This document shows positions 1-64,000 of a DNA stretch of 64,000 bases, one piece after another. The first letter of the stretch is position 1. Each line of letters opens with the position of its first letter. Location: assembly GCA_017644005.1 (NCBI GenBank), contig JAEPMJ010000003.1:555233-619232 (forward strand). The letters run 5' to 3'. The DNA is from Rhizobiaceae bacterium. GTDB taxonomy: Bacteria > Pseudomonadota > Alphaproteobacteria > Rhizobiales > Rhizobiaceae. Both the position numbers and the translations under genes were made by a program. The notes under the pieces were generated by a model. The model saw nothing but the letters and a program-made list of their open reading frames with translations, had not been told where the DNA came from and searched no databases.

Positions 1-30
1 GCCATATCGATCGTACCAGGCTGCTTTCAT
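1..30 (-). CDS. 5' end of a probable zinc-type alcohol dehydrogenase / NADPH:quinone reductase (partial)
   Basis: Only the first ten codons lie in the window. They read MKAAWYDRYG on the minus strand, preceded by a purine-rich GGAAGAG six bases upstream of the ATG. This N-terminus resembles medium-chain dehydrogenase/reductase proteins annotated as quinone oxidoreductases (typically MKAAWYE-G). It is divergent from the LysR gene at 134, the usual arrangement of a LysR regulator and its target. The gene continues off the left edge, so the function is inference from ten residues and the arrangement. Confidence 0.45.
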   Translation of the reverse strand, partial: MKAAWYDRYG

Positions 31-133
31 TCGTCTCTTCCTTCTTCATCGCGCCGCTTCATCCGCGGCACCCTTGGCCGGGATATAGCCATGCGCTGAT
101 GCACGGGGAATTGACCAATATCCTTGCTCTGAT

Positions 134-1036
134 ATGCATTTTCGCATGGATTGGCGGTCAATAAAGTTCGACTGGAACCGCGCCCGCACCTTCCTCGTCA
201 CGGCGGAGGAAGGCTCGCTGTCGGCGGCGGCGCGTGCGCTCGGCATGACGCAGCCAACACTTGGCCGGCAAGTCGACGCATTGGAGGAAGAGCTCGGCGT
301 GGTGCTCTTCGAGCGCGCGGGGCGCGGGCTGATGCTGACGCCGTCGGGCCTCGAACTGCTCGACCATGTGCGTGCCATGGGCGAGGCGGCGGGGCGCATG
401 TCGCTCGCCGCTTCCGGACAAACACAATCGATCGAAGGCGCGATCTGCATTACCGCCAGCGAAATCTACTCCGCTTATGTGCTGGCGCCGATCGTAGCCA
501 AGATGCGTGTGACGTATCCCGGCATCACCGTGGAAATCGTCGCATCGAACGCCGCCATCGACCTGAAGCGGCGCGAGGCCGATATCGCTATCCGCAATTT
601 CCGCCCGACGCAGCCCGACCTCATCGCACGGAGGTTGGCCGACGATCGCGGCCGGCTCTATGCAACACCGGACTACCTCGCAAGGATCGGCAACCCGACC
701 AGACCGGAAGACCTGGCCGACGCGGACTTTATCGGCTTCGACACGACGGATCTCATGGTCAACGGGCTGAAAAAGCAGGGGCTGCACGTCACACACGCCA
801 ACTTCCCTCTGCTGACAAGCAACCACTTCGTACACTGGGAGCTTTGCCGTCATGGCGCGGCAATCGGCATCGTACCCGAGCGGCTTGGCGACTCGGAGCC
901 TCTGGTCAAGCGCGTGCTGCCCGATATCCCGCCAATGGAATTTCCCGTCTGGCTCACCGCGCATCGCGAGCTGCACACGAGCCGTCGGGTGAGGACCGTG
1001 TTCGACTTTCTCACGAGCGAGCTTGGGCGGAGCTGA
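134..1036 (+). CDS. LysR-family transcriptional regulator
   Basis: A 300-residue protein of usual LysR length. The N-terminal winged helix-turn-helix spans about residues 12-70, with the typical run GSLSAAARALGMTQPTLGRQ. The C-terminal substrate-binding (periplasmic-binding-like) domain covers about 95-295. It probably binds an effector in the cytoplasm and controls itself and the divergent oxidoreductase at the left edge; the ligand cannot be read from sequence. The start may instead be the ATG at 146 (MDWRSIKFDWNRA), where close homologues often begin. A weak hairpin follows downstream. Confidence 0.9.
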   Translation: MHFRMDWRSIKFDWNRARTFLVTAEEGSLSAAARALGMTQPTLGRQVDALEEELGVVLFERAGRGLMLTPSGLELLDHVRAMGEAAGRMSLAASGQTQSIEGAICITASEIYSAYVLAPIVAKMRVTYPGITVEIVASNAAIDLKRREADIAIRNFRPTQPDLIARRLADDRGRLYATPDYLARIGNPTRPEDLADADFIGFDTTDLMVNGLKKQGLHVTHANFPLLTSNHFVHWELCRHGAAIGIVPERLGDSEPLVKRVLPDIPPMEFPVWLTAHRELHTSRRVRTVFDFLTSELGRS

Positions 1037-1104
1037 CCGGATAAAGTGCCCTATCCATGTTGCAGTGCGGCATGAACTTACCTAAGAAGGCGGCATTCGA
1101 CCGG

Positions 1105-1130
1105 ACCCGGTGAAAATCCGGGTGGCTTTT
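1105..1130 (+). terminator. possible weak terminator after the LysR gene
   Basis: An inverted repeat ACCCGG (1105-1110) / CCGGGT (1118-1123) with a seven-base loop is followed by GGCTTTT. The stem is short and the T run is interrupted by GGC, so the call is tentative. It lies 70 bases past the LysR stop and 90 bases before the SulP start. Confidence 0.3.
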
Positions 1131-1179
1131 CCGGCCGCCGACCCGCCGGACAATCAACCGCCTTAGCGACCCCCATCGC

Positions 1180-1195
1180 ACGATCGACCGATCGT
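1180..1195. promoter_or_regulatory. 16-base palindrome upstream of SulP gene (candidate operator)
   Basis: ACGATCG-AC-CGATCGT is a near-perfect dyad whose 7-base arms match exactly. It ends 26 bases before the ATG of the SulP transporter, within the likely 5' leader or promoter. Its position suits a repressor or activator site; the regulator is unknown. The neighbouring LysR gene is one candidate. Confidence 0.35.
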
Positions 1196-1221
1196 AGCGG
1201 TTCTTCAGCATCTGGAATTTC

Positions 1222-2709
1222 ATGATCTCGCTTTCCGCCTATCGCCGCGAGTGGTTCGGCAATATTCGCGGCGACCTTCTGGCCGGCACCGTTGTCGCCC
1301 TCGCCCTCATCCCCGAAGCAATCGCCTTTTCCATCATCGCCGGCGTCGACCCCAAGGTCGGCCTCTACGCCTCGTTTTCGATCGCAGTGATCATCGCCTT
1401 CACCGGCGGAAGGCCTGGCATGATCTCGGCTGCCACGGCAGCAACAGCGGTGCTGATGGTCTCGCTGGTGCGCGACCACGGGCTGCAATATCTGCTGGTG
1501 GCAACCATTCTTGCCGGCGTGCTGCAAATCGCTGCGGGGCTCGCGCGACTTGGCGACCTGATGCGTTTCGTGTCGCGATCCGTCATCACCGGCTTCGTCA
1601 ACGCGCTGGCGATCCTCATCTTCATGGCGCAGGTGCCGGAGCTGATCGGCGTTCCGGCCATGACCTATGTGATGGTCGCGGCGGGGCTCGGCATCATCTA
1701 TCTGTTTCCCTACATCACCAAGGCCGTGCCCTCACCGCTGGTCTGCATCATCGTGCTGACTGCGGTCGCTCTATGGTTCGGCATGGACGATCTTCGGACC
1801 GTCGGCGATATGGGCGAACTGCCCTCCACGCTGCCGGTGTTCCTGCTGCCCGATGTTCCCCTGACGCTGGAGACGCTGCTGATCGTGCTGCCCTACTCGG
1901 CGGCGGTGGCCGTGGTTGGGCTGCTGGAATCGCTGATGACAGCGTCGATCGTTGACGAACTGACCGATACGGACAGCGACCGCAACCGCGAGTGCATCGG
2001 CCAGGGAAGCGCCAATCTGGTGACAGGATTTCTGGGCGGCATGGCCGGCTGCGCGATGATCGGCCAGTCGGTTATCAACGTGAAATCCGGCGGCAGGGGC
2101 CGCCTCTCCTGTTTCACCGCAGGAGCGCTGCTTCTGTTTCTCATCGTGGTGCTGGGCGACTGGGTGTCGGTGATCCCGATGGCAGCGCTTGTCGCCATCA
2201 TGATCATGGTATCGATCGGCACCTTCTCATGGTCGTCGATCAGGAACCTGCGCGAACATCCGCGCCGTTCCTCCACCGTGATGGTGGCGACGGTGATCGT
2301 GGTCGTGGCGACCCACAATCTGGCGCTCGGCGTTCTGGTGGGTGTGCTTCTTTCCGGCCTGTTTTTCGCGTCCAAGGTGGCGCAGATCTTTCATGTGTCG
2401 TCGGCGCTTTCCGACGACGGCGAAGCGCGCGCCTATGCTGTGACCGGACAGATCTTCTTCGCGTCGGCGGAAGATTTCGTGCGTGCATTCGATTTCAAGG
2501 AAGCGGTCGCGCGCATCACCATCGATGTCAGCCGCTCGCATATCTGGGACCTGACGGGGGTCGGCGCGATCGATACGGTGGTGCTGAAATTCCGCCGCGA
2601 GGGCACCGAGGTCGAGCTGATCGGCATGAACGAAGCCAGCGCGACGCTGGTCGACAGGCTGGCGCTGCATGACAAGCCCGGCAGCGCCGACGCGCTGCTG
2701 GGGCACTAG
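1222..2709 (+). CDS. SulP/SLC26-family inorganic anion transporter with STAS domain
   Basis: A 495-residue integral membrane protein. Hydrophobic segments from about residue 15 to 390 form the SulP transport domain, including the conserved early region with the [16 protein letters not shown] motif. The C-terminal cytoplasmic STAS domain (about 395-480) has alternating beta/alpha pattern around [20 protein letters not shown]. SulP proteins move sulfate, bicarbonate or other anions across the inner membrane; the substrate cannot be decided from sequence. The next gene, a universal stress protein, starts 11 bases downstream, so the two are probably one operon. A palindrome at 1180-1195 may regulate it. 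Confidence 0.9.
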
Positions 2710-2720
2710 GGAGGGACAAG

Positions 2721-3566
2721 ATGACCAAGATACTCGCGCTCATCGACGGTTCGATCTACTCAAAAAGCGTGACGGGCATCGCGGCTTGGGCGGCCGGGCG
2801 CCTGTCGCTGCCGGTCGAGATCGCGCACGTGCTTGGACGGCGCATCGCCGGCAATTTCGACCTCAGCGGCCAGCTCGACGCCAATGAGCGCACCACGCTG
2901 CTGAAAAAGATGGCCGATCTCGACGAAGAGCACGGCCGGCTGGCGCAGCAGAAGGGCCGCGCCATGCTTGACGGTGCACGCGCGGAGGCCGCCGCCACGG
3001 GCATCGAGGTCAACACCAGGCTGCGCAATGGCGACCTGCTGGATGCGCTGGGCGATCTCGAGGCGGAGGCCGAAATCGTCGTCATCGGCAAGCGCGGCGA
3101 AGCGGCGGATTTCGCGCGGCTGCATCTGGGATCGAATCTGGAGCGTGTGGTGCGCGCCTCGAAGAAGCCGGTACTGGTTGCGGCGCGCGCCCACGAACCG
3201 CCGAAGCATTTTCTGATCGCCTATGACGGCGGAGCGAGCGCCAACAGGGCCGTGGATTATCTGGTTTCAAGTCCCCTGCTGAAGGGTCTGAGATGCACGG
3301 TGCTTTCGGTCGGCGCGGACACACCTGAGAACCGGTCGCGGCTGGAAGCACCTGTGACGCGGCTGGCCGAAGCCGGCTTCGAGGTGCACTCCATCCTTGA
3401 GCCGGGCGAACCGGAAGAGGTGATCAGCGCTCATGTGGAGGAAAGTGGCGTCGGCCTGCTGGTCATGGGCGCCTACGGCCATTCGCGCATCCGTGCGCTG
3501 GTGATCGGCTCGACCACGACCGAACTGGTGCGCCGCTGCAAGATACCGGTGCTGATGTTCAGGTGA
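2721..3566 (+). CDS. tandem-domain universal stress protein (UspA family)
   Basis: A 281-residue protein made of two Usp domains (about 1-150 and 160-281). The C-terminal domain ends with the classic Usp nucleotide-binding run GAYGHSRIRALVIGSTT, and the first carries the related GKRGEAADFARLHLGSN. Tandem Usp proteins bind ATP or respond to stress in the cytoplasm. A GGGAGGGACAAG ribosome-binding region precedes the ATG. It follows the SulP gene by 11 bases, which suggests that it modulates or responds to anion transport; that role is inference. It converges with the minus-strand gene ending at 3580. Confidence 0.92.
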   Translation: MTKILALIDGSIYSKSVTGIAAWAAGRLSLPVEIAHVLGRRIAGNFDLSGQLDANERTTLLKKMADLDEEHGRLAQQKGRAMLDGARAEAAATGIEVNTRLRNGDLLDALGDLEAEAEIVVIGKRGEAADFARLHLGSNLERVVRASKKPVLVAARAHEPPKHFLIAYDGGASANRAVDYLVSSPLLKGLRCTVLSVGADTPENRSRLEAPVTRLAEAGFEVHSILEPGEPEEVISAHVEESGVGLLVMGAYGHSRIRALVIGSTTTELVRRCKIPVLMFR

Positions 3567-3579
3567 GGTGGCCGGGTCT

Positions 3580-4248
3580 TCAGCCGCCGCCCGGGGCAGT
3601 TGGCGGGTCGCCGCGCTGCATCGTGAGGTGGATGCCCTCGTCGAGGCGCAGATCGAGAAGCACGCTGACCCGGCACCATGTACCATCGAAGCAAGGGACG
3701 GCCCATTCGCTAACACTGCTGTAGACCTTTGATGCGGCGAACCCGTCTTCGGGCCGCGAAACGCGCACTGCTTTCAGATGGAAGGACATCCAGCTGTCAA
3801 ACACGGCGGCGGCAGCGGTCATCACCCCCTGAACGCCCTCATCATAGTCCCACGCCCGCTTCCACCCGGCGCTGCACTGGCCGTTGGGCGCATCGTCGGT
3901 CGGAAAGCCTAGCCGGAGGAATGGCTCGCCCTGCTCAAAATCCTTCACCTCGTCGCCGGTCACTGAAAGCACTACCGCCTTGGGTTCGGCGTTCGAATCG
4001 AAACCCAGCCCGTGCAGGCTGGACGAGACGACCTGGTAGCCTTCCGGCCGCAGTTCCTGCGGAAGTTCCTTTGTTACCGGCTGGGCCAGGCATGCCTGCT
4101 TAAACGCATCGAAGACGTTCAGAATGCCGCGCAAATCCGACCAGTTCTTGTGCGCGAAGGCGATCGGTTCGGAAGAGGCGGGTTGGGCGGAGAGAAACGG
4201 GATTATGGCCGTGAGGGGCAACAATATGCGTGCGCGCAGTGTCATCAT
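3580..4248 (-). CDS. secreted protein of unknown function
   Basis: 222 residues. The N-terminus (MMTLRARILLPLTAIIPFL..AQPASSEP) is a typical Sec signal peptide with a likely cleavage site near residue 26. The mature part has four or five cysteines, including CFDGTWCRV near the C-terminus, suggesting a disulfide in the periplasm. I recognise no domain. The gene stands alone between the convergent Usp gene and the AT-rich DUF262 locus; its base composition resembles the core genome. Confidence 0.7.
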   Translation of the reverse strand: MMTLRARILLPLTAIIPFLSAQPASSEPIAFAHKNWSDLRGILNVFDAFKQACLAQPVTKELPQELRPEGYQVVSSSLHGLGFDSNAEPKAVVLSVTGDEVKDFEQGEPFLRLGFPTDDAPNGQCSAGWKRAWDYDEGVQGVMTAAAAVFDSWMSFHLKAVRVSRPEDGFAASKVYSSVSEWAVPCFDGTWCRVSVLLDLRLDEGIHLTMQRGDPPTAPGGG

Positions 4249-4471
4249 GTCCGCCTTGCAGATTTGACGTCCTAAAGCCCGATCCTAACCTGATGATTGC
4301 GGACGGGAAAACGGGTGCATACCAGACGGCGGATAAGTGGTGTTCGGCATTCTGGATAGCACAAATAGGCGACCAGACCGATCACCGGCTCAATCATTTT
4401 AGTGTATGGACATTTTCGCTTCTACAATTTCTTTATTGGAACTTGAGATCGAATACGCCTTGGAGTGAATT

Positions 4472-6130
4472 ATGGAAGCAAGAACAAAAACCATCGAAGA
4501 ATGGTTTTCTACTATTAGACAGGGCTTGGTTGCACTCCCACGTTTCCAGCGTTTTGAAGCTTGGGACCGAGGTCGCATAGAAGGAGTGCTTGAAAATGTC
4601 CTGCGTGAGCCTTCTTTGCCAATAGGAGCATTGCTAGTACTCGAAGTTGGCGACAAAGAACCTTTTCATTCTCGTGAAATCGTCGGTGCCCCACCCAAAT
4701 CCGACCGACCGTCCGTGCATCTTCTCGACGGCCAACAGCGAATGACGGCGCTATGGCGAAGCCTCACCGACAATTACGATGATTTGGTTCTTTTTGTCAG
4801 TGCCGGCGACGAAGTTCGACCTGACGTTCAACTGTATCGCCGATGGGAGCGAAAGGGCATTCCACAACCAGTTTGGGCCCACGATCCACAACAGGTCTAT
4901 GAGCGGGGCCTCATTCCAATTTCGCTGCTGATGCCGGGATCCAAGGGCGAGTTGAAGGCCGAAAACTGGTGCGAGGAGGTCGGAGCAGAAAGGGCTTTTG
5001 AACGAGCGCTCCTAAAGTTTCGTCAGCGTGTCGCCAACTACAAGATTCCCTTTCTTGCACTCCCAGTTGGCACCGAGCAAGAAACAGCTCTGGACGTGTT
5101 CATCAACATGAATACGTCGGCAGCGCCACTAAAGGACTTTGACATAGTTGTAGCGCAGCTCGAAGGCGCAGTCGGGGATTCGCTGCACGACATGATGTCG
5201 GAGTTGCACCAATCGACACCCGCACTTCGAGAGTTTCACAAGAACGAGGATTTAGCGCTTTCTGTTGGTGCGCTGCTGCTTGGGCAACCACCGTTAAAGC
5301 GGTCCTATCTTGATACCAGCTTCGGCAAAGGTCTCGCTGAGGTCTGGCCGAAAGTCGTCCAGGGAATTGAGCGAGGCATTTCATTTTTGCACGACGAGGC
5401 CATTTTTGGCGATCAGTTTGCGCCCACGGACGTAGCCGTCTACCTGGTATGTGCACTGTGGGCGGGCATCGATGTAGATGGAACCGACACCGAAGGGCGC
5501 GCGCGCTCCATTATTCGTAAAGCTTTGTGGCGAGCCTCCTTTACAGACCGATACCTCAAGACAGCGGCGACCAGGGCTTATGCCGACCACAGGCGCTTGG
5601 CGGAACAGATCGCTAATCGAAATTCGTCCGATTTACCTGAGTTATTTGATGAAGATGAGAACCCGCTGCCCACTACCGAACAGTTGATGCGAGCGGGATG
5701 GCCGACGAAACGCGACCGACTGGCACGTGCCATAGTTGGTGTTTCGTTGCGTGCGGGTGGGTACGATTTCGCGGATGGAGCAAAGGCGTCCGCAGAAAAC
5801 GTGTTCAAGCGCGAGTACCATCATATATTTCCGGTCGCCACGCTTTCAGGTGACCGAGCCGACATTCGTGTGGCAAAGGCACTGAATTGCGCTCTGGTTA
5901 GTTGGAAAACTAATCGAAAAATAGCGGCGAATACACCTGCCGATTATCTACGCGCTCGCGCACTGGACGCCCATCTTGGCGAAGACGAAGTGCGGCTGCG
6001 ACTAAATAGCCACCTTATCCCCTACGACCAGTTGGTAGCGGGTGACTACGAAGTTTTCCTCGACGCGAGAGCGGCATTGATCGAGGGAGCTATGCGCCGA
6101 CTGTGCAACGGATGGGCAAGCCTCGATTGA
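4472..6130 (+). CDS. single-chain DUF262-HNH protein, GmrSD/BrxU-like putative type IV restriction enzyme
   Basis: 552 residues. The N-terminal DUF262 (ParB/Srx-like NTPase) domain carries PRFQR (24-28) and the hallmark DGQQRMTALW (86-95), then FINMNTSAAPLKDFDIV (210-226). The C-terminal half contains an HNH/DUF1524-type nuclease motif, REYHHIFP (447-454), followed by N472 and N481-R482. In GmrSD and BrxU this combination uses nucleotide hydrolysis to cut modified (glucosylated, hydroxymethylated or methylated) phage DNA. The ATG has a TTGGAGTG ribosome-binding site. The gene is visibly richer in A/T and in codons such as TTG, CAA and AAT than the flanking genes, which suggests horizontal acquisition. 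No methylase or other defence gene lies beside it. Nuclease activity is inference. Confidence 0.82.
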   Translation: MEARTKTIEEWFSTIRQGLVALPRFQRFEAWDRGRIEGVLENVLREPSLPIGALLVLEVGDKEPFHSREIVGAPPKSDRPSVHLLDGQQRMTALWRSLTDNYDDLVLFVSAGDEVRPDVQLYRRWERKGIPQPVWAHDPQQVYERGLIPISLLMPGSKGELKAENWCEEVGAERAFERALLKFRQRVANYKIPFLALPVGTEQETALDVFINMNTSAAPLKDFDIVVAQLEGAVGDSLHDMMSELHQSTPALREFHKNEDLALSVGALLLGQPPLKRSYLDTSFGKGLAEVWPKVVQGIERGISFLHDEAIFGDQFAPTDVAVYLVCALWAGIDVDGTDTEGRARSIIRKALWRASFTDRYLKTAATRAYADHRRLAEQIANRNSSDLPELFDEDENPLPTTEQLMRAGWPTKRDRLARAIVGVSLRAGGYDFADGAKASAENVFKREYHHIFPVATLSGDRADIRVAKALNCALVSWKTNRKIAANTPADYLRARALDAHLGEDEVRLRLNSHLIPYDQLVAGDYEVFLDARAALIEGAMRRLCNGWASLD

Positions 6131-6238
6131 AAGTCACATGAACAAACGCGGCGTACTCGACCCCACCCTTGCCTTCCCCCGCCTTTTCCCCTATAGGCCG
6201 CGCTTCCATCGGTCCGATTGGGGGCTGAACGGAGGGCC

Positions 6239-6354
6239 GGTCATGACCTCACAGTGATGACCGCAGAAGGCAATAAAGCACTTCGGCCTCCCGTGTCTCC
6301 GCTCTCGACCGTCTCGAACAGCCTTTCTTCGCCCGGCTTCGGGCTCACGAAAGG
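6239..6354 (+). promoter_or_regulatory. structured 5' leader of rpsF (possible S6:S18 autoregulatory region)
   Basis: Two hairpins lie in the 277-base gap before rpsF. One is GGTCAT (6239-6244) / ATGACC (6257-6262). The other is longer: CCTTTC (6322-6327) / GAAAGG (6349-6354) enclosing, across an internal loop, GCCCG (6331-6335) / CGGGC (6340-6344). Bacterial rpsF leaders are known to bind the S6:S18 complex through a CCG-containing bulged stem. I cannot align this leader to that consensus, so the autoregulatory role is tentative. Confidence 0.35.
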
Positions 6355-6407
6355 TCTGGAGGCTTAGCCGTCGGCGCCGATGCGAAGATGAAGAAAGGCA
6401 AGAGACA

Positions 6408-6845
6408 ATGGCACTTTATGAGCATGTGTTTCTGGCCCGACAGGATTTGTCGCCTCAGCAGGTCGACGCGCTTGTGGAACAGTACAAGGGCGTGATCGAG
6501 GAAAAGGGCGGCTCCATCGGCCGGATCGAAAACTGGGGCGTGAAGTCCCTCACCTTCCGCATCAAAAAGAACCGGAAGGCCTATTTCACCCTCATGGACC
6601 TCGATTGCCCACCGGAAGCGGTGAAGGAAGTCGAGCGCCAGATGAGCATTTCCGAAGACGTGCTGCGTTACATGACCATCAAGGTCGACGCGCATGAGGA
6701 AGGCCCGTCGGCAATGATGCAGAAGCGCGACGACCGCGACCGCCGTGACCGCGGCGACCGCGACCGTGGACCCCGCGAAGACCGCGGCAGCCGCGACGAC
6801 CGTCCGCGTCGTCCGCGCGACAACAATGAAGGGAGCGCCGAATAA
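6408..6845 (+). CDS. rpsF: 30S ribosomal protein S6
   Basis: 145 residues. The S6 ferredoxin-like fold covers residues 1-100, beginning [19 protein letters not shown] and including the family region [21 protein letters not shown]6 binds 16S rRNA with S18 in the platform of the small subunit. The C-terminus (about 108-145) is a low-complexity tail of alternating Arg and Asp, absent from the short bacterial S6 proteins and common in alphaproteobacteria. The stop codon overlaps the start of rpsR as TAATG. A GGCAAGAGACA ribosome-binding region precedes the ATG. Confidence 0.97.
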
Positions 6846-7093
6846 TGGTCGATATCAACCAGATTCCGACGCGGCGCCCGTTTCACCGCCGTCGCAAGAC
6901 CTGCCCGTTCTCCGGCGCCAACGCGCCGCGGATCGACTACAAGGACGTGAAGCTCCTGCAGCGCTACATTTCGGAGCGCGGCAAGATCGTGCCGTCGCGC
7001 ATCACCGCCGTCAGCCAGAAGAAGCAGCGCGAACTCGCGCGTGCGATCAAGCGCGCCCGGTTCCTCGGACTTCTGCCCTACGTGGTGAAGTGA
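6845..7093 (+). CDS. rpsR: 30S ribosomal protein S18
   Basis: 82 residues, the expected length. It contains the S18 signature from [18 protein letters not shown] through [20 protein letters not shown] and ends at the usual FLGLLPYV. It partners S6 on the 30S platform. The ATG overlaps the rpsF stop (TAATG), consistent with translational coupling. Downstream, instead of another gene, there is a highly palindromic 272-base gap before rplI. Confidence 0.97.
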
Positions 7094-7096
7094 GGC

Positions 7097-7272
7097 TTCG
7101 CAGCCAGGCTGCGAACGAGAATTGCAGGCTGTCGCCCCTCCATTTGGCCCTTCGGGCCACCCTCTCCCCGGCGGAGAGGAAGGGGCGGCAGACGAAAACA
7201 CCGCTTCGGAAGCGGCAAAACTCCGAGTTGAGGTTGGCCCGAAGGGGCTGCTTCTAACTGCCCGGCGGGCAG
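7097..7272. repeat. cluster of palindromes in the rpsR-rplI gap, resembling a dispersed rhizobial intergenic repeat
   Basis: The gap holds several nested inverted repeats. TTCGCAG/CTGCGAA forms a hairpin at 7097-7115. An outer stem at 7130-7139 / 7181-7190 (TGTCGCCCCT against AGGGGCGGCA, with one wobble pair) encloses two hairpins, GGCCC/GGGCC (7146-7158) and CCTCTCC/GGAGAGG (7161-7179), a cloverleaf-like unit of 61 bases. CCGCTT/AAGCGG (7201-7215) and TGCCCG/CGGGCA (7260-7272) follow. The CGCCCCTC...CTCTCCCCGGCGG wording resembles palindromic repeats scattered between genes in Mesorhizobium-like genomes. Copy number cannot be tested here. It may also act as RNA structure between the two ribosomal protein genes. 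Confidence 0.6.
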
Positions 7273-7365
7273 GACAGCGATACCACAGCGCCGCAGGCGC
7301 GCCGCTTCCTGTTCGTTTGAATTCAACCGCGCCCGGCACACCCGGCGCCAGAACAGGAAAAGACG

Positions 7366-8007
7366 ATGCAGGTCATTCTTCTCGAGCGCGTCGCCCGGCT
7401 CGGCCAGATGGGCGAAGAGGTGAAGGTGAAAGACGGGTTTGCCCGCAACTTCCTTCTGCCGCAGGGCAAGGCGCTGCGCGCCAACGATGCCAACCGCAAG
7501 AAATTCGAGGGCCAGCGCGCGCAACTCGAGGCGCGCGACCTCGAGCGCAAATCCGAAGCACAGTCCGTTGCCGACAAGCTGGACGGCAAGACATTCGTGG
7601 TGGTGCGCGCGGCAGGCGAAACCGGCCAGCTCTACGGTTCGGTATCAACCCGCGACATCGCGGACATCCTGACCGAAGAAGGCTTCTCGGTTGCGCGCAA
7701 CCAGGTCGAACTGAACCAGCCAATCAAGGCAATCGGGCTCATCAATGTGGCGCTCGCGCTGCACCCCGAAGTCGACGTCACGATCACGCTCAACGTTGCC
7801 CGCTCGACCGACGAGGCAGAGCGTCAGGCACGCGGCGAGACGCTGACCAGCGCCGAAGCGATCTACGGCGAAGACGTCAACGAAAACGCGCAGCCGGAAA
7901 ACTTCTTCGACCCCGAAGCCGAGTTCGAGGATGAGGACGCCGGCCAGGCCGAGGAAGGCGCAGAGGCCGCAGCCGAGGAAGGCGCGGACGAGGAAGAGAA
8001 ATCCTGA
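7366..8007 (+). CDS. rplI: 50S ribosomal protein L9
   Basis: 213 residues, longer than the roughly 150 of E. coli L9. The N-terminal domain starts [21 protein letters not shown] and includes the RNA-binding [13 protein letters not shown], followed by the long connecting helix and the C-terminal domain up to about residue 150. The remaining 60 residues are an acidic, Ala/Glu-rich low-complexity tail ending [11 protein letters not shown]9 binds 23S rRNA and spans the L1-stalk side of the 50S subunit. The gene is preceded by AGGAAAAGACG and followed by a strong terminator at 8038-8063. Confidence 0.97.
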
Positions 8008-8037
8008 GCGGCGATTGAGCGACAGGCATCTCGAAGA

Positions 8038-8063
8038 GGCCCGGCACCGTCCGGGCCTTTTTT
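8038..8063 (+). terminator. Rho-independent terminator after rplI
   Basis: GGCCCGG (8038-8044) pairs with CCGGGCC (8051-8057) across a six-base loop CACCGT and is followed directly by TTTTTT (8058-8063). It lies 31 bases past the rplI stop and closes the rpsF-rpsR-rplI transcription unit. Confidence 0.9.
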
Positions 8064-8151
8064 GTGTCAGCAACCATTGGGCCACCTGCACCGAAAAGCT
8101 TCACGAAAACGGCAGCTTGAGTCATAATGCCAGCCTGCAAACGTGTGATGC

Positions 8152-9453
8152 ATGCGGGTGTTACCGATGTCGCTGCTGACTACGATCGCAAGTCGAATAT
8201 TCAGAACCGGTTCGTTGACGCTGACCGAACCGGACGGGACCGTCACAAGCTTTGGCGACGGCACAGGCGAACACATCCACATCGCGATACGCACACCGGC
8301 AGCAGCACGCGCGATCGCGCTCGACCCGATGCTGGCGATGCCTGAAGCATGGATGGATGGAACCTTCGAAGTGCTGGAGGGTGACATACTGGATTTTCTG
8401 CGGCTCGCCTTCGAAAACACGGGTCGCAAAGGGTCAAATCCGCTGTTCACCCGGACCGTCGAGGGGTGGCGGGTGATGCTACGGCGCTTCCAGCAGCTCA
8501 ATACGCTGGCGCGGGCGCGCGAAAACGTCCACCGCCACTATGATCTCTCGGGCGAGATGTACCGGCTCTTCCTAGACGCCGACATGCAATATTCGTGCGC
8601 CTATTTCGAGCGGCCGGACATGACGCTTGAGGAAGCGCAGGAGGCCAAGAAACGCCATATCGCAGCGAAACTCGATATGAAGCCGGGACTTTGCGTCCTC
8701 GACATAGGTTCGGGATGGGGCGGGCTGGGGCTCTACCTCGCGCGGCGTTTCGATGCCGATGTACTGGGGGTCACCTTGTCGACCGAGCAGCACGCGGTGG
8801 CAACCGAGCGGGCGCGCCAGGAAGGCATGGAGAACCAGGTTCATTTCGAGCTGCGCGATTACCGGAAGCTGTCGGAGCGCTTCGACAGGATTGTCTCCGT
8901 CGGCATGTTCGAACATGTCGGCGTCAATCACTACAGAACCTTCTTCAACCGCACCGCAACTCTGCTGAAGCCGAACGGAACAATGCTCCTGCACACGATC
9001 GGCCGAAGCGGTCCGCCGTCGGCCACGAGCGCGTTCATTCGCAAGTACATCTTTCCGGGCGGCTATATTCCCGCGATGTCGGAGGTGCTGCCGCCGATAG
9101 AAAAGGCAGGATTGGTAGTGACCGATGTCGAGGTGCTGCGGCTGCATTACGCGGAAACGCTCAAACACTGGCGCGAGCGCTTTATGGCCAACCGGGCGCG
9201 CGCGGTCGAAATCTATGATGAGCGTTTTGCGCGCATGTGGGAGTTTTATCTCGCTGCATCCGAGGCGTCGTTCCGCTGGCAAGACATGGTCGTGTTCCAG
9301 TTCCAGCTGACGAAACGCAACGACACGCTGCCGATCACCCGTGGCTACATGGCCAAGGTGGAGGACGGCCTGCGCCGCACGGCAGTGAAAGGCCTGCCGC
9401 GCGAGCCGGTGAAAAAGCCGGGCCGCAAAAGGGCTTCCACCGGGCGCCAGTGA
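8152..9453 (+). CDS. cfa: cyclopropane-fatty-acyl-phospholipid synthase family methyltransferase
   Basis: Up to 433 residues. The central class I methyltransferase fold has the SAM-binding DIGSGWGGLGLYLARRF (about 183-200), followed by VLGVTLSTEQ and the family run RIVSVGMFEHVGVNHYRTFF. These enzymes add a methylene group from S-adenosylmethionine to the double bond of unsaturated fatty acids in membrane phospholipids. The region before the methyltransferase domain (1-150) is the usual Cfa N-terminal lipid-facing part. An alternative ATG lies at 8167 (MSLLTTIASRIF). The basic, Lys/Arg-rich C-terminus is low-complexity. Transcription is separate, since the rplI terminator lies upstream. Confidence 0.88.
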   Translation: MRVLPMSLLTTIASRIFRTGSLTLTEPDGTVTSFGDGTGEHIHIAIRTPAAARAIALDPMLAMPEAWMDGTFEVLEGDILDFLRLAFENTGRKGSNPLFTRTVEGWRVMLRRFQQLNTLARARENVHRHYDLSGEMYRLFLDADMQYSCAYFERPDMTLEEAQEAKKRHIAAKLDMKPGLCVLDIGSGWGGLGLYLARRFDADVLGVTLSTEQHAVATERARQEGMENQVHFELRDYRKLSERFDRIVSVGMFEHVGVNHYRTFFNRTATLLKPNGTMLLHTIGRSGPPSATSAFIRKYIFPGGYIPAMSEVLPPIEKAGLVVTDVEVLRLHYAETLKHWRERFMANRARAVEIYDERFARMWEFYLAASEASFRWQDMVVFQFQLTKRNDTLPITRGYMAKVEDGLRRTAVKGLPREPVKKPGRKRASTGRQ

Positions 9454-9949
9454 CCGCCCAGAACCTCTCATCGATGTGCCTGCCGGCGCAGTGAAACCGG
9501 GCGACGGATCACCATCGCAGGCCAGCAGATCGGCGATTTCTGCGCGAGGACATCGTTCACTACTTCTTCAAGCGTGGCTGCCCAACATAACGCCACAAAG
9601 CGATTCGATCGTGGTTCCGGACGAGTAAGGCGACATCGTCGTCCGGCTTGAACCACGCCTCGTTGCCGACTGGCAGCAGGTTGCCGCAGGCCGCTAGCAG
9701 GCCGCCCCGGCCGTTCGAAATTCGCGTTCTGTTCCTGCCTGAAGCGCGCTATGCTGAAGCCGCGATTCGGGTCAACCCGCGCCCGCGCCTTTGGCCGAGG
9801 CAACTGTGGAGAGCTGTGAATCGCGGGGCGAAACGGTGAATGTTCCCCCTGCGGTCCTGTTCGTTGCGGTTCGCGGCGGGTTAACACGACTCTCGGGCAG
9901 GGCCGGTACACGTTCCTCACTACGGCCGGATAACAAACTGGACATTTGA
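9454..9949. other. 496-base intergenic region between cfa and dnaB; long hairpin and a possible gene remnant
   Basis: No convincing intact gene. A bulged hairpin occupies 9611-9656 (GTGGTTC..CGGACGA against TCGTCCGG..GAACCAC). On the minus strand a protein-like open stretch reads leftward from about 9716 to a TAG at 9560-9562 and includes EAWFKPDDDVALLVRNHDRI, but it has no start codon after an upstream in-frame stop. It could be a decayed gene or chance. The right-hand end should hold the dnaB promoter; I cannot identify it with confidence. Confidence 0.4.
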
Positions 9950-11440
9950 ATGGCAGACGCAGTCCGTAAACTCGGCGCGGCGGAAACGCCGCTTTACCGG
10001 GAGGCACCGAACAATGTCGAGGCCGAGCAGGCGCTGCTGGGCGCATTGCTGGTCAACAACGACGCCTTCTACCGCGTGTCGGACTTCCTGAAGGCGTCGC
10101 ATTTTCACGAGCCGATCCACCGCAAGATCTACGAGGTTTCGGGCGAGCTCATCCGCATGGGCAAGATCGCCAACCCGGTAACGCTCAAGACCTTCCTTCC
10201 GGCAGATGAAAAGATCGGCGACATGACCGTGTCGCAATATCTGGCACGGCTTGCAGCCAACGCTGTCACCGTGATCAACGCCGCCGACTATGGCCGCGCG
10301 ATCTATGACCTAGCCACCCGCCGCGCCCTCATCACCGTGGGCGAGGACATGGTCAACATCGCCTATGACGCACCGGTCGACATGCCACCGCAAGAGCAGA
10401 TCGAGGACGCGGAGCGGCGGCTGTTCGAACTGGCCGAGACCGGACGTTACGATGGCGGCTTCGAGAGCTTCACCGATGCGGTGAAGACCGCGATCGACAT
10501 GGCCAACGCCGCCTATATGCGAGACGGGCATCTGTCGGGCACCGCAACCGGTTTTCGCGACCTCGACCGCCGCATGGGCGGGCTGCAGTCCTCCGACCTG
10601 ATCATTCTTGCCGGGCGTCCGGGCATGGGCAAGACGTCGCTGGCGACCAACATCGCATTCAACATAGCCGCGGCCTACGAACCGGCCCAGCAGGCCGATG
10701 GCTCCTTCGCGGCCGCCAATGGCGGTGTCGTCGGCTTTTTCTCGCTCGAAATGTCGTCGGAGCAGCTGGCCACCCGTATCATCTCGGAGCAGACCGAGAT
10801 CCCCTCCTCCAAGATCAGGCGCGGCGAGATCACCGAACCGGACTTCGAGAAGCTGGTGGCCTGCGCGCAGACGATGCAGCGCATTCCGCTGTTCATCGAC
10901 CAGACCGGTGGCATTTCGATCGCCCAGCTTGCAGCGCGTGCGCGGCGGTTGAAGCGGCAGCGCGGGCTCGACGTATTGATCATCGACTACGTGCAGCTGA
11001 TGACCGGCACGAGCGCACGCGCGGCGCAGAACCGCGTTCAGGAGATCACCGAGATCACCACCGGCCTCAAGGCGCTGGCCAAGGAACTCAGCGTGCCGAT
11101 CATTGCGCTGTCGCAGCTGTCGCGTCAGGTGGAAAGCCGCGACGACAAGCGTCCGCAGTTGTCCGACCTTCGTGAGTCGGGCTCGATCGAGCAGGATGCC
11201 GACGTGGTGATGTTCGTCTATCGCGAGGAATACTACCTCAAGAACCGCGAACCGAAGCCGGGCTCGGAAGAATACATCAAGTGGGAAACCGAAATGAACG
11301 AGGCGCGCGGCAAGGCCGAAGTGATCATTGCCAAGCAGCGACATGGGCCGACGGGAACGGTTTCGGTCGGCTTCCAGGGCGAATACACGCGCTTCTTCGA
11401 TCTGGCGGAAGATTCGCACATGCCAGAACGTTTCGAGTAG
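9950..11440 (+). CDS. dnaB: replicative DNA helicase DnaB
   Basis: 496 residues, normal length. The N-terminal domain (about 20-125) begins with the family run NNVEAEQALLGALLVNNDAF. The C-terminal RecA-like ATPase has Walker A GRPGMGKTS (about 222-230), the VVGFFSLEMSSEQLATR helicase motif, Walker B LDVLIIDYVQLM, and the LSQLSRQVESRDDKRPQLSD region. DnaB is the hexameric helicase that unwinds DNA at the fork and recruits primase. The roughly 15-residue insertion after the Walker A helix (EPAQQADGSFAAANG) is common in alphaproteobacterial DnaB. alr starts four bases after its stop. Confidence 0.97.
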   Translation: MADAVRKLGAAETPLYREAPNNVEAEQALLGALLVNNDAFYRVSDFLKASHFHEPIHRKIYEVSGELIRMGKIANPVTLKTFLPADEKIGDMTVSQYLARLAANAVTVINAADYGRAIYDLATRRALITVGEDMVNIAYDAPVDMPPQEQIEDAERRLFELAETGRYDGGFESFTDAVKTAIDMANAAYMRDGHLSGTATGFRDLDRRMGGLQSSDLIILAGRPGMGKTSLATNIAFNIAAAYEPAQQADGSFAAANGGVVGFFSLEMSSEQLATRIISEQTEIPSSKIRRGEITEPDFEKLVACAQTMQRIPLFIDQTGGISIAQLAARARRLKRQRGLDVLIIDYVQLMTGTSARAAQNRVQEITEITTGLKALAKELSVPIIALSQLSRQVESRDDKRPQLSDLRESGSIEQDADVVMFVYREEYYLKNREPKPGSEEYIKWETEMNEARGKAEVIIAKQRHGPTGTVSVGFQGEYTRFFDLAEDSHMPERFE

Positions 11441-11444
11441 CGAC

Positions 11445-12599
11445 GTGCAATCCGATCCAGGAGACGCGCAGAGCGCGCCCGTTGGCATTGCCGGCGGGCG
11501 GTTGACGATCGACCTCGGCGCGCTCACGGTCAACTACCGGACGCTGGCCGCCCTATCCGCTCCTGCCGAAACGGCAGCGGTCGTCAAAGCCGACGCCTAC
11601 GGGTTGGGCATCGCGCGTGCGGTGCCGGCACTTTGGAGCGCCGGCTGCCGCACCTTCTTCGTCGCCTACCCGGCCGAGGGCCTGGCGGTCCGCGCTGCAG
11701 CTCCCGAAGCCAGAATTTTCGTCCTTTCCGGCCCGATGAACGAGCAGGCCGCAGGCATCATTACCGGAGCCGGGCTGATCCCGGTTCTCAACTCGTTCGA
11801 GGACATCGCGCTATGGCGGCGGGTGTCGGGCGGGCACGCCGCGCTCCATGTCGACACCGGCATGAACCGGCTCGGCGTGAGCGAGGCAGAAGCTAAGGCG
11901 TTCGCAGCCGAAAATTCAGGCGACGCGGCAATACCGCTCGCTCTAGTGATGAGCCACCTCGCCTGCGCCGACGATGCCAACCACCCTTTGAACAAGCAAC
12001 AACTGGAGTCGTTTCAGAGCGTTGCGGCGTTTTTCGAAGGCGTTGATACAAGCCTTGCCAACTCCGCCGGCATACAGATGGGTGGCGACTTTCGCCGCGA
12101 CCTGACACGCGCTGGGATCGCCATGTACGGAGGACGGGCGGCAAACCGGGGCGACAACCCGATGCGGCCGGTGGCGACGGCCGAGGCACGGGTTCTGCAA
12201 GTCAGGCATGCGGCGGCGGGCGGCGTTGTCGGTTATGGCGCCGCCGCGAAACTCGAACGCGACACCTTGGTGGCAATCGTCGCGACCGGCTACGCCGACG
12301 GCTATCACCGCTCGGCTTCGGGCGCAGGCGCGCCGCTGCGCGGCGTGACGGCACAGGGCGCATGCGGCTTTATCGCCGGCAAGCGGGTGCCGGTCGTCGG
12401 GCGAGTTTCCATGGACCTGACCGCGTTCGACGTGACCGAATGCGCCGGCAGCGTAACGCACGGCGACCTAGTCGAGCTTTTCGGGGCGAATATTCCGCTG
12501 GACGAGGTTGCGGAAGCCGCCGGCACAATCGGCTACGAGCTTCTGACCGGGCTGGGGCGCCGCTACGAGCGGGTGTATGTTGGAGGAAGCGGCGCCTGA
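11445..12599 (+). CDS. alr: alanine racemase
   Basis: 384 residues from a GTG start, chosen because it lies four bases after the dnaB stop and gives the usual N-terminus; the frame stays open further upstream but inside dnaB. The enzyme interconverts L- and D-alanine for peptidoglycan, using pyridoxal phosphate. The PLP lysine lies in AAVVKADAYGLG (about residue 47), and the second catalytic base is the Tyr in VVGYGAAAKLERDTL. HVDTGMNRLGV and the C-terminal beta-barrel motif GRVSMDLTAFDVT are also clear. The stop overlaps the radA start. Confidence 0.94.
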   Translation: MQSDPGDAQSAPVGIAGGRLTIDLGALTVNYRTLAALSAPAETAAVVKADAYGLGIARAVPALWSAGCRTFFVAYPAEGLAVRAAAPEARIFVLSGPMNEQAAGIITGAGLIPVLNSFEDIALWRRVSGGHAALHVDTGMNRLGVSEAEAKAFAAENSGDAAIPLALVMSHLACADDANHPLNKQQLESFQSVAAFFEGVDTSLANSAGIQMGGDFRRDLTRAGIAMYGGRAANRGDNPMRPVATAEARVLQVRHAAAGGVVGYGAAAKLERDTLVAIVATGYADGYHRSASGAGAPLRGVTAQGACGFIAGKRVPVVGRVSMDLTAFDVTECAGSVTHGDLVELFGANIPLDEVAEAAGTIGYELLTGLGRRYERVYVGGSGA

Positions 12600-13981
12600 T
12601 GGCCAAATCCCGCATCCAGTTTATCTGCCAGAACTGCGGAACGGTGCATGCGCGCTGGGCCGGCAAATGCGATTCGTGCGGTGCATGGAACACCCTGGTG
12701 GAGGAAGGAACGGCCGGCGGTATCGGGTCGGGGCCGCAGAGCCAGAAATCGGCCCGCAAAGGCCGTGCGGTGGCGCTGACCACGCTTTCCGGCGAAATCG
12801 AGGACGCGCCGCGCATTGCGACCGGCATCGGCGAACTCGACCGCGCGACCGGCGGCGGCTTCGTGCGCGGGTCGGCGCTACTCGTTGGCGGCGATCCCGG
12901 CATCGGCAAGTCCACGCTTCTGACGCAGGCGGCGGCTGCGCTCGCCAACAGGGGCAACCGCATCATCTACGTGTCCGGCGAAGAAGCAGTGGCACAGATC
13001 AGGTTGAGGGCGCAGCGGCTGGGCGCCGCCAGTTCGCCGGTCGAACTTGCCGCCGAAACCAATGTGGAAGACATACTTGCCACGATCTCGGATGGTCCTC
13101 GCCCCGACCTCCTGATCCTCGACTCCATCCAGACACTGTGGACCGATCTCGCCGAGTCGGCGCCAGGAACGGTGACGCAGGTGCGGGCCGCCGCTCAGGC
13201 GATGATCCGATTTGCGAAATCCACAGGTTGCGCAGTGGTGCTGGTCGGCCATGTGACCAAGGACGGACAGATCGCCGGGCCGCGCGTGGTGGAGCACATG
13301 GTGGACGCCGTGCTCTATTTCGAAGGCGAGGGAAACCACCATTACCGCATCCTGCGAACGGTGAAGAACCGCTTCGGGCCGACCGACGAGATCGGCGTCT
13401 TCGAGATGGGCGACAAGGGCCTGCGCGAGGTGCCCAACCCGTCTGAGCTTTTCCTGGGCGAAAGGTCCGAAAAAGCCCCGGGTGCCGCGGTTTTCGCAGG
13501 AATGGAAGGCACTCGCCCGGTGCTGGCCGAAATCCAGGCGCTTGTCGCCCCCTCGCCGCTGGGTACGCCGCGCCGCGCCGTCGTTGGCTGGGATTCGGCA
13601 CGCCTTTCGATGGTGCTTGCAGTGCTGGAAGCCCATTGCGGCGTGAAGTTTTCGCAGCACGACGTCTATCTCAACGTCGCCGGGGGCTATCGTATTGCCG
13701 AACCCGCCGCCGATCTGGCGGTCGCTGCCGCACTTGTTTCCTCACTCACCGGTCTTGCCCTGCCCGCCGATTGCGTCTATTTCGGCGAAATCAGCCTGTC
13801 TGGCGCCGTGCGGGCCGTGGCTCACGCGCCTCAGCGCCTTAAGGAGGCCGAGAAATTGGGGTTTGGCAAGGCCGTAATGCCCATCCTATCGGAAGAGCTT
13901 CCAGCGTCTCTGGCAGCCGGTTCCTTCCAACCTGAGGCGCTTTCGGAGCTGGTGGCGCGTATCGCTGCCGGCGCGAAGTAG
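12599..13981 (+). CDS. radA: DNA repair protein RadA
   Basis: 460 residues starting at an ATG that overlaps the alr stop (TGATG). It has the N-terminal zinc finger FICQNCGTVHARWAGKCDSC, a RecA-like core with Walker A GGDPGIGKST (about 100), the RadA-specific KNRFGPTDE motif (about 257), and a C-terminal Lon-protease-like domain. RadA is a hexameric helicase that extends heteroduplex during homologous recombination. The longer upstream frame would run through alr and lacks family features. Confidence 0.96.
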   Translation: MAKSRIQFICQNCGTVHARWAGKCDSCGAWNTLVEEGTAGGIGSGPQSQKSARKGRAVALTTLSGEIEDAPRIATGIGELDRATGGGFVRGSALLVGGDPGIGKSTLLTQAAAALANRGNRIIYVSGEEAVAQIRLRAQRLGAASSPVELAAETNVEDILATISDGPRPDLLILDSIQTLWTDLAESAPGTVTQVRAAAQAMIRFAKSTGCAVVLVGHVTKDGQIAGPRVVEHMVDAVLYFEGEGNHHYRILRTVKNRFGPTDEIGVFEMGDKGLREVPNPSELFLGERSEKAPGAAVFAGMEGTRPVLAEIQALVAPSPLGTPRRAVVGWDSARLSMVLAVLEAHCGVKFSQHDVYLNVAGGYRIAEPAADLAVAAALVSSLTGLALPADCVYFGEISLSGAVRAVAHAPQRLKEAEKLGFGKAVMPILSEELPASLAAGSFQPEALSELVARIAAGAK

Positions 13982-14017
13982 CGACGCGCAAGAGTTCAGC
14001 ACAGGAGTAGCGCTTTA

Positions 14018-14569
14018 ATGCCAATCACGCTGCTTGACGGAATCGTCATTGCATTCACGCTGGTCTCGGCGATGCTGGCGATGGTTCGCGGCTTTTCGCG
14101 CGAGATCCTGTCGATCGCTTCATGGGTCGCGGCGGCTGCCGCCGCCTATTTCTTCTACCCCGCCATCCTGCCTTACGTGCAGCCCTATATCGACCACCCG
14201 ACGATCGCGCTCGCAATAGCCGCCGCGATCATCTTCTTCATCGCCCTGATCGTGGTGACCGTGATCACGATGAAGATGGCCGATTTCATCATCGATTCCA
14301 AGATCGGTGCGCTCGATCGTACGCTGGGTTTTCTTTACGGCGCTGCGCGCGGCCTGCTGGTGCTGGCTGTGGCACTGCTGTTCTTCGGCTGGCTGGTGGG
14401 TTCCAACCCGCCCGGCTGGGTGACGGAAGCGAAATCGCGGCCGCTGCTTGAAGGCATCGGCACCTGGCTACAGGGCATTCTGCCGGACGATCCGGAGGAT
14501 TCGATCCTCAACCGGCTGAAAGACATCAATCCGGACGCACCGAACCAGAGCAGCGGCACGGATCAATAG
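14018..14569 (+). CDS. cvpA: CvpA family inner-membrane protein
   Basis: 183 residues with four hydrophobic segments in the first 135, beginning MPITLLDGIVIAFTLVSAML, and the typical CvpA loop with GFSREILSIASWVAAAAAA. The C-terminus (about 150-183) is polar and probably cytoplasmic. CvpA proteins are linked to colicin V production and envelope integrity; the biochemical role is unclear. It sits just before purF, as in E. coli and in rhizobia. AGGAGTAGCGCTTTA precedes the ATG. Confidence 0.9.
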   Translation: MPITLLDGIVIAFTLVSAMLAMVRGFSREILSIASWVAAAAAAYFFYPAILPYVQPYIDHPTIALAIAAAIIFFIALIVVTVITMKMADFIIDSKIGALDRTLGFLYGAARGLLVLAVALLFFGWLVGSNPPGWVTEAKSRPLLEGIGTWLQGILPDDPEDSILNRLKDINPDAPNQSSGTDQ

Positions 14570-14613
14570 CGCGCGAATGATTGCGCGCAGAACAATACAG
14601 GGCGCAACAAGCG

Positions 14614-16089
14614 ATGAGTGTCGATCGCATGAGTGACTTCGCCGCGGCGGAGGCCGACGATCATTTTCACGACGAATGCGGCGTGTTCGGGATATTCGGC
14701 CGGCAGGACGCTGCCGCAATCACCACGCTCGGACTGCATGCGCTGCAGCACCGTGGCCAGGAAGCAGCCGGTATCGTTTCCTATGACGGCAGCCAGTTCC
14801 GAGTTGAGCGCCATGTCGGGCTGATCGGCGACACATTCACGAAGCAGTCGGTTATCGACCGGCTGGCGGGCAACCGCGCCATAGGTCATACGCGCTATGC
14901 CACCACCGGCGGGTCAGGGCTGCGCAATGTACAGCCACTTTTTGCCGAGCTAGCCGACGGCGGCATCGCTGTCGCGCACAATGGCAACATTACCAACGCC
15001 CTCACCGTTCAACGCCGCCTGCAGAAGGACGGCGCCATCTTTTCATCTACGTCGGACACCGAGACCATCCTGCATCTGATCGCGACCAGCAAAGAGCGCG
15101 ATACCAATGCACGTTTCATCGAAGCGGTGCGGCAGCTCGAGGGCGCGTTTTCGCTGGTTGCACTTTCGGCAAAAAAGATGATCGGCTGCCGCGATCCTCT
15201 CGGTATCCGCCCGCTGGTGCTGGGCGACCTCGAGGGAGCATGGATCCTCGCCTCCGAAACCTGCGCGCTTGACATTATCGGCGCACGCTTCGTGCGCGAT
15301 GTGGAACCGGGCGAAATGATCGTCGTGACAAAAGCCGGCCTTGAAAGCCACTATCCGTTCGAAAAGGCGGAACGGCGCTTCTGCATCTTCGAATATGTCT
15401 ATTTCGCGCGGCCGGATTCCCAGGTCGAAGGCCGCAACGTCTATGCCGTTCGCAAGGATATCGGCGCCCAGCTGGCACGCGACAAGCCGGTGGATGCCGA
15501 TGTCGTGGTTCCGGTACCGGATTCCGGCACGCCGGCGGCAATCGGCTACAGCCAGGAATCGGGCCTCCCGTTCGAGCTCGGCATCATCCGCAACCATTAT
15601 GTCGGGCGGACCTTCATCCAGCCGGGCGATGCGATCCGCCATATGGGCGTGAAGCTGAAGCATAACGCCAACCGACGCTCGATAGAGGGCAAGCGGGTGG
15701 TGCTGGTGGACGACTCAATCGTGCGCGGCACGACCAGCCAGAAGATCGTGCAGATGGTACGCGACGCGGGCGCCAAGGAAGTGCATATGCGCATTGCCTC
15801 GCCGCCGACCCGCGCTTCCTGCTTCTATGGCGTCGATACGCCGGAGAAAGCCAAATTGCTGGCATCGCGCATGTCGATCGAGGAAATGGCGGAGTTCATA
15901 CGTGTCGATTCGCTCGGCTTCCTGTCGCTTGACGGCCTCTATCGCGCAGTCGGCATGGCCGCGCGAAACAATGAGACGCCGCAGTTCTGCGACGCCTGTT
16001 TTTCCGGAGAATATCCGACCAGGCTCCTCGACCATGAAGGCGCGGACAATGTGCGCACGCTCTCCTGGCTTGCCAGCGGCGGCCAGTAG
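14614..16089 (+). CDS. purF: amidophosphoribosyltransferase
   Basis: 491 residues from the ATG at 14614 (an ATG at 14629 is also possible). PurF makes 5-phosphoribosylamine from PRPP and glutamine, the first step of purine synthesis. A short propeptide precedes the catalytic Cys of ECGVFGIFG, which becomes the N-terminal nucleophile after cleavage. The PRPP loop is RVVLVDDSIVRGTTS. Cysteines in RFCIFEYVYF, RASCFYGVD and FCDACFSGEYP match the ligands of the [4Fe-4S] cluster in the Bacillus-type enzyme. It converges on the gdx gene, with five bases between stops. Confidence 0.96.
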   Translation: MSVDRMSDFAAAEADDHFHDECGVFGIFGRQDAAAITTLGLHALQHRGQEAAGIVSYDGSQFRVERHVGLIGDTFTKQSVIDRLAGNRAIGHTRYATTGGSGLRNVQPLFAELADGGIAVAHNGNITNALTVQRRLQKDGAIFSSTSDTETILHLIATSKERDTNARFIEAVRQLEGAFSLVALSAKKMIGCRDPLGIRPLVLGDLEGAWILASETCALDIIGARFVRDVEPGEMIVVTKAGLESHYPFEKAERRFCIFEYVYFARPDSQVEGRNVYAVRKDIGAQLARDKPVDADVVVPVPDSGTPAAIGYSQESGLPFELGIIRNHYVGRTFIQPGDAIRHMGVKLKHNANRRSIEGKRVVLVDDSIVRGTTSQKIVQMVRDAGAKEVHMRIASPPTRASCFYGVDTPEKAKLLASRMSIEEMAEFIRVDSLGFLSLDGLYRAVGMAARNNETPQFCDACFSGEYPTRLLDHEGADNVRTLSWLASGGQ

Positions 16090-16094
16090 AGCCG

Positions 16095-16412
16095 TCAGGG
16101 CGTAACGAGTTTCAGCCCGACAATACCGGCCACGATCAGCGTGATGCAGACGATGCGCATGATGTCAGCGGATTCGGCAAAGAGCAGGATACCCAGGATA
16201 ACCGTACCGACGGTGCCGATGCCGGTCCAGATCGCATAAGCGGTACCCAGCGGCAGCGACTTCAGCGCTAAGGCCAGCAGGACCATGCTGATGGACATCG
16301 ACGCGACAGTCCAGACGCTCGGCCACAGCCGCGTGAACCCTTCCGAATATTTCAATCCTATGGCCCAACCGACCTCGAAGAGACCGGCCCCGAAAAGAGC
16401 GAACCAAGCCAT
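16095..16412 (-). CDS. gdx: SMR-family guanidinium exporter (Gdx/SugE type)
   Basis: 105 residues with four transmembrane helices, the standard small multidrug resistance length. The essential Glu is E13 in [19 protein letters not shown]. The Gdx/SugE subtype is indicated by [14 protein letters not shown] and [20 protein letters not shown], unlike the EmrE polyaromatic subtype. Such proteins export guanidinium in exchange for protons as dual-topology dimers. The start is the ATG with GGAGG eight bases upstream; a longer frame runs through the leader, which instead holds a guanidine-II riboswitch (16433-16480). That regulatory element strongly supports the substrate. Confidence 0.93.
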
Positions 16413-16432
16413 TTCTGCCTCCAGTTTGACGG

Positions 16433-16480
16433 CGATGAGGCCGTCCCCATCGATGTTCGGAAAAGCGCGGGCCGTCCCGC
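16433..16480 (-). promoter_or_regulatory. guanidine-II (mini-ykkC) riboswitch upstream of gdx
   Basis: Read on the minus strand, two hairpins with identical ACGG tetraloops precede gdx. The distal one is GCGGG-ACGG-CCCGC (16480-16467). The proximal one is CGATGGGG-ACGG-CCTCATCG (16452-16433), eight base pairs with one G-T wobble. They are 14 bases apart. The proximal stem ends 20 bases before the ATG, and GGAGG lies between. Two short hairpins with ACGR loops just ahead of a ribosome-binding site are the definition of the mini-ykkC class, which senses guanidinium and switches on translation of gdx/sugE. Confidence 0.9.
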
Positions 16481-16604
16481 CCTCCCAATATGGAGATGAC
16501 ATGCTGCGACCTCAATGCGCTGCGGGTTCCACCACAGGGAAAATTCGGCTAGTTGCACGCAGTCTCGCATTCGCCCATTCCGCGTCCGCCTCAGGAGCCG
16601 ACCT

Positions 16605-17354
16605 TTGACCACGACACCCGATCTTTCCGGCCGCATCGCCCTCGTCACCGGCGCTTCGCGCGGCATCGGCTATTTCATCGCCAAGGGACTGGCAGCAGCC
16701 GGCGCACATGTAATCGCGGTTGCACGTACGGTGGGCGGGCTTGAAGAGCTCGATGACGAGATCAAGGCACAGGGCGGCGGCGCGGCGACGCTGGTGCCGC
16801 TGGACATCACCGACATGGCCGGGCTCGACAGGCTCGGCGGATCTATCCACGAACGCTGGGGCAAGCTCGACATCCTGTTTGCAAATGCCGCGATCCTCGG
16901 CGTGATTGCCCCGATTGGCCATGTCGAAGCCAAGGTGTTCGAGAAGGTGATGGCCATCAACGTCACTTCAACCTGGCGGCTGATCCGCTCGGTCGATCCG
17001 CTGCTGCGCGCATCCGATGCCGGCCGGGCGATTTTGATGTCGTCGGGTGCGGCGCATTCCGCGCGCGCCTTCTGGGGGCCTTATGCGGCGTCCAAGGCCG
17101 CCGTCGAGGCCCTTGGCCGCTCCTGGGCCGACGAGACCAAGAACATGCCGCTCAGGGTGAACTGTGTGAACCCCGGCGCGACACGCACGGCGATGCGCGC
17201 GCAGGCGATGCCGGGCGAAGATCCGATGACGCTACCCCATCCGTCGGAGGTGGCAGACAAGGTTCTGCATCTGGCAAGCCCGAAGCTGAACGAGACCGGG
17301 AAGATCTACGATGTGGCGACTTCCAAATGGATCAAATATCAGCTGCCAAATTAA
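16605..17354 (+). CDS. SDR-family NAD(P)-dependent oxidoreductase
   Basis: 249 residues from a TTG start preceded by TCAGGAGCC; the longer upstream frame lacks family features and runs into the shared leader with gdx. Classical short-chain dehydrogenase: cofactor motif TGASRGIG (about 17-24), NAA motif in ILFANAAILGV, and the catalytic Ser and YxxxK in SSGAAHSARAFWGPYAASKA. The substrate cannot be told from sequence. SDR genes of this type commonly follow purF in rhizobial genomes. It is transcribed divergently from gdx. Confidence 0.88.
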   Translation: MTTTPDLSGRIALVTGASRGIGYFIAKGLAAAGAHVIAVARTVGGLEELDDEIKAQGGGAATLVPLDITDMAGLDRLGGSIHERWGKLDILFANAAILGVIAPIGHVEAKVFEKVMAINVTSTWRLIRSVDPLLRASDAGRAILMSSGAAHSARAFWGPYAASKAAVEALGRSWADETKNMPLRVNCVNPGATRTAMRAQAMPGEDPMTLPHPSEVADKVLHLASPKLNETGKIYDVATSKWIKYQLPN

Positions 17355-17454
17355 CCCATTCGTAAGTTCCCGTTGGATTGTGCCCGCCGATTTCTAGCAT
17401 AACGGACGCAGACAAAGCTGGCTGCTGAGACGGCAATCCAATAAGGGGCGAAAA

Positions 17455-18609
17455 TTGCTGGCACCATCATTGCCGCATGCAGAAGTGGTTTCGATCTCGG
17501 ACGCTGAGGCAATCCGCGGCGAGTGGATCGATCTCTCGCGCCGTGCAGTCGAACCGAACCCCTTTTATGAGATCGACTATCTCGCGGCGCTTTACAGGCA
17601 TGTGCGCCCGAAAGAGGCACTTCATCTCGTTCTGGTGCGCGACCGCGCAACCCGGCAGCTCGACGGGCTGTTCCCAATCACGGTCAAAGGCGCTTTTGAC
17701 GGTTATCCCGGCGGCGCGACCGTGATGAGCTACGATACACTTATCGGACAAACCGTGCCACTGATAGCAGGCAGCGCACCGGCTGACATCTGGCGCGCTT
17801 TTCTGGCTTTTGTTGACAAACATGACGACCTGCCTCCGCTGGTGCACCTGAAGGAGTTTTACGCTGACAGCCCCTGCGGAACGGCGCTGGCCGAGGCCTG
17901 CCGCGAGGAGCGAGCCATCCGCCGGCGCGAAAACGCCTTCGAGCGCGCAGTGGCAGCCAGCGACGCGAATTTTGAAGCCTACACACAGCGATGGTCACGA
18001 AAGAAAGCGCGCAACATACGCAGCCGGGCCAAGAAGCTTGCCGCCGCTGGTAATCCCGAATTCGCATTGATGGTACCTGAGACACCCGGTTTTGCAGCGG
18101 CTCTCGGTGAGATTCTCACGCTGGAAAAGGCCGGCTGGAAGGGACACGAAGGCACGGCACTGGCATCGCAGGACGATCTCAACACCTTTGCGCGCGAGGC
18201 ATTTGGCGCGAGCCGGAACACGCCGCGCATCGCGCTGGGCACACTGCGTCTCGACGGCCGGCTTCTGGCCGGTCAGATCAATCTGATGGCGCAGAAGCGA
18301 ATCTACTTCATCAAGTCTGCCTATGACGAAGGCCATGCATCATTCGGTCCGGGGGTTGCGCTCTATTCGGAGATGCTGCGGCGCATGCTGGACGAAAACA
18401 TGTTCGAGAAGCTTGATTCCTGCGCGGATGGCGGCCACCCGCTCGAGGAAATCTGGCTCGAGCGCGAGTGTGTCGAAAGCGTTTTCGTAGCTACAGGTTC
18501 GCCGTCGAATTCGCGGGCAGCAGACAGGCTGATCGCGTTGCGCAACGGGCTGCGCAAGTTGCGCGACACCGCCAGCAGCGTTCAGAAGCTCGTCACAAGG
18601 CAGGACTGA
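17455..18609 (+). CDS. CelD/FemAB-like GNAT-fold acyltransferase
   Basis: 384 residues from a TTG start (AAGGGGCGAAAA precedes it). The C-terminal half (about 165-340) is an Acetyltransf_6 (CelD/BcsL-like) GNAT domain: YTQRWSRKKARNIRSRAKKL followed by LEKAGWKGHEGTALAS and the acyl-donor strand LRLDGRLLAGQINLMAQKRI. In rhizobia, CelD-type proteins are tied to cellulose and exopolysaccharide synthesis and probably transfer an acyl group to a sugar or amine. It is the first gene of a probable operon with a Wzx-like flippase (four bases downstream) and a membrane protein. Substrate unknown. Confidence 0.8.
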   Translation: MLAPSLPHAEVVSISDAEAIRGEWIDLSRRAVEPNPFYEIDYLAALYRHVRPKEALHLVLVRDRATRQLDGLFPITVKGAFDGYPGGATVMSYDTLIGQTVPLIAGSAPADIWRAFLAFVDKHDDLPPLVHLKEFYADSPCGTALAEACREERAIRRRENAFERAVAASDANFEAYTQRWSRKKARNIRSRAKKLAAAGNPEFALMVPETPGFAAALGEILTLEKAGWKGHEGTALASQDDLNTFAREAFGASRNTPRIALGTLRLDGRLLAGQINLMAQKRIYFIKSAYDEGHASFGPGVALYSEMLRRMLDENMFEKLDSCADGGHPLEEIWLERECVESVFVATGSPSNSRAADRLIALRNGLRKLRDTASSVQKLVTRQD

Positions 18610-18613
18610 GCGG

Positions 18614-20011
18614 ATGCCGCCGCGTCCGCAACCTGCCGAGGGTGACACCGGCGGCCTCCGGGTCCGGATGAGAAAGATGGCGGCTGATGGGCTCGGCGGC
18701 GCCGACATCAACCGATCTGCAGTGATCGCGCTTGCGATCAGGATTGCCGCCGCAGGATTGGGCTTTGCCGCACATGTGGTTCTGGCGCGTGTGTTGGGCG
18801 CCGCCGAATACGGCATCTATTCCTACATCTGGGTATGGGTCACGATCGGAGGCTTTCTGGCGAGCCTCGGGCTGAGCGAAGCGGCTGTGCGCTTCATCGC
18901 GGAGTATCGCGACACGGGTCGCGGCGGCACGGCGCGATCATTCGTGAAGGCTAGCATTGCCATCGTCGGCGCGCTGTCCACCGCGATCGCGGCAGCCGGC
19001 GCGGTGGCGCTCTATCTGGCCGCCGACCATATTCCTCAAGCCTATTTCGTGCCTGTACTGCTGGCGCTGGCCTGCCTGCCTGTATTCGCACTTCAGGATC
19101 TGCTGGAGGGCCATGCGCTGGCATTCTCCTGGACCGGATTGGCGCATGTTCCACCCTATGTCGTGCGCCAGTTGCTGATCATCCTGCTGCTGCTCGCGGC
19201 GCTTGCGGCTGCCTACCCGCCCACCGCAGCAACTGCCATGGCCGTGGTATTAGCGGCGGGCGCTGGCGCCACATTTGTGCAGTTTGCCGTCTATCTGCGG
19301 CGCCTGCGCCATGCACTTGGCCATGAGGCACCCGGACGTCACACCCGGCTTTGGCTCACAACCGCATTTCCGATGATGATGACGAATGCGTTTCAGCTTG
19401 TGCTGACATTTTCCGACATCATTGTGCTTGGCTTCTTCGTCGATCCGCAGACCATAGCGCTCTATTTCGCTGCAACGCGGCTTTCCTCACAGGTGACCGC
19501 CGTGCAGTTCTCCGTGACGAGCGCCGTCGCCCAGCGCATGGCAGGCCTCGGCGCGACTGGCGACCGGCAGGCGCTGACGGCGCTGATCCACCGCTCCACC
19601 AGGTGGATATTCTGGCCGACGCTGGCGGTTACGCTGGGTATGGTGGCGCTTGGCTGGCCACTTCTGTGGCTGTTCGGACCCGAGTTCACCGCAGCCTACC
19701 CTGTGCTTCTGATCCTGGCGGCCGGACTTCTGGGGCGCGCTGCGACGGGTGGCGCGGAAGACGCGCTGAAAATGCTCGGTCACGAGCGGGCGGAATTCCG
19801 CGCCAAGGCCGCATCCACAATCATCAACCTTGCTCTGAATTTCGGGCTGATCCCGTGGCTCGGTATTTATGGCGCTGCCATTGCCACTGCCACGTCCATG
19901 CTTGCCTATGCCGCAATGCTCGAGCTGCTGACCCGACGCAAGGTGGGCACCTCCTCATTTATTGCAACCCTGCCTGGTGCCGGCGATACCGCAAAAGGAC
20001 AATCTTCATGA
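18614..20011 (+). CDS. oligosaccharide flippase / polysaccharide biosynthesis membrane protein (Wzx-like)
   Basis: 465 residues with about twelve hydrophobic segments, of the MATE-like polysaccharide transporter superfamily. The first helix pair shows the family pattern HVVLARVLGAAEYGIYSYI, and the second repeat contains VLTFSDIIVLGFFVDPQTIA. Wzx-type proteins flip lipid-linked oligosaccharides across the inner membrane. A soluble N-terminal stretch (1-40) precedes the first helix; internal ATGs at 18668 and 18677 would shorten it. It follows the CelD-like gene by four bases, and its stop overlaps the next gene (ATGA). Confidence 0.85.
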   Translation: MPPRPQPAEGDTGGLRVRMRKMAADGLGGADINRSAVIALAIRIAAAGLGFAAHVVLARVLGAAEYGIYSYIWVWVTIGGFLASLGLSEAAVRFIAEYRDTGRGGTARSFVKASIAIVGALSTAIAAAGAVALYLAADHIPQAYFVPVLLALACLPVFALQDLLEGHALAFSWTGLAHVPPYVVRQLLIILLLLAALAAAYPPTAATAMAVVLAAGAGATFVQFAVYLRRLRHALGHEAPGRHTRLWLTTAFPMMMTNAFQLVLTFSDIIVLGFFVDPQTIALYFAATRLSSQVTAVQFSVTSAVAQRMAGLGATGDRQALTALIHRSTRWIFWPTLAVTLGMVALGWPLLWLFGPEFTAAYPVLLILAAGLLGRAATGGAEDALKMLGHERAEFRAKAASTIINLALNFGLIPWLGIYGAAIATATSMLAYAAMLELLTRRKVGTSSFIATLPGAGDTAKGQSS

Positions 20012-20736
20012 GCGCCACCGCACCGAACGAGACGAAATCCGCGATTCTACCGGTCTCGTGTCTCGAATCGTTCAGGCCCGTCCTGATCCTGACGACCGTC
20101 GCCATCATCGCGCTCGGCGCTGCACGCGAGGTGTTCGTCGATCTGTTCGGGCTGGGCACTGCGCTCAAGGACCTGCGCCACATCTCGCTCGACGGCGAAT
20201 TGAACATCGCCACCTGGTACAGCTCGACACTGATGCTGGCCGCATCGTTTCTGGCGCTGGTCTGTTCACGCGGCGATACCGACCTCAGGCAGCGGCCCTA
20301 CTGGTTGCTGATCGCAACGGCGATGCTGCTGATGTCGATCGACGAAACCGCCTCGATCCACGAATCGTTCATTACGCTGCTGGAGAGTTGGCGCGGGCAT
20401 TCGGACTATCTGCATTTTTCCTGGGTGGTGCTCGGTATACCCGCGACTATTCTCTTCGCCGTCGTGATGGTGCCGTTCCTGTTCCGGCTTGAGCGGCGCA
20501 CCGCTCTGACGATGATCCTGGCCGGCGGGCTGTTCGTGTTCGGCGCTTTGGTCATGGAGATGATCGACGGGGCCATTCAGGTGCGGCTTGGCGCCGACAG
20601 CCTCGCCTATCGAGCCGGCGCGGCAATCGAGGATTGTTTCGAACTGGCCGGCATGACGCTTTTCGTGCTTGTGCTGATGAAGTTCGCGGCGCGGATGTAC
20701 TCCGGTGACAGCGATAACAGACCGGCGACGATTTAA
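20008..20736 (+). CDS. multi-pass membrane protein of unknown function
   Basis: 242 residues, start ATG overlapping the flippase stop (ATGA). About six hydrophobic segments lie at roughly 22-45, 70-90, 100-118, 140-165, 172-195 and 215-235. A conserved-looking acidic stretch, LMSIDETASIHESFITLLES, sits between the third and fourth. I do not recognise a family. The overlap suggests a stoichiometric partner of the flippase or of the CelD-like acyltransferase, perhaps in export of a modified glycan or lipid; this is inference. Confidence 0.72.
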   Translation: MSATAPNETKSAILPVSCLESFRPVLILTTVAIIALGAAREVFVDLFGLGTALKDLRHISLDGELNIATWYSSTLMLAASFLALVCSRGDTDLRQRPYWLLIATAMLLMSIDETASIHESFITLLESWRGHSDYLHFSWVVLGIPATILFAVVMVPFLFRLERRTALTMILAGGLFVFGALVMEMIDGAIQVRLGADSLAYRAGAAIEDCFELAGMTLFVLVLMKFAARMYSGDSDNRPATI

Positions 20737-20806
20737 GCACAATCTTGCCCGCTTTCGCGCGCAGGCTTATCTTCGGCCCAGATTGCGAGCCAGAGGGTTC
20801 AGAGGA

Positions 20807-21238
20807 ATGCCGAAACGATACGGACTGACAGCGTTTGCCGCAGCGGCCGCGTTAACCGCCTGCGTTCTGCCAGCCCTGGCGTGGGATCAGCTGGATCTCG
20901 GCACGAACTCCGCCGGCCAGCCAACCTATGCGCCCGAAGGGCAAGGCAATGGCCAGCTGCAATTCAAGGACCTGCCCGGCGTTCACCTCAACCCCGAAGG
21001 GCAAACCGCGAGCGGCGATTGTTCGGAGAACAGATTCTACTCCGACAGACCCGGCGACTTCGGATCGGCAGGGAGCGTGACCGAATGCAATTTCGGCAAG
21101 TTTTCGCTACGGACCTACAGATCAGGCGGAGCCACGACCAGCACCGGATACAACCCGTTCCCGGTGCCCGCGCCGCTGCAGCAACTCGGACCACCGCCCG
21201 GTTCGGGCGGCTACAGCAGCAAGTCCCATAGCTGGTAG
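20807..21238 (+). CDS. small secreted protein of unknown function
   Basis: 143 residues from the ATG preceded by CAGAGG. A Sec signal peptide (MPKRYGLTAFAAAAALTACV..ALA) is likely cleaved near residue 25. The mature protein is Gly/Pro/Ser-rich, has two Cys (SGDCSEN and VTECNFG) that could form a disulfide, and ends in a proline- and glycine-rich tail. No domain recognised. It lies between the flippase operon and a PlsC-like acyltransferase on the same strand. Confidence 0.65.
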   Translation: MPKRYGLTAFAAAAALTACVLPALAWDQLDLGTNSAGQPTYAPEGQGNGQLQFKDLPGVHLNPEGQTASGDCSENRFYSDRPGDFGSAGSVTECNFGKFSLRTYRSGGATTSTGYNPFPVPAPLQQLGPPPGSGGYSSKSHSW

Positions 21239-21360
21239 GCTGCGTTTCCCACGCACCACCCGACCCGTCAACCAAACCGGTCGATTGGCCGGACCGCGCA
21301 AAACCGTATTGCGACCACGCAGAGCCGAACCGAACTGATCGAAACGAGGGGACGCGGATC

Positions 21361-22038
21361 ATGGCCGTAACACTGATGGTCGTTGGCGCCATCGCACTGG
21401 TCTGGGTATCGGTTGCGGTGGTTTACTGCGCCATATGGCGCTGCACGTTCCACCAGGCGTTTCTGCTGGCGCCGGTCGCGATATGGCACCGGCTCGGCAT
21501 GCGCGGCGGAGCCAACCTGCGCGGCAAGCCGCCGGTGCTCTACGCGGTGCTGCATCAATCGCAACTCGATCCGGCTGTGATGCTGTCACTGTTGCCCGAC
21601 GATACGCTGCATATACTGGACGAGCAGTCGGCCCGGTCCATCTGGCTTGAACCCTGGCGGGAGATGGCCCGGACGATCGCCTTCAATCCGGAGCACTTTT
21701 TCGTCAGCCGGCGCCTGGTTCGGCACCTCAAGGGCAATGGCCGCCTCGCCGTCTATCTGCCTGACGGTATCAGGCCCGATACAAAGCCCTACCGGCTCTA
21801 TCGCGCAGTGGCACGGATCGCACTTCGTTCCGGCGCCAATGTCGTTGCAGTGTCTATCCACGGATCGCGCCATACGCTGTTCGCGCCAGCCGGCGCACAT
21901 TCACGCCGCCCGCTCAAAGGCCTGCGGGTCGTAGCACTGGACGCAAAAACGATCCCGGAGCTTGTCGAGCAGTCTGGCGATGAGAATGGAAGTGCAGCAG
22001 CGGCGCTGTTCGACCGCGTCAAGCAAGCAGACACCTGA
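21361..22038 (+). CDS. PlsC-like lysophospholipid acyltransferase with divergent motif III
   Basis: 225 residues. An N-terminal membrane helix (about 2-25) is followed by a glycerolipid acyltransferase domain with the catalytic HQSQLD (H-X4-D, about residue 64). Where typical PlsC has FPEGTR, this protein has YLPDGIRPDTK. Such enzymes use acyl-CoA or acyl-ACP to acylate lysophosphatidic acid or another lyso-lipid at the inner membrane. It ends nine bases from the convergent pssA, next to psd, which places it in phospholipid metabolism. The changed motif III leaves the acceptor uncertain. Confidence 0.75.
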   Translation: MAVTLMVVGAIALVWVSVAVVYCAIWRCTFHQAFLLAPVAIWHRLGMRGGANLRGKPPVLYAVLHQSQLDPAVMLSLLPDDTLHILDEQSARSIWLEPWREMARTIAFNPEHFFVSRRLVRHLKGNGRLAVYLPDGIRPDTKPYRLYRAVARIALRSGANVVAVSIHGSRHTLFAPAGAHSRRPLKGLRVVALDAKTIPELVEQSGDENGSAAAALFDRVKQADT

Positions 22039-22046
22039 AGCGGTGG

Positions 22047-22841
22047 TTAGTCTGCGTTCTCGGCCGCCTCGCGCCTTCGGTAGGCCAGTGCGCTGAATGG
22101 CAAAAACACCAGATACGCAATGACGGCGGCGGTGAGCGTGTACCAGGTGTAGGCCACGAAAAGCATGACCAGAAGCACCGCACACAGCAGGAAGAACGGC
22201 ACCGAATCGCGGTTGATCCTCTGGCCCGGCGCCTTGCCCGACCAGACCCGAATGCGGCTGACCATCAAAAGGGCTATCAAGACACAGTAGATGGCGGCGG
22301 CGGGCGCGAGAGCGCCGTCCAGCGGCGCCCCCAGAAAGCCAATATAGGCCGGCAGCAGCACCAGTACCGCGCCCGCGGGCGCGGGGATGCCCACGAAATA
22401 GGCAGTCTGCCAAACGGGCCGGTCCGGATCCTCGGCCATGACGTTGAAGCGGGCAAGCCGAAGCGCGCATGCAACCGCGAAGATGAGCGCGGCGATCCAG
22501 CCCAGCGATTTCAATTGATGCAGCAGGAACGGATAAAGCACCAGCGCCGGTGCCACACCGAAATTGATGACATCGGCGAGCGAGTCCATTTGCGCACCGA
22601 ATTTCGAAGAGGCCTTCAACATGCGGGCCGTGCGCCCGTCGAGCGCATCGAGCGCGGCCGCAAACAGCACCATCGCCACTGCAAGCTCGAAGCGGCCTTC
22701 AAACGCCAGGCGGATGCCGGTGAGCCCGGCACAGATTGCCATGACCGTTATCAGATTGGGTATAACCAGCCGCAGCGGGATTTCGCGGATGCGTGGGCCG
22801 CCAAATCCCGGTTTCGGCCCTTCGGGCTCGGTGCTGGGCAT
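22047..22841 (-). CDS. pssA: CDP-diacylglycerol--serine O-phosphatidyltransferase
   Basis: 264 residues with several transmembrane segments. The CDP-alcohol phosphatidyltransferase motif is complete: D-A-L-D-G-R-T-A-R followed by G-x3-D-x3-D (DALDGRTAR...FGAQMDSLAD, about residues 65-90). PssA condenses CDP-diacylglycerol with serine to phosphatidylserine, which Psd (next gene upstream, 12 bases away) decarboxylates to phosphatidylethanolamine. This is the membrane-bound subclass found in rhizobia. The start follows the cluster of polar residues MPSTEPEGPKPGFG. Confidence 0.94.
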   Translation of the reverse strand: MPSTEPEGPKPGFGGPRIREIPLRLVIPNLITVMAICAGLTGIRLAFEGRFELAVAMVLFAAALDALDGRTARMLKASSKFGAQMDSLADVINFGVAPALVLYPFLLHQLKSLGWIAALIFAVACALRLARFNVMAEDPDRPVWQTAYFVGIPAPAGAVLVLLPAYIGFLGAPLDGALAPAAAIYCVLIALLMVSRIRVWSGKAPGQRINRDSVPFFLLCAVLLVMLFVAYTWYTLTAAVIAYLVFLPFSALAYRRREAAENAD

Positions 22842-22853
22842 GTCAGCGCGTCC

Positions 22854-23552
22854 TCACGAAATCCGCACCAGCGGACTTGCGTCCGCGCCGCCGAATTCGG
22901 CGATGATCGTCTCACCGGCGATTGCCGTCTGGCCAATGGCGACGCGCGGCACCGCATCGGACGGCAAATAGACATCAAGCCTGGAGCCGAACCGGATGAG
23001 CCCGAAACGGTCTCCGACCCCGATACTGGCGCCGGCGTCGACCCAGCAAAGGATGCGGCGCGCAACCAGACCCGCGACCTGCACCACCGCAATCGTGCCG
23101 TTGGGGCTGTCGATTACCAGCCCGTTGCGTTCGTTCTCGGTGCTCGCCTTGTCGAGTTCGGCATTGAGGAACTTGCCGGGCCGATGCTCGATGCGCGCGA
23201 TCCTGCCGCGAATCGGAGCGCGATTCACATGGCACGAAAATACGTTCATGAAGACCGAAACCCGCATCATCTCGGCCGGCCCGAGGCCCAGTTCGCGGGG
23301 CGGCGCAGCCGGGCCGATGGCGGATACTATCCCGTCCGCGGGGCTGATGACGAGCCGGTCATCAACGGGCGTCACGCGCTCGGGATCGCGGAAGAAATAC
23401 GCGCACCAGCCTGTCAGGATAAGTCCGATCCAGAACAGCGGGCTCCAAACGAGACCAAGCACCACGGCGGCGCCGGCGAACGCGGCGATGAAGGGATAGC
23501 CTTCGCGGCGAACCGGAACGAGGCTGTTTCGAACTGACTCAATAACGCTCAT
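22854..23552 (-). CDS. psd: phosphatidylserine decarboxylase proenzyme
   Basis: 232 residues from the ATG; a GTG six codons earlier (23570) is possible. The short rhizobial type with two N-terminal hydrophobic helices (about 20-55). The self-cleavage site is the Gly-Ser of [13 protein letters not shown] (about 190), generating the pyruvoyl group; [11 protein letters not shown] is the other conserved block. It converts phosphatidylserine to phosphatidylethanolamine at the inner membrane. Upstream partner of pssA on the same strand. Confidence 0.93.
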
Positions 23553-23641
23553 GGGGCGACAAACACTCACTTAACGAGGTTGCGCCTCCATAGCGAAAAG
23601 CCGGACCTGCCGCAACGCGCACCTAACGTGCTGGCGCAACG

Positions 23642-25531
23642 TCAGTTTTGCACTTCGTCCGGCCGGCGGCGCACGATGACACCCATTTCGTCGCTCTCGC
23701 GTGCGATGCGCAACCTCTCCTCGGCTTCGGTCGCCTCTCGCTGGCGATCCCACATCTGTTTGTACAGGCCGTCCCTATCCAGCAGCGCGCGGTGTGTGCC
23801 GCGTTCGGCGATGCGGCCATCCTTCAGGACGATGATTTCGTCGGCGCCGATAACGGTGGAAAGCCTGTGTGCGATGACCAGCGTCGTGCGGCCGCGGCTG
23901 ACCTGGTCGAGCGCCGCCTGGATTTCCTGCTCGGTCTGCGTGTCGAGCGCCGATGTGGCCTCGTCGAGGATAAGGATGGGCGGGGCCTTGAGGATGGTGC
24001 GGGCAATCGCCACGCGCTGTTTTTCGCCACCCGAAAGCTTGAGCCCGCGTTCGCCGACCATGGATTTGTACCCGTCGGGCAAGGCCTCGATGAAGCCACC
24101 AATCTGGGCCAGGCGAGCAGCCTCCCTCACCTCTTCCTCGCTCGCATCCACGCGCCCGTAGCGGATGTTGTATGCGATAGTGTCGTTGAAGAGCACCGTA
24201 TCCTGCGGAACCATGCCGATTGCGGCGCGCAAGCTGCGCTGGGTCACGTCCCGAATATCCTGGCCATCGATGGTCACAGTGCCTGACTGGATATCGTAGA
24301 AGCGGAACAGCAGCCGCGAGATGGTCGATTTGCCGGCGCCGGAAGGCCCGACGATTGCGACGGTCTTGCCGGCCGGGACCTCGAAGCTGATGCCTTTCAA
24401 AATCCGCCGGTTTTCGTCATAGGCAAAATGCACGTCGTCAAAGCGAATTGCGCCGTCCTTGACCGCAAGAGGCGCGGCACCCGGCTTGTCGACCACTTCC
24501 TGCGGAACGTCCAGCAGATCGAACATCTGTTCGATGTCGGCAAGGCCTTGCCGGATTTCGCGATACACGAACCCGATGAAGTTCAGCGGAATGGAGAGCT
24601 GGATCAGCATGGCGTTGATGAAAACGAAATCGCCGATTGTCTGGGTGCCCTGCGTGACCTCCCAGGCCGACAGGCCCATTGCAGCCGCCATGCCGAGGCC
24701 GAGGATCAAACCCTGACCGAAATTCAGCCAGCCGAGCGACGTCCAGGTTTTTGTCGCCGCATCTTCGTAACGCGCCATGGAGCGGTCGAAGCGCTGCGCC
24801 TCCATCTCCTCATTGTTGAAATATTTGACGGTTTCGTAGTTGAGCAGCGAATCCACCGCCTTGGTGTTGGCGTCCGTATCACTGTCGTTCATCTGCCGGC
24901 GAATGACGATGCGCCAGTCGCTCGCCCGTACCGTGAACCAGACATAAAGCCACACGGTGACGGCAACGATGGCGACATAAGCCCAGCCATAAGCGACGGC
25001 GAAGATGATCGCGGCCAGCGCGAACTCCAGAATGGTGGGCGCGGTGTTGAGGATGGTGAAACGCACGATGGTCTCGATGCCCTTCACTCCGCGCTCGATA
25101 ATGCGCGAAAGACCGCCCGTGCGCCGCTCAAGGTGGAAGCGCAGCGACAGTTTGTGAATGTGAACGAAGGTGCGATGCGACAGCTGCCGCACGGCGTGCT
25201 GCCCGACGCGGGCAAAGAGCGCGTCGCGCAGCTGGTTGAACCCAAGCTGCACGATGCGCACGACGTTGTATGCCAGCACCAGCATGACCGGGGCGACCAG
25301 CAGCGGCGGCACCCACTCCGGAGCGGCAAGCTGGTTGTCGAGCGCGTCGGTGGCCCATTTGAACGTGTAGGGTACAAGCAGGAGCACAAGCTTGGCGATG
25401 ACCAGGAATGTTGCCGCCCAGGCCACTCTCAGCTTCAGGTCAGGCCGGTCTGCCGGCCACATATAGGGCCACAGATTGGCCACCGTATGGAGTGTTGAGC
25501 CGCTTTCGGCCGATACAGTCTTTTTCGCCAC
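23642..25531 (-). CDS. Atm1/ABCB7-type ABC exporter (permease-ATPase half transporter)
   Basis: 629 residues. A six-helix exporter domain (about 30-340) includes LLNYETVKYFNNEE (229-242), the motif that marks the Atm1/ABCB7/HMT1 group. The nucleotide-binding domain has Walker A VGPSGAGKST (394-403), signature LSGGEKQR (499-506), Walker B ILILDEATSALD and the H-loop IAHRLS. Bacterial Atm1 exports glutathione derivatives and metal-glutathione complexes. It follows an ArsR repressor by 22 bases, so it is probably induced by metal or thiol stress. The protein is of normal length and complete. Confidence 0.92.
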   Translation of the reverse strand: MAKKTVSAESGSTLHTVANLWPYMWPADRPDLKLRVAWAATFLVIAKLVLLLVPYTFKWATDALDNQLAAPEWVPPLLVAPVMLVLAYNVVRIVQLGFNQLRDALFARVGQHAVRQLSHRTFVHIHKLSLRFHLERRTGGLSRIIERGVKGIETIVRFTILNTAPTILEFALAAIIFAVAYGWAYVAIVAVTVWLYVWFTVRASDWRIVIRRQMNDSDTDANTKAVDSLLNYETVKYFNNEEMEAQRFDRSMARYEDAATKTWTSLGWLNFGQGLILGLGMAAAMGLSAWEVTQGTQTIGDFVFINAMLIQLSIPLNFIGFVYREIRQGLADIEQMFDLLDVPQEVVDKPGAAPLAVKDGAIRFDDVHFAYDENRRILKGISFEVPAGKTVAIVGPSGAGKSTISRLLFRFYDIQSGTVTIDGQDIRDVTQRSLRAAIGMVPQDTVLFNDTIAYNIRYGRVDASEEEVREAARLAQIGGFIEALPDGYKSMVGERGLKLSGGEKQRVAIARTILKAPPILILDEATSALDTQTEQEIQAALDQVSRGRTTLVIAHRLSTVIGADEIIVLKDGRIAERGTHRALLDRDGLYKQMWDRQREATEAEERLRIARESDEMGVIVRRRPDEVQN

Positions 25532-25553
25532 TGGAACTACCTGATTTGCCGGT

Positions 25554-25877
25554 TCACCCGATCGCGCATGGATCGGCGGTGCATTTCGCCAGGAAATGGG
25601 TCACCGAGCCCGAAAGCGCCTCGAGTGCTAAACTGTCGATCTCGTAAAGCGAACGGGTGCCCTGCCGCGTGTGCCGGACGAGCCCGGCATCGACGAGTAT
25701 CTTGAGATGCTGCGATACGGTGGATTGCGCCAGATCCAGCTTGCTGACCACATCCTTGCAGCAGGCGCAGCAGCCTTGCTGCGCGAGATGCGTGAGAATG
25801 CACAACCTTGCCGGATGCGCCAGCGCATTAAGCCGCGTTGCGAGAGAGGCAACGGCTGATGTGTCGGTTCTATTCAT
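25554..25877 (-). CDS. ArsR-family metalloregulator or redox regulator, Cys-rich
   Basis: 107 residues, single winged helix-turn-helix, with the recognition region KLDLAQSTVSQHLKILVDAG (47-66). The alpha3-like segment carries QGCCACCKD (C36, C37, C39, C40), and C26, C99 and C104 give further thiols, so metal or thiol sensing is likely. ArsR proteins leave DNA on ligand binding. A strong palindrome overlaps its own start codon (25873-25901), consistent with autorepression and control of the Atm1-type exporter 22 bases downstream. The ligand is not predictable. Confidence 0.9.
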   Translation of the reverse strand: MNRTDTSAVASLATRLNALAHPARLCILTHLAQQGCCACCKDVVSKLDLAQSTVSQHLKILVDAGLVRHTRQGTRSLYEIDSLALEALSGSVTHFLAKCTADPCAIG

Positions 25878-25901
25878 CGTTCATCGACGATAAACGATGA
25901 A
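25873..25901. promoter_or_regulatory. palindromic operator at the arsR start
   Basis: TTCATCGTT (25873-25881) and AACGATGAA (25893-25901) are exact inverted repeats 11 bases apart; a nested ATCGT/ACGAT pair (25876-25880 and 25887-25891) lies inside. The element overlaps the ATG of arsR, the classic position for an ArsR operator that represses its own operon. Confidence 0.75.
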
Positions 25902-25939
25902 AGAGCCCGTTGCAAGCTGCTATCTGCAGTCTCTCGTTT

Positions 25940-27685
25940 CTAGCGTGTCACAACCCCGCCGGATACTTCGTCCGGATCGGCCATCTGCTCGGCGACGGCA
26001 GACATGTCGGCCGCTTCGCCCTCGTCCGTTTCGGACGGCACGGAGAACACCTGTCCCGGCCAAATTCTGTCCGGGTCGGAGATCTGCTCCTGGTTGGCAA
26101 GATAGATCGTGGTGTAACGCACGCCACGGCCATAGACGCGCCGCGAGAGCCGCCAAAGCGTGTCACCGCGCCTGATAATCACCGCGCCACCGACACTTTC
26201 GAGCTTCGGCGCCGTCGCGCCGTCGCTTGCAGCGGTGTCCGGCGCAACGCCGGCATCGTTGTCGAGGCTTGCGGCGGCAACCTTCCCGGCAGCCGGCCGC
26301 GTGCCATCTGCTGCTTTGGCATCACCCTCCAGCGAGGCTATTTGCGTGGATTCAGGCGCAGCAGCCGTGCCGTCTGCCGGGCCAGAAGACTGAGCCAAAA
26401 CCTCATTGTCCGAACCAGCAGTCGCCGGCTGCACGCCCACACCGCCGGCCGCCGTAACTTCCTGTGGCGCAACGGCGGCAACATTTTCGCCCGCTTCGCG
26501 TTCGAAGGGCACGGCTGCACGGGCCACGACATCGGCTGTTCCGGTTTTCAGCATGTCGGCGCGCACGATGTAATCACCGACGGGCAATTCCCGATCGGCC
26601 TCGATCAGAAACCGGCCACCTTCGGACGCAACGGCCTGACCGAGCAGAATGTCGTTGGCATAGACGCGCACGGTCGTTCCGACTTCGGTTCGGCCGGCTA
26701 TGAACACCTTGCGGCCATCGATCTCGACTGCCTCGACCGCGACACGGGCCGACGGGGCGCCTTGCACGGGCTTGCTTTCGGTCTGAGCCGCAGCAGCTAC
26801 CTGGCTCTCGCCAGCTGCCGCATCCTGCTTCGGTTCTTCGGCAACGACAGCCAAACCCTCAGCTGCAGCAGGCTCGGCGCTGTCGGACGACGCCATTTCC
26901 CGGTCGCCGGCCAGCGATTGTCCATCATCTTCGGCCGCCGCGACCTCAGTTGGCGCGAGCGTCACCGCCGGTTGCTTCTCGGCGGCGGCCACATCTGCGC
27001 TTTCTACGGCAGGCTTTTCCGCAGCAGGCGCAGAAGGAACGGTTATCAGGCGGCTGGGCGCGCCGGGCTCTTCGACCAAGGCGAGCACCTGCCCGCTCCG
27101 CGATTCGGGCACGGCGATCACTGCCGTCTGGGTCGAACTCGCGACCACGTTGTCGCCGCTCGTTGCACGCAGCACCACCGTGTAATCGCCCGGCTTGAGC
27201 GGCTCGTCGAGCACGACCGCGAAGTCACCGGTCTGGCCTGCGGTTGCGGTCCCGATAACGGTTGCACCGGCAATCAGTTCGACAACCGAACCGGGAGCCG
27301 CACTGCCCGCAATGACCACGGAGCCGTCCGGTTCGACGCGCACAAGATCGAATACCGGCACCTTTATGTCCGGTGCGGCGGGTTCTTCGCTTGCAACGGA
27401 AGCGGCTTCTTCACCGCCGGTCGACGTATCCTCCATCGCCTCATTCGGCGGCAGTGACGCCACCTGCCGGTCCTCAGACCCCTGCGCCGCACCGTCGGCT
27501 GCCTCGCCCTCCGCTGCGTCTTTTGTCAAACCGGTCTGGCCGGCGGGCTTTTGCTGAACCGCTGCCTCCACCGGCGTGCTGCCCGGTGCCGGGCTGTCGA
27601 ATACGCCGCCGACATAGGCTGCTCCCGCCGCCGCGGCGGTGCCGCCTATCAGTATCCAGACAACCTTGACCCAGTTGGCGACCAT
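25940..27685 (-). CDS. membrane-anchored LysM-domain protein with Ig/CARDB-like repeats
   Basis: 581 residues. One N-terminal transmembrane segment (about 5-27) is followed by a long Ala/Glu/Pro-rich linker. Two modules resemble extracellular Ig-like folds: VPVFDLVRVEPDGSVVIAGS to about 185, and VAVEAVEIDGRKVFIAGRTE to about 375. A C-terminal LysM domain (about 500-555) begins IIRRGDTLWRLSRRVYGRG and ends IWPGQVFSVPSE. LysM binds peptidoglycan, so the protein probably spans the periplasm. Similar proteins occur in most Rhizobiales. Cell-wall anchoring is inferred. Confidence 0.8.
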   Translation of the reverse strand: MVANWVKVVWILIGGTAAAAGAAYVGGVFDSPAPGSTPVEAAVQQKPAGQTGLTKDAAEGEAADGAAQGSEDRQVASLPPNEAMEDTSTGGEEAASVASEEPAAPDIKVPVFDLVRVEPDGSVVIAGSAAPGSVVELIAGATVIGTATAGQTGDFAVVLDEPLKPGDYTVVLRATSGDNVVASSTQTAVIAVPESRSGQVLALVEEPGAPSRLITVPSAPAAEKPAVESADVAAAEKQPAVTLAPTEVAAAEDDGQSLAGDREMASSDSAEPAAAEGLAVVAEEPKQDAAAGESQVAAAAQTESKPVQGAPSARVAVEAVEIDGRKVFIAGRTEVGTTVRVYANDILLGQAVASEGGRFLIEADRELPVGDYIVRADMLKTGTADVVARAAVPFEREAGENVAAVAPQEVTAAGGVGVQPATAGSDNEVLAQSSGPADGTAAAPESTQIASLEGDAKAADGTRPAAGKVAAASLDNDAGVAPDTAASDGATAPKLESVGGAVIIRRGDTLWRLSRRVYGRGVRYTTIYLANQEQISDPDRIWPGQVFSVPSETDEGEAADMSAVAEQMADPDEVSGGVVTR

Positions 27686-27787
27686 ATCCGAATTTCCTTC
27701 CCGAATTTTCCCAGCTTTAGCGTGTTTTCAGGGGGCTAACAAGAAAAAGACCGGTCCCGGCTTGACCCGGCAAGGGCAGTCAGGCCT

Positions 27788-28405
27788 ATGAATTTCATGA
27801 GCTCTATCCAATCTGTCTGCGTCTATTGCGGCTCGTCGCCCGGCTCCTCGGAAATCTATCCCGAGGCGGCCAGGACACTCGGCCGCGCGATCGCCGAATC
27901 CGGCCTCACCCTCGTCTACGGCGCCGGCACACGCGGCATCATGGGTGCCGTCGCCGAGGGCGCGGCACAAGCCGGCGGCAAAATCACCGGCATCATCCCG
28001 CGCTTCCTGATCCGCAAGGAAGCCGACGGCGTGAAACCGCCAAATCTCGACGAATTCATCGTGACTGAAGACATGCACGCCCGCAAACACACGATGTACG
28101 AGAAATCGGACTCATTCGTGGCAATGCCGGGCGGTATCGGAACACTTGAAGAGGTCATCGAAATCATGACCTGGGCGCAGCTCGGCCGCCATAAAAAGCC
28201 GATCATCCTGGCCAATATCAGTGGTTTCTGGAATCCGCTGCTGGCACTTCTCAACCACATGAGCGCGGAAGGCTTCCTGCACAGCGGCCACCTCGTTCGA
28301 CCAATCGTTGTGGATCAGGCGGCCGACATCGTGCCTGCTATCCTGGCCGCGGCATCGCAGGCCGGTTCGAATGGCGCAGACGAAGAAGTAATTTCGAAGC
28401 TCTAG
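27788..28405 (+). CDS. LOG-family (TIGR00730) protein, putative cytokinin-type nucleoside 5'-monophosphate phosphoribohydrolase
   Basis: 205 residues. Rossmann-like fold starting VCVYCGSSPGSSEIYPEAA, with the diagnostic PGGIGTLEE (about 116-124) followed by VIEIMTWAQLG. LOG enzymes split the ribose-5-phosphate from N6-modified AMP, giving free cytokinin, and may act on other nucleotides in bacteria. The ATG at 27788 may be replaced by the one at 27797 (MSSIQSVCVYCG). Its stop shares the CTAG tetranucleotide with the stop of the convergent GST gene. Confidence 0.92.
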   Translation: MNFMSSIQSVCVYCGSSPGSSEIYPEAARTLGRAIAESGLTLVYGAGTRGIMGAVAEGAAQAGGKITGIIPRFLIRKEADGVKPPNLDEFIVTEDMHARKHTMYEKSDSFVAMPGGIGTLEEVIEIMTWAQLGRHKKPIILANISGFWNPLLALLNHMSAEGFLHSGHLVRPIVVDQAADIVPAILAAASQAGSNGADEEVISKL

Positions 28406-29094
28406 GTGCGTCCGCCGGCCCGCTCATCGGCGGTAATTTCGCCGAATTGCGTGACCTCTGCCTCGTGGCCGGGCTCGCGCCAGGGCTCCTGAAGCGCTGC
28501 CCGATACCATTCCTGCATCGCCGGCAGAGCCAGCATGCGCTGCCCGTATGCATCAGCCTGCCCGCCAAATATCAGGCCGAAACTCTGCGCCCGGAAGACC
28601 ACGGGCGCAAAAAATGCATCTACCGCCGTAAATTCGGCGCCGCCGAGATACGGCCCGCCGAAACGCGACAGCCCCTCGTTCCAGAGCTCGGCGATGCGTG
28701 CGAGATCGCGTTCCAGCATCGGCGGGCGCTCGCCAAGCCTGACCCGCACGCCACAATTCATCGGACAGACCGAGCGCAAGGTGTCGAAGGAGGAGTGCAT
28801 TTCCGCGCTGGCGCAGCGCGCCCAGGCGCGGGCATCCGCATTTGCCGGCCACACGCCGGGATGCCGCTCGGCAAGATATTCCACGATCGCCAACGAATCC
28901 CAGACCGGCTTGCCACCGTCGATCAGGCACGGCACGCGCCCCGAGGGCGTGTGCGGCCGATAGGTCGCGTAACTGTCTCCGCCCGGGAAAGGGACTAGAC
29001 GTTCCTTAAACGCTATCTCTTTTACCCGCATCAGCAGCCAGGGCCTGAGCGACCAAGAGGAATAGTTCTTGTTGGCCATCACAAGTTCGTACAC
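28402..29094 (-). CDS. glutathione S-transferase family protein
   Basis: 230 residues. The N-terminal thioredoxin-like domain has NKNYSSWSLRPWLLM (about 8-22), with the Ser-containing active-site region, and SGRVPCLIDGG plus SLAIVEYLAERHP for the glutathione gamma-glutamyl contact. An all-helical C-terminal domain follows. GSTs conjugate or reduce substrates with glutathione in the cytoplasm; the substrate is unknown. Two bases separate its start from the stop of the upstream rarD gene. Confidence 0.88.
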   Translation of the reverse strand: MYELVMANKNYSSWSLRPWLLMRVKEIAFKERLVPFPGGDSYATYRPHTPSGRVPCLIDGGKPVWDSLAIVEYLAERHPGVWPANADARAWARCASAEMHSSFDTLRSVCPMNCGVRVRLGERPPMLERDLARIAELWNEGLSRFGGPYLGGAEFTAVDAFFAPVVFRAQSFGLIFGGQADAYGQRMLALPAMQEWYRAALQEPWREPGHEAEVTQFGEITADERAGGRT

Positions 29095-29096
29095 GG

Positions 29097-30044
29097 CTAT
29101 TCTCCGGTGTTTCGAAACATCGACCAGGTGTAGAGAGCGAGCGCGATCCAGATCAGCGTGAACGCGATGACACGCTCAGTGCCGAACGGCTCACCGAACA
29201 CAAAGACCCCGATCAGGGCAATCATCGTTGGCGCGGTGTACTGCATGATACCGATGGTGGAGATGCGCAGCAGCTTGGCACCGAAGGCGTACAGAATGAG
29301 CGGCGCGGCTGTTGCGGGGCCGGCAAAAACCAGCAGCCACATATCCGTCGGGCTGGCGGGGCTGAAGTTGCTTTCGCCGTTCATAGCCAGCCAAACCACC
29401 CATGCGAGGGCGAAAGGAAGCAGGATCAGAACTTCGAGGAAAAACCCCTGGCTGGGGCCGATCGGCAGCGTTTTGCGCAGGTAGCCATAAGCGGCGAAGC
29501 TGAATGCCAGAAACAGCGAAACCCAGGGCAGCCCGCCGGACGCGACCGTGAGGATCGCTACCGCCGCCGCCGCAAGCGCAACCGCTGCGATTTGCAGCCG
29601 CGTCAGCTTCTCACCCAGCAGAAGGGCGCCGAGCGCCACGGTCACCAGCGGGTTGATGTAATAGCCCAGCGCCGTCTCCACCGTTCGGTCGGCGGCGATC
29701 GCCCACACATATGTGCCCCAGTTCATGGAAATGATGGTTGCAGTCAGCACCGCCATAGCCAGCGTGCGCGGCGACTTGAACGCTGCGGTGATGTCTGCCG
29801 TGCGGCGCAGAATGAGAAGCAGGATACCTGCGACGGGAATTGACCACAGGATGCGATGGGCCAGCACTTCATGTGCGGGAATATGCGCCACCGCTTTCAT
29901 GTAAAGCGGCAGGAAGCCCCACAGGCCGTAAGCAGACAGCGCGAAAAAGAACCCCCGCGTCGCCTGGCTCTGGTTCGGCTGGGCAGTTGCCGAAGCGGTA
30001 GGTGCTGCTTCCGGTGGCGCCGGCGGCGTGGACCTTTCCTGCAT
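29097..30044 (-). CDS. rarD: EamA-family RarD transporter
   Basis: 315 residues from an ATG with GGAGATATTG upstream; the longer frame before it lacks family features. After a Pro/Ala/Ser-rich N-terminus, ten transmembrane segments form two EamA repeats, beginning GFFFALSAYGLWGFLPLY. RarD-type signatures LAHRILWSIP and ALGYYINPLVTVALGALLLG are clear. RarD was first described as a chloramphenicol-sensitivity protein; the physiological substrate is unknown. Just upstream of the GST on the same strand. Confidence 0.88.
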   Translation of the reverse strand: MQERSTPPAPPEAAPTASATAQPNQSQATRGFFFALSAYGLWGFLPLYMKAVAHIPAHEVLAHRILWSIPVAGILLLILRRTADITAAFKSPRTLAMAVLTATIISMNWGTYVWAIAADRTVETALGYYINPLVTVALGALLLGEKLTRLQIAAVALAAAAVAILTVASGGLPWVSLFLAFSFAAYGYLRKTLPIGPSQGFFLEVLILLPFALAWVVWLAMNGESNFSPASPTDMWLLVFAGPATAAPLILYAFGAKLLRISTIGIMQYTAPTMIALIGVFVFGEPFGTERVIAFTLIWIALALYTWSMFRNTGE

Positions 30045-30175
30045 CAATATCTCCAGTCTGGAGGGTCTGGTAGGGCAACAGGCGCCAGTCAGACCAGCGC
30101 ATAATAATGATCCAACCATCGATTTTGCTTGATGGTCAGTGCGGCCCGGCGCACGGCAATAGCGTCGTTTGAGTC

Positions 30176-31792
30176 CTACTCCGCCGCGATCACATTGCCG
30201 TCGCGGTTTTTCACCAGCTTGAAATTGATCGCGTCCATCAGCGCCTGGAACGAGGCGTCGATGATGTTGTCGGACACGCCCACCGTCCACCAGCGCGCGC
30301 CGGTGGCATCGTGCGATTCAATCAGCACCCGCGTGATCGCCTCGGTGCCGCCGTTGAGGATACGCACCTTGAAATCGACCAGCTCCATGTCGGCGATTTC
30401 GTCCTGATAGCGGCCGAGATCCTTGCGCAGCGCGATGTCGAGTGCGTTGACCGGGCCGTGTCCGCTTTCTGCCACCGACATGCGGGTTTCGCCATCGACG
30501 GTGACTTTCACCACCGCTTCGGTGACGGTGACGAGATCGCCCAGCGCATTGTGGCGGCGCTCGACCATCACTCGGAACGACTCCACCTCGAAGAATTTCG
30601 GCACCTTGCCCAGCGTGCGGCGCGCAAGAAGGTCGAAGCTCGCGTCCGCGCCTTCATACGCATAACCCTGCGCCTCTCGGTCCTTGACCAGCGATACCAG
30701 CGTGTCGAGGCGCGGATCGTCCTTGGCCACATCGATGCCGCGGCGCTTCAGCTCGGCGATGAAGTTCGATTTGCCGCCCTGGTCGGACACCATGACGCGG
30801 CGAAAGTTGCCCACCGTTTCCGGCGGCACATGCTCGTAGGTTTCCGGCTCCTTGAGCAGGGCCGAAGCATGGATGCCCGCCTTGGTGGCAAAGGCCGACG
30901 CGCCGACATAAGGCGCCTGCGTTTCGGGCGCGCGGTTGAGTAACTCGTCGAAAGCGCGCGAGAGCCGCGTGATGTCGGCCAGCGCGTCCGCCGAAATCCC
31001 GGTCTCGAAACGGTCGGCATAGGTCGGCTTCAACATCAGCGTCGGGATGATGGTGACGAGATTGGCGTTGCCGCAACGCTCGCCAATGCCATTCAGGGTG
31101 CCCTGCACCTGGCGAACGCCGGCCTCGATGGCCGCAAGGCTGTTGGCGACCGCCTGCCCGGTATCGTCATGGGCGTGGATGCCCAGACTGTCGCCCGGGA
31201 TGCCCGACGCTATGACCTTGCCGACGATCTCGCGCACCTCGTATGGCTGCGTGCCGCCATTGGTGTCGCACAGCACGACCCAGCGCGCACCGGCCTCATA
31301 TGCCGCCCTGGCGCAGGCCAGCGCATAATCCGGGTTTGCCTTGTAGCCGTCGAAGAAATGCTCGCAATCGACCATCGTCTCCTTGCCGGCGGCATTGGAG
31401 GCTTCTACCGACTGGCCGATCGATTCCAGATTCTCCTCATTGGTGCAGCCGAGCGCGACACGGACGTGATAGTCCCACGCCTTGGCGACGTAGCAGACGG
31501 CATCCGATTTCGACTGGATGAGAGCGGCGACGCCCGGATCGTTCGATACCGAAACGCCGGCGCGCTTGGTCATGCCGAAGGCGACGAAAGACGCCCGCGT
31601 CGTACGCTTCTTGTCAAAAAACTGCGTGTCGGTCGGGTTCGCACCCGGATACCCTCCTTCGACATAGTCGAGACCGAACTCATCCAGCATCTGGGCAATG
31701 ACGATCTTGTCCTCGACCGAAAAGTCGATGCCCGGGGTCTGCTGGCCGTCTCTGAGCGTGGTGTCGAAGAGGTAGATGCGCTGCTTGGTCAT
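30176..31792 (-). CDS. cimA: citramalate synthase
   Basis: 538 residues. The DRE-TIM metallolyase barrel starts IYLFDTTLRDGQQTPGIDFS, has the metal-binding GIHAHDDTGQAVANSLAAIE (H-A-H), and continues to the C-terminal leuA-type regulatory domain (about 400-538). CimA makes (R)-citramalate from pyruvate and acetyl-CoA, a threonine-independent route to 2-oxobutyrate and isoleucine. Length and DDT context match CimA rather than LeuA or homocitrate synthase. Its ATG overlaps the stop of the upstream GFA gene, the last link of a chain of ATGA overlaps. Confidence 0.93.
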   Translation of the reverse strand: MTKQRIYLFDTTLRDGQQTPGIDFSVEDKIVIAQMLDEFGLDYVEGGYPGANPTDTQFFDKKRTTRASFVAFGMTKRAGVSVSNDPGVAALIQSKSDAVCYVAKAWDYHVRVALGCTNEENLESIGQSVEASNAAGKETMVDCEHFFDGYKANPDYALACARAAYEAGARWVVLCDTNGGTQPYEVREIVGKVIASGIPGDSLGIHAHDDTGQAVANSLAAIEAGVRQVQGTLNGIGERCGNANLVTIIPTLMLKPTYADRFETGISADALADITRLSRAFDELLNRAPETQAPYVGASAFATKAGIHASALLKEPETYEHVPPETVGNFRRVMVSDQGGKSNFIAELKRRGIDVAKDDPRLDTLVSLVKDREAQGYAYEGADASFDLLARRTLGKVPKFFEVESFRVMVERRHNALGDLVTVTEAVVKVTVDGETRMSVAESGHGPVNALDIALRKDLGRYQDEIADMELVDFKVRILNGGTEAITRVLIESHDATGARWWTVGVSDNIIDASFQALMDAINFKLVKNRDGNVIAAE

Positions 31793-32271
31793 TGTTCTGC
31801 CCTGGGAGGCCAGCTGTCGGTGTCATGGTCGGGATGCTGGTGGTTGCTGTCCTGGATCGCTTTCAGCTCGTCGGCGGAGAAATCGTCTTCGGTGACCTTC
31901 TGACGAACGCCGGTCCATTCGGCGACGAATGGCACGCGCGCTTCCACAGAGTCCTCCGATACGGGGCGGTAGGCGGAAGGGTCGTCGAGGCTGCCCAGCG
32001 TGACCAGAAGGCGCTTGCTATCAACTGGATCGAAGAAAAGCGGCGTGCCGCATTTCGCGCAGAAGCCGCGCCGCACGATATCCGACGAATGGAACCAGCC
32101 GGGTTCGCCACGGGTGATGGCGATCTCGTCGCGCCGGGCACCAGCGAGCGGCATGAAATAATTGCCCGCCGCCTTCTGGCACATGCGGCAGTGGCACAAA
32201 TGCGGATTTCCCAGTTCACCCTCGACACGGTAGCGCACCGCGCCGCACTGGCAGCCGCCGGTGACGCTCAT
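31789..32271 (-). CDS. GFA-family (glutathione-dependent formaldehyde-activating-like) zinc protein, copy 1
   Basis: 160 residues from the ATG; longer frames overlap the neighbouring GFA gene. Cysteines in TGGCQCGAVRY, LCHCRMCQKA and FCAKCGTPLFF match the zinc-binding GFA fold. Proteins of this family are rarely biochemically defined and may bind glutathione adducts. It ends in the tail NHQHPDHDTDSWPP. The stop overlaps the cimA start, and the start overlaps the stop of copy 2, which is homologous, so the pair arose by tandem duplication. Confidence 0.9.
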   Translation of the reverse strand: MSVTGGCQCGAVRYRVEGELGNPHLCHCRMCQKAAGNYFMPLAGARRDEIAITRGEPGWFHSSDIVRRGFCAKCGTPLFFDPVDSKRLLVTLGSLDDPSAYRPVSEDSVEARVPFVAEWTGVRQKVTEDDFSADELKAIQDSNHQHPDHDTDSWPPRAEQ

Positions 32272-32756
32272 CGTTTCGTCTCCGGCCAGGTGTCGGTGTC
32301 GTGATCGGGGTGCTGGAAGTTCTCCAGGCTTTCCAGGTATGAGGCCTCGCCGACATCGTCCATCGTTTCCCTGTCGGGCAGCGACGGGATATCGTCGACA
32401 TAAGGCAGCTTTCCTTCCACCCCCCACTGTTTGGTGGGCATGACCTCCTGCGGATGATCGAAGGCGCCGATGGCGAGCGCCACGCCGTCCGGCGCCTCGA
32501 AGGTGAGCGGCGTGCCGCATTCGGCGCAAAATCCGCGCAATACGTGGTTCGACGAACGGAAGCGCTTCGGCTCGCCGCGCGTCCAGCTGAGCCCGCCCTC
32601 AGGCGCTGTCGCGAGAGGCGCGTAAAAACTGCCGAACGCCTTCTGGCACATGCGGCAATGACAGACCGACGCGTTGGACAGCCGGCCCTCGATACGAAAG
32701 CGCACCGCGCCGCACTGGCAGCCGCCGGTGTAAACGGGTTTGTTGTCGAGGCTCAT
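32268..32756 (-). CDS. GFA-family zinc protein, copy 2
   Basis: 162 residues with the same cysteine pattern as its downstream neighbour: TGGCQCGAVRF, VCHCRMCQKAF and FCAECGTPLTF. The C-terminus again reads FQHPDHDTDTWP, nearly identical to copy 1, although the middle parts differ clearly. It overlaps the VOC gene upstream and copy 1 downstream by ATGA. Function unproven; a role in handling glutathione or aldehyde adducts is a family-based guess. Confidence 0.9.
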   Translation of the reverse strand: MSLDNKPVYTGGCQCGAVRFRIEGRLSNASVCHCRMCQKAFGSFYAPLATAPEGGLSWTRGEPKRFRSSNHVLRGFCAECGTPLTFEAPDGVALAIGAFDHPQEVMPTKQWGVEGKLPYVDDIPSLPDRETMDDVGEASYLESLENFQHPDHDTDTWPETKR

Positions 32757-33151
32757 CGTTCGCCGCCCTCCTCCGGCTCGTGGCAGACCGCTTCGACATT
32801 GTTGCCGTCGGGGTCGAGCACGAACGCGCCGTAATAATGTTCGTGATAGTGCGGACGCGGGCCCGGCGCTCCGTTGTCGCGACCGCCAGCGGCCAGCGCG
32901 GCCTTGTGGAAGGCATCCACCTCGGCGTGGCTGCCGACCCGAAACGCGTAGTGGCGTCCAGGCCCCGGCTCGCCGCCCTCGTGCAGCCAGAAATCCGGCT
33001 TCGTGCGGCCGTAGCCGCCAACATTGGCGCCGCCGGTGAACTGTTTCGGCACCGTCATCAGCAATTTTGCCCCGATGGCGGCAAATGCGGCGTCGTAAAA
33101 CGCTTTCGATTTCGCCCAGTCCGAGACCGATATTCCCGCGTGATCGATCAT
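32753..33151 (-). CDS. VOC-superfamily (glyoxalase/bleomycin-resistance-like) protein
   Basis: 132 residues, one vicinal-oxygen-chelate unit. IDHAGISVSDWAKSKAFYDA opens it with the first metal-type His, and GPRPHYHEHYYGAFVLDPDGN with E-type and His residues closes the second beta-alpha-beta module. Such proteins act on glutathione adducts, aromatics or antibiotics. It stands first in the chain VOC-GFA-GFA-cimA, each gene overlapping the next, which suggests common expression. Substrate unknown. Confidence 0.88.
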   Translation of the reverse strand: MIDHAGISVSDWAKSKAFYDAAFAAIGAKLLMTVPKQFTGGANVGGYGRTKPDFWLHEGGEPGPGRHYAFRVGSHAEVDAFHKAALAAGGRDNGAPGPRPHYHEHYYGAFVLDPDGNNVEAVCHEPEEGGER

Positions 33152-33155
33152 CGCA

Positions 33156-33983
33156 CTATCCTCCGGCGGCGGCCCCGGGCTTACCGCCCTTGAGCTTCAT
33201 CTGGGTCCAGTTGGTGTAGAAGATGCCGTTGACCTTCTGGAATGCGGCGACGACCGCCACCATCGCATTCTGCAGCGCGGTGAAGCGCGACGGGCGCAGC
33301 ACGTCGACGAAAGCCACGAAGCGCGGCCAGTCCTCGCCATTGATGGAGCGGTGGTTCACCGTGTCATCAAAGATGATCAGCGGATCGTCATGCCAGAAAT
33401 ATTTCCGGCCATCGACCTCAAGGAAGATGTTCTCGCTTTTGCGCGGCGTGAGATTGTAGAGCAGCCGCACGGTGACGCGCACCGGCCCGTAGTGCAGCCG
33501 GGTCGCCTCCTTGGCATTGAACACCGAAACACCGATCGTCTTGATGTATTTCCACTCGCGGTTGAAATCGGCAATGCTCTCATCGCCCGGCCGGTCATAC
33601 CATTTGAAGAAGACCATTCCGCGCTTCTTGCCTTCCATCTGCTTGCCGATCTCGGAGACGATGGTCTCCTTGTTGTCGTCAAAGGCTTTCAGAAGGTCCT
33701 CGATTTCCTTGCGGTGCTCGCCGGAGAAATCTTCCGGGCGCCACATCACCGGGTTGCGACCGCTGATCAGGTCGGTGAACAGGTTGAAGGGCGTGAGCAG
33801 CCATGTGAGCACACCGTTGCCGAGGAAATAGCTCTTCAGCAATGCGCCGTTGATGTTTCTGTGGCGGCCAACGTCGACGATGCCGAACAGGATGTAGACC
33901 AGCGCCACCACCGGCAGGAGCCAGGCGACCAGCGCCAGCACCAGCACCTTCACCGCCATTCCGATTGCATTGCTGCTGTTCAT
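33156..33983 (-). CDS. aspartyl/asparaginyl beta-hydroxylase-like (LpxO/AspH fold) membrane-anchored protein
   Basis: 275 residues. One or two N-terminal hydrophobic segments (about 8-35 and 50-68) precede a soluble domain. RLHYGPVRVTVRLLYNLTP, then VDGRKYFWHDDPLIIFDDTV, and NHRSINGEDWPRFVAFVDVLRP match the AspH/LpxO 2-oxoglutarate oxygenase pattern. The metal ligands would be the His of HYGP and of VNHRS; as in AspH, the second position after the first His is Gly, not the Asp of LpxO. Possible substrates are an envelope lipid or protein. The family assignment is from motifs by eye. Confidence 0.68.
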   Translation of the reverse strand: MNSSNAIGMAVKVLVLALVAWLLPVVALVYILFGIVDVGRHRNINGALLKSYFLGNGVLTWLLTPFNLFTDLISGRNPVMWRPEDFSGEHRKEIEDLLKAFDDNKETIVSEIGKQMEGKKRGMVFFKWYDRPGDESIADFNREWKYIKTIGVSVFNAKEATRLHYGPVRVTVRLLYNLTPRKSENIFLEVDGRKYFWHDDPLIIFDDTVNHRSINGEDWPRFVAFVDVLRPSRFTALQNAMVAVVAAFQKVNGIFYTNWTQMKLKGGKPGAAAGG

Positions 33984-34071
33984 GCCAATTTCTCCAAGGC
34001 GCCGGCCGGAGCCCGACGCGCTGCATCCTCAGGAAAACTCAATGCTGCCCTGATATGGGGATCGCGGCAGC

Positions 34072-35550
<1,479 letters not shown>

Positions 35551-35881
35551 GCCCGATGCGCTGGACTATGCCGGCCGGCTGGCCAGGGCGGTTTTCGTGT
35601 CTGTCAGAGAGGGCGAAAACGTCCGGACCAGCGATGCGCTAGCCGATAATGCAGATGCCGGTAATGACGATCGACGTTTTCATGCGCCGCCTTATCGCGT
35701 CAGGCCGCCATTCCGTCAAGGCGGAAGTTCCCTGCGGTGATCGCTACCGCACGATGTTGCAAAGTTGCACCGCTTTGCCTGTGGTCACCTTTTCATAACT
35801 CCCGGCCGGCAAAATAGTTTCGTGCCAGACGAAACCGTCACGATTTCGTCTCAATCGGGACCTTACGGAGTGGCAGTTCTG
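35551..35881. other. 331-base divergent region between cysS and a small gene, with competing inverted repeats
   Basis: No gene seen. Its right part has three arms, TTTCGT (35818-35823), GACGAAA (35828-35834) and TTTCGTC (35844-35850). The middle arm can pair with either neighbour, giving alternative hairpins or two half-sites for a regulator. The rest should contain the promoter of cysS (minus strand); I cannot point to convincing -35/-10 boxes. Confidence 0.5.
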
Positions 35882-36043
35882 ATGCCCCGACCCAGGAAAA
35901 AGAAAATGAGCCTTTCCCGCCACGAGCAGCAACGCGTGCGAACCCGCGCGGCCAGTCTTTCCCGCCACTACGGTTCGATCGGCCCGGCGGCCATCATCGC
36001 CGCGCTGATGTTCCGGCCACAGGGCAAGCGTTCAGCCAGCTAA
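35882..36043 (+). CDS. small basic protein of unknown function
   Basis: 53 residues starting MPRPRKKKMSLSRHEQQRVR and continuing with RTRAASLSRHYGSIGPAAII to FRPQGKRSAS. The reading is strongly basic in the first half, with a short hydrophobic stretch (about 33-43). An alternative ATG at 35906 has AGGAAAAAG upstream. The frame is open from 35765 but the earlier part does not look conserved. Its 3' end overlaps the convergent LysE gene by 12 bases. Probability of being real is moderate; function unknown. Confidence 0.5.
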   Translation: MPRPRKKKMSLSRHEQQRVRTRAASLSRHYGSIGPAAIIAALMFRPQGKRSAS

Positions 36044-36646
36044 ACTGCGCAGAAGTCCGATTGCGATGGCGGCCATGATAACGCCGATCGCGCAATCCAG
36101 CAGCCGCCAGGCCGATGGCCGCGCAAACAGCGGCTGCAACAGTCTTGCGCCGTAGCCCAGGCCGAAAAACCAGACGAACGACGCAAGTACGGCGCCGATG
36201 CCGAAGACCAAGCGGTGTGTGCCGGCATAGCCGGCAGACACGGAACCAACGAGCAGCACCGTGTCGAGATAGACATGCGGGTTGAGGAAGGTAAACGCCA
36301 GGCAGGCCGAGACGGCAGCGCCAAGGCGCGTCTCGCCGGATTTCGCGGCTTTGAGAGTATCGGGGCGCCACGCACGGCGGAACGCCAAAGCAGAATAGGC
36401 GAACAGGAACACCGCGCCGCCGACGGTCACCACTTTCACCAGAGCAGGCGACTGTGCCACCAGCGTGCCCAGGCCGGCTACGCCCGCGGCGATCAGCACC
36501 GCGTCGGATAACGCGCAAATCAGGCACAGAACAAAGACATGCTGCCCCAGCAGTCCCTGGCGCAGAATGAACGCGTTCTGGGCTCCGATCGCCACGATCA
36601 GCGAACCGCCGAGGAAGAATCCGGACAGGAAGGACAGAAGGGTCAT
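36032..36646 (-). CDS. LysE/ArgO-family amino acid exporter
   Basis: 204 residues from the ATG of MTLLSFLSGFFLGGSLIVAI; a longer frame to 36793 lacks family features. Six hydrophobic segments. The family signature GAQNAFILRQGLLGQHVF (about 22-39) is that of the ArgO subgroup, which exports basic amino acids such as arginine and lysine. TFLNPHVYLDTVLLVGSVSA is the second conserved block. Its end overlaps a small plus-strand gene. Confidence 0.9.
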   Translation of the reverse strand: MTLLSFLSGFFLGGSLIVAIGAQNAFILRQGLLGQHVFVLCLICALSDAVLIAAGVAGLGTLVAQSPALVKVVTVGGAVFLFAYSALAFRRAWRPDTLKAAKSGETRLGAAVSACLAFTFLNPHVYLDTVLLVGSVSAGYAGTHRLVFGIGAVLASFVWFFGLGYGARLLQPLFARPSAWRLLDCAIGVIMAAIAIGLLRSLAG

Positions 36647-36722
36647 GTCCCGGCTATAGCCGGTGCGTGCACCTGTACAATAGGCCAGCACCAACGATCT
36701 GTCTGCCGGACCGAGGCAATTC

Positions 36723-37478
36723 TCAAAACAGGTCGAGCTGTCCTGCGTCGCTACCTTGCCTGGCCGTGGCCGGCGGTCCGGCTCGCGGTTCAACGCGCTC
36801 CTGAATCTCAGGGCCGGTGTTGGAGAATTTGTTGACCTTGTCCGACACCGGTATTGCCTCGAAGAAGTCCGGCTGAACCGGCTGCATCAGTTCCGCCACA
36901 TCGCGCGGTTCGTTCTTCACGCAGTCCAGCCAGCGGGCGAAATCCTGCGGTTGAATGACGACGGGCATGCGGTGATGGATATGGCTGATCGTTTCGTTGG
37001 CGGCTGTCGTCAGAATGGCGCCGGTGTCCACCTCCGAGCCGCCGGGTTCGCTATAGGTTTCCACAAGGCCGCCAAAGGCAACCAGGCCGCCCTGGCGCGG
37101 CTTGACCCAGTAGGCCTGCACGGGCTTGCCGCCCTGGCGCTTCCATTCATAGAACCCCGAGGCCGGAATGAGCGCGCGCCGATGCCGCATGGCAGCACGG
37201 AAAGTGTTTTTCTCTGCCGCAGTTTCCGAGCGCGCATTGATCAACAACGGCAGATCCCTCGGGTTCTTTGCCCAGCTCGGAATAAACCCCCAGCGCACCA
37301 GCAGCTCGACACGATCGGGAAGGTTGGAACCCGGCTCGCGCGGCGGGCCGGCAATCACCGTGGTGACCGGCTGCGTCGGCGCGATGTTGTAGCGCGGCGG
37401 AAACTTCGCGATATCGAGCAAGTTGAAGAACGCCTTCACTTCCTCCGGGGTGCCGATCAGAGCGTAGCGGCCACACAT
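36723..37478 (-). CDS. SRAP-family protein (YedK/HMCES-like)
   Basis: 251 residues starting MCGRYALIGT; the start is fixed because Cys2 must become the N-terminal residue. Further SRAP residues are Asn in PPRYNIAPTQPV, Glu in SGFYEWKRQGG, and His in ISHIHHRMPVVI. HMCES/YedK covalently traps abasic sites in single-stranded DNA through Cys2. The longer upstream frame overlaps the DUF2799 gene and is not coding. It lies seven bases downstream of that gene. No LexA box was evident. Confidence 0.93.
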   Translation of the reverse strand: MCGRYALIGTPEEVKAFFNLLDIAKFPPRYNIAPTQPVTTVIAGPPREPGSNLPDRVELLVRWGFIPSWAKNPRDLPLLINARSETAAEKNTFRAAMRHRRALIPASGFYEWKRQGGKPVQAYWVKPRQGGLVAFGGLVETYSEPGGSEVDTGAILTTAANETISHIHHRMPVVIQPQDFARWLDCVKNEPRDVAELMQPVQPDFFEAIPVSDKVNKFSNTGPEIQERVEPRAGPPATARQGSDAGQLDLF

Positions 37479-37485
37479 ACCGACC

Positions 37486-38058
37486 TCAGTATCCGCGAGA
37501 GAAATCGGCCAGATAGCGGTCGTAATTGGCCTCTGCGCTCTGCACGCGGATTTCCGCGCCGAAGACCTGCGTGCGCAGCGTCTCGGCCTCGATGGTGAGC
37601 CGCTGCTTGTCGTCTTCCTTGGCATCAGCAAGGTCGTCCAGCGCCTTCTGCAGCTTGGAGCGCGCTTCATTGAGCTCCTTGCGGGCATCGAACACGCGTT
37701 TGCCGACCTGATACGCATTGAGGAACTCCGGCGCGAGATCGGCCGGGCAGGAATTCTTGTAGCTGTTGCCGTCGCGGCCGACCAGAAGACCGTTCTGCGG
37801 CGTGCAATAGGTTCGGATGCCAATCTGCCAGCCCTGAAACCAGAGCGCGTCGTTTACCGGTACGCCATGTTTGGCACAGGCCTCCCGGTGCAGTTCGACA
37901 TAATTCGATGGCTGACCGGACGCACCGTCGCCCTGTCCGAGCTGATACCAGTCCGCCGACAGGCACTCATCCTCGTTAAGTGTTGCGCACGTCGACAGCG
38001 CCAGGGCCGATGCCATCAGCGTCGAAACCACCCAAATCGATCTTGCGAAACGTGTCAC
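37486..38058 (-). CDS. DUF2799 putative lipoprotein
   Basis: 190 residues. The N-terminus (VVSTLMASALALSTCATL) is a lipoprotein signal with a likely lipobox LSTC, so the protein is probably anchored to a membrane. Conserved cysteines (DECLSADW, REACAKHG, RTYCTPQN, KNSCPADL) and the DUF2799 pattern SADWYQLGQGDGASGQ, ALWFQGWQIGIRTYC are seen. A C-terminal coiled-coil (about 115-180, KELNEARSKLQKALDDLADA) follows. Function unknown. Probably cotranscribed with the SRAP gene. Confidence 0.85.
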   Translation of the reverse strand: MTRFARSIWVVSTLMASALALSTCATLNEDECLSADWYQLGQGDGASGQPSNYVELHREACAKHGVPVNDALWFQGWQIGIRTYCTPQNGLLVGRDGNSYKNSCPADLAPEFLNAYQVGKRVFDARKELNEARSKLQKALDDLADAKEDDKQRLTIEAETLRTQVFGAEIRVQSAEANYDRYLADFSRGY

Positions 38059-38154
38059 CGGCCCATACCCCTCCCATCAGGTGCTGGAGGTTGGCCCTTG
38101 CGCGCAACCGTTGCAACCCTGCCGCGCCCTTTCGATGGCCCGAGGAGCCCGCAT

Positions 38155-38565
38155 GTGAACACCAAATACCCTGTAAGGGCAGTTTCAGCGGCCTGTGTGG
38201 CCGACGGAAAGGTGCTGCTTGTATTGCGCGGACGCGCGCCAGCAAAAGGCAGGTACGCGTTTCCGGGCGGGCGCGTAGAGCCCGGCGAGGGACTCGATGT
38301 TGCCATGCGGCGCGAACTGAAAGAGGAAACCGGGCTGGAGGCACTTGCCTGGCGGCCATTCCGCGACGTGCTTCTGAAGGCCAGCGAGCCAGGCGCCTTC
38401 GACTATGCGCTCACCGTTTTCCTGGTGCAGGAAACCAGCGGAACGCTGCAGGCCGGCGACGATGCGGCGGAGGCCCGCTGGGTGACGCTGCGCGAGGCCG
38501 AAACACTTCCAGTCACGTCGAGCACGCTCGTCGTCGTGCGCGAACTTCTGGCAGAGGCCAGTTAA
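38155..38565 (+). CDS. Nudix hydrolase
   Basis: 136 residues from a GTG preceded by CGAGGAGCC; longer frames lie in the region divergent from DUF2799 and show no family features. The Nudix box is complete: GGRVEPGEGLDVAMRRELKE then ETGLE (about 35-58), with the catalytic REx2EE core. It splits a nucleoside diphosphate linked to another group; the substrate is unknown. Next gene, TIGR02301, follows on the same strand after 75 bases, a pairing common in Rhizobiales. Confidence 0.92.
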   Translation: MNTKYPVRAVSAACVADGKVLLVLRGRAPAKGRYAFPGGRVEPGEGLDVAMRRELKEETGLEALAWRPFRDVLLKASEPGAFDYALTVFLVQETSGTLQAGDDAAEARWVTLREAETLPVTSSTLVVVRELLAEAS

Positions 38566-38640
38566 CGCTGGCCGCAACATGCGCCGCAACAGGCACTACA
38601 TGGCCTTGCAGCGGTCGCAATTCCACGCGAAAAGGCTGGA

Positions 38641-39021
38641 ATGGGATCGGGCAGAGCAACATTAGCCGGATTATTGCTGGTGGCCGCGCTTGCGGGCAGC
38701 ACGGTGCGCGCCACTGCCGTAGAAGCCGCCTACGAAAAACACCTTGTGCGGCTCGCGGAGCTGTTCGGCTCGTTGCACTATCTGCGCAATCTGTGCGGGG
38801 AAACCGGCAACACATGGCGCGAACACATGGAATCGCTGCTCGTTGCCGAGGAGCCCGAGCCGGAGCGCCGGGCCCGTCTGGTAGCCAGTTTCAATCATGG
38901 CTACCGCTCCTTCGGCAGCGTCTACACAACTTGCACCGCCTCCGCGGTAGAGGCGATCGAACGCTATATGCTTGAGGGCGAGACGCTGACGCGCGACCTC
39001 GTCTCGCGTTTCGGCAATTAA
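38641..39021 (+). CDS. TIGR02301-family secreted protein
   Basis: 126 residues with a signal peptide (MGSGRATLAGLLLVAALAG, cleaved around 25). The family core is AELFGSLHYLRNLCGETGNT and ASFNHGYRSFGSVYTTCTAS; the two Cys probably form a periplasmic disulfide. The family is restricted to alphaproteobacteria and uncharacterised. Follows the Nudix gene on the same strand. Confidence 0.85.
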   Translation: MGSGRATLAGLLLVAALAGSTVRATAVEAAYEKHLVRLAELFGSLHYLRNLCGETGNTWREHMESLLVAEEPEPERRARLVASFNHGYRSFGSVYTTCTASAVEAIERYMLEGETLTRDLVSRFGN

Positions 39022-39147
39022 CCGGGCGTTAACCGCCGCCTCAGCGCCCGGCTTCCCGCCACATTTGCTGTGTTATCGTCAGAGCTGGGACTAACGAACG
39101 GGATGTCGCGCCGGTACGAGGCGGCGTACGGCACAGGGTGATGAGCG

Positions 39148-39405
39148 ATGATACGCAGCGGCGGCGACATCGACGCAATACTTCGCGAACATATGCGGCT
39201 TACTGCAACCGAGAGCCAGAAAACGGCCTGGGCCGAAGCCGAGGCCTGGGGCATCGATCCCGAGATCATGGCTGAAGCAGCGCTGGCGGCAGCACTCGGC
39301 GCCATGGTCGCCGAGGGCGGAGAAGATGCCGCACTGGCGCTCATCGAAGCAATGCGCGAGCGTGTCGTTCAAGGTGCATTCGAGCCGGAACAGACGCGTC
39401 ATTGA
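39148..39405 (+). CDS. small hypothetical protein
   Basis: 85 residues, mostly helical and acidic. It begins MIRSGGDIDAILREHMRLTA and contains the alanine-rich AEAALAAALGAMVAEGGEDA. No signal peptide or domain recognised. Preceded by GTGATGAGCG. It lies among other unassigned genes (38641-40719), all on the plus strand. Confidence 0.6.
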   Translation: MIRSGGDIDAILREHMRLTATESQKTAWAEAEAWGIDPEIMAEAALAAALGAMVAEGGEDAALALIEAMRERVVQGAFEPEQTRH

Positions 39406-39519
39406 AGGGTGAAGAGCCGGCCAGCGTTGCTGCAATGCATCCAATTTCGTTGGCGGTTCATTTATAATTGACCTGACGGAACCGGCCCGACGCCGGTCCA
39501 ACCCGCCATTGTGAGGCAT

Positions 39520-40233
39520 ATGCGGCACCTTTCTGCAGCCAGTGATGACAAACGCAACCGCCTGACAGCGCCATGCCTGGCCGTCGGGCTTTCCGTGCTG
39601 CTGATGCCGAGCGCGTCGCTGGCGTTGAGCGAATTGCCCGAGGAGAACATCGAACCCGCACCGGAAATCATAACGGTGCCGTTGCCGCCACCGATATCGG
39701 GGCCGGAACAGACCGTCAGCGACATTGAGGATGACGAGGACTCAGTTGCTCCGCAAGCAACCGAAACGCCCGAAGTCTATTACGACCTGGAACGCCTGCC
39801 GGAGCCTGTGCGGCGGATGCGCGGACTGATCATCGATGCGTGCAAGGCCGGCGACATCGAAGCCTTGCGCCCCCTGCTTGGCAATGACGAGAGCCGAACG
39901 CAAGTCTCGAGCGGCGGCGGCAATTTCGATCCGGTGGAATTCCTGAAGGACATTTCAGGAGACGGCGAAGGCCATGAAATTCTGGCCATCCTTCTCGAAG
40001 TGCTGGAAGCCGGCTACGTGCATCTCGACCCCGGCGAGCCGGAGGAGATCTATCTGTGGCCCTATTTCTTCGCCGTACCGCTGGAAGGGCTGAGCGGGCC
40101 CCAGAGGGTGGAACTGTTCAAGCTGGTGACCGCCGGTGACTATGAGGACATGAAATCCTTCGGCGCCTACATCTTCTACAGGGTCGGCATCACACCCGAG
40201 GGTCGCTGGGCGTTCTTTCTCGCCGGCCATTAA
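39520..40233 (+). CDS. secreted protein of unknown function
   Basis: 237 residues from the ATG (a GTG at 39511 is possible). The N-terminal segment LTAPCLAVGLSVLLMPSASL is a likely signal peptide, followed by a Pro/Glu/Asp-rich linker (about 35-80). The C-terminal domain (about 85-237) starts YYDLERLPEPVRRMRGLIID and holds LEGLSGPQRVELFKLVTAGD; a similar alphaproteobacterial family of unknown function is known to me only by appearance. A hairpin ACCGGC/GCCGGT lies at 39481-39497 in its leader. Confidence 0.65.
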   Translation: MRHLSAASDDKRNRLTAPCLAVGLSVLLMPSASLALSELPEENIEPAPEIITVPLPPPISGPEQTVSDIEDDEDSVAPQATETPEVYYDLERLPEPVRRMRGLIIDACKAGDIEALRPLLGNDESRTQVSSGGGNFDPVEFLKDISGDGEGHEILAILLEVLEAGYVHLDPGEPEEIYLWPYFFAVPLEGLSGPQRVELFKLVTAGDYEDMKSFGAYIFYRVGITPEGRWAFFLAGH

Positions 40234-40293
40234 AACCGTTGGCAATGCAGAACCGCGCCCCCATATCAACCGGGAAGACAGTTGGGGGCAACC

Positions 40294-40719
40294 ATGGCAG
40301 CAGGCAAACCGGACCGTGTGCGCGAACTGCGGAAACCAAAACAGCACAGCCGGCCGCGCCTGATACGGCGAGTGCTGCTTCTGCAGGTCAAACTCTTCGC
40401 CGACGGCCTGCGCGATTTCGTCATGATGCCGCTGTCGCTGGCCGCCGCCGCACTCGGGATGCTGTCCAGCCGAAACGAACCCGAAGTCTATCTCGACCGG
40501 CTGATGCATTTCGGCCGCGAAAGCGATCGCTGGATCAACCTGTTCGACCATTACGACACCGACGACCCGGGTCGCCCCGTTTCGCTCGACCGCCTTGCCG
40601 AGGAGTTGGAGGCAACGGTTCTTCGCGACTATGAGAACGGTGGCCTGAGCGCCCGCGGAGCCGACCATCTGCGCGACCTGGTCAGCCGGCTGAGGCGTGT
40701 ACGCAACGAAGCGACATGA
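40294..40719 (+). CDS. conserved hypothetical membrane-associated protein
   Basis: 141 residues from the ATG of MAAGKPDRVREL; a TTG start 12 bases earlier is possible. A basic N-terminus is followed by one hydrophobic stretch, FVMMPLSLAAAALGML (about 40-56), then an acidic soluble domain with FGRESDRWINLFDHYDTDDP. It may be a single-pass inner-membrane protein. Function unknown. Confidence 0.65.
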   Translation: MAAGKPDRVRELRKPKQHSRPRLIRRVLLLQVKLFADGLRDFVMMPLSLAAAALGMLSSRNEPEVYLDRLMHFGRESDRWINLFDHYDTDDPGRPVSLDRLAEELEATVLRDYENGGLSARGADHLRDLVSRLRRVRNEAT

Positions 40720-40859
40720 CACAGACCTGCGGCTGCGGGTGTATCGCCATAGACTTGCGGGGCCGGTTGTCAGCAGTCATCCAGCCCGGCGGCAACGGCC
40801 TTGTAGGCAGTTGTAACGGGGCTTAGGTAGTAGGCATCGCAAACGCCAACGTCCACGCC

Positions 40860-41717
40860 ATGCCAACAGCTCATCTCACAGACCGCGCCCTCATTCTGGC
40901 CACCGGCCCCGACGCGCGGCCATTTCTGCAGAACATCATCACCACCGACATCGATGCGATGGATCAACGGGAGGTAAGACCCGGCGCGTTGCTGACGCCA
41001 CAGGGCAAAATCCTGTTCGATTTCCTGATTTCCCTGTGCGGGACGGACGGGGTGCGGCTCGAGTGCCGCGCCGCTGTCGCCGACGATTTCCAGCGCAGGC
41101 TGATGCTCTACAAGCTGCGTGCCAAGGTGGAAATTAGCAAGCAGGAACAGCCTGTTGTCGCTGTCGCATGGGAGATCGATTCACCGACCTCGCGCGATGA
41201 TTCAAACTGGCTTCGCGATACGCGGTTTGCGGATATCGAGGTCCGGCGTGGTTATTCAGACATACCTTCGGCGGACGCTGCCGTCGGAGCCTATGCCGCG
41301 TTGCGCGTGGCGCATGGCGTTGCCGAAAGCGGCCCGGACTACGAGCTCGGCGACGCATTTCCGCATGATGTGCTGTTCGATCAGAATGGCGGCGTCGGAC
41401 TGAAGAAAGGCTGTTTTGTCGGCCAGGAAGTCGTATCGCGCATGCATCATCGCGGCACGGCGCGGCGCCGGCTACTGCTCGCCAGCGCGGACGCCGACCT
41501 GCCGCCGGCAGGCACAGACATTGCCGCAGGCGGCCGCGCGGTTGGGGTGCTCGGCACGGTGGCAGGTGCGAACGGGCTGGCTATTGCGCGCATCGACAAG
41601 GTGAAGGCAGCGCGCGACTCCGGAATCGAACTTGCAGCAGGCGACACGCCACTCAGGCTCGACATTCCGGGCTGGGCCACATTCACCTTCCCCGATAAAG
41701 ACACGGAGGCCGATTAG
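40860..41717 (+). CDS. ygfZ: YgfZ/GcvT-domain folate-binding protein
   Basis: 285 residues. The N-terminal GcvT-like domain begins TDRALILATGPDARPFLQNI, and the family signature is GLKKGCFVGQEVVSRMHHRG (about 182-201), with the conserved K-G-C-x-x-G-Q-E. YgfZ proteins bind tetrahydrofolate and help maintain certain Fe-S enzymes. The stop overlaps the next gene's GTG start, so the HD hydrolase is coupled to it. Confidence 0.93.
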   Translation: MPTAHLTDRALILATGPDARPFLQNIITTDIDAMDQREVRPGALLTPQGKILFDFLISLCGTDGVRLECRAAVADDFQRRLMLYKLRAKVEISKQEQPVVAVAWEIDSPTSRDDSNWLRDTRFADIEVRRGYSDIPSADAAVGAYAALRVAHGVAESGPDYELGDAFPHDVLFDQNGGVGLKKGCFVGQEVVSRMHHRGTARRRLLLASADADLPPAGTDIAAGGRAVGVLGTVAGANGLAIARIDKVKAARDSGIELAAGDTPLRLDIPGWATFTFPDKDTEAD

Positions 41718-42325
41718 TGGCCGACAAACCCGGGGCACCGGCGCGGGCCTGGCAGCGTATGCTCTCGGGCCGCAGGCTCGACCTGCTCGACCCCTCGCCG
41801 CTCGATATCGAGCTCATCGACATCGCGCACGGGCTTGCTCGCGTTGCCCGCTGGAACGGCCAGACTGTGGGCGATCACGCCTATTCGGTGGCGCAGCACT
41901 CGCTGCTGGTTGAGGCGATTTTCACCCGAACCTGCCGCAACCCGACTCCGCGAGACCAGCTGGCCGCGCTTTTGCATGACGCACCCGAATATGTGATCGG
42001 CGACATGATTTCGCCGTTCAAGGCAGTGGTCGGCGGCGGCTACAAGGCTGTGGAAGCGCGCCTGCAGCATGCCGTTCACGTGCATTTCGGCCTGCCGGCC
42101 GAACTGCCGCAGATGCTGAAAAAGTCGATCAAGCGCGCCGACCAGATCGCCGCATATTTCGAGGCGACGGAACTGGCCGGATTTTCGGACGCTGAGGCAT
42201 CGAAATATTTCGGGCGGCCGCGCGGCATCTCCGCCGATGGCTTCGATCTCGCTGCCCGGCCCGCCAGGGCGGTGCAGAAGGCGTTTCTGACGCGGTTTAA
42301 CGAAATCAGCCGCACGCAAGCCTGA
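41717..42325 (+). CDS. HD-domain hydrolase (YfbR-like)
   Basis: 202 residues from a GTG that overlaps the ygfZ stop. The HD metal site is VGDHAYSVAQHSLLVEA with ALLHDAPEYVIGDM (about residues 53-95) and a further Asp in KRADQIAAYFEATEL. YfbR removes phosphate from deoxynucleoside monophosphates; this homologue may do the same, but the exact substrate is unproven. Converges with the RimK-like gene with five bases between stops. Confidence 0.88.
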   Translation: MADKPGAPARAWQRMLSGRRLDLLDPSPLDIELIDIAHGLARVARWNGQTVGDHAYSVAQHSLLVEAIFTRTCRNPTPRDQLAALLHDAPEYVIGDMISPFKAVVGGGYKAVEARLQHAVHVHFGLPAELPQMLKKSIKRADQIAAYFEATELAGFSDAEASKYFGRPRGISADGFDLAARPARAVQKAFLTRFNEISRTQA

Positions 42326-42330
42326 ACGAA

Positions 42331-43782
42331 TCAGCGCTCAAGCCGCTTGATGAACCAGTCGGTCAGGCGGGTCCAGACCTCGTCTTTCTCCCCTGTATCC
42401 TCGCAACCATGGTCGAGGTTCGGATTGTCGTTGACCTCGATAACGCAGACGCCGTCCGGCGTTTCCTTCAGGTCGACACCGTATAGTCCGTCGCCGATGC
42501 AGCGCGCGGCGCGAACGGCGACGTCAATCACATCCGCAGGTGTTTCACGCAATGTGAATGTTCTGAAGCCGCCTTCGTCGGGCCGGCCGCGGCGATCGTG
42601 GTTGACGATCTGCCAGTGCTTGCGCGCCATCAGATACTGCACCGAAAACAGAGGCTCGCCACCCAGTACGCCGATGCGCCAGTCGAACTCGGTGGGCATG
42701 AATTTCTGCGCGATCAGAAGGTCGGAATCTTCCAGCCATTTGGTGGCAAGCTGCTTCAGCTCAGTGAAGTCCCCCGCCTTTTTGACGCCACGCGAAAAGG
42801 AGCTGTCGGGGATCTTCAGAACCAGCGGAAATCCGAGCGTCTGCGCGGCAAGCTCAAGGTCGCCCGGCCCGGCTATCATCACGGTGGGCGGCACCGGCAC
42901 CTTGTTCGCGGCCATCAATTCGTTGAGGTAGACCTTGTTGGTGCAGCGGATCATCGACAGCGGGTCGTCGATCACCGGCATGCCCTCCTGCTGCGCGCGG
43001 CGGGCGAAACGGTAGGTGTGATTGGAAATCGCCGTTGTCTCACGAATGAACAACGCATCGTAATTGGCGAGCCGAGCGAGATCGCGCTTGGTGATCGGCT
43101 CCACCTCGACACCCATCCTGGCGGCTACCCGCGACCAGTGTTTAAGCGAGTTGACGGAGGATGGCGGCAACTCCTCATTGGCATCGATGAGGGTGGCAAA
43201 GGTGTAGCGAGCCGGCGTGCGGGTGCGCGAATCCCGCCACTCGCGTGCGGTGTAGCGCTCCATCGATTCCAGAAACCGCGCCTTTTGGCCGGCATCCATG
43301 CGGGCCAGCGGCAGGAAGCCGATTTTCCTGATTGACGCCCATTGGCCATCCTCGATCGTGACCTCCAGCGAAGGTGCACGAAACCAGTCGAACAGAAGCC
43401 GCGCGAAACGGTCCCATACCTTGGACGGGCCCATGCCGAAAAAGACGGACAATGTGCGCGGAAAGTCGCCGCCCAGGTCCTTGCGGCACTTGTTGAGCGC
43501 CTGCTCAAGCTCCGGCAGCGCATTTTCGTAGAGTTTCTTCTCCGACAGGTCGATCATCGTCTCGACCGTCGGAATGACCTTGTGGCCGCGCGAACTGGCC
43601 AGAAGCGACGCGTAATAGCCGCGCGACTGGTACGAATAGGAATTTGAGAGATTGATTACCTTGGGCGGCTGGCCGCGGAAGAGCGACGGATGGGCCAGGT
43701 AGTCGCGGCTGGTGATGATCTTGTGCGGTGTGGCCACCTGATCGAGATCGCCGGCCCGGCCGGTCAGGATCACCCAGCTCAT
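42331..43782 (-). CDS. RLAN-domain RimK-family ATP-grasp ligase
   Basis: 483 residues. An N-terminal RimK-like N-terminal (RLAN) region (about 1-195) includes PKVINLSNSYSYQSRGYYAS. The C-terminal ATP-grasp ligase (about 260-483) has the lid/ATP motifs FPLVLKIPDSSFSRGVKKAG and the metal-binding EVNDNPNLDHG. ATP-grasp ligases join carboxylates to amines through an acyl-phosphate, here probably adding an amino acid to a peptide. Its start overlaps the stop of the GNAT-peptidase C39 gene (ATGA), so both are made together. No target peptide gene is seen nearby. Confidence 0.88.
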   Translation of the reverse strand: MSWVILTGRAGDLDQVATPHKIITSRDYLAHPSLFRGQPPKVINLSNSYSYQSRGYYASLLASSRGHKVIPTVETMIDLSEKKLYENALPELEQALNKCRKDLGGDFPRTLSVFFGMGPSKVWDRFARLLFDWFRAPSLEVTIEDGQWASIRKIGFLPLARMDAGQKARFLESMERYTAREWRDSRTRTPARYTFATLIDANEELPPSSVNSLKHWSRVAARMGVEVEPITKRDLARLANYDALFIRETTAISNHTYRFARRAQQEGMPVIDDPLSMIRCTNKVYLNELMAANKVPVPPTVMIAGPGDLELAAQTLGFPLVLKIPDSSFSRGVKKAGDFTELKQLATKWLEDSDLLIAQKFMPTEFDWRIGVLGGEPLFSVQYLMARKHWQIVNHDRRGRPDEGGFRTFTLRETPADVIDVAVRAARCIGDGLYGVDLKETPDGVCVIEVNDNPNLDHGCEDTGEKDEVWTRLTDWFIKRLER

Positions 43783-44879
43783 TGCGGTTCGCCTTCTCCC
43801 AGAATCACCGCGGCGCGCATGCCGCCGAAACGCGCCATCGAATAAAACACCTCGTGCGGTACGGGAATAGCGGCTGCGTCAATGCGGGTTTCGCCGCGCT
43901 CGTCCTCGACCCAGGGGTCATGCATGACGAGGTGGTCTCCGTCGTCGGCCAGAACAAGCACCCAATGCGGCACCTTCTTGCCGAACATCAGGTAGCCGCT
44001 GACCAACACCATAACGAGTTTGCCGGCGGCGATCGCCGACCGAATGTCATCAAGGGTGAACGTCCTGTGGGCAACCGGTATGCCTGCGGCGCGCACCCGG
44101 TCCTGGAAATCGCGCTGGGCAAGCTCCATCACCCACCGTTTTTCCTCACTGCGTACCGACTGGAGAAAGAGCGCACCTGGATGCGAAACAACAATTTCGG
44201 CGGATAGCCCATGGTCGTGCGCGACCGTAGCAAGGCCGAAGGGTTCGCAGCCACCTGGCCCCGACATCATGAATACCGTTGTAGCTTCGCGCCACAACCT
44301 GATCTCGGTGACGGCATTGGGCTCGAAATCAGGCTGAAAATGCGCCAGCGCCATCATCAGGCAGCATGGGCCGCAGGTGAAGTCGACCGACTGCTCATAA
44401 TAGGGCACCTCGGCGACAGAGCTGCGATTGCCCCGAAGAATTTTCTCAAGCCTGAACGCGCCGGCGCCATCTTCGTAATAGTCCGGCTCGGTCCCAATCT
44501 GGCGATAACCCGCCTGCTCATAGAGCTTGATCGCGCGGTCGTTTCGTTCGCTCACTTCCAGCCGCAAAAGCAGCCTTCCGCGTTCATATGCGGACCTCTC
44601 GGCTGCGGCCAGCAGTTGAGCGCCGACACCCGCATTCCGGCAGCCGGGAAGGCGTGCCAGAGAATAGAGGCGCGCAACACCGCTGCCGCTGCGGAACAAC
44701 ACCATCGCATAGCCGGCAGCGGCTCCCTCCGCTTCGGCGATCAGGGTCGTTGCGGAGTCGCGCTCCAGCAACGTTCTGAACGATCGGCGTGAAATCCGGT
44801 CGGTTTCGAACGCCTGATTTTCGATTGCTACGAGCGCATCGATGTCGGCGGCCCGCGCTGCGCGAATGGCAAAGGACAT
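43779..44879 (-). CDS. fusion of GNAT acetyltransferase and C39-like papain-fold peptidase
   Basis: 366 residues from the ATG of MSFAIRAARA; a TTG start at 44999 would add 40 residues without family features. Residues 1-150 are a GNAT fold with the acetyl-CoA loop RNAGVGAQLL. Residues 155-366 are a peptidase C39-like domain with Q163, C169 or C172 in QSVDFTCGPCCLMMAL, H305 in VPHWVLVL and D321 in MHDPWVED. The domain may cleave or transfer a peptide, while GNAT acylates an amine. It is cotranslated with the RimK-like ligase. Catalytic roles are inferred. Confidence 0.9.
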   Translation of the reverse strand: MSFAIRAARAADIDALVAIENQAFETDRISRRSFRTLLERDSATTLIAEAEGAAAGYAMVLFRSGSGVARLYSLARLPGCRNAGVGAQLLAAAERSAYERGRLLLRLEVSERNDRAIKLYEQAGYRQIGTEPDYYEDGAGAFRLEKILRGNRSSVAEVPYYEQSVDFTCGPCCLMMALAHFQPDFEPNAVTEIRLWREATTVFMMSGPGGCEPFGLATVAHDHGLSAEIVVSHPGALFLQSVRSEEKRWVMELAQRDFQDRVRAAGIPVAHRTFTLDDIRSAIAAGKLVMVLVSGYLMFGKKVPHWVLVLADDGDHLVMHDPWVEDERGETRIDAAAIPVPHEVFYSMARFGGMRAAVILGEGEPQ

Positions 44880-45129
44880 GCCTGAGGGATTCCCGATCCC
44901 GCGAAGACCAAACCCTGCCGTTGAGGGCGCTTGCGCGTGGTCTCCTTCCGGCAAGCCCAAATCGCCTATCGCGCGCGAATTGGGGCTGAATTGTGACAAA
45001 CATGCGCGTCAGGGAACGCTATGTTCGGCTAGGCGGCGCCCGAATCGCGCCACCGTCCAATTCAGGCCGGGTTCGCAGGCCTCATCGCGGCACCCGGGTC
45101 AATGCAGATGCAAAGGGAGTTACCCAATC

Positions 45130-46008
45130 ATGGATTTCAGTACGGAGAACATGTTCCCGGCGCTGGAGGCAGCGTTGCGCGACGCCGGCTCGCTAGTCGT
45201 CAGCTATTCATTCTCGATTCTCGGCGCGGTCGTTCTCCTCGTTCTGGGGTTGATCCTCGCCCGTATGATGGAAAAATGGTCATATCGCCTGCTGGGCGAC
45301 ATCCACGGTTTTGACGAGACCCTGCGCCGCTTCCTTTCAAAGGGGCTTCGCTATGTCGTGCTGGTGCTCGTTCTCGTCACCGTGCTGGCACAATTCGGTG
45401 TCCAGACGGCATCGATCATCGCCGCCCTCGGCGCCGCCGGTCTGGCGATCGGTCTGGCGCTTCAGGGAACCCTGCAGAACATCGCAGCCGGGATCATGCT
45501 TCTGGTGCTGAGGCCGTTTCGCGTCGGCGAGTTCATCAGCGCGGGTTCGATCAGCGGCACCGTTGTCGAGGTCGGCCTGTTCGCGACCGAAATCAAGATG
45601 CTGGACGGCGTCTATATGTTCGCGCCCAACAGCGAACTGTGGAACACGCCGGTGACAAACTACTCGCGCAATCCGCAGCGGCGTTATGATCTGACCATCG
45701 GGATCGGCTATGGCGACGACATCGACCTTGCCAAGAAGCTGCTGCTGGATCTGGCGAATGACGACGACCGCGTTCTGTCCGACCCTGCGCCCGAGGCTTT
45801 TGTTGTCGAACTTGGCGACAGCGCCGTCAATGTCACCTGCCGCTACTGGACCGTGACCTCGAACTGGTGGCAGACGCGACTCGATCTGACCAAGGCGGCA
45901 AAGAACGCCTTCGACGAGAACGGGATCTCGATCCCCTTCCCGCAGCGGGACATCCACTACATTGCCACCGAACCCCAGCCGAAAAAGTCGAGGCGCAAGG
46001 CGGGCTGA
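45130..46008 (+). CDS. MscS-family mechanosensitive channel
   Basis: 292 residues from the ATG with AAAGGGAG upstream; longer frames overlap the divergent GNAT-C39 gene. Three N-terminal transmembrane helices; the pore-lining TM3 is LGAAGLAIGLALQGTLQNIA, followed by GIMLLVLRPFRVGEFI. The soluble beta and alpha/beta domains continue to about 275. It opens on membrane tension to release solutes in hypo-osmotic shock. Length matches E. coli MscS (286). Confidence 0.94.
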   Translation: MDFSTENMFPALEAALRDAGSLVVSYSFSILGAVVLLVLGLILARMMEKWSYRLLGDIHGFDETLRRFLSKGLRYVVLVLVLVTVLAQFGVQTASIIAALGAAGLAIGLALQGTLQNIAAGIMLLVLRPFRVGEFISAGSISGTVVEVGLFATEIKMLDGVYMFAPNSELWNTPVTNYSRNPQRRYDLTIGIGYGDDIDLAKKLLLDLANDDDRVLSDPAPEAFVVELGDSAVNVTCRYWTVTSNWWQTRLDLTKAAKNAFDENGISIPFPQRDIHYIATEPQPKKSRRKAG

Positions 46009-46031
46009 CATTGTGCGGCGCGCGGGACCGG

Positions 46032-46044
46032 TCAAATAATTTGA
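46032..46044. promoter_or_regulatory. AT-rich palindrome upstream of the MFS gene
   Basis: TCAAAT-A-ATTTGA is a perfect 13-base palindrome 80 bases before the MFS start, in the 116-base gap after the MscS gene. It stands out against the GC-rich surroundings and could be an operator. No regulator gene is adjacent. Confidence 0.35.
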
Positions 46045-46124
46045 TCGAATAGCCTCGACAATTCATTTGTGCAGATTGGTGGGCGGCATATTATCCGGCT
46101 GAATTCAGTCAGGAACCTTGACCT

Positions 46125-47360
46125 ATGGCCCACCCCACCGCCGATCCTGTTGATTCACGCCTGCCCTGGCTGATCATCGCCTGCGGCTGCCTGATTGCCG
46201 CGCTGACCTTCGGCCCTCGCTCCGCGATGGGGTTCTTCCAGCTTCCGATGCTGGCCGAGAAGGGTTGGGACCGCACGACATTCGGCCTCGCCATGGCGTT
46301 TCAGAACCTGGCCTGGGGGCTTGGAACACCGGTCTTCGGCGCGCTGGCCGACAAGTTCGGCACTTGGCGGGTGCTGGCGCTGTCCGGCGTCATGTACGCT
46401 TTGGGCCTGGCCATGATGGCCGGTTCATCAACGCCGCTGGCGTTGCATATCGGCGGTGGCGTTCTGGTCGGTCTCGGCGTCGCCGCGGGGTCGTTTGGTA
46501 TCGTTCTGGCGGCATTTGCCCGCAATACGCCGGCCGAAAAGCGCAGCCTGGTTTTCGGGCTGGGAACAGCGGCCGGGTCGGCAGGCATGTTCTTCTTCGC
46601 CCCGCTGTCGCAGGGCCTGATCGACTATGTCGGCTGGTACGATTCGCTGATCGCGATGAGCGCCATGATGCTGATCATCCCGGTGCTGGCCATACCTCTG
46701 CGGGGCAATTCCTCGAGCGGCACCGTACGCGAAGTCAATGCGAACCAGACGGTGGCATCGGCCCTTACCGAGGCGCTGGCGCATCGCAGCTATCTGCTGC
46801 TGGTATCCGGCTTCTTTGTCTGCGGATTTCAGGTTGCCTTCATCACCGCGCATTTCCCCGCCTATATTTCGGACATTGGCATCGAGGCGCGTTATGCGGT
46901 TATCGCGCTGGCTTTGATCGGTTTCTTCAACATCATCGGCTCCCTAGTTTCGGGGTTTGCCGGCCAGCGTTATCCAAAGCCGATGCTTCTGGTGTGGATT
47001 TACCTCGGCCGCTCGGCTCTTGTTACCGCGTTCCTGCTTCTGCCGCAGACGCCGGCGAGCGTGATCGTATTTTCAGTCATGATGGGACTGTTGTGGCTGT
47101 CGACCGTCCCGCCCACCAACGCACTGGTTGCGATCATGTTCGGCACCCGTCATCTCGGCATGCTGGGCGGTATCGTGTTCCTGTCACACCAGATCGGCTC
47201 GTTTCTTGGCGTTTGGCTGGGCGGCTACCTCTACGACCGGGTCGGCAGCTATGATCCAGTGTGGTGGCTGGGCGTTTTGCTGGGATTGTTCGCAGCGGTG
47301 GTGCACTGGCCGATCGCAGAAAAGCCGGTCGATCGCCCAGTGGCGCAAGCGGGCGAATAA
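46125..47360 (+). CDS. MFS transporter
   Basis: 411 residues with twelve predicted transmembrane segments. The MFS loop 2-3 motif appears as GALADKFGTWRVLALSGVMY (about 73-92). The fold resembles the monocarboxylate/oxalate:formate-type subgroup, judging from RSAMGFFQLPMLAEKGWDR. The substrate cannot be predicted. It ends two bases from the convergent thioesterase gene. Confidence 0.88.
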   Translation: MAHPTADPVDSRLPWLIIACGCLIAALTFGPRSAMGFFQLPMLAEKGWDRTTFGLAMAFQNLAWGLGTPVFGALADKFGTWRVLALSGVMYALGLAMMAGSSTPLALHIGGGVLVGLGVAAGSFGIVLAAFARNTPAEKRSLVFGLGTAAGSAGMFFFAPLSQGLIDYVGWYDSLIAMSAMMLIIPVLAIPLRGNSSSGTVREVNANQTVASALTEALAHRSYLLLVSGFFVCGFQVAFITAHFPAYISDIGIEARYAVIALALIGFFNIIGSLVSGFAGQRYPKPMLLVWIYLGRSALVTAFLLLPQTPASVIVFSVMMGLLWLSTVPPTNALVAIMFGTRHLGMLGGIVFLSHQIGSFLGVWLGGYLYDRVGSYDPVWWLGVLLGLFAAVVHWPIAEKPVDRPVAQAGE

Positions 47361-47362
47361 GC

Positions 47363-47893
47363 CTATCTGCGCGCGATCAGATCCGACATCGGAAAAATCG
47401 AGCAGGTTTCTGTGCCGAAGGCGAGCAACTTGCCATCGGCGTCGCGCAGCGATGCTTCGGAGACCGCCGTGGTGCGGCCTTTATGAACCACCGTACCTGT
47501 GCATTCGACCAGCCCGGTCTTCGGCGTGATCGGGCGGATCAGATTCACCTTGAACTCGGCGGTGGTGTAGGCTTCTCCCCTGGCGAGCAACGTCTGCACC
47601 GCACAGGCAAGGGCGGAATCCATGATCGTTGCCGTCCAGCCGCCGTGAACGCCGCCGAGCGGGTTCAGGTGTTTTTCGTTGGCAACGCCACGGAAAACAG
47701 CCCGGCCCTCCGACACCTCGTAGAGCGAAAAATTGAGCTGGCCACCAATGGGCGGCGCCGGATAGGTGCCGTCGGCGACGCGCTGCAGAAGCTCAAGTCC
47801 CGAATATTTCGGCAGATCCTCGACGGGAATGGTGCCCACACCGAGGCGCGAGAAGTATCCGGGATAGATCTCCAGCCCCTCATCGTCATTCAT
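47363..47893 (-). CDS. PaaI-family hotdog thioesterase
   Basis: 176 residues. Hotdog fold with the PaaI signature [20 protein letters not shown] (about 78-97) followed by [17 protein letters not shown] and [20 protein letters not shown]. These enzymes hydrolyse acyl-CoA thioesters. The ATG overlaps the recO stop (ATGA), so it is coupled to the DNA-repair and RNA-processing operon upstream; there is no evident functional reason. Confidence 0.9.
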
Positions 47894-48651
47894 GCCGCGT
47901 CGCCTCCCAATTGTGATGCGCTTTGCGCAACGTGCCGCCGCACAGACGACAGAAACCCGGTTCTCGCCTCGGGCTCCATCAGCCCGCGTGGCTCATAGAC
48001 ATGGCGCGTCAGGAAATACCCTGTCAGCCGGAACGCCTGATCAAGTGCGGCGCTGTCGGCGGGTCGTCCGGCTGCCGGGCCCAGGAAGTCCGGCAGGCGA
48101 AGCAGCCGGTCGCGCCAGGGTTCCCCCGCCTGACGCGAAACGGCGCGGCCAGTCTTCGGAGATACGTAGACAAGTTCTTCGCGCACGCCGCTAGCGGCAC
48201 AGCGCGTCAGGTCGAGCCCGAAGCCCAGATCGTCGAGCAATGCCAGTTCGAAACGAATGACGAGTTCGGCCGCCGAGCCGGCATCATCCAGATGGGCGAT
48301 GAGCAGCTTCAGCGTTTCGTAGAGCCGCAGATGCGGATCGCGCTCGGGTAGCAACCGCAGATGCGCGGCAAGCAACTGCAGGCCGTAAACTGCAACCGAG
48401 CTTTCGAATAGCCTTGCGGCATTGAGCTCTCGCCCCTCGATCTGAAAGGTACCAAGATGCTCGTCGAGCCGCGCACGCCAGTGGATTTCGACCTCATTGC
48501 CAGGCTGCAGCAGCGGCTGGAGCTTTCTGGATCGGCCGCCGCGCACGAGTCCCAGATGGCGCCCGCGCTGACGTGTCATCACCTCAAGAATGGCGCTGGT
48601 TTCGCCATGCTTGCGGGTGCCGAGAATGATTCCCTCGTCGCGCCATTCCAT
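47890..48651 (-). CDS. recO: DNA repair protein RecO
   Basis: 253 residues. The N-terminal OB fold starts [20 protein letters not shown] and continues [20 protein letters not shown]; a helical domain follows with [20 protein letters not shown]. RecO works with RecR to load RecA on SSB-coated DNA. In this protein the zinc-finger part of RecO is reduced, as in other alphaproteobacteria. It follows era on the same strand and overlaps the thioesterase gene downstream. Confidence 0.93.
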
Positions 48652-48665
48652 TGTTCAAGCCTGAA

Positions 48666-49583
48666 CTATCCTTTCGGAAATTCAAGTCCCATCTCGCGAT
48701 AGCGCTCAGGATCGTCGCCCCATTTCTCGCGCACTTTAACAAACAGAAACAGATGCACCTTCTGTTCGAGGATCTCGGACAGCTCCTTGCGGGCGGCCTC
48801 GCCGATCGCCTTGATCGTCTCACCCTTGCGGCCGATTACGATCTTCTTCTGGCTGTCGCGTTCGATATAGATGACCTGTTCGATGCGCACGGAACCGTCG
48901 GGCTTTTCCTCCCACTTCTCGTTCTCGACATGGGAGGAGTATGGCAACTCGTCGTGAAGCCGCAGGAAGAGCTTTTCGCGCGTAATCTCGGCCGCCAGCT
49001 GGCGCATGGGAAGATCGGAAAGCTGATCTTCAGGATAAAACCATGGGCCTTCCGGAAGCCTCTCGGCCAGGTATTCGAGCAGATCGCCGCAACCCGAACC
49101 GTTGAGCGCCGAAATCATGAACGTACGCTCGAAGGCCGCGAACTCGTTCGCCTGCGCGGTAAGCGCCAGCAGCGTGTCGCGCTTGATCCTGTCGATCTTG
49201 TTGAGCACCAGCACCTTGGGCTGACGCACCTCGCCGATATTTTCGAGAAGCGCCAGCGCATCGCCCTTGATACCGCGCTCGGCATCGATCAGCACCAGGA
49301 CGAGGTCGGCATCCTTGGCACCGCCCCACGCGGTGGTGACCATCGCCTCGTCCAGCCGGCGCTTTGGTTTGAAGATGCCGGGTGTGTCGACGAAAACGAT
49401 CTGTGCAGCGCCATGCGTGGCGATGCCGCGCACGATGGCGCGCGTCGTCTGCACCTTATGGGTAACGATCGAAATCTTGGCGCCGACGAGCTGATTGACG
49501 AGCGTCGATTTGCCGGCATTCGGCGCGCCAATGAGGGCGACGAAGCCGGAGCGCGTGGTTTTCTGGTCGGGTTCGGTGTTCAC
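48666..49583 (-). CDS. era: GTPase Era
   Basis: 305 residues from a GTG that overlaps the rnc stop (GTGA); a frame seven codons longer exists. G1 GAPNAGKSTL, G3 DTPG in IVFVDTPGIFKP, G4 NKID in VLVLNKIDRIKRD, then the C-terminal KH domain with VIGRKGETIKAIGEAARKEL. Era binds the 3' end of 16S rRNA and is needed for 30S assembly. E. coli Era is 301 residues. Part of the lepB-rnc-era-recO operon. Confidence 0.96.
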   Translation of the reverse strand: MNTEPDQKTTRSGFVALIGAPNAGKSTLVNQLVGAKISIVTHKVQTTRAIVRGIATHGAAQIVFVDTPGIFKPKRRLDEAMVTTAWGGAKDADLVLVLIDAERGIKGDALALLENIGEVRQPKVLVLNKIDRIKRDTLLALTAQANEFAAFERTFMISALNGSGCGDLLEYLAERLPEGPWFYPEDQLSDLPMRQLAAEITREKLFLRLHDELPYSSHVENEKWEEKPDGSVRIEQVIYIERDSQKKIVIGRKGETIKAIGEAARKELSEILEQKVHLFLFVKVREKWGDDPERYREMGLEFPKG

Positions 49584-50284
49584 CCGTTGTCTTCCTTTTC
49601 CCAAATGCCTTCGCGTTCGAGCATCGCGGCGGCTGCATTCTGCTCCGCCTCGCGTTTGGAACGCCCCTTGCCGTTCGCCGGCTTGTAGCCTTTTAGCTTG
49701 GCCTTCACCGTAAAAAGCGGGTCATGATCGGGACCCGAACGGCCCTCGAGCGAATAACTCGGAGCTTCTCCGGCCACCTGGTGTGCCCATTCCTGAAGTT
49801 CGGTCTTGGCATCGCGGCGCGCCGCACCCGCGGATTCGGCGTGTTTGGACCAGTGACGGTGAATGAAGGCGCGCGCGGCATCCAGCCCGCCATCGAGATA
49901 AAGCGCGGCAATCAGCGCTTCGACTACATCTGCCCTCACATTGACGCGCTTGCGCCCCGACAGCGCACGCAGTTCGGCGCCGGTCGCGATGAAAGCAGTG
50001 AGACCGATCTCCTCCGCTATGGACGCCAGTGTCTCGGCATTCACCAGCGCGTTCAGCCTGACGGAAAGCTCGCCCTCGGGTGCGGCCGGAAAGCTCGAAA
50101 AGAGCATTTCGGAAATCACAAGACCCAGAACCCGGTCGCCCAGGAACTCAAGCCTCTGATAGTCGACCCCCTTGCGGGCGCTGGCGTGGGTCAGTGCCCG
50201 TTCGAGCAGCGCCATGTCGGCAAAGCTGTGCCCGGAGAGAGCGGCGATACCCTCCACCAGCGTCGTGCCGGCTAGTTTCGGCAT
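49580..50284 (-). CDS. rnc: ribonuclease III
   Basis: 234 residues from the ATG of MPKLAGTTLVEG; the frame extends upstream to 50350 but overlaps lepB. The catalytic signature is QRLEFLGDRVLGLVISEMLF (about 43-62), with metal-binding Asp and Glu residues, and ADVVEALIAALYLDGG carries the second acidic pair. A dsRNA-binding domain fills the C-terminus (about 160-225). RNase III processes rRNA and double-stranded transcripts. Its stop overlaps the era start. Confidence 0.95.
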   Translation of the reverse strand: MPKLAGTTLVEGIAALSGHSFADMALLERALTHASARKGVDYQRLEFLGDRVLGLVISEMLFSSFPAAPEGELSVRLNALVNAETLASIAEEIGLTAFIATGAELRALSGRKRVNVRADVVEALIAALYLDGGLDAARAFIHRHWSKHAESAGAARRDAKTELQEWAHQVAGEAPSYSLEGRSGPDHDPLFTVKAKLKGYKPANGKGRSKREAEQNAAAAMLEREGIWEKEDNG

Positions 50285-50301
50285 CGGCCGGTCCGCATTG
50301 C

Positions 50302-51051
50302 CTACTCGACCCATCCAAACAGGCGGTCGACACGCAATTCCGCCGGCCATTGCCAGATTTCGAGCGGGCTGTGGCCGCCTGCGATGGAGAAGAAGATGAT
50401 GTTAGCGCGACCGACCAGGTTCTCGTGCGGTACGAAACCTACCGTGAAGCGGCTGTCGGTGGAGTTGTCGCGATTGTCGCCCATCATGAAATAGTGGCCC
50501 TCGGGCACACGGAACTCTCGGGTGTCGTCGCCGATGCCGTTCTTGGTAAGGTCGAGCGTGTCATAGGTAACACCGTTCGGCAGCGTCTCACGCCACACTT
50601 CCACCGGACGGTTGACTTCGGTGATGTCGGGATTGTTGATTTCACCGACCTTTTCGCGCGCCACCGGCTCGTCATTGATGAACAGCTGGCCGTCGCGCAT
50701 CTGGACACGGTCTCCCGGCAGTCCGATGACCCGCTTGATGTAGTCGAAGGTCGTATCCTGCGGCAGCTTGAACACCACCACGTCGCCACGCTCGGGCTCG
50801 CCATCCCAGATGCGGCCGGAGAAGACGGGTGGCGAAAACGGCAGCGAATGGCGCGAATAGCCGTAAGCCCATTTGGTGACGAAGAGATAGTCGCCTTCGA
50901 GAAGCGTCGGACGCATGGATCCTGACGGAATCGAGAAGGGCTGGAACAGAAACGTTCTGATGATCAGCGCCAGAATGAGCGCCTGAACGATGACGCTGAC
51001 GGTCTCGCCAAGCCCGCCGGACTTCTTCTGCGTTTTTTCTGCCACGCTCAT
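50302..51051 (-). CDS. lepB: signal peptidase I
   Basis: 249 residues. One N-terminal transmembrane helix (about 18-36). Catalytic Ser45 lies in PSGSMRPTLLEGDYLFV and Lys106 in FDYIKRVIGLPGDRV, the Ser-Lys dyad of LepB; MGDNRDNSTDSR is a further conserved box. It removes signal peptides from exported proteins at the outer face of the inner membrane. Seventeen bases separate it from rnc. Confidence 0.95.
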   Translation of the reverse strand: MSVAEKTQKKSGGLGETVSVIVQALILALIIRTFLFQPFSIPSGSMRPTLLEGDYLFVTKWAYGYSRHSLPFSPPVFSGRIWDGEPERGDVVVFKLPQDTTFDYIKRVIGLPGDRVQMRDGQLFINDEPVAREKVGEINNPDITEVNRPVEVWRETLPNGVTYDTLDLTKNGIGDDTREFRVPEGHYFMMGDNRDNSTDSRFTVGFVPHENLVGRANIIFFSIAGGHSPLEIWQWPAELRVDRLFGWVE

Positions 51052-51154
51052 TTCTTCCTCGGTTCGAAAAGCCCCGCTGGGCCGCAGCCGTATTAGACCT
51101 TCATACCCGCAGGGGCAACGCCATTGCGGCAGCCTTGTGACGGCGCAACAGCGG

Positions 51155-51556
51155 CTATTCGACCGGCAGCGCCTCGATGATCACGAATGCCTGCGCCAGC
51201 GGATGGTCGTCGGTGATGGTGATGTGGATGAAAGCCCGATGATTTTCGGGCAGGAGTTCGTTCAACCGCTTCGCCGCGCCGCCCGTCAGCTTCATGGTCG
51301 GCTTGCCGCCGCGCAGGTTGACCACGCCCATGTCGCGCCAGAACACCCCGCGTGCCAGGCCAGTGCCCAGGGCCTTCGCGCAGGCTTCCTTGGCCGCAAA
51401 GCGTTTGGCATATGACGCGGCGCGCTGCCTGCGGCGTTCCGAGCGCGCCTGTTCCACCGGGGTGAAGACGCGGTTGACGAAGCGTTCGCCAAATCTCTCG
51501 AGCGTGGCTTCGACGCGCCTGATGTCGATGAGATCGCTGCCGATGCCGACAATCAT
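51155..51556 (-). CDS. acpS: holo-[acyl-carrier-protein] synthase
   Basis: 133 residues. The AcpS motifs are [20 protein letters not shown] (metal-binding Asp) and [19 protein letters not shown] (catalytic Glu/Lys region). It transfers 4'-phosphopantetheine from CoA to ACP for fatty-acid synthesis. Twelve bases separate it from the upstream DUF2062 gene. The 103-base gap to lepB has no visible terminator, so they may be cotranscribed. Confidence 0.95.
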
Positions 51557-51568
51557 GAAACGACCGGT

Positions 51569-52159
51569 TCAGGCCGTACCGGGCTGGGCGGCCATCGCTG
51601 CCTGAGCGCGTCGTTTGGCTCGCTCCGCAAGCCGCCTGCGACGCTCCTCGCGGAACATGACCGTACCCCAGCGGGTAAGCAGATAAACACCCAGACCGGC
51701 CAGCGATCCGAGAACCAGCCCGCCAACGGTCATCGGCCACAGAAGCGGCTCCCAGATACGACCGAAATCAAGATGCCGCAGCCTCGCGGCAAGATCGAGC
51801 GGAGCAAGCGATTCAGGGTGGCGCCCGTAGAGCAGGAAGCGCCCCAGTTCAAGCGTCCCGGCAAAGATGAACGGGAAGGTGATCGGATTGCCGACCATCG
51901 TTCCCAGGGCCGATGCCACAACATTGCCGCGCAGACAGATGGCCAGAGCGGCTGCAATGAGAAAATGAAACCCGAGATAGGGCGTGAATGAGGCCAGCAC
52001 ACCGGCTGCGGCGCCGGCAGCGACCGCGTGCGGTGTCGCCGTGATTCGAAGTACGCGTTTGACGAAATACTGGGTCGAACGCCAGACCGACCTGCGGGGC
52101 CAAAGCCAGGTGCGAATCCGGCCCCAGGAATCTTCAGGTTTTCTACGTCGAAACAGCAT
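51569..52159 (-). CDS. DUF2062 membrane protein
   Basis: 196 residues. Hydrophobic segments lie at about 48-90 and 135-160, and the DUF2062 core includes AAGVLASFTPYLGFHFLIAA and NVVASALGTMVGNPITFPFI. The N-terminus (MLFRRRKPEDSWGRIRTWLW) and C-terminus are basic. Function unknown; proteins of this type sit near cell-envelope and ACP genes. First gene of the acpS-lepB-rnc-era-recO series. Confidence 0.88.
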   Translation of the reverse strand: MLFRRRKPEDSWGRIRTWLWPRRSVWRSTQYFVKRVLRITATPHAVAAGAAAGVLASFTPYLGFHFLIAAALAICLRGNVVASALGTMVGNPITFPFIFAGTLELGRFLLYGRHPESLAPLDLAARLRHLDFGRIWEPLLWPMTVGGLVLGSLAGLGVYLLTRWGTVMFREERRRRLAERAKRRAQAAMAAQPGTA

Positions 52160-52326
52160 CGCGCCGTCAATACTCGTTTGTCAGAAGCCGCGCCCGCGAC
52201 CCCACCCGTGGCATGAGAATAATGGCGGCTTGTTAATCAAGCGTATCGCCGTGCCCCAGCAGTTCCAGCCGGAAACATAAACATGCAATGTGGCAGCGAC
52301 AACAACAACTAAGGGTGTAATGACGC

Positions 52327-54552
52327 TTATCCGTTCACCCGCTTGGCGTCCGATACGCTCGCATGCTCCTTCAGCTGTGACAGAAGCCGGTTGAGCTGCT
52401 TCAGGTCCCAGACCTCGAGGTCGATGATCATCTCAGTGAAATCGGGGGCGGTTCGCACCATGGAGAGCATGTGAATGTTGGCATCGTTGGCGGCGATCAC
52501 CTGAGCAATATTGGCGAGCGAGCCCGGCTCGTTGATTGCCGTCACTGTCACCCGCGCGGGAAACCGCTCCTTGGTGTCCTCATCGATATCCCAGCGCACG
52601 TCGATCCAGCGGTCGGGCTGATCGTCATAAGCGGTCAGCGACGGAGACTGGATCGGGTAGATCGTGATGCCCGACCCCGGCTGCAAAATACCGATAATGC
52701 GGTCGCCTGGCACGGCACCCTCCGGTGCAAAGCGGACAGGCAGATCGCCTGTGACGCCGCGAATCGGCACAGCATCGCCCTGCTTTTGCGCCTGCTTTCG
52801 GGATTTGCGTGACGAACGGCCCGGTATCTGGAACAGCATGCCGGCGGCATTTCGCATGTTGAACCAGCCCTCTTCCTTCGGCGGGTGCGTGACCCGTTCG
52901 TCCTTGAAGTCGGGGAACACGGCCTTCATCACATCCGGTGAAGACAATTCGCCACGGCCGACCGACGCCAGCACGTCCTCCACCTCCTTGCGCGCCAGGC
53001 GATGGAGCGCCGGCTTCAGCGCATCCTTGGTGAAGGACTTGCCGGCGCGCTCGAAAGCACGCTCCAGGATGCGAGTGCCGAGGCCGGAATATTGCTTGCG
53101 GATCGCATTGCGCGTCGCACGGCGAATTGCGGAGCGCGCCTTGCCGGTGACGACGACGTTTTCCCAGGCCGCAGGCGGTACTTGCGCCTTGGAGCGGATG
53201 ATCTCGACCTCATCGCCGTTCTTCAACTCCGTCACCAGCGGCATGATGCGGCCGTTCACCTTGCAGCCGACGCAGGTGTCGCCGACATCGGTATGAACCG
53301 CATAGGCGAAGTCGATCGGCGTCGCACCGCGTGGCAGAGGTATGATCATGCCCTTGGGGGTGAAGCAGAACACCTGATCCTGGAACAGCTCCAGCTTGGT
53401 GTTTTCGAGGAAGTCCTCCGGATTGTCTCCCACCGAAAGGGCTTCGATGGTGCGCCGCAGCCAGCCATAGGCGTTGGTGTCTCGCGAAATTGCATGGCTG
53501 CCGCCGTTCGTCCCCTCCGGCAGATCCTTGTAAAGCGCATGCGCGGCGACACCGTATTCGGCGACGCGATGCATTTCATGCGTCCTTATCTGCAGTTCCA
53601 CGCGCTGGCGCGAAGGGCCGACAATCGTAGTGTGGATCGACTGGTAGTCATTCTGCTTCGGGGTCGAAATGTAATCCTTGAAGCGGCCGGGCACCATGGA
53701 CCAGGTGCTGTGGATCGCACCCAGAGCCCGGTAACAGTCGGGCACGTTGTCGACGATCACGCGAAAGCCAAAGATGTCGGAGAGCTGTTCGAACGATAGT
53801 CCCTTGGTTTCCATCTTGCGGAATACCGACCACGGTTTCTTGCGCCGGCTCTTCACCACCGCATCGATCCTGCTCTTCTCGAACAGGTCGGTGAGCGCGA
53901 CCTCAATGGCTGAGATGACGTTCTTGCTGCTTTCGGTGATCTCGGCGAGGCGCTCGATAACCGCGGCATATGCATCCGGGTTGATGTGGCCGAAGGCAAG
54001 CTCCTCCAGTTCCTCGCGCATGTCCTGCATGCCCATCCGGCCGGCTAGCGGCGCATATATTTCCATCGTCTCTTCGGCGATGCGCTGTCGCTTCGAAGGC
54101 GGCACATGATCGAGCGTGCGCATGTTGTGAAGACGGTCGGCAAGCTTGACCAGAAGCACGCGCACATCGTCTGAGATGGCCAGCAGCAGCTTGCGCAGAT
54201 TTTCCGCCTGCTCGGCCTTTTTCGACACAAGGTCGATTTTCTTGAGTTTGGTCAGACCCTCGACAAGCCGCCCCATATCGGGGCCGAATAGCTCGTCGAT
54301 CTCCTGCCTTGTGGCCGTGGTGTCCTCGATCGTGTCATGCAGCAGCGCCACGGCGATTGTCGCTTCGTCGGCATGCATGTCGGTCAGGATCGCCGCAACT
54401 TCGAGAGGGTGCGAAAAATAGGGATCGCCGGACGCCCGCCTCTGCCGGCCGTGCTTCTGCATGGCATAGATGTAGGCCTTGTTGAGCAGAGCCTCATTAA
54501 CGTCGGGCTTGTAGCGTTGAACGCGCTCGACAAGCTCATACTGACGCATCAT
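52327..54552 (-). CDS. rsh: bifunctional (p)ppGpp synthetase/hydrolase (Rsh)
   Basis: 741 residues. The hydrolase HD site is intact (YFSHPLEVAAIL with H48, LLHDTIEDT with H72-D73), so the protein can degrade (p)ppGpp. The synthetase region contains KDYISTPKQNDYQSIHTTIV. A TGS domain (FCFTPKGMIIPLPRGATPID) and a C-terminal ACT domain follow. It sets the stringent-response alarmone level and is probably the main such enzyme in this organism. The rpoZ gene, with its own terminator, is directly upstream. Confidence 0.95.
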   Translation of the reverse strand: MMRQYELVERVQRYKPDVNEALLNKAYIYAMQKHGRQRRASGDPYFSHPLEVAAILTDMHADEATIAVALLHDTIEDTTATRQEIDELFGPDMGRLVEGLTKLKKIDLVSKKAEQAENLRKLLLAISDDVRVLLVKLADRLHNMRTLDHVPPSKRQRIAEETMEIYAPLAGRMGMQDMREELEELAFGHINPDAYAAVIERLAEITESSKNVISAIEVALTDLFEKSRIDAVVKSRRKKPWSVFRKMETKGLSFEQLSDIFGFRVIVDNVPDCYRALGAIHSTWSMVPGRFKDYISTPKQNDYQSIHTTIVGPSRQRVELQIRTHEMHRVAEYGVAAHALYKDLPEGTNGGSHAISRDTNAYGWLRRTIEALSVGDNPEDFLENTKLELFQDQVFCFTPKGMIIPLPRGATPIDFAYAVHTDVGDTCVGCKVNGRIMPLVTELKNGDEVEIIRSKAQVPPAAWENVVVTGKARSAIRRATRNAIRKQYSGLGTRILERAFERAGKSFTKDALKPALHRLARKEVEDVLASVGRGELSSPDVMKAVFPDFKDERVTHPPKEEGWFNMRNAAGMLFQIPGRSSRKSRKQAQKQGDAVPIRGVTGDLPVRFAPEGAVPGDRIIGILQPGSGITIYPIQSPSLTAYDDQPDRWIDVRWDIDEDTKERFPARVTVTAINEPGSLANIAQVIAANDANIHMLSMVRTAPDFTEMIIDLEVWDLKQLNRLLSQLKEHASVSDAKRVNG

Positions 54553-54620
54553 CGGCAGCTACTCCGGCTCTCATCCTGCTTCGAGATGGCTGCGGACGTG
54601 GAAGGCCCGGCATGCAGGGC

Positions 54621-54659
54621 AAAACGAAACATGCGCCGCGGACGCCCGCGACGCATGTT
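54621..54659 (-). terminator. Rho-independent terminator after rpoZ
   Basis: On the minus strand AACATGCG (54659-54652) pairs with CGCATGTT (54635-54628), and inside it CGCGG/CCGCG extends the stem across one mismatch with a four-base loop. The stem is followed by TCGTTTTG. It lies between rpoZ and rsh, so rsh probably has its own promoter or is partly uncoupled from rpoZ. Confidence 0.65.
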
Positions 54660-54723
54660 CAAAATAGCGCTGATTGCTTGCCCAAGAAAAGGGGCGCGTT
54701 GTCTCTGTCCGGCGATAACCGGC

Positions 54724-55119
54724 TCAGAAATCGTCGCTTTTTTCCGGTGGCACCAGCCCTTCGATGCCGGCGAGCAGATCTTCCTCGCTCATCCGGTCGA
54801 AAGTGATGGCTTCTTCCGGCGCATCAGGCGTGTCGGCGACCTCGGATGCTTCGGCGGTGAGTGCGGGCTGATCGGCCTCGGGCTCATCGACCTCAACATG
54901 CTTCTGCAGCGAGTGGATCAGGTCTTCCTTGAGGTCGCCGGGCGACAGGGTCTCATCGGCGATTTCACGCAGTGCCACGACAGGATTCTTGTCATTGTCG
55001 CGATCAATGGTAATCGGCTGCCCCTGCGAGATCTGGCGCGCGCGGTGTCCAGCCAGAAGGACGAGTTCAAAACGGTTATCAACCTTGTCGATGCAATCTT
55101 CGACAGTAACGCGGGCCAT
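54724..55119 (-). CDS. rpoZ: RNA polymerase omega subunit
   Basis: 131 residues. The family core is [20 protein letters not shown], followed by [20 protein letters not shown] and [12 protein letters not shown]. Omega helps fold the beta-prime subunit and takes part in ppGpp binding. The C-terminal acidic extension (about 75-131) is usual in alphaproteobacteria, where omega is longer than the 91 residues of E. coli. The rsh gene lies downstream past a terminator. Confidence 0.95.
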
Positions 55120-55371
55120 GAGGCGCCCCCTTCGTTCAATCGGATTTTTCCGGAGATTTGCGGCTCAATATCGCGAAGCGTTCCAGATTTCAAGCAATCA
55201 CGCACAGGTGCGGCGGTTTTACGGCACCCATACACGGCCGAACCACGCTAACGTGACTGGCGACGCCCTTCAAAACGCCCAAGCTACACGCTAACTGATA
55301 TCCATATGCCAGGTGGGTTTTCCTCCGGCTGCGGCGTTTTGCATTGAGTCTTTTCATAGAGGGATATTGCC

Positions 55372-55956
55372 ATGTTCGATCCGCGTGAAAAAATCGCTCT
55401 GTTCATCGACGGTGCCAATCTATACGCCACCTCCCGTTCGCTCGGTTTCGACATCGACTACCGTAAGCTTTTGGAAGCATTCGGGAAAAAGGGTTATCTG
55501 CTGCGCGCATACTATTACACCGCACTTGTGGAAGATCAGGAATACTCCTCGATCCGGCCGCTGATCGACTGGCTGGACTACAATGGCTACCGGGTGGTGA
55601 CGAAACCGGCGAAGGAATTCACCGACTCCACCGGCAGGCGCAAGATCAAAGGGAACATGGACATCGAACTGGCGATCGACGCGTTCGAACTGGCCGATGT
55701 CGTCGATCATTATGTGATCTTTTCCGGCGATGGCGATTTCCGGACCCTGGTGGAAGCATTGCAGCGGCGCGGACGCAAGGTGAGCATCATTTCCACGATG
55801 AGTTCGCAGCCGCCGATGATTTCAGATGATCTGCGCCGGCAGGCCGACCAGTTCATCGATCTGGTGTCGCTCAAGGACGAGATCGGCCGCGATCCATCCG
55901 AGCGGCCGCCACGCCGGACCGAGCCCGACGAGGACCTCGAAGACGACGAATATTGA
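55372..55956 (+). CDS. NYN-domain (LabA/PIN-like) protein
   Basis: 194 residues. PIN-like fold with acidic metal-binding motifs: IALFIDGANLYATSRSLGFD (about 8-27), NMDIELAIDAFELADVVDHY and VIFSGDGDFRTLVEAL. NYN proteins are predicted RNases. The acidic C-terminus (about 170-194) is disordered. It is divergent from rpoZ and two bases from the next gene's possible TTG start, an arrangement conserved in rhizobia. The exact RNA target is unknown. Confidence 0.9.
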   Translation: MFDPREKIALFIDGANLYATSRSLGFDIDYRKLLEAFGKKGYLLRAYYYTALVEDQEYSSIRPLIDWLDYNGYRVVTKPAKEFTDSTGRRKIKGNMDIELAIDAFELADVVDHYVIFSGDGDFRTLVEALQRRGRKVSIISTMSSQPPMISDDLRRQADQFIDLVSLKDEIGRDPSERPPRRTEPDEDLEDDEY

Positions 55957-55970
55957 GGTCATCCGCGGCA

Positions 55971-56618
55971 ATGACGGCCTTCGAACCTCCTCGCGATTGC
56001 GAACGGTGCCCTCGCCTGCACGGCTTCATCTCCGCCTGGCGGGAAAAAGAACCCGCCTGGTTCAATGCGCCGGTGCCGACACTGCTGCCGGAAGGCGGCG
56101 CAGAGAGTGTTCGGCTGTTGATCGTCGGACTGGCGCCGGGCCTGCGCGGCGCCAACCGCACCGGACGCCCCTTCACCGGCGACTATGCGGGCGACCTGCT
56201 CTACGCAACGCTCGGCACATACGGCTTCGCGGACGGGACCTACCAGGCACGCCCGGACGACGATCTAAGGCTTGTGGGAACGGCGATCACCAATGCGGTG
56301 CGCTGCGTTCCGCCGCAGAACAAGCCGACCGGCGGGGAGATTGCCACCTGCCGGCAGTTTCTCACCCCGACAATCGAGCGCTTCGGGAATCTGACGGCAA
56401 TTCTGGCGCTTGGCACGATAGCGCATCAATCCGTCGTCCGGGCGCTGGGCGAACGCGTTGCTGCGTTCAAGTTCGGCCACGGCTCGCAGCATCGAGTTGG
56501 CGGGCTCACCCTCTTCGGGAGCTATCACTGCTCGCGCTACAACACCAATACGGGCAGGCTGACCGAGGAGATGTTCGCAGACATATTCTCCGAAATACGA
56601 CGGTTTATCGACAATTAG
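55971..56618 (+). CDS. family 5 uracil-DNA glycosylase (UDGb), Fe-S cluster containing
   Basis: 215 residues from the ATG; a TTG at 55953 that overlaps the upstream stop is possible. The Fe-S ligands are the Cys of RDCERCPRL, AVRCVPP and IATCRQF. The active-site loop is GLAPGLRGANRTGRPFTGD, the UDGb form with Ala rather than a catalytic Asp, and the DNA-binding loop is GSYHCSRYNTNTGRLT. It removes uracil and related deaminated bases from DNA. Coupled to the NYN gene. Confidence 0.9.
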   Translation: MTAFEPPRDCERCPRLHGFISAWREKEPAWFNAPVPTLLPEGGAESVRLLIVGLAPGLRGANRTGRPFTGDYAGDLLYATLGTYGFADGTYQARPDDDLRLVGTAITNAVRCVPPQNKPTGGEIATCRQFLTPTIERFGNLTAILALGTIAHQSVVRALGERVAAFKFGHGSQHRVGGLTLFGSYHCSRYNTNTGRLTEEMFADIFSEIRRFIDN

Positions 56619-56686
56619 GCGCGCGTAGTCCTGATATGAGCTACCGGGTCCGGCGCAACGAACGCCGGTGAAAGGAAGAGTATCTC

Positions 56687-58240
56687 ATGTGCGGGTTCGT
56701 CTGCCTGTGGAACGTCGGCGACGAGGCGCTGGCGCGAAGCATGATCGAACGCCTGTCCCATCGCGGCCCGGATGCGGTGGCAGTGTCGCGGCTGCCGGGC
56801 AGCCCGGTTGTCATGGCGCATTGCCGACTGTCCATCATCGGACCGGAGGATGGCGCGCAACCGATTCATCAAAGCGACGACATGCTGGTCGTCAACGGCG
56901 AGATCTACAATCACGAGGACATTCGCGCCATCGTCGGGCCAAGTGCGTTCTCGACCGCCAGCGACAGCGAGACGATCCTGCATCTCTTCCGCACGGGCGC
57001 GTCGAAATGGATCCGCCAGATCGACGGTATGTTCGCCTTCGTTCTTGCGACCCGCGAGCGCATTGTCGCCGCCCGCGATCCGCTTGGCATCAAGCCCCTC
57101 TACATCGCGCGTCTCGGCGGCGGCCACGCCTTCGCGTCCGAGCTCAAGGCATTTGAGGGTATCGACGTCGACTCCGTCGAAGCGATCCCGCCGGGCACCT
57201 TGTTCGACAGCATGGATGGCTGGCGCCAATGGTACCGGCTGCCACAAGGTGCGGCGGAGGCCGAACCCGGCTTAGACATCGCGCGCACGTCGCGGGAATT
57301 GCGTTTCTTCCTGGAGGAAGCGGTTGCGAAATGGATGGTCGCCGATGTCGAGGTCGGCTCGTTTCTCTCCGGCGGACTCGACAGTTCCATCATTGCCGCG
57401 ATCGCGCAACGGCTGCGGCGCAAATCGGGGAAGAGCCCTCTCAGGACTTTTTCGGTCGGCACCGAAGGGTCACCCGACCTGCTGGCCGCGCGCGCGGTTG
57501 CGCGGCATATCGGCTCCGACCACAGGGAATACGCCTTCACCGCCGCCGACGTCGCCGCCAACCTGCCGCATGTCATCTATCATCTGGAAAGCGCCGACGT
57601 TGATCTGGTGCGCAGCGCAATTCCGACACTCTTTGCCGCGCGCCTCGCGCGTCGGGATGTCAAGGCCGTTTTGACAGGCGAAGGGGCGGACGAACTGTTC
57701 GCCGGCTACACTTATCACCATGATTATGCCGACCACCCGCGCGCGCTTGCCGACGAATTGACGCGCGCACTTGGAACGATGCACAACATCAACCTGCAGC
57801 GTGTCGACCGCGTGGCGATGGCTGAAAGCCTGGAGGCGCGCACGCCGTTTCTCGACCGCGACCTGATTGCATTCGCGCAGTCTATCCCGGCGACGCTCAA
57901 AATGCGGCGCACGGGCGAAAGGGAGGCCGAATCCACTGGTCCGACAACGGAAAAGTGGATTCTGCGCAAGGCATGTGCCGACCTTTTGCCGCATGCACTC
58001 ATCTGGCGAAAGAAGGCGCAGTTCGACGAGGGTTCGGGCACGGTGGACGCGCTCGGCACCGCGTTGCAGGGCATGACCGGCGCGACATCGCCGCTCGACC
58101 GACGATCGGAAGCCGAGCTCTACGAAATGATCCTGCGCAAGCAGTTCGAGAACCCGCAGCGCATTCTGGACAGCGCGGGCCGTTGGGAAGCCGGGCGCGT
58201 GGCCGCCGGCACGGACAGGCTGGTTCAGGGCGCGGCATAG
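56687..58240 (+). CDS. asnB: asparagine synthase (glutamine-hydrolysing) family protein
   Basis: 517 residues. The N-terminal class II glutaminase starts with nucleophile C2 (MCGFVCLWNV), then SHRGPDAVAV and VVNGEIYNHEDIRAI. The synthetase domain has the PP-loop SFLSGGLDSSIIAAIAQRL (about 223-241) and the GEGADELFAGYTYHH motif. It makes asparagine from aspartate with glutamine and ATP; related proteins amidate other carboxylates. It is shorter than E. coli AsnB (554). It is inserted between UDG and smpB, which otherwise form a conserved block. Likely a true asparagine synthase, but specificity is unproven. Confidence 0.88.
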   Translation: MCGFVCLWNVGDEALARSMIERLSHRGPDAVAVSRLPGSPVVMAHCRLSIIGPEDGAQPIHQSDDMLVVNGEIYNHEDIRAIVGPSAFSTASDSETILHLFRTGASKWIRQIDGMFAFVLATRERIVAARDPLGIKPLYIARLGGGHAFASELKAFEGIDVDSVEAIPPGTLFDSMDGWRQWYRLPQGAAEAEPGLDIARTSRELRFFLEEAVAKWMVADVEVGSFLSGGLDSSIIAAIAQRLRRKSGKSPLRTFSVGTEGSPDLLAARAVARHIGSDHREYAFTAADVAANLPHVIYHLESADVDLVRSAIPTLFAARLARRDVKAVLTGEGADELFAGYTYHHDYADHPRALADELTRALGTMHNINLQRVDRVAMAESLEARTPFLDRDLIAFAQSIPATLKMRRTGEREAESTGPTTEKWILRKACADLLPHALIWRKKAQFDEGSGTVDALGTALQGMTGATSPLDRRSEAELYEMILRKQFENPQRILDSAGRWEAGRVAAGTDRLVQGAA

Positions 58241-58269
58241 GACCAGCGGCTCGCAGACTGCCGCGCGCG

Positions 58270-58743
58270 CTAGCCGCGTTCCTTGAGCAGCCGGCTTTTT
58301 TCGCGTGCCCAGTCGCGCTTCTTCTCGGTTTCGCGCTTGTCGTGAAGTTTTTTGCCGCGCGCCAGGCCGAGCAGCAGTTTGGCGCGGCCGCGATCGTTGA
58401 AGTAGATCTTGAGTGGCACCATGGTCATGCCCTCGCGATCGACCGATTGCGATAGCTTGGCCATTTCCTTCTTGTTCAACAACAGCTTGCGCCGCCGCCG
58501 CGGCTCGTGATTGAACCGGTTGCCCTGCAGATATTCCGGCAGGTAGGAGTTGATCAGCCAAATTTCGCCGTCTTCGGACGAGGCGTAACTCTCCTGGATG
58601 TTCGCCTGCCCTTCGCGCAGCGATTTCACCTCGGTGCCGGTCAGAACAAGACCGGCCTCAAAGGTATCGAGCACGTCATAGGAAAAGCGCGCCTTGCGGT
58701 TTTCGGCGACGGCACGTGTTTTCTTGTTTGTATCCCTGGACAT
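58270..58743 (-). CDS. smpB: SsrA-binding protein SmpB
   Basis: 157 residues. It has the family motifs [38 protein letters not shown] and [20 protein letters not shown]. SmpB delivers tmRNA to stalled ribosomes. The C-terminal tail is basic, as needed for decoding-centre binding. No tmRNA gene is visible in the window. dapA lies directly upstream, on the same strand. Confidence 0.96.
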
Positions 58744-58767
58744 GATGTTAGCGGCGGTCGGATCCGA

Positions 58768-59658
58768 TCAGTTCAGGAGGCCGGCATGCTGCATTGCCGC
58801 GTCGATCTGCGCTTCGGTCGACTTTTCGATCGTGACCAGCGGCGAGCGGACGACGTTGCTGCAGCGGCCAAGCTTCGACAGGGCGTATTTTGCTCCGCAC
58901 AGGCCGGGTTCGATGAATATTGCCTTGTGCAGCGGCATCAGCCGGTCCTGGAGCTCAAGCGCCCTTGCGCTGTCGCCGGTGAGCGTTGCCTCCTGAAACT
59001 CCGCGCAGAGCCGCGGCGCGACATTGGAGGTAACCGAAATGCAGCCGACACCGCCATGCGCGTTGAAGCCGAGCGCCGAAGCGTCCTCACCGGACAGCTG
59101 GATGAAGTCATTGCCGCAGGTCAGGCGCTGCTCCGACACGCGCTCCACCTTGCCGGTAGCGTCCTTCACGCCGACGATGTTGTCGAATTCACGCGCAAGC
59201 CGACCCATCGTTTCGGGGCTCATGTCGATCACCGAGCGCGGCGGAATATTGTAGATGACGATGGGCAGGTTCGTGGCGCGGGCAATTGCCGAAAAATGCG
59301 CGTAAAGACCCCGCTGGGTCGGCTTGTTGTAATAGGGCGTGACCACCAGCACTGCATCCGCCCCAGCTTTCTCGGCGTGGAGCGCAAGATCGATTGCCTC
59401 GGTGGTGTTGTTGGAGCCGGCACCGGCAATGACCGGCACGCGGCCGGCAGCGACTTCCACACACAGTTCAACGACACGTTTGTGCTCGGCGTGAGAAAGC
59501 GTCGGCGATTCGCCCGTGGTTCCCACCGGAACAAGGCCCTTCGTGCCTTCGGCGATCTGCCATTCGACGAAGCCGGCGAAGGTTTTTTCGTCGAGGCTCC
59601 CGTCACTTGCGAACGGTGTCACCAACGCGGTGTTCGAACCTCTCAGCGTGATAGCCAT
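58768..59658 (-). CDS. dapA: 4-hydroxy-tetrahydrodipicolinate synthase
   Basis: 296 residues from the ATG of [20 protein letters not shown]; the very long upstream frame is non-coding. The Schiff-base lysine is K165 in [10 protein letters not shown], Tyr136 lies in [10 protein letters not shown], and the pyruvate loop is [11 protein letters not shown]. It condenses pyruvate with aspartate semialdehyde, the first committed step to lysine and diaminopimelate. smpB follows 24 bases downstream. Confidence 0.96.
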
Positions 59659-59877
59659 ATCTTCCAAAACCTTCTTTACATTCTCGCATGCGAATTCGAC
59701 CGAAACTGCCGAACAGCAAGGCGGCGCACCATAGTCCTGACACCCTTTGCGGGCAAGCATTTGGCAGTGCCGAATGGTGGACCACAGACAGACTGACCGC
59801 TTATCGGGAGTTCGGGTCGCGGTCGCGCGCACATATGTGCAGACTTCGGAATTCCGCCCGGCGGTTGTAAACTCAAG

Positions 59878-61941
59878 ATGATGAATTTGAAGACCATGCC
59901 GCAATACCGCAGACAGGTGACGATTGCCGCCCTGGCGCTTGGCGCGTCCCTTTCTGCCGCCGGTGCGAATACGGGCTTGCCCGTCACCGACATACCGCTG
60001 CCATTCTTCCGCGAAGACGCACAAGGCGACGCTGCAGCCATTCGCGAAATCATGGAGGACGCCACGGCCGGGGACTTCGTGCTTCTGAAGGCCGGGCTTG
60101 CGGCGCTGAAGCGCGGTGATGGCGCAGCCGCGATGCTGGCCCGTGACGGCATCCCGCACGGCGCGCTCGATCATGAAATCATGAGCTGGGCGCTGGCGCT
60201 CGGAGGCGTTGCACAATCGAGCTCCGAGTTGATCGACGTCATGCACGAGCTTGCGGGCTGGCCGGGCATGATCACACTGAGGCGGCATCTTGAGCGTGCG
60301 CTTTACGACGAGAACGCAGCCCCTCAAACGGTTATCGAAGCGTTGCGCGATATGCAGCCCGATACGCTGGAGGGCGTGACGATCCTGACACGCGCATATG
60401 TCGCCGCAGACATGGATGACGAAGCAGCGGCGGTAATCGGACCCTTCTGGCACCGTGCGCGACTGGAAGCCAGCCAGGAAGCAGCGCTGCTGCGGGAATT
60501 CGGCAAGCTGCTGACGCAAGCAGACCACCGCGCACGCATGGAGCAGATGCTGCATTACGACCGGGTGAGTTCGGCGCTGCGTGTTGCCGACAAAGCCGGA
60601 GCGCCGGAACTTGCCGAGGCCTGGGGCGCCGTCATTCGCAAGGAAAGCCGCGCAAAGAAGCTGCTGTCCCGGGTGCCACAATCGCAACGCGGCGCAGCCT
60701 ATGCATTTGCGCAGGCGCGCCGGCTGCGCTGGACCGGCCAATATGATCAAGCCGCCGCAGCAATATTGCGGGCGCCCGCCGATGCCGACGCCTATGTCGA
60801 CCCTGACGCCTGGTGGGCCGAACGCAGGGTGCTTTCGCGCGAACTGATCGATATCGGCAACGCGGAATCCGCCTACCGCGTGGCCGCAGCGCATATCGGC
60901 GGAACCCCGGCAACGGTGGCAGATGCCGAATTTCATGCAGGCTGGTATGCGCTTCAACGGCTGCGGGATGCGGAACTGGCCACCGGGCATTTCCGCGCCA
61001 TCACCGAACTTGCCGAAGGCCCGATATCGCTGGCGCGCGGCCACTATTGGCTGGGTCGGGCAACCGAAGCGGGAGCAAGCGCAGACGAGGCACGGGAACA
61101 CTTTGAGAAAGCGGCCCAATATCCGACCACGTTCTACGGCCAACTCGCAGCCGTGCGCGTCGGACTAACGCCGCCGCCGGCTGCCTACCCCACGCCCAGC
61201 GACGAGGAGCGACGCCGATTTGCCGCGCGCAGCGCCGTGCGGGCCATCGAGCGCATCGAAGCAGCCGGCTTTCCCGAACGTTCGGACGTGCTCTACCGCA
61301 ATCTCGCAGAAGAGCTCGACAGCGCCGGCGAGCTCGCCCTGCTGGCGCTGATGGCGGAGAAACGGAGCGACCACAATCTGGCGTTGCGTGTCGGCAAGAT
61401 CGCCGCCGCACGCGGCATCAATGTCGGCGCTCTGGCGCACCCGATCGGCGTGATCCCGGCAAGCGCAGACATTTCTGCTGCCGGTGAAGCGCTCGCCTAC
61501 GCGGTTGCCCGGCAGGAAAGCGAATTCAACGTTGCTGCCGTGTCGCCCGCCGGAGCGCGCGGGCTGCTGCAATTGCTGCCGCGCACCGCCCGGTCGATGG
61601 CGCGCCGTGCGGGGCTCAGTTATTCGCCCCGCCGCCTCACCTCAGATCCCGCCTATAACGCGACGCTCGGCGCAACCTTCCTCGGCGACCAGCTCAGCCG
61701 CTTCGGCGGTTCGTATGTCCTGACCTTGGCCGGATACAACGCCGGACCGGCGCGCGCGCAGCAATGGCTCACACGCTATGGCGACCCGCGCGGCAAGGAT
61801 ATCGATACGGTGGTCGACTGGATCGAGAGCATTCCCTTCACTGAAACGCGGAACTATGTTCAGCGCGTCATGGAGAGCTTCCAGGTTTACAAAATGAGGC
61901 TGGATGGCCGCCTCGACATCACGGACGATCTCGTCAGATAG
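59878..61941 (+). CDS. slt: soluble lytic murein transglycosylase
   Basis: 687 residues. A signal peptide (about 1-30, [15 protein letters not shown]) is followed by a long alpha-helical superhelix with repeated tetratricopeptide-like units (about 50-500). The C-terminal SLT domain (about 530-660) contains the catalytic Glu in [20 protein letters not shown] and the [18 protein letters not shown] motif. It cuts peptidoglycan glycan strands, making 1,6-anhydromuropeptides, in the periplasm. It is divergent from dapA and two bases ahead of the next gene. MMN or the Met of MPQYRR could be the start. Confidence 0.93.
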
Positions 61942-61943
61942 CT

Positions 61944-62837
61944 ATGAGTAACGATTTCAACGACTTCTATTATACGTCCAGTGACGGGCTGAAACTCTAT
62001 GCCCGGATTTACGGCGCTGCGAACGACGGCGCGCTTCCGGTGGTTTGCCTGGCAGGGCTGACGCGCAACTCCGCCGATTTCCATGAACTCGCGATTCGCC
62101 TGGCGCGCGGCGCCACTCCACGCAAGGTGATCGCGTTCGACTATCGCGGCCGCGGGCGCTCGGCCTATGACAAGAACTGGAACAATTACGATCCGATCGT
62201 GGAGGCCGGCGACGTCATCGCCGGTCTGACGGCGCTGGGCATAGAACACGCCACTTTCATAGGTACGTCCAGAGGCGGGCTGATCACCTTCGTGCTTGCC
62301 GCCATGCGCCCGACCCTTCTCAAGGCAGTGATACTCAACGATATCGGGCCAGTCGTCGAAGGCGCCGGGCTGGCACAGATCCGCGCCTATCTGGAACGCG
62401 CACCCAGCCCTTCGACATTCGAAGAGGCGATTGCCATTCAAAGGGCGGCCCAGCAGGGCATTTTTACCGGCCTCAGCGATGCCGACTGGGAGCGGGTGGT
62501 GCGTGCATTGTACCGCGACGACGATGGCCGGCCGGTGCCGGATTTCGATCCGGCTCTGCTGAAAACGCTGAAAGGCGTCGATCTCAGCCAGGCCCTGCCG
62601 GAGTTCTGGCCGCAGTTTCAGGGTCTTTCAGCCGTGCCCGTGCTCGCTATCAGGGGCGAAAACTCAAAACTGCTTTCAGCCGGGACGCTGACCCAGATGA
62701 AGGCGCGCCACCCGGACCTCGAATCGATCACGGTTGCTGGTCAAGGCCATGCCCCGCTCCTGGAAACCGCGGGCCTGCCCGGGAAAATCGAAGGCTTCCT
62801 GAAGCGCAAAGCCACGGCGACGAAAAACGCGGCATAA
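61944..62837 (+). CDS. alpha/beta hydrolase
   Basis: 297 residues. Alpha/beta hydrolase fold: the oxyanion region follows PVVCLAGLTRNSADFHELAI, the nucleophile elbow is FIGTSRGGLITFVL (Ser about 110), and the catalytic His is in VAGQGHAPLLETAGLPGK. Substrate not predictable. It begins two bases after slt, so it is cotranscribed with it. A bidirectional terminator follows at 62894-62923. Confidence 0.9.
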   Translation: MSNDFNDFYYTSSDGLKLYARIYGAANDGALPVVCLAGLTRNSADFHELAIRLARGATPRKVIAFDYRGRGRSAYDKNWNNYDPIVEAGDVIAGLTALGIEHATFIGTSRGGLITFVLAAMRPTLLKAVILNDIGPVVEGAGLAQIRAYLERAPSPSTFEEAIAIQRAAQQGIFTGLSDADWERVVRALYRDDDGRPVPDFDPALLKTLKGVDLSQALPEFWPQFQGLSAVPVLAIRGENSKLLSAGTLTQMKARHPDLESITVAGQGHAPLLETAGLPGKIEGFLKRKATATKNAA

Positions 62838-62893
62838 GCCGCCCCGGCCGGCCAGCAAAGCGGACGCTGCGCTACCGGCTAACCGCAGACATG

Positions 62894-62923
62894 AAAAAAC
62901 CCGGCGGTTGCCCGCCGGGTTTT
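62894..62923. terminator. bidirectional Rho-independent terminator between hydrolase and porin
   Basis: CCCGGCGG (62900-62907) and CCGCCGGG (62912-62919) form an eight-base-pair stem with a TTGC loop, flanked by A-run (62894-62899) and TTTT (62920-62923). The A-rich side becomes a U tail on the minus strand, so it serves both the plus-strand hydrolase gene and the minus-strand porin gene. Confidence 0.92.
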
Positions 62924-62952
62924 CTGTTCCAGCGAATGCTGGAAACTGATCC

Positions 62953-63996
62953 TTACGGGATCGAGCGGTCGAAGCGCAGAGCGCCCGCCCAGCCACCGCT
63001 GGTGGTCATGTAACGGACTTCCGGACGGATCCGGAGACCGGAAACCGGACGGATGTCCAGACCACCGACGAGGTCGAAACCACCGGTGTTGGAGAACCAC
63101 TGAGCCGACAGGGTACCAGCAACGGTTGCGGTGAACTGACCCTTCACGTGAGCCAGGATCGACCACGGAGCAACGTTACCAGCTGCACCGCCCGGATCGC
63201 CAACTGCGTAACGGCCAGCGCCGCTCGAGTAGATCACGTGCAGGCCTGCCGAGAACGAACCGTTAGGTGCGTTGTAGCGGAACACACCCTTGGCGCCCCA
63301 GGTAGCAGCGCTTTCGTCGTAACCGGCGATCACGCCGACCGAGCCCCAGCCCTGAGCGAAGCGGATACCGCCTTCGATGTCCGGAACGTAGTCAGTGTCG
63401 CCGTCCTGCAGCAGCGCGAGGATGGCGGAGAAGCCATTCGAGCCATTGAAGGTGTAGCTGATTTCAGCGCCGTTGGAGAAGCCGTAGACGCCGCCGAAGA
63501 CGTTGCCCGAGCCATAGCCGAGGAAACGAGCGTACGGGGTGTCGCCCTTACCCATGCGCAGGGTACCGGAAGCACCGATAATCTCGATGAACGCATGGTT
63601 CAGGTTGACGTTCTGAGCGTAACCAGCAGCAGCACGGGTCGTGCCGAAGCTCGTGGTCGAGCCGGCCGTGTACCAACCGTAATCGAACTCGATTTCAGCG
63701 AAGCCGCGCAGCGTGCCCCACTCGGTCTCGTTGCGGACGTCGAACGACGGCGCGAAACGAGCCATCCAGGTCAGCGCGGTGCTGCTGAAGTTGAGCTGGA
63801 ACCGGTAGTAGCCGCCGATGGCCATGCAGGTCTCGGTGCCCGGGATGTAGTAGAATCCAGCGCCGTACACGTCGCAGATGCGGACGTATTCCATCGGCTC
63901 CGGCTCGGCCATGACGATCGCGTCTGCAGCCTTGGCGCTGCCGGTCGAAACCGCCATCACCGCTGCCGAGCCGATCAGAAGGCTCTTGAGTTTCAT
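62953..63996 (-). CDS. Omp2/Porin_2-family outer-membrane porin
   Basis: 347 residues. Signal peptide MKLKSLLIGSAAVMAVSTGS.. ending AKA|A (about residue 23). The mature N-terminus contains the Brucella/rhizobial porin signature EPEPMEYVRICDVYGAGFYY, then IPGTETCMAIGGYYRFQL (two Cys for a disulfide). Alternating beta-strands of a trimeric 16-stranded barrel continue to the last strand, with GALRFDRSIP at the C-terminus; the final residue is Pro rather than the common Phe. This family is a hallmark of Rhizobiales. It is complete and ends at a strong terminator. Confidence 0.93.
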   Translation of the reverse strand: MKLKSLLIGSAAVMAVSTGSAKAADAIVMAEPEPMEYVRICDVYGAGFYYIPGTETCMAIGGYYRFQLNFSSTALTWMARFAPSFDVRNETEWGTLRGFAEIEFDYGWYTAGSTTSFGTTRAAAGYAQNVNLNHAFIEIIGASGTLRMGKGDTPYARFLGYGSGNVFGGVYGFSNGAEISYTFNGSNGFSAILALLQDGDTDYVPDIEGGIRFAQGWGSVGVIAGYDESAATWGAKGVFRYNAPNGSFSAGLHVIYSSGAGRYAVGDPGGAAGNVAPWSILAHVKGQFTATVAGTLSAQWFSNTGGFDLVGGLDIRPVSGLRIRPEVRYMTTSGGWAGALRFDRSIP

Positions 63997-64000
63997 TTTC

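Follow-up and report, generated by a model that had tools for sequence, protein, structure and literature searches.

The GNAT acetyltransferase as core partner of an RLAN ATP-grasp ligase in Rhizobiaceae and other bacteria, with a C39-like domain as an optional part

In the 64,000-nucleotide stretch of Rhizobiaceae DNA analyzed in this study (the window), the gene for an ATP-grasp ligase with an RLAN domain lies beside a gene for a GNAT acetyltransferase fused to a C39-like domain, and comparison across genomes identifies the GNAT as the core partner of the ligase and the C39-like domain as an optional part. By analogy with known enzymes, the best explanation, with a probability of about one half, is that the pair acts as an N-acetyl-(di)peptide synthetase that would work like NAGGN synthetase, with the C39-like domain as an optional hydrolase. 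Both genes are on the minus strand, the ligase at 42331..43782 (483 aa; AlphaFold2 model with pLDDT 92.0 and pTM 0.64) and the GNAT-DUF3335 fusion protein at 43779..44879 (366 aa; pLDDT 92.1, pTM 0.89), and their stop and start codons overlap as ATGA at 43779..43782 (minus strand). The two reading frames, their coordinates, and the overlap, as given in the original prediction, were confirmed from the sequence. The partner length is counted from the ATG at 44879, and starting instead at an upstream in-frame TTG (44999) would lengthen the protein to 406 aa.

Of 249 genomes of the phylum, 49 carried RLAN domains (at 52 places) and 40 carried DUF3335, the Pfam family of the C39-like domain; 39 of these 40 also carried RLAN. 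The pair, whose conservation had been named as a point on which the prediction depended, is therefore conserved in other genomes, and the association exceeds chance (Fisher p = 5e-35 across the 249 genomes, a statistic that ignores shared ancestry). DUF3335 gave no match in ten of the 49 genomes with RLAN, and in all ten a GNAT adjoins the ligase. Gene neighborhoods were compared at 116 ligase loci, made up of 36 of the 52 RLAN places (chosen for variety, not at random) and the best 80 of 584 confirmed stretches; these include many close Mesorhizobium relatives as well as the window's own locus and a near copy of it. A non-redundant set of 48 loci was defined by ligases less than 70% identical to each other, and GNAT matches were called above 70 bits with profiles built from alignments. 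A GNAT was present within 1.5 kb of the ligase at 113 of the 116 loci (including the best 80 of 584) and at 45 of the 48 non-redundant loci, and beyond 1.5 kb no GNAT above 70 bits and two weaker matches were found in 1.39 Mb of the same flanks. The 116 loci, again including the best 80 of 584, comprised 94 GNAT-first tandems, 17 divergent pairs, one ligase-first pair, one fusion, and three loci lacking an adjacent GNAT, namely L067 (which has a GNAT-C39 on another contig of its genome), L176, and L182. Even for an Aeromonas ligase only 32% identical, a GNAT adjoins on the opposite strand. A class-wide search found DUF3335 matches in 35 of 385 genomes, and at five more GNAT-C39 loci hand-picked from this search the ligase adjoins in all five. 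Outside the 116, an RLAN ligase on a Pseudomonas aeruginosa plasmid record (L207:5902-7491) has no GNAT match in the 13 kb analyzed. Three genomes (G058, G062, and G146; loci L064, L065, L066, and L098) carry two RLAN ligases each, one with a GNAT-C39 and the other with a plain divergent GNAT.

The two core parts also occur in a single chain. When a 659-aa GNAT-RLAN-ATP-grasp protein from L083 was used as a query, 51 of the 120 matches listed contained GNAT and RLAN domains together (527-667 aa, one marked partial), with the GNAT N-terminal in all 51 RLAN-ATP-grasp fusions; sources among the matches listed include several from Thalassospira and Cohaesibacter as well as Rhodothermales/Bacteroidetes proteins. 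These fusions offer a single polypeptide on which the reaction could be tested directly. With the neighborhood counts, they strongly support ligase and acyltransferase as one unit. The prediction had placed ligase, acyltransferase, and peptidase together; its first two members stand, while the peptidase does not hold as an equal member, the C39 domain being absent from 14 of 45 non-redundant GNAT-ligase loci. At L083 itself there are two GNATs, one fused to the ligase and the other fused to a C39 domain on the facing strand. An 885-aa frame with GNAT, DUF3335, RLAN, and RimK domains (P0169) was left out of the fusion count as a probable frameshift, because the end of its C39 part appears to lie in another frame and overlaps between these genes are common.

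The C39 domain comes and goes beside closely related ligases. It is present at 31 of the 48 non-redundant ligase loci, and Chelativorans ligases 83-84% identical to the window's have an adjacent GNAT without it, while at the 71 loci with both domains (of the 116, including the best 80 of 584) GNAT and C39 are always encoded in a single frame. At least 14 switches of the C39 label are needed on the ligase tree (86 rows, of which 83 are labelled), or 11 counting well-supported branches only, and a single clade of C39-partnered ligases is rejected (p-AU 8e-41). On the GNAT tree, built from only 144 columns, 50 of 51 C39-bearing GNATs fall in one 57-row group (support 91), and four changes of the label are enough. 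Simple loss of the domain was considered and rejected, as the ligase tree needs 14 changes versus four on the GNAT tree; this difference makes it probable that the GNAT gene was exchanged in addition to domain loss, and the GNAT tree suggests that the partner GNAT was swapped more than once. Together, the trees and neighborhoods describe a seat beside the ligase that is held by a GNAT, with the C39-bearing kind variable. If the partner GNAT is indeed exchanged, the two kinds of GNAT may differ in substrate.

The ligase is an ATP-grasp amide-bond ligase with an RLAN N-terminus, as proposed, scoring above the Pfam gathering thresholds for both RLAN (PF14401, residues 26-172 at 43267..43707, minus strand; 133.9 versus 25 bits) and RimK (PF08443; 34.7 versus 21 bits). 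Its ATP-grasp residues, the possible degeneracy of which had been raised as an objection, are intact: all 67 ligases carry K283, K323, D437, E449, and N451 in an alignment whose rows (67 ligases and, for the partner, 49 DUF3335 proteins) were hand-picked and include close relatives. The motif D437...E449-x-N451 (42430..42474, minus strand) is expected to bind metal, a role we assume from RimK-type enzymes. Comparison of the model with PDB structures places the ATP-grasp part (residues 190-483; 42334..43215, minus strand) nearest to the folds of LysX, ArgX, and RimK; the whole-model matches cover this part, and the RLAN domain lies outside them. LysX, ArgX, and RimK join an amino acid to a carboxylate, and their partners are proteins. 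The ligase shares their ATP-grasp fold and their conserved ATP and metal residues but differs in its extra RLAN domain, in the lack of a LysW match in the roughly 93%-complete genome, and in scoring below the NCBIfam equivalog cut-offs for RimK (29.6 versus 331 bits; NF007764) and LysX/ArgX (84.2 versus 275.6 bits; TIGR02144).

The partner is likewise an acetyltransferase joined to a papain-like domain, in agreement with the prediction, matching GNAT (PF00583, 52 bits; residues 1-150 at 44430..44879, minus strand) and DUF3335, the 'Peptidase_C39 like family' (PF11814, 254.7 versus 25 bits; residues 158-360 at 43800..44408, minus strand). Judged by these family matches, the label 'C39' is approximate, and the Pfam family is DUF3335. 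The GNAT fold of the model is nearest to the alpha-amino acetyltransferases Ard1 and RimI, and the whole-model PDB matches are taken up by this part. RimI and Ard1 acetylate protein N-termini. E108 and Y120, which presumably occupy the positions of the catalytic Glu and Tyr of RimI, are at least 90% conserved in 30 proteins, including eight adjacent GNATs without C39. Although near RimI and Ard1/Naa10 in fold, the GNAT falls below the RimI equivalog cut-off (66.8 versus 86.4 bits) and has a ligase and a C39-like domain as partners, and the genome holds a separate RimI candidate (86.7 bits against the same cut-off of 86.4).

The prediction had assigned the papain-like domain a Cys-His-Asp set of C169 or C172, H305, and D321, most of which is upheld by an alignment of 49 DUF3335 proteins (47 with a GNAT, plus two from L086 in which the GNAT part is too degenerate for Pfam). 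Q163, C169, and H305 are invariant in 49 of 49, so the catalytic residues are not degenerate, and D321 is Asp in 44 and Glu in five. C172 is Cys in only ten of the 49, which drops it from the set and leaves C169 (codon at 44373..44375, minus strand) as the candidate nucleophile, with H305 (43965..43967, minus strand) as the candidate catalytic His and D321 (43917..43919, minus strand) as the candidate third triad residue. A further cysteine, C211 of a GxGGC motif (window 44247-44261, residues 207-211), is conserved in 48 of the 49 proteins. Against PDB sequences, the C39 part gave sub-threshold matches only, the best being the PCAT protease domain 6mpz (E 0.11), which aligns with its Cys and its His/Asp motif.

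The reading of the pair as an N-acetyl-(di)peptide synthetase is based on the pair having the same kinds of parts as Ngg, taken from other branches. In the relevant part of PMC8070244, Ngg is described as carrying out both the N-acetylation of a glutamine and peptide-bond formation, and its operon as including an aminopeptidase gene. In the NAGGN system (Ngg, TIGR03103; AsnO; aminopeptidase), as in the pair, GNAT and ATP-grasp form one unit (a single protein in Ngg), and a peptidase gene is present in the Ngg operon. The pair differs in that its ligase belongs to another ATP-grasp branch with RLAN, no AsnO-like gene is conserved beside it, and the part resembling a peptidase is of the papain-like kind and belongs to the same chain as the GNAT. 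A separate Ngg-type protein is also encoded in the genome and matches both RimK ATP-grasp and RimI-type GNAT models. It is very improbable that the pair makes the known osmolyte NAGGN itself or duplicates a known enzyme: a GNAT, an ATP-grasp enzyme, and a peptidase are the layout of the NAGGN system as outlined in that part of PMC8070244, but a NAGGN synthetase is encoded elsewhere in the genome (G000:C9:1052694-1054325; 916.8 bits versus the TIGR03103 cut-off of 569), so that the product of the pair is probably different. Moreover, the ligase matches LysX and RimK models with no TIGR03103 match listed at E 0.001, and the partner scores 27.2 bits against 569.

In the proposed synthetase, the GNAT would use acetyl-CoA to acetylate an amino acid or short peptide at its alpha-amino group, and the ligase would use ATP to activate a carboxylate as an acyl phosphate and join it to the amine of an amino acid; alternatively, ligation could come first and acetylation after. 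Where DUF3335 is present, it may hydrolyze (or transacylate) the finished amide via C169-H305-D321 and thereby set the product level. The synthesis, capping, and cutting of a small peptide envisaged in the original prediction fits the pair, with the substrate and the three activities being what we infer.

The main rival, which we consider rather unlikely, is a reversible protein modification in which one or more amino acids would be attached to a protein by the ligase, capped by the GNAT, and taken off again by DUF3335. RimK adds amino acids to ribosomal protein S6. A protein substrate is possible given that the nearest folds are those of RimK and LysX/ArgX, with protein partners, and of RimI/Ard1, which act on protein N-termini; furthermore, besides this ligase, the genome's RimK-domain matches are limited to a glutathione synthase and the NAGGN synthetase, with no canonical RimK among them in an assembly about 93% complete. 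However, the genome's own RimI candidate means that the GNAT of the pair need not replace RimI, and no conserved neighbor that could serve as substrate or carrier was found. Among ORFs of at least 90 aa over 40 loci, the ligase cluster was seen at 36 and the GNAT cluster at 34, and no other cluster exceeded six. Of the stop-to-stop frames of at least 25 codons within 6 kb of the ligase at the 48 non-redundant loci, none had relatives in more than six other loci, and no frame shorter than 114 residues had relatives in four or more; the recurring neighbor frames resemble, by eye, common large families such as chemoreceptors, response regulators, and ABC proteins. This bears out the earlier remark that no obvious neighboring gene encodes the substrate. 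A LysW carrier likewise had no match in the genome; as the assembly is about 93% complete, such absences are not final. The lack of a conserved substrate gene and of LysW favors a metabolite product. A PADLOC search for anti-phage defense gave no match.

A different role for DUF3335, as a transferase moving the ligase product onto another molecule rather than a hydrolase, appears improbable. Papain-fold families do include transferases, such as phytochelatin synthase and BtrH, and a BtrH-like protein (9quz) matched the C39 part at E 0.2, below threshold and in the His/Asp region only; this is near the value for PCAT 6mpz, and from E 0.26 upward the same search already lists unrelated proteins. 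The 14 of 45 non-redundant GNAT-ligase loci without C39 indicate that the core can do without it, and DUF3335 copies beside peptide importers better fit hydrolysis. Twelve stand-alone copies, defined by the absence of an RLAN ligase from the stretch retrieved, were sampled. In the window's family, the copy at L086:13689-14897 lies behind an SBP_bac_5 oligopeptide-type importer and shares an overlap with a gene for a DoeB-like deacetylase (266 bits, cut-off 402.7), and L086:4633-5694 adjoins a lone binding protein. The region L086:7216-14897, with a DUF3335 carrying a degenerate GNAT, the DoeB-like N-acetyl-diaminobutanoate deacetylase, the oligopeptide-type ABC importer, and a LysR regulator, resembles a cluster for the catabolism of an acylated, peptide-like compound. 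Related SBP_bac_5 importers precede DUF3335 on plasmids of Sinorhizobium (L204) and Microvirga (L205), beside phosphonate genes: the importer operon at L205:2611-11673 ends in DUF3335 next to the C-P lyase genes PhnH and PhnJ, and that at L204:2523-8615 ends in DUF3335 next to other phosphonate genes, so these copies are possible phosphonopeptide hydrolases. In Streptomyces (L206:3426-8705), DUF3335 lies directly behind a Fec-type ABC importer and is possibly a siderophore hydrolase. Because the L204 and L205 binding proteins are 80% identical, the importer link amounts to three independent cases, though it covers four of the 12 copies. The position of these four suggests that they hydrolyze imported peptide-like compounds; the eight copies without an importer are neutral on this point. 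In one alphaproteobacterial genus, four of four genomes (L087:8372-11820, L226, L227, and L228) have odhB- and lpd-like genes on either side of a C39-only DUF3335; these genes were named by eye and matched to one another by tblastn. In L087, the GGC cysteine of the family is lost. Elsewhere, DUF3335 adjoins a PepF-like gene below cut-off (L229) or acs (L225), and at L230 there is no telling neighbor.

Iyer et al. 2009 reportedly described gene neighborhoods of RLAN ATP-grasp, GNAT, and papain-like domains, probably the same gene association. We know of no biochemical assignment for these neighborhoods, and no functional study of the RLAN-ligase/GNAT-DUF3335 pair was found in one literature library, where DUF3335 is mentioned in a single paper. 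A passage of PMC10318531 places DUF3335 close to PF09778 and states that its members are often fused to GNAT domains, citing Iyer et al. 2009 beside the latter statement. The association of GNAT, ATP-grasp, and papain-like domains had thus probably been described already; the current study adds a ranking of the parts, with the GNAT as core and C39 as optional, together with a list of fusions, a search for a third partner that found none, and the link of some stand-alone DUF3335 copies to importers. The mammalian NAAG pathway combines the enzyme families of NAT8L, RIMKLA/B, and GCPII, an acyltransferase, a RimK-like ligase, and a peptidase, and it resembles the pair in this three-part logic as an analogy only. 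The roles of Nat8l, Rimkla, and GCPII are treated in a portion of PMC8836185. More broadly, and tentatively, a class of N-acetylated (di)peptide metabolites could exist in Proteobacteria and beyond, made by GNAT and RLAN-ATP-grasp proteins alongside NAGGN, with DUF3335 as a dedicated hydrolase and its copies elsewhere as intracellular hydrolases of imported modified peptides (phosphonopeptides, siderophores). If so, the ligase family, present in 49 of the 249 genomes of the phylum that were sampled, would acquire a partner to work with and a class of products open to testing, and DUF3335, a family of unknown function, would gain a role.

Several minor observations concern other members of these families. 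The RLAN ligase of P. aeruginosa may be PA1345. PA1345 is listed with a predicted CpxR site in a section of PMC12802237, and a section of PMC12153261 includes a 'RimK family' ligase, possibly of the RLAN kind, among biofilm-enriched proteins of Pseudoalteromonas tunicata. Other ATP-grasp families near GNAT genes are treated in part of PMC4431377. The class-wide search gave a weak DUF3335 match in G738, and at G634:C9:184402-185682 a single 667-aa frame contains two DUF3335 matches, possibly a tandem double-domain protein.
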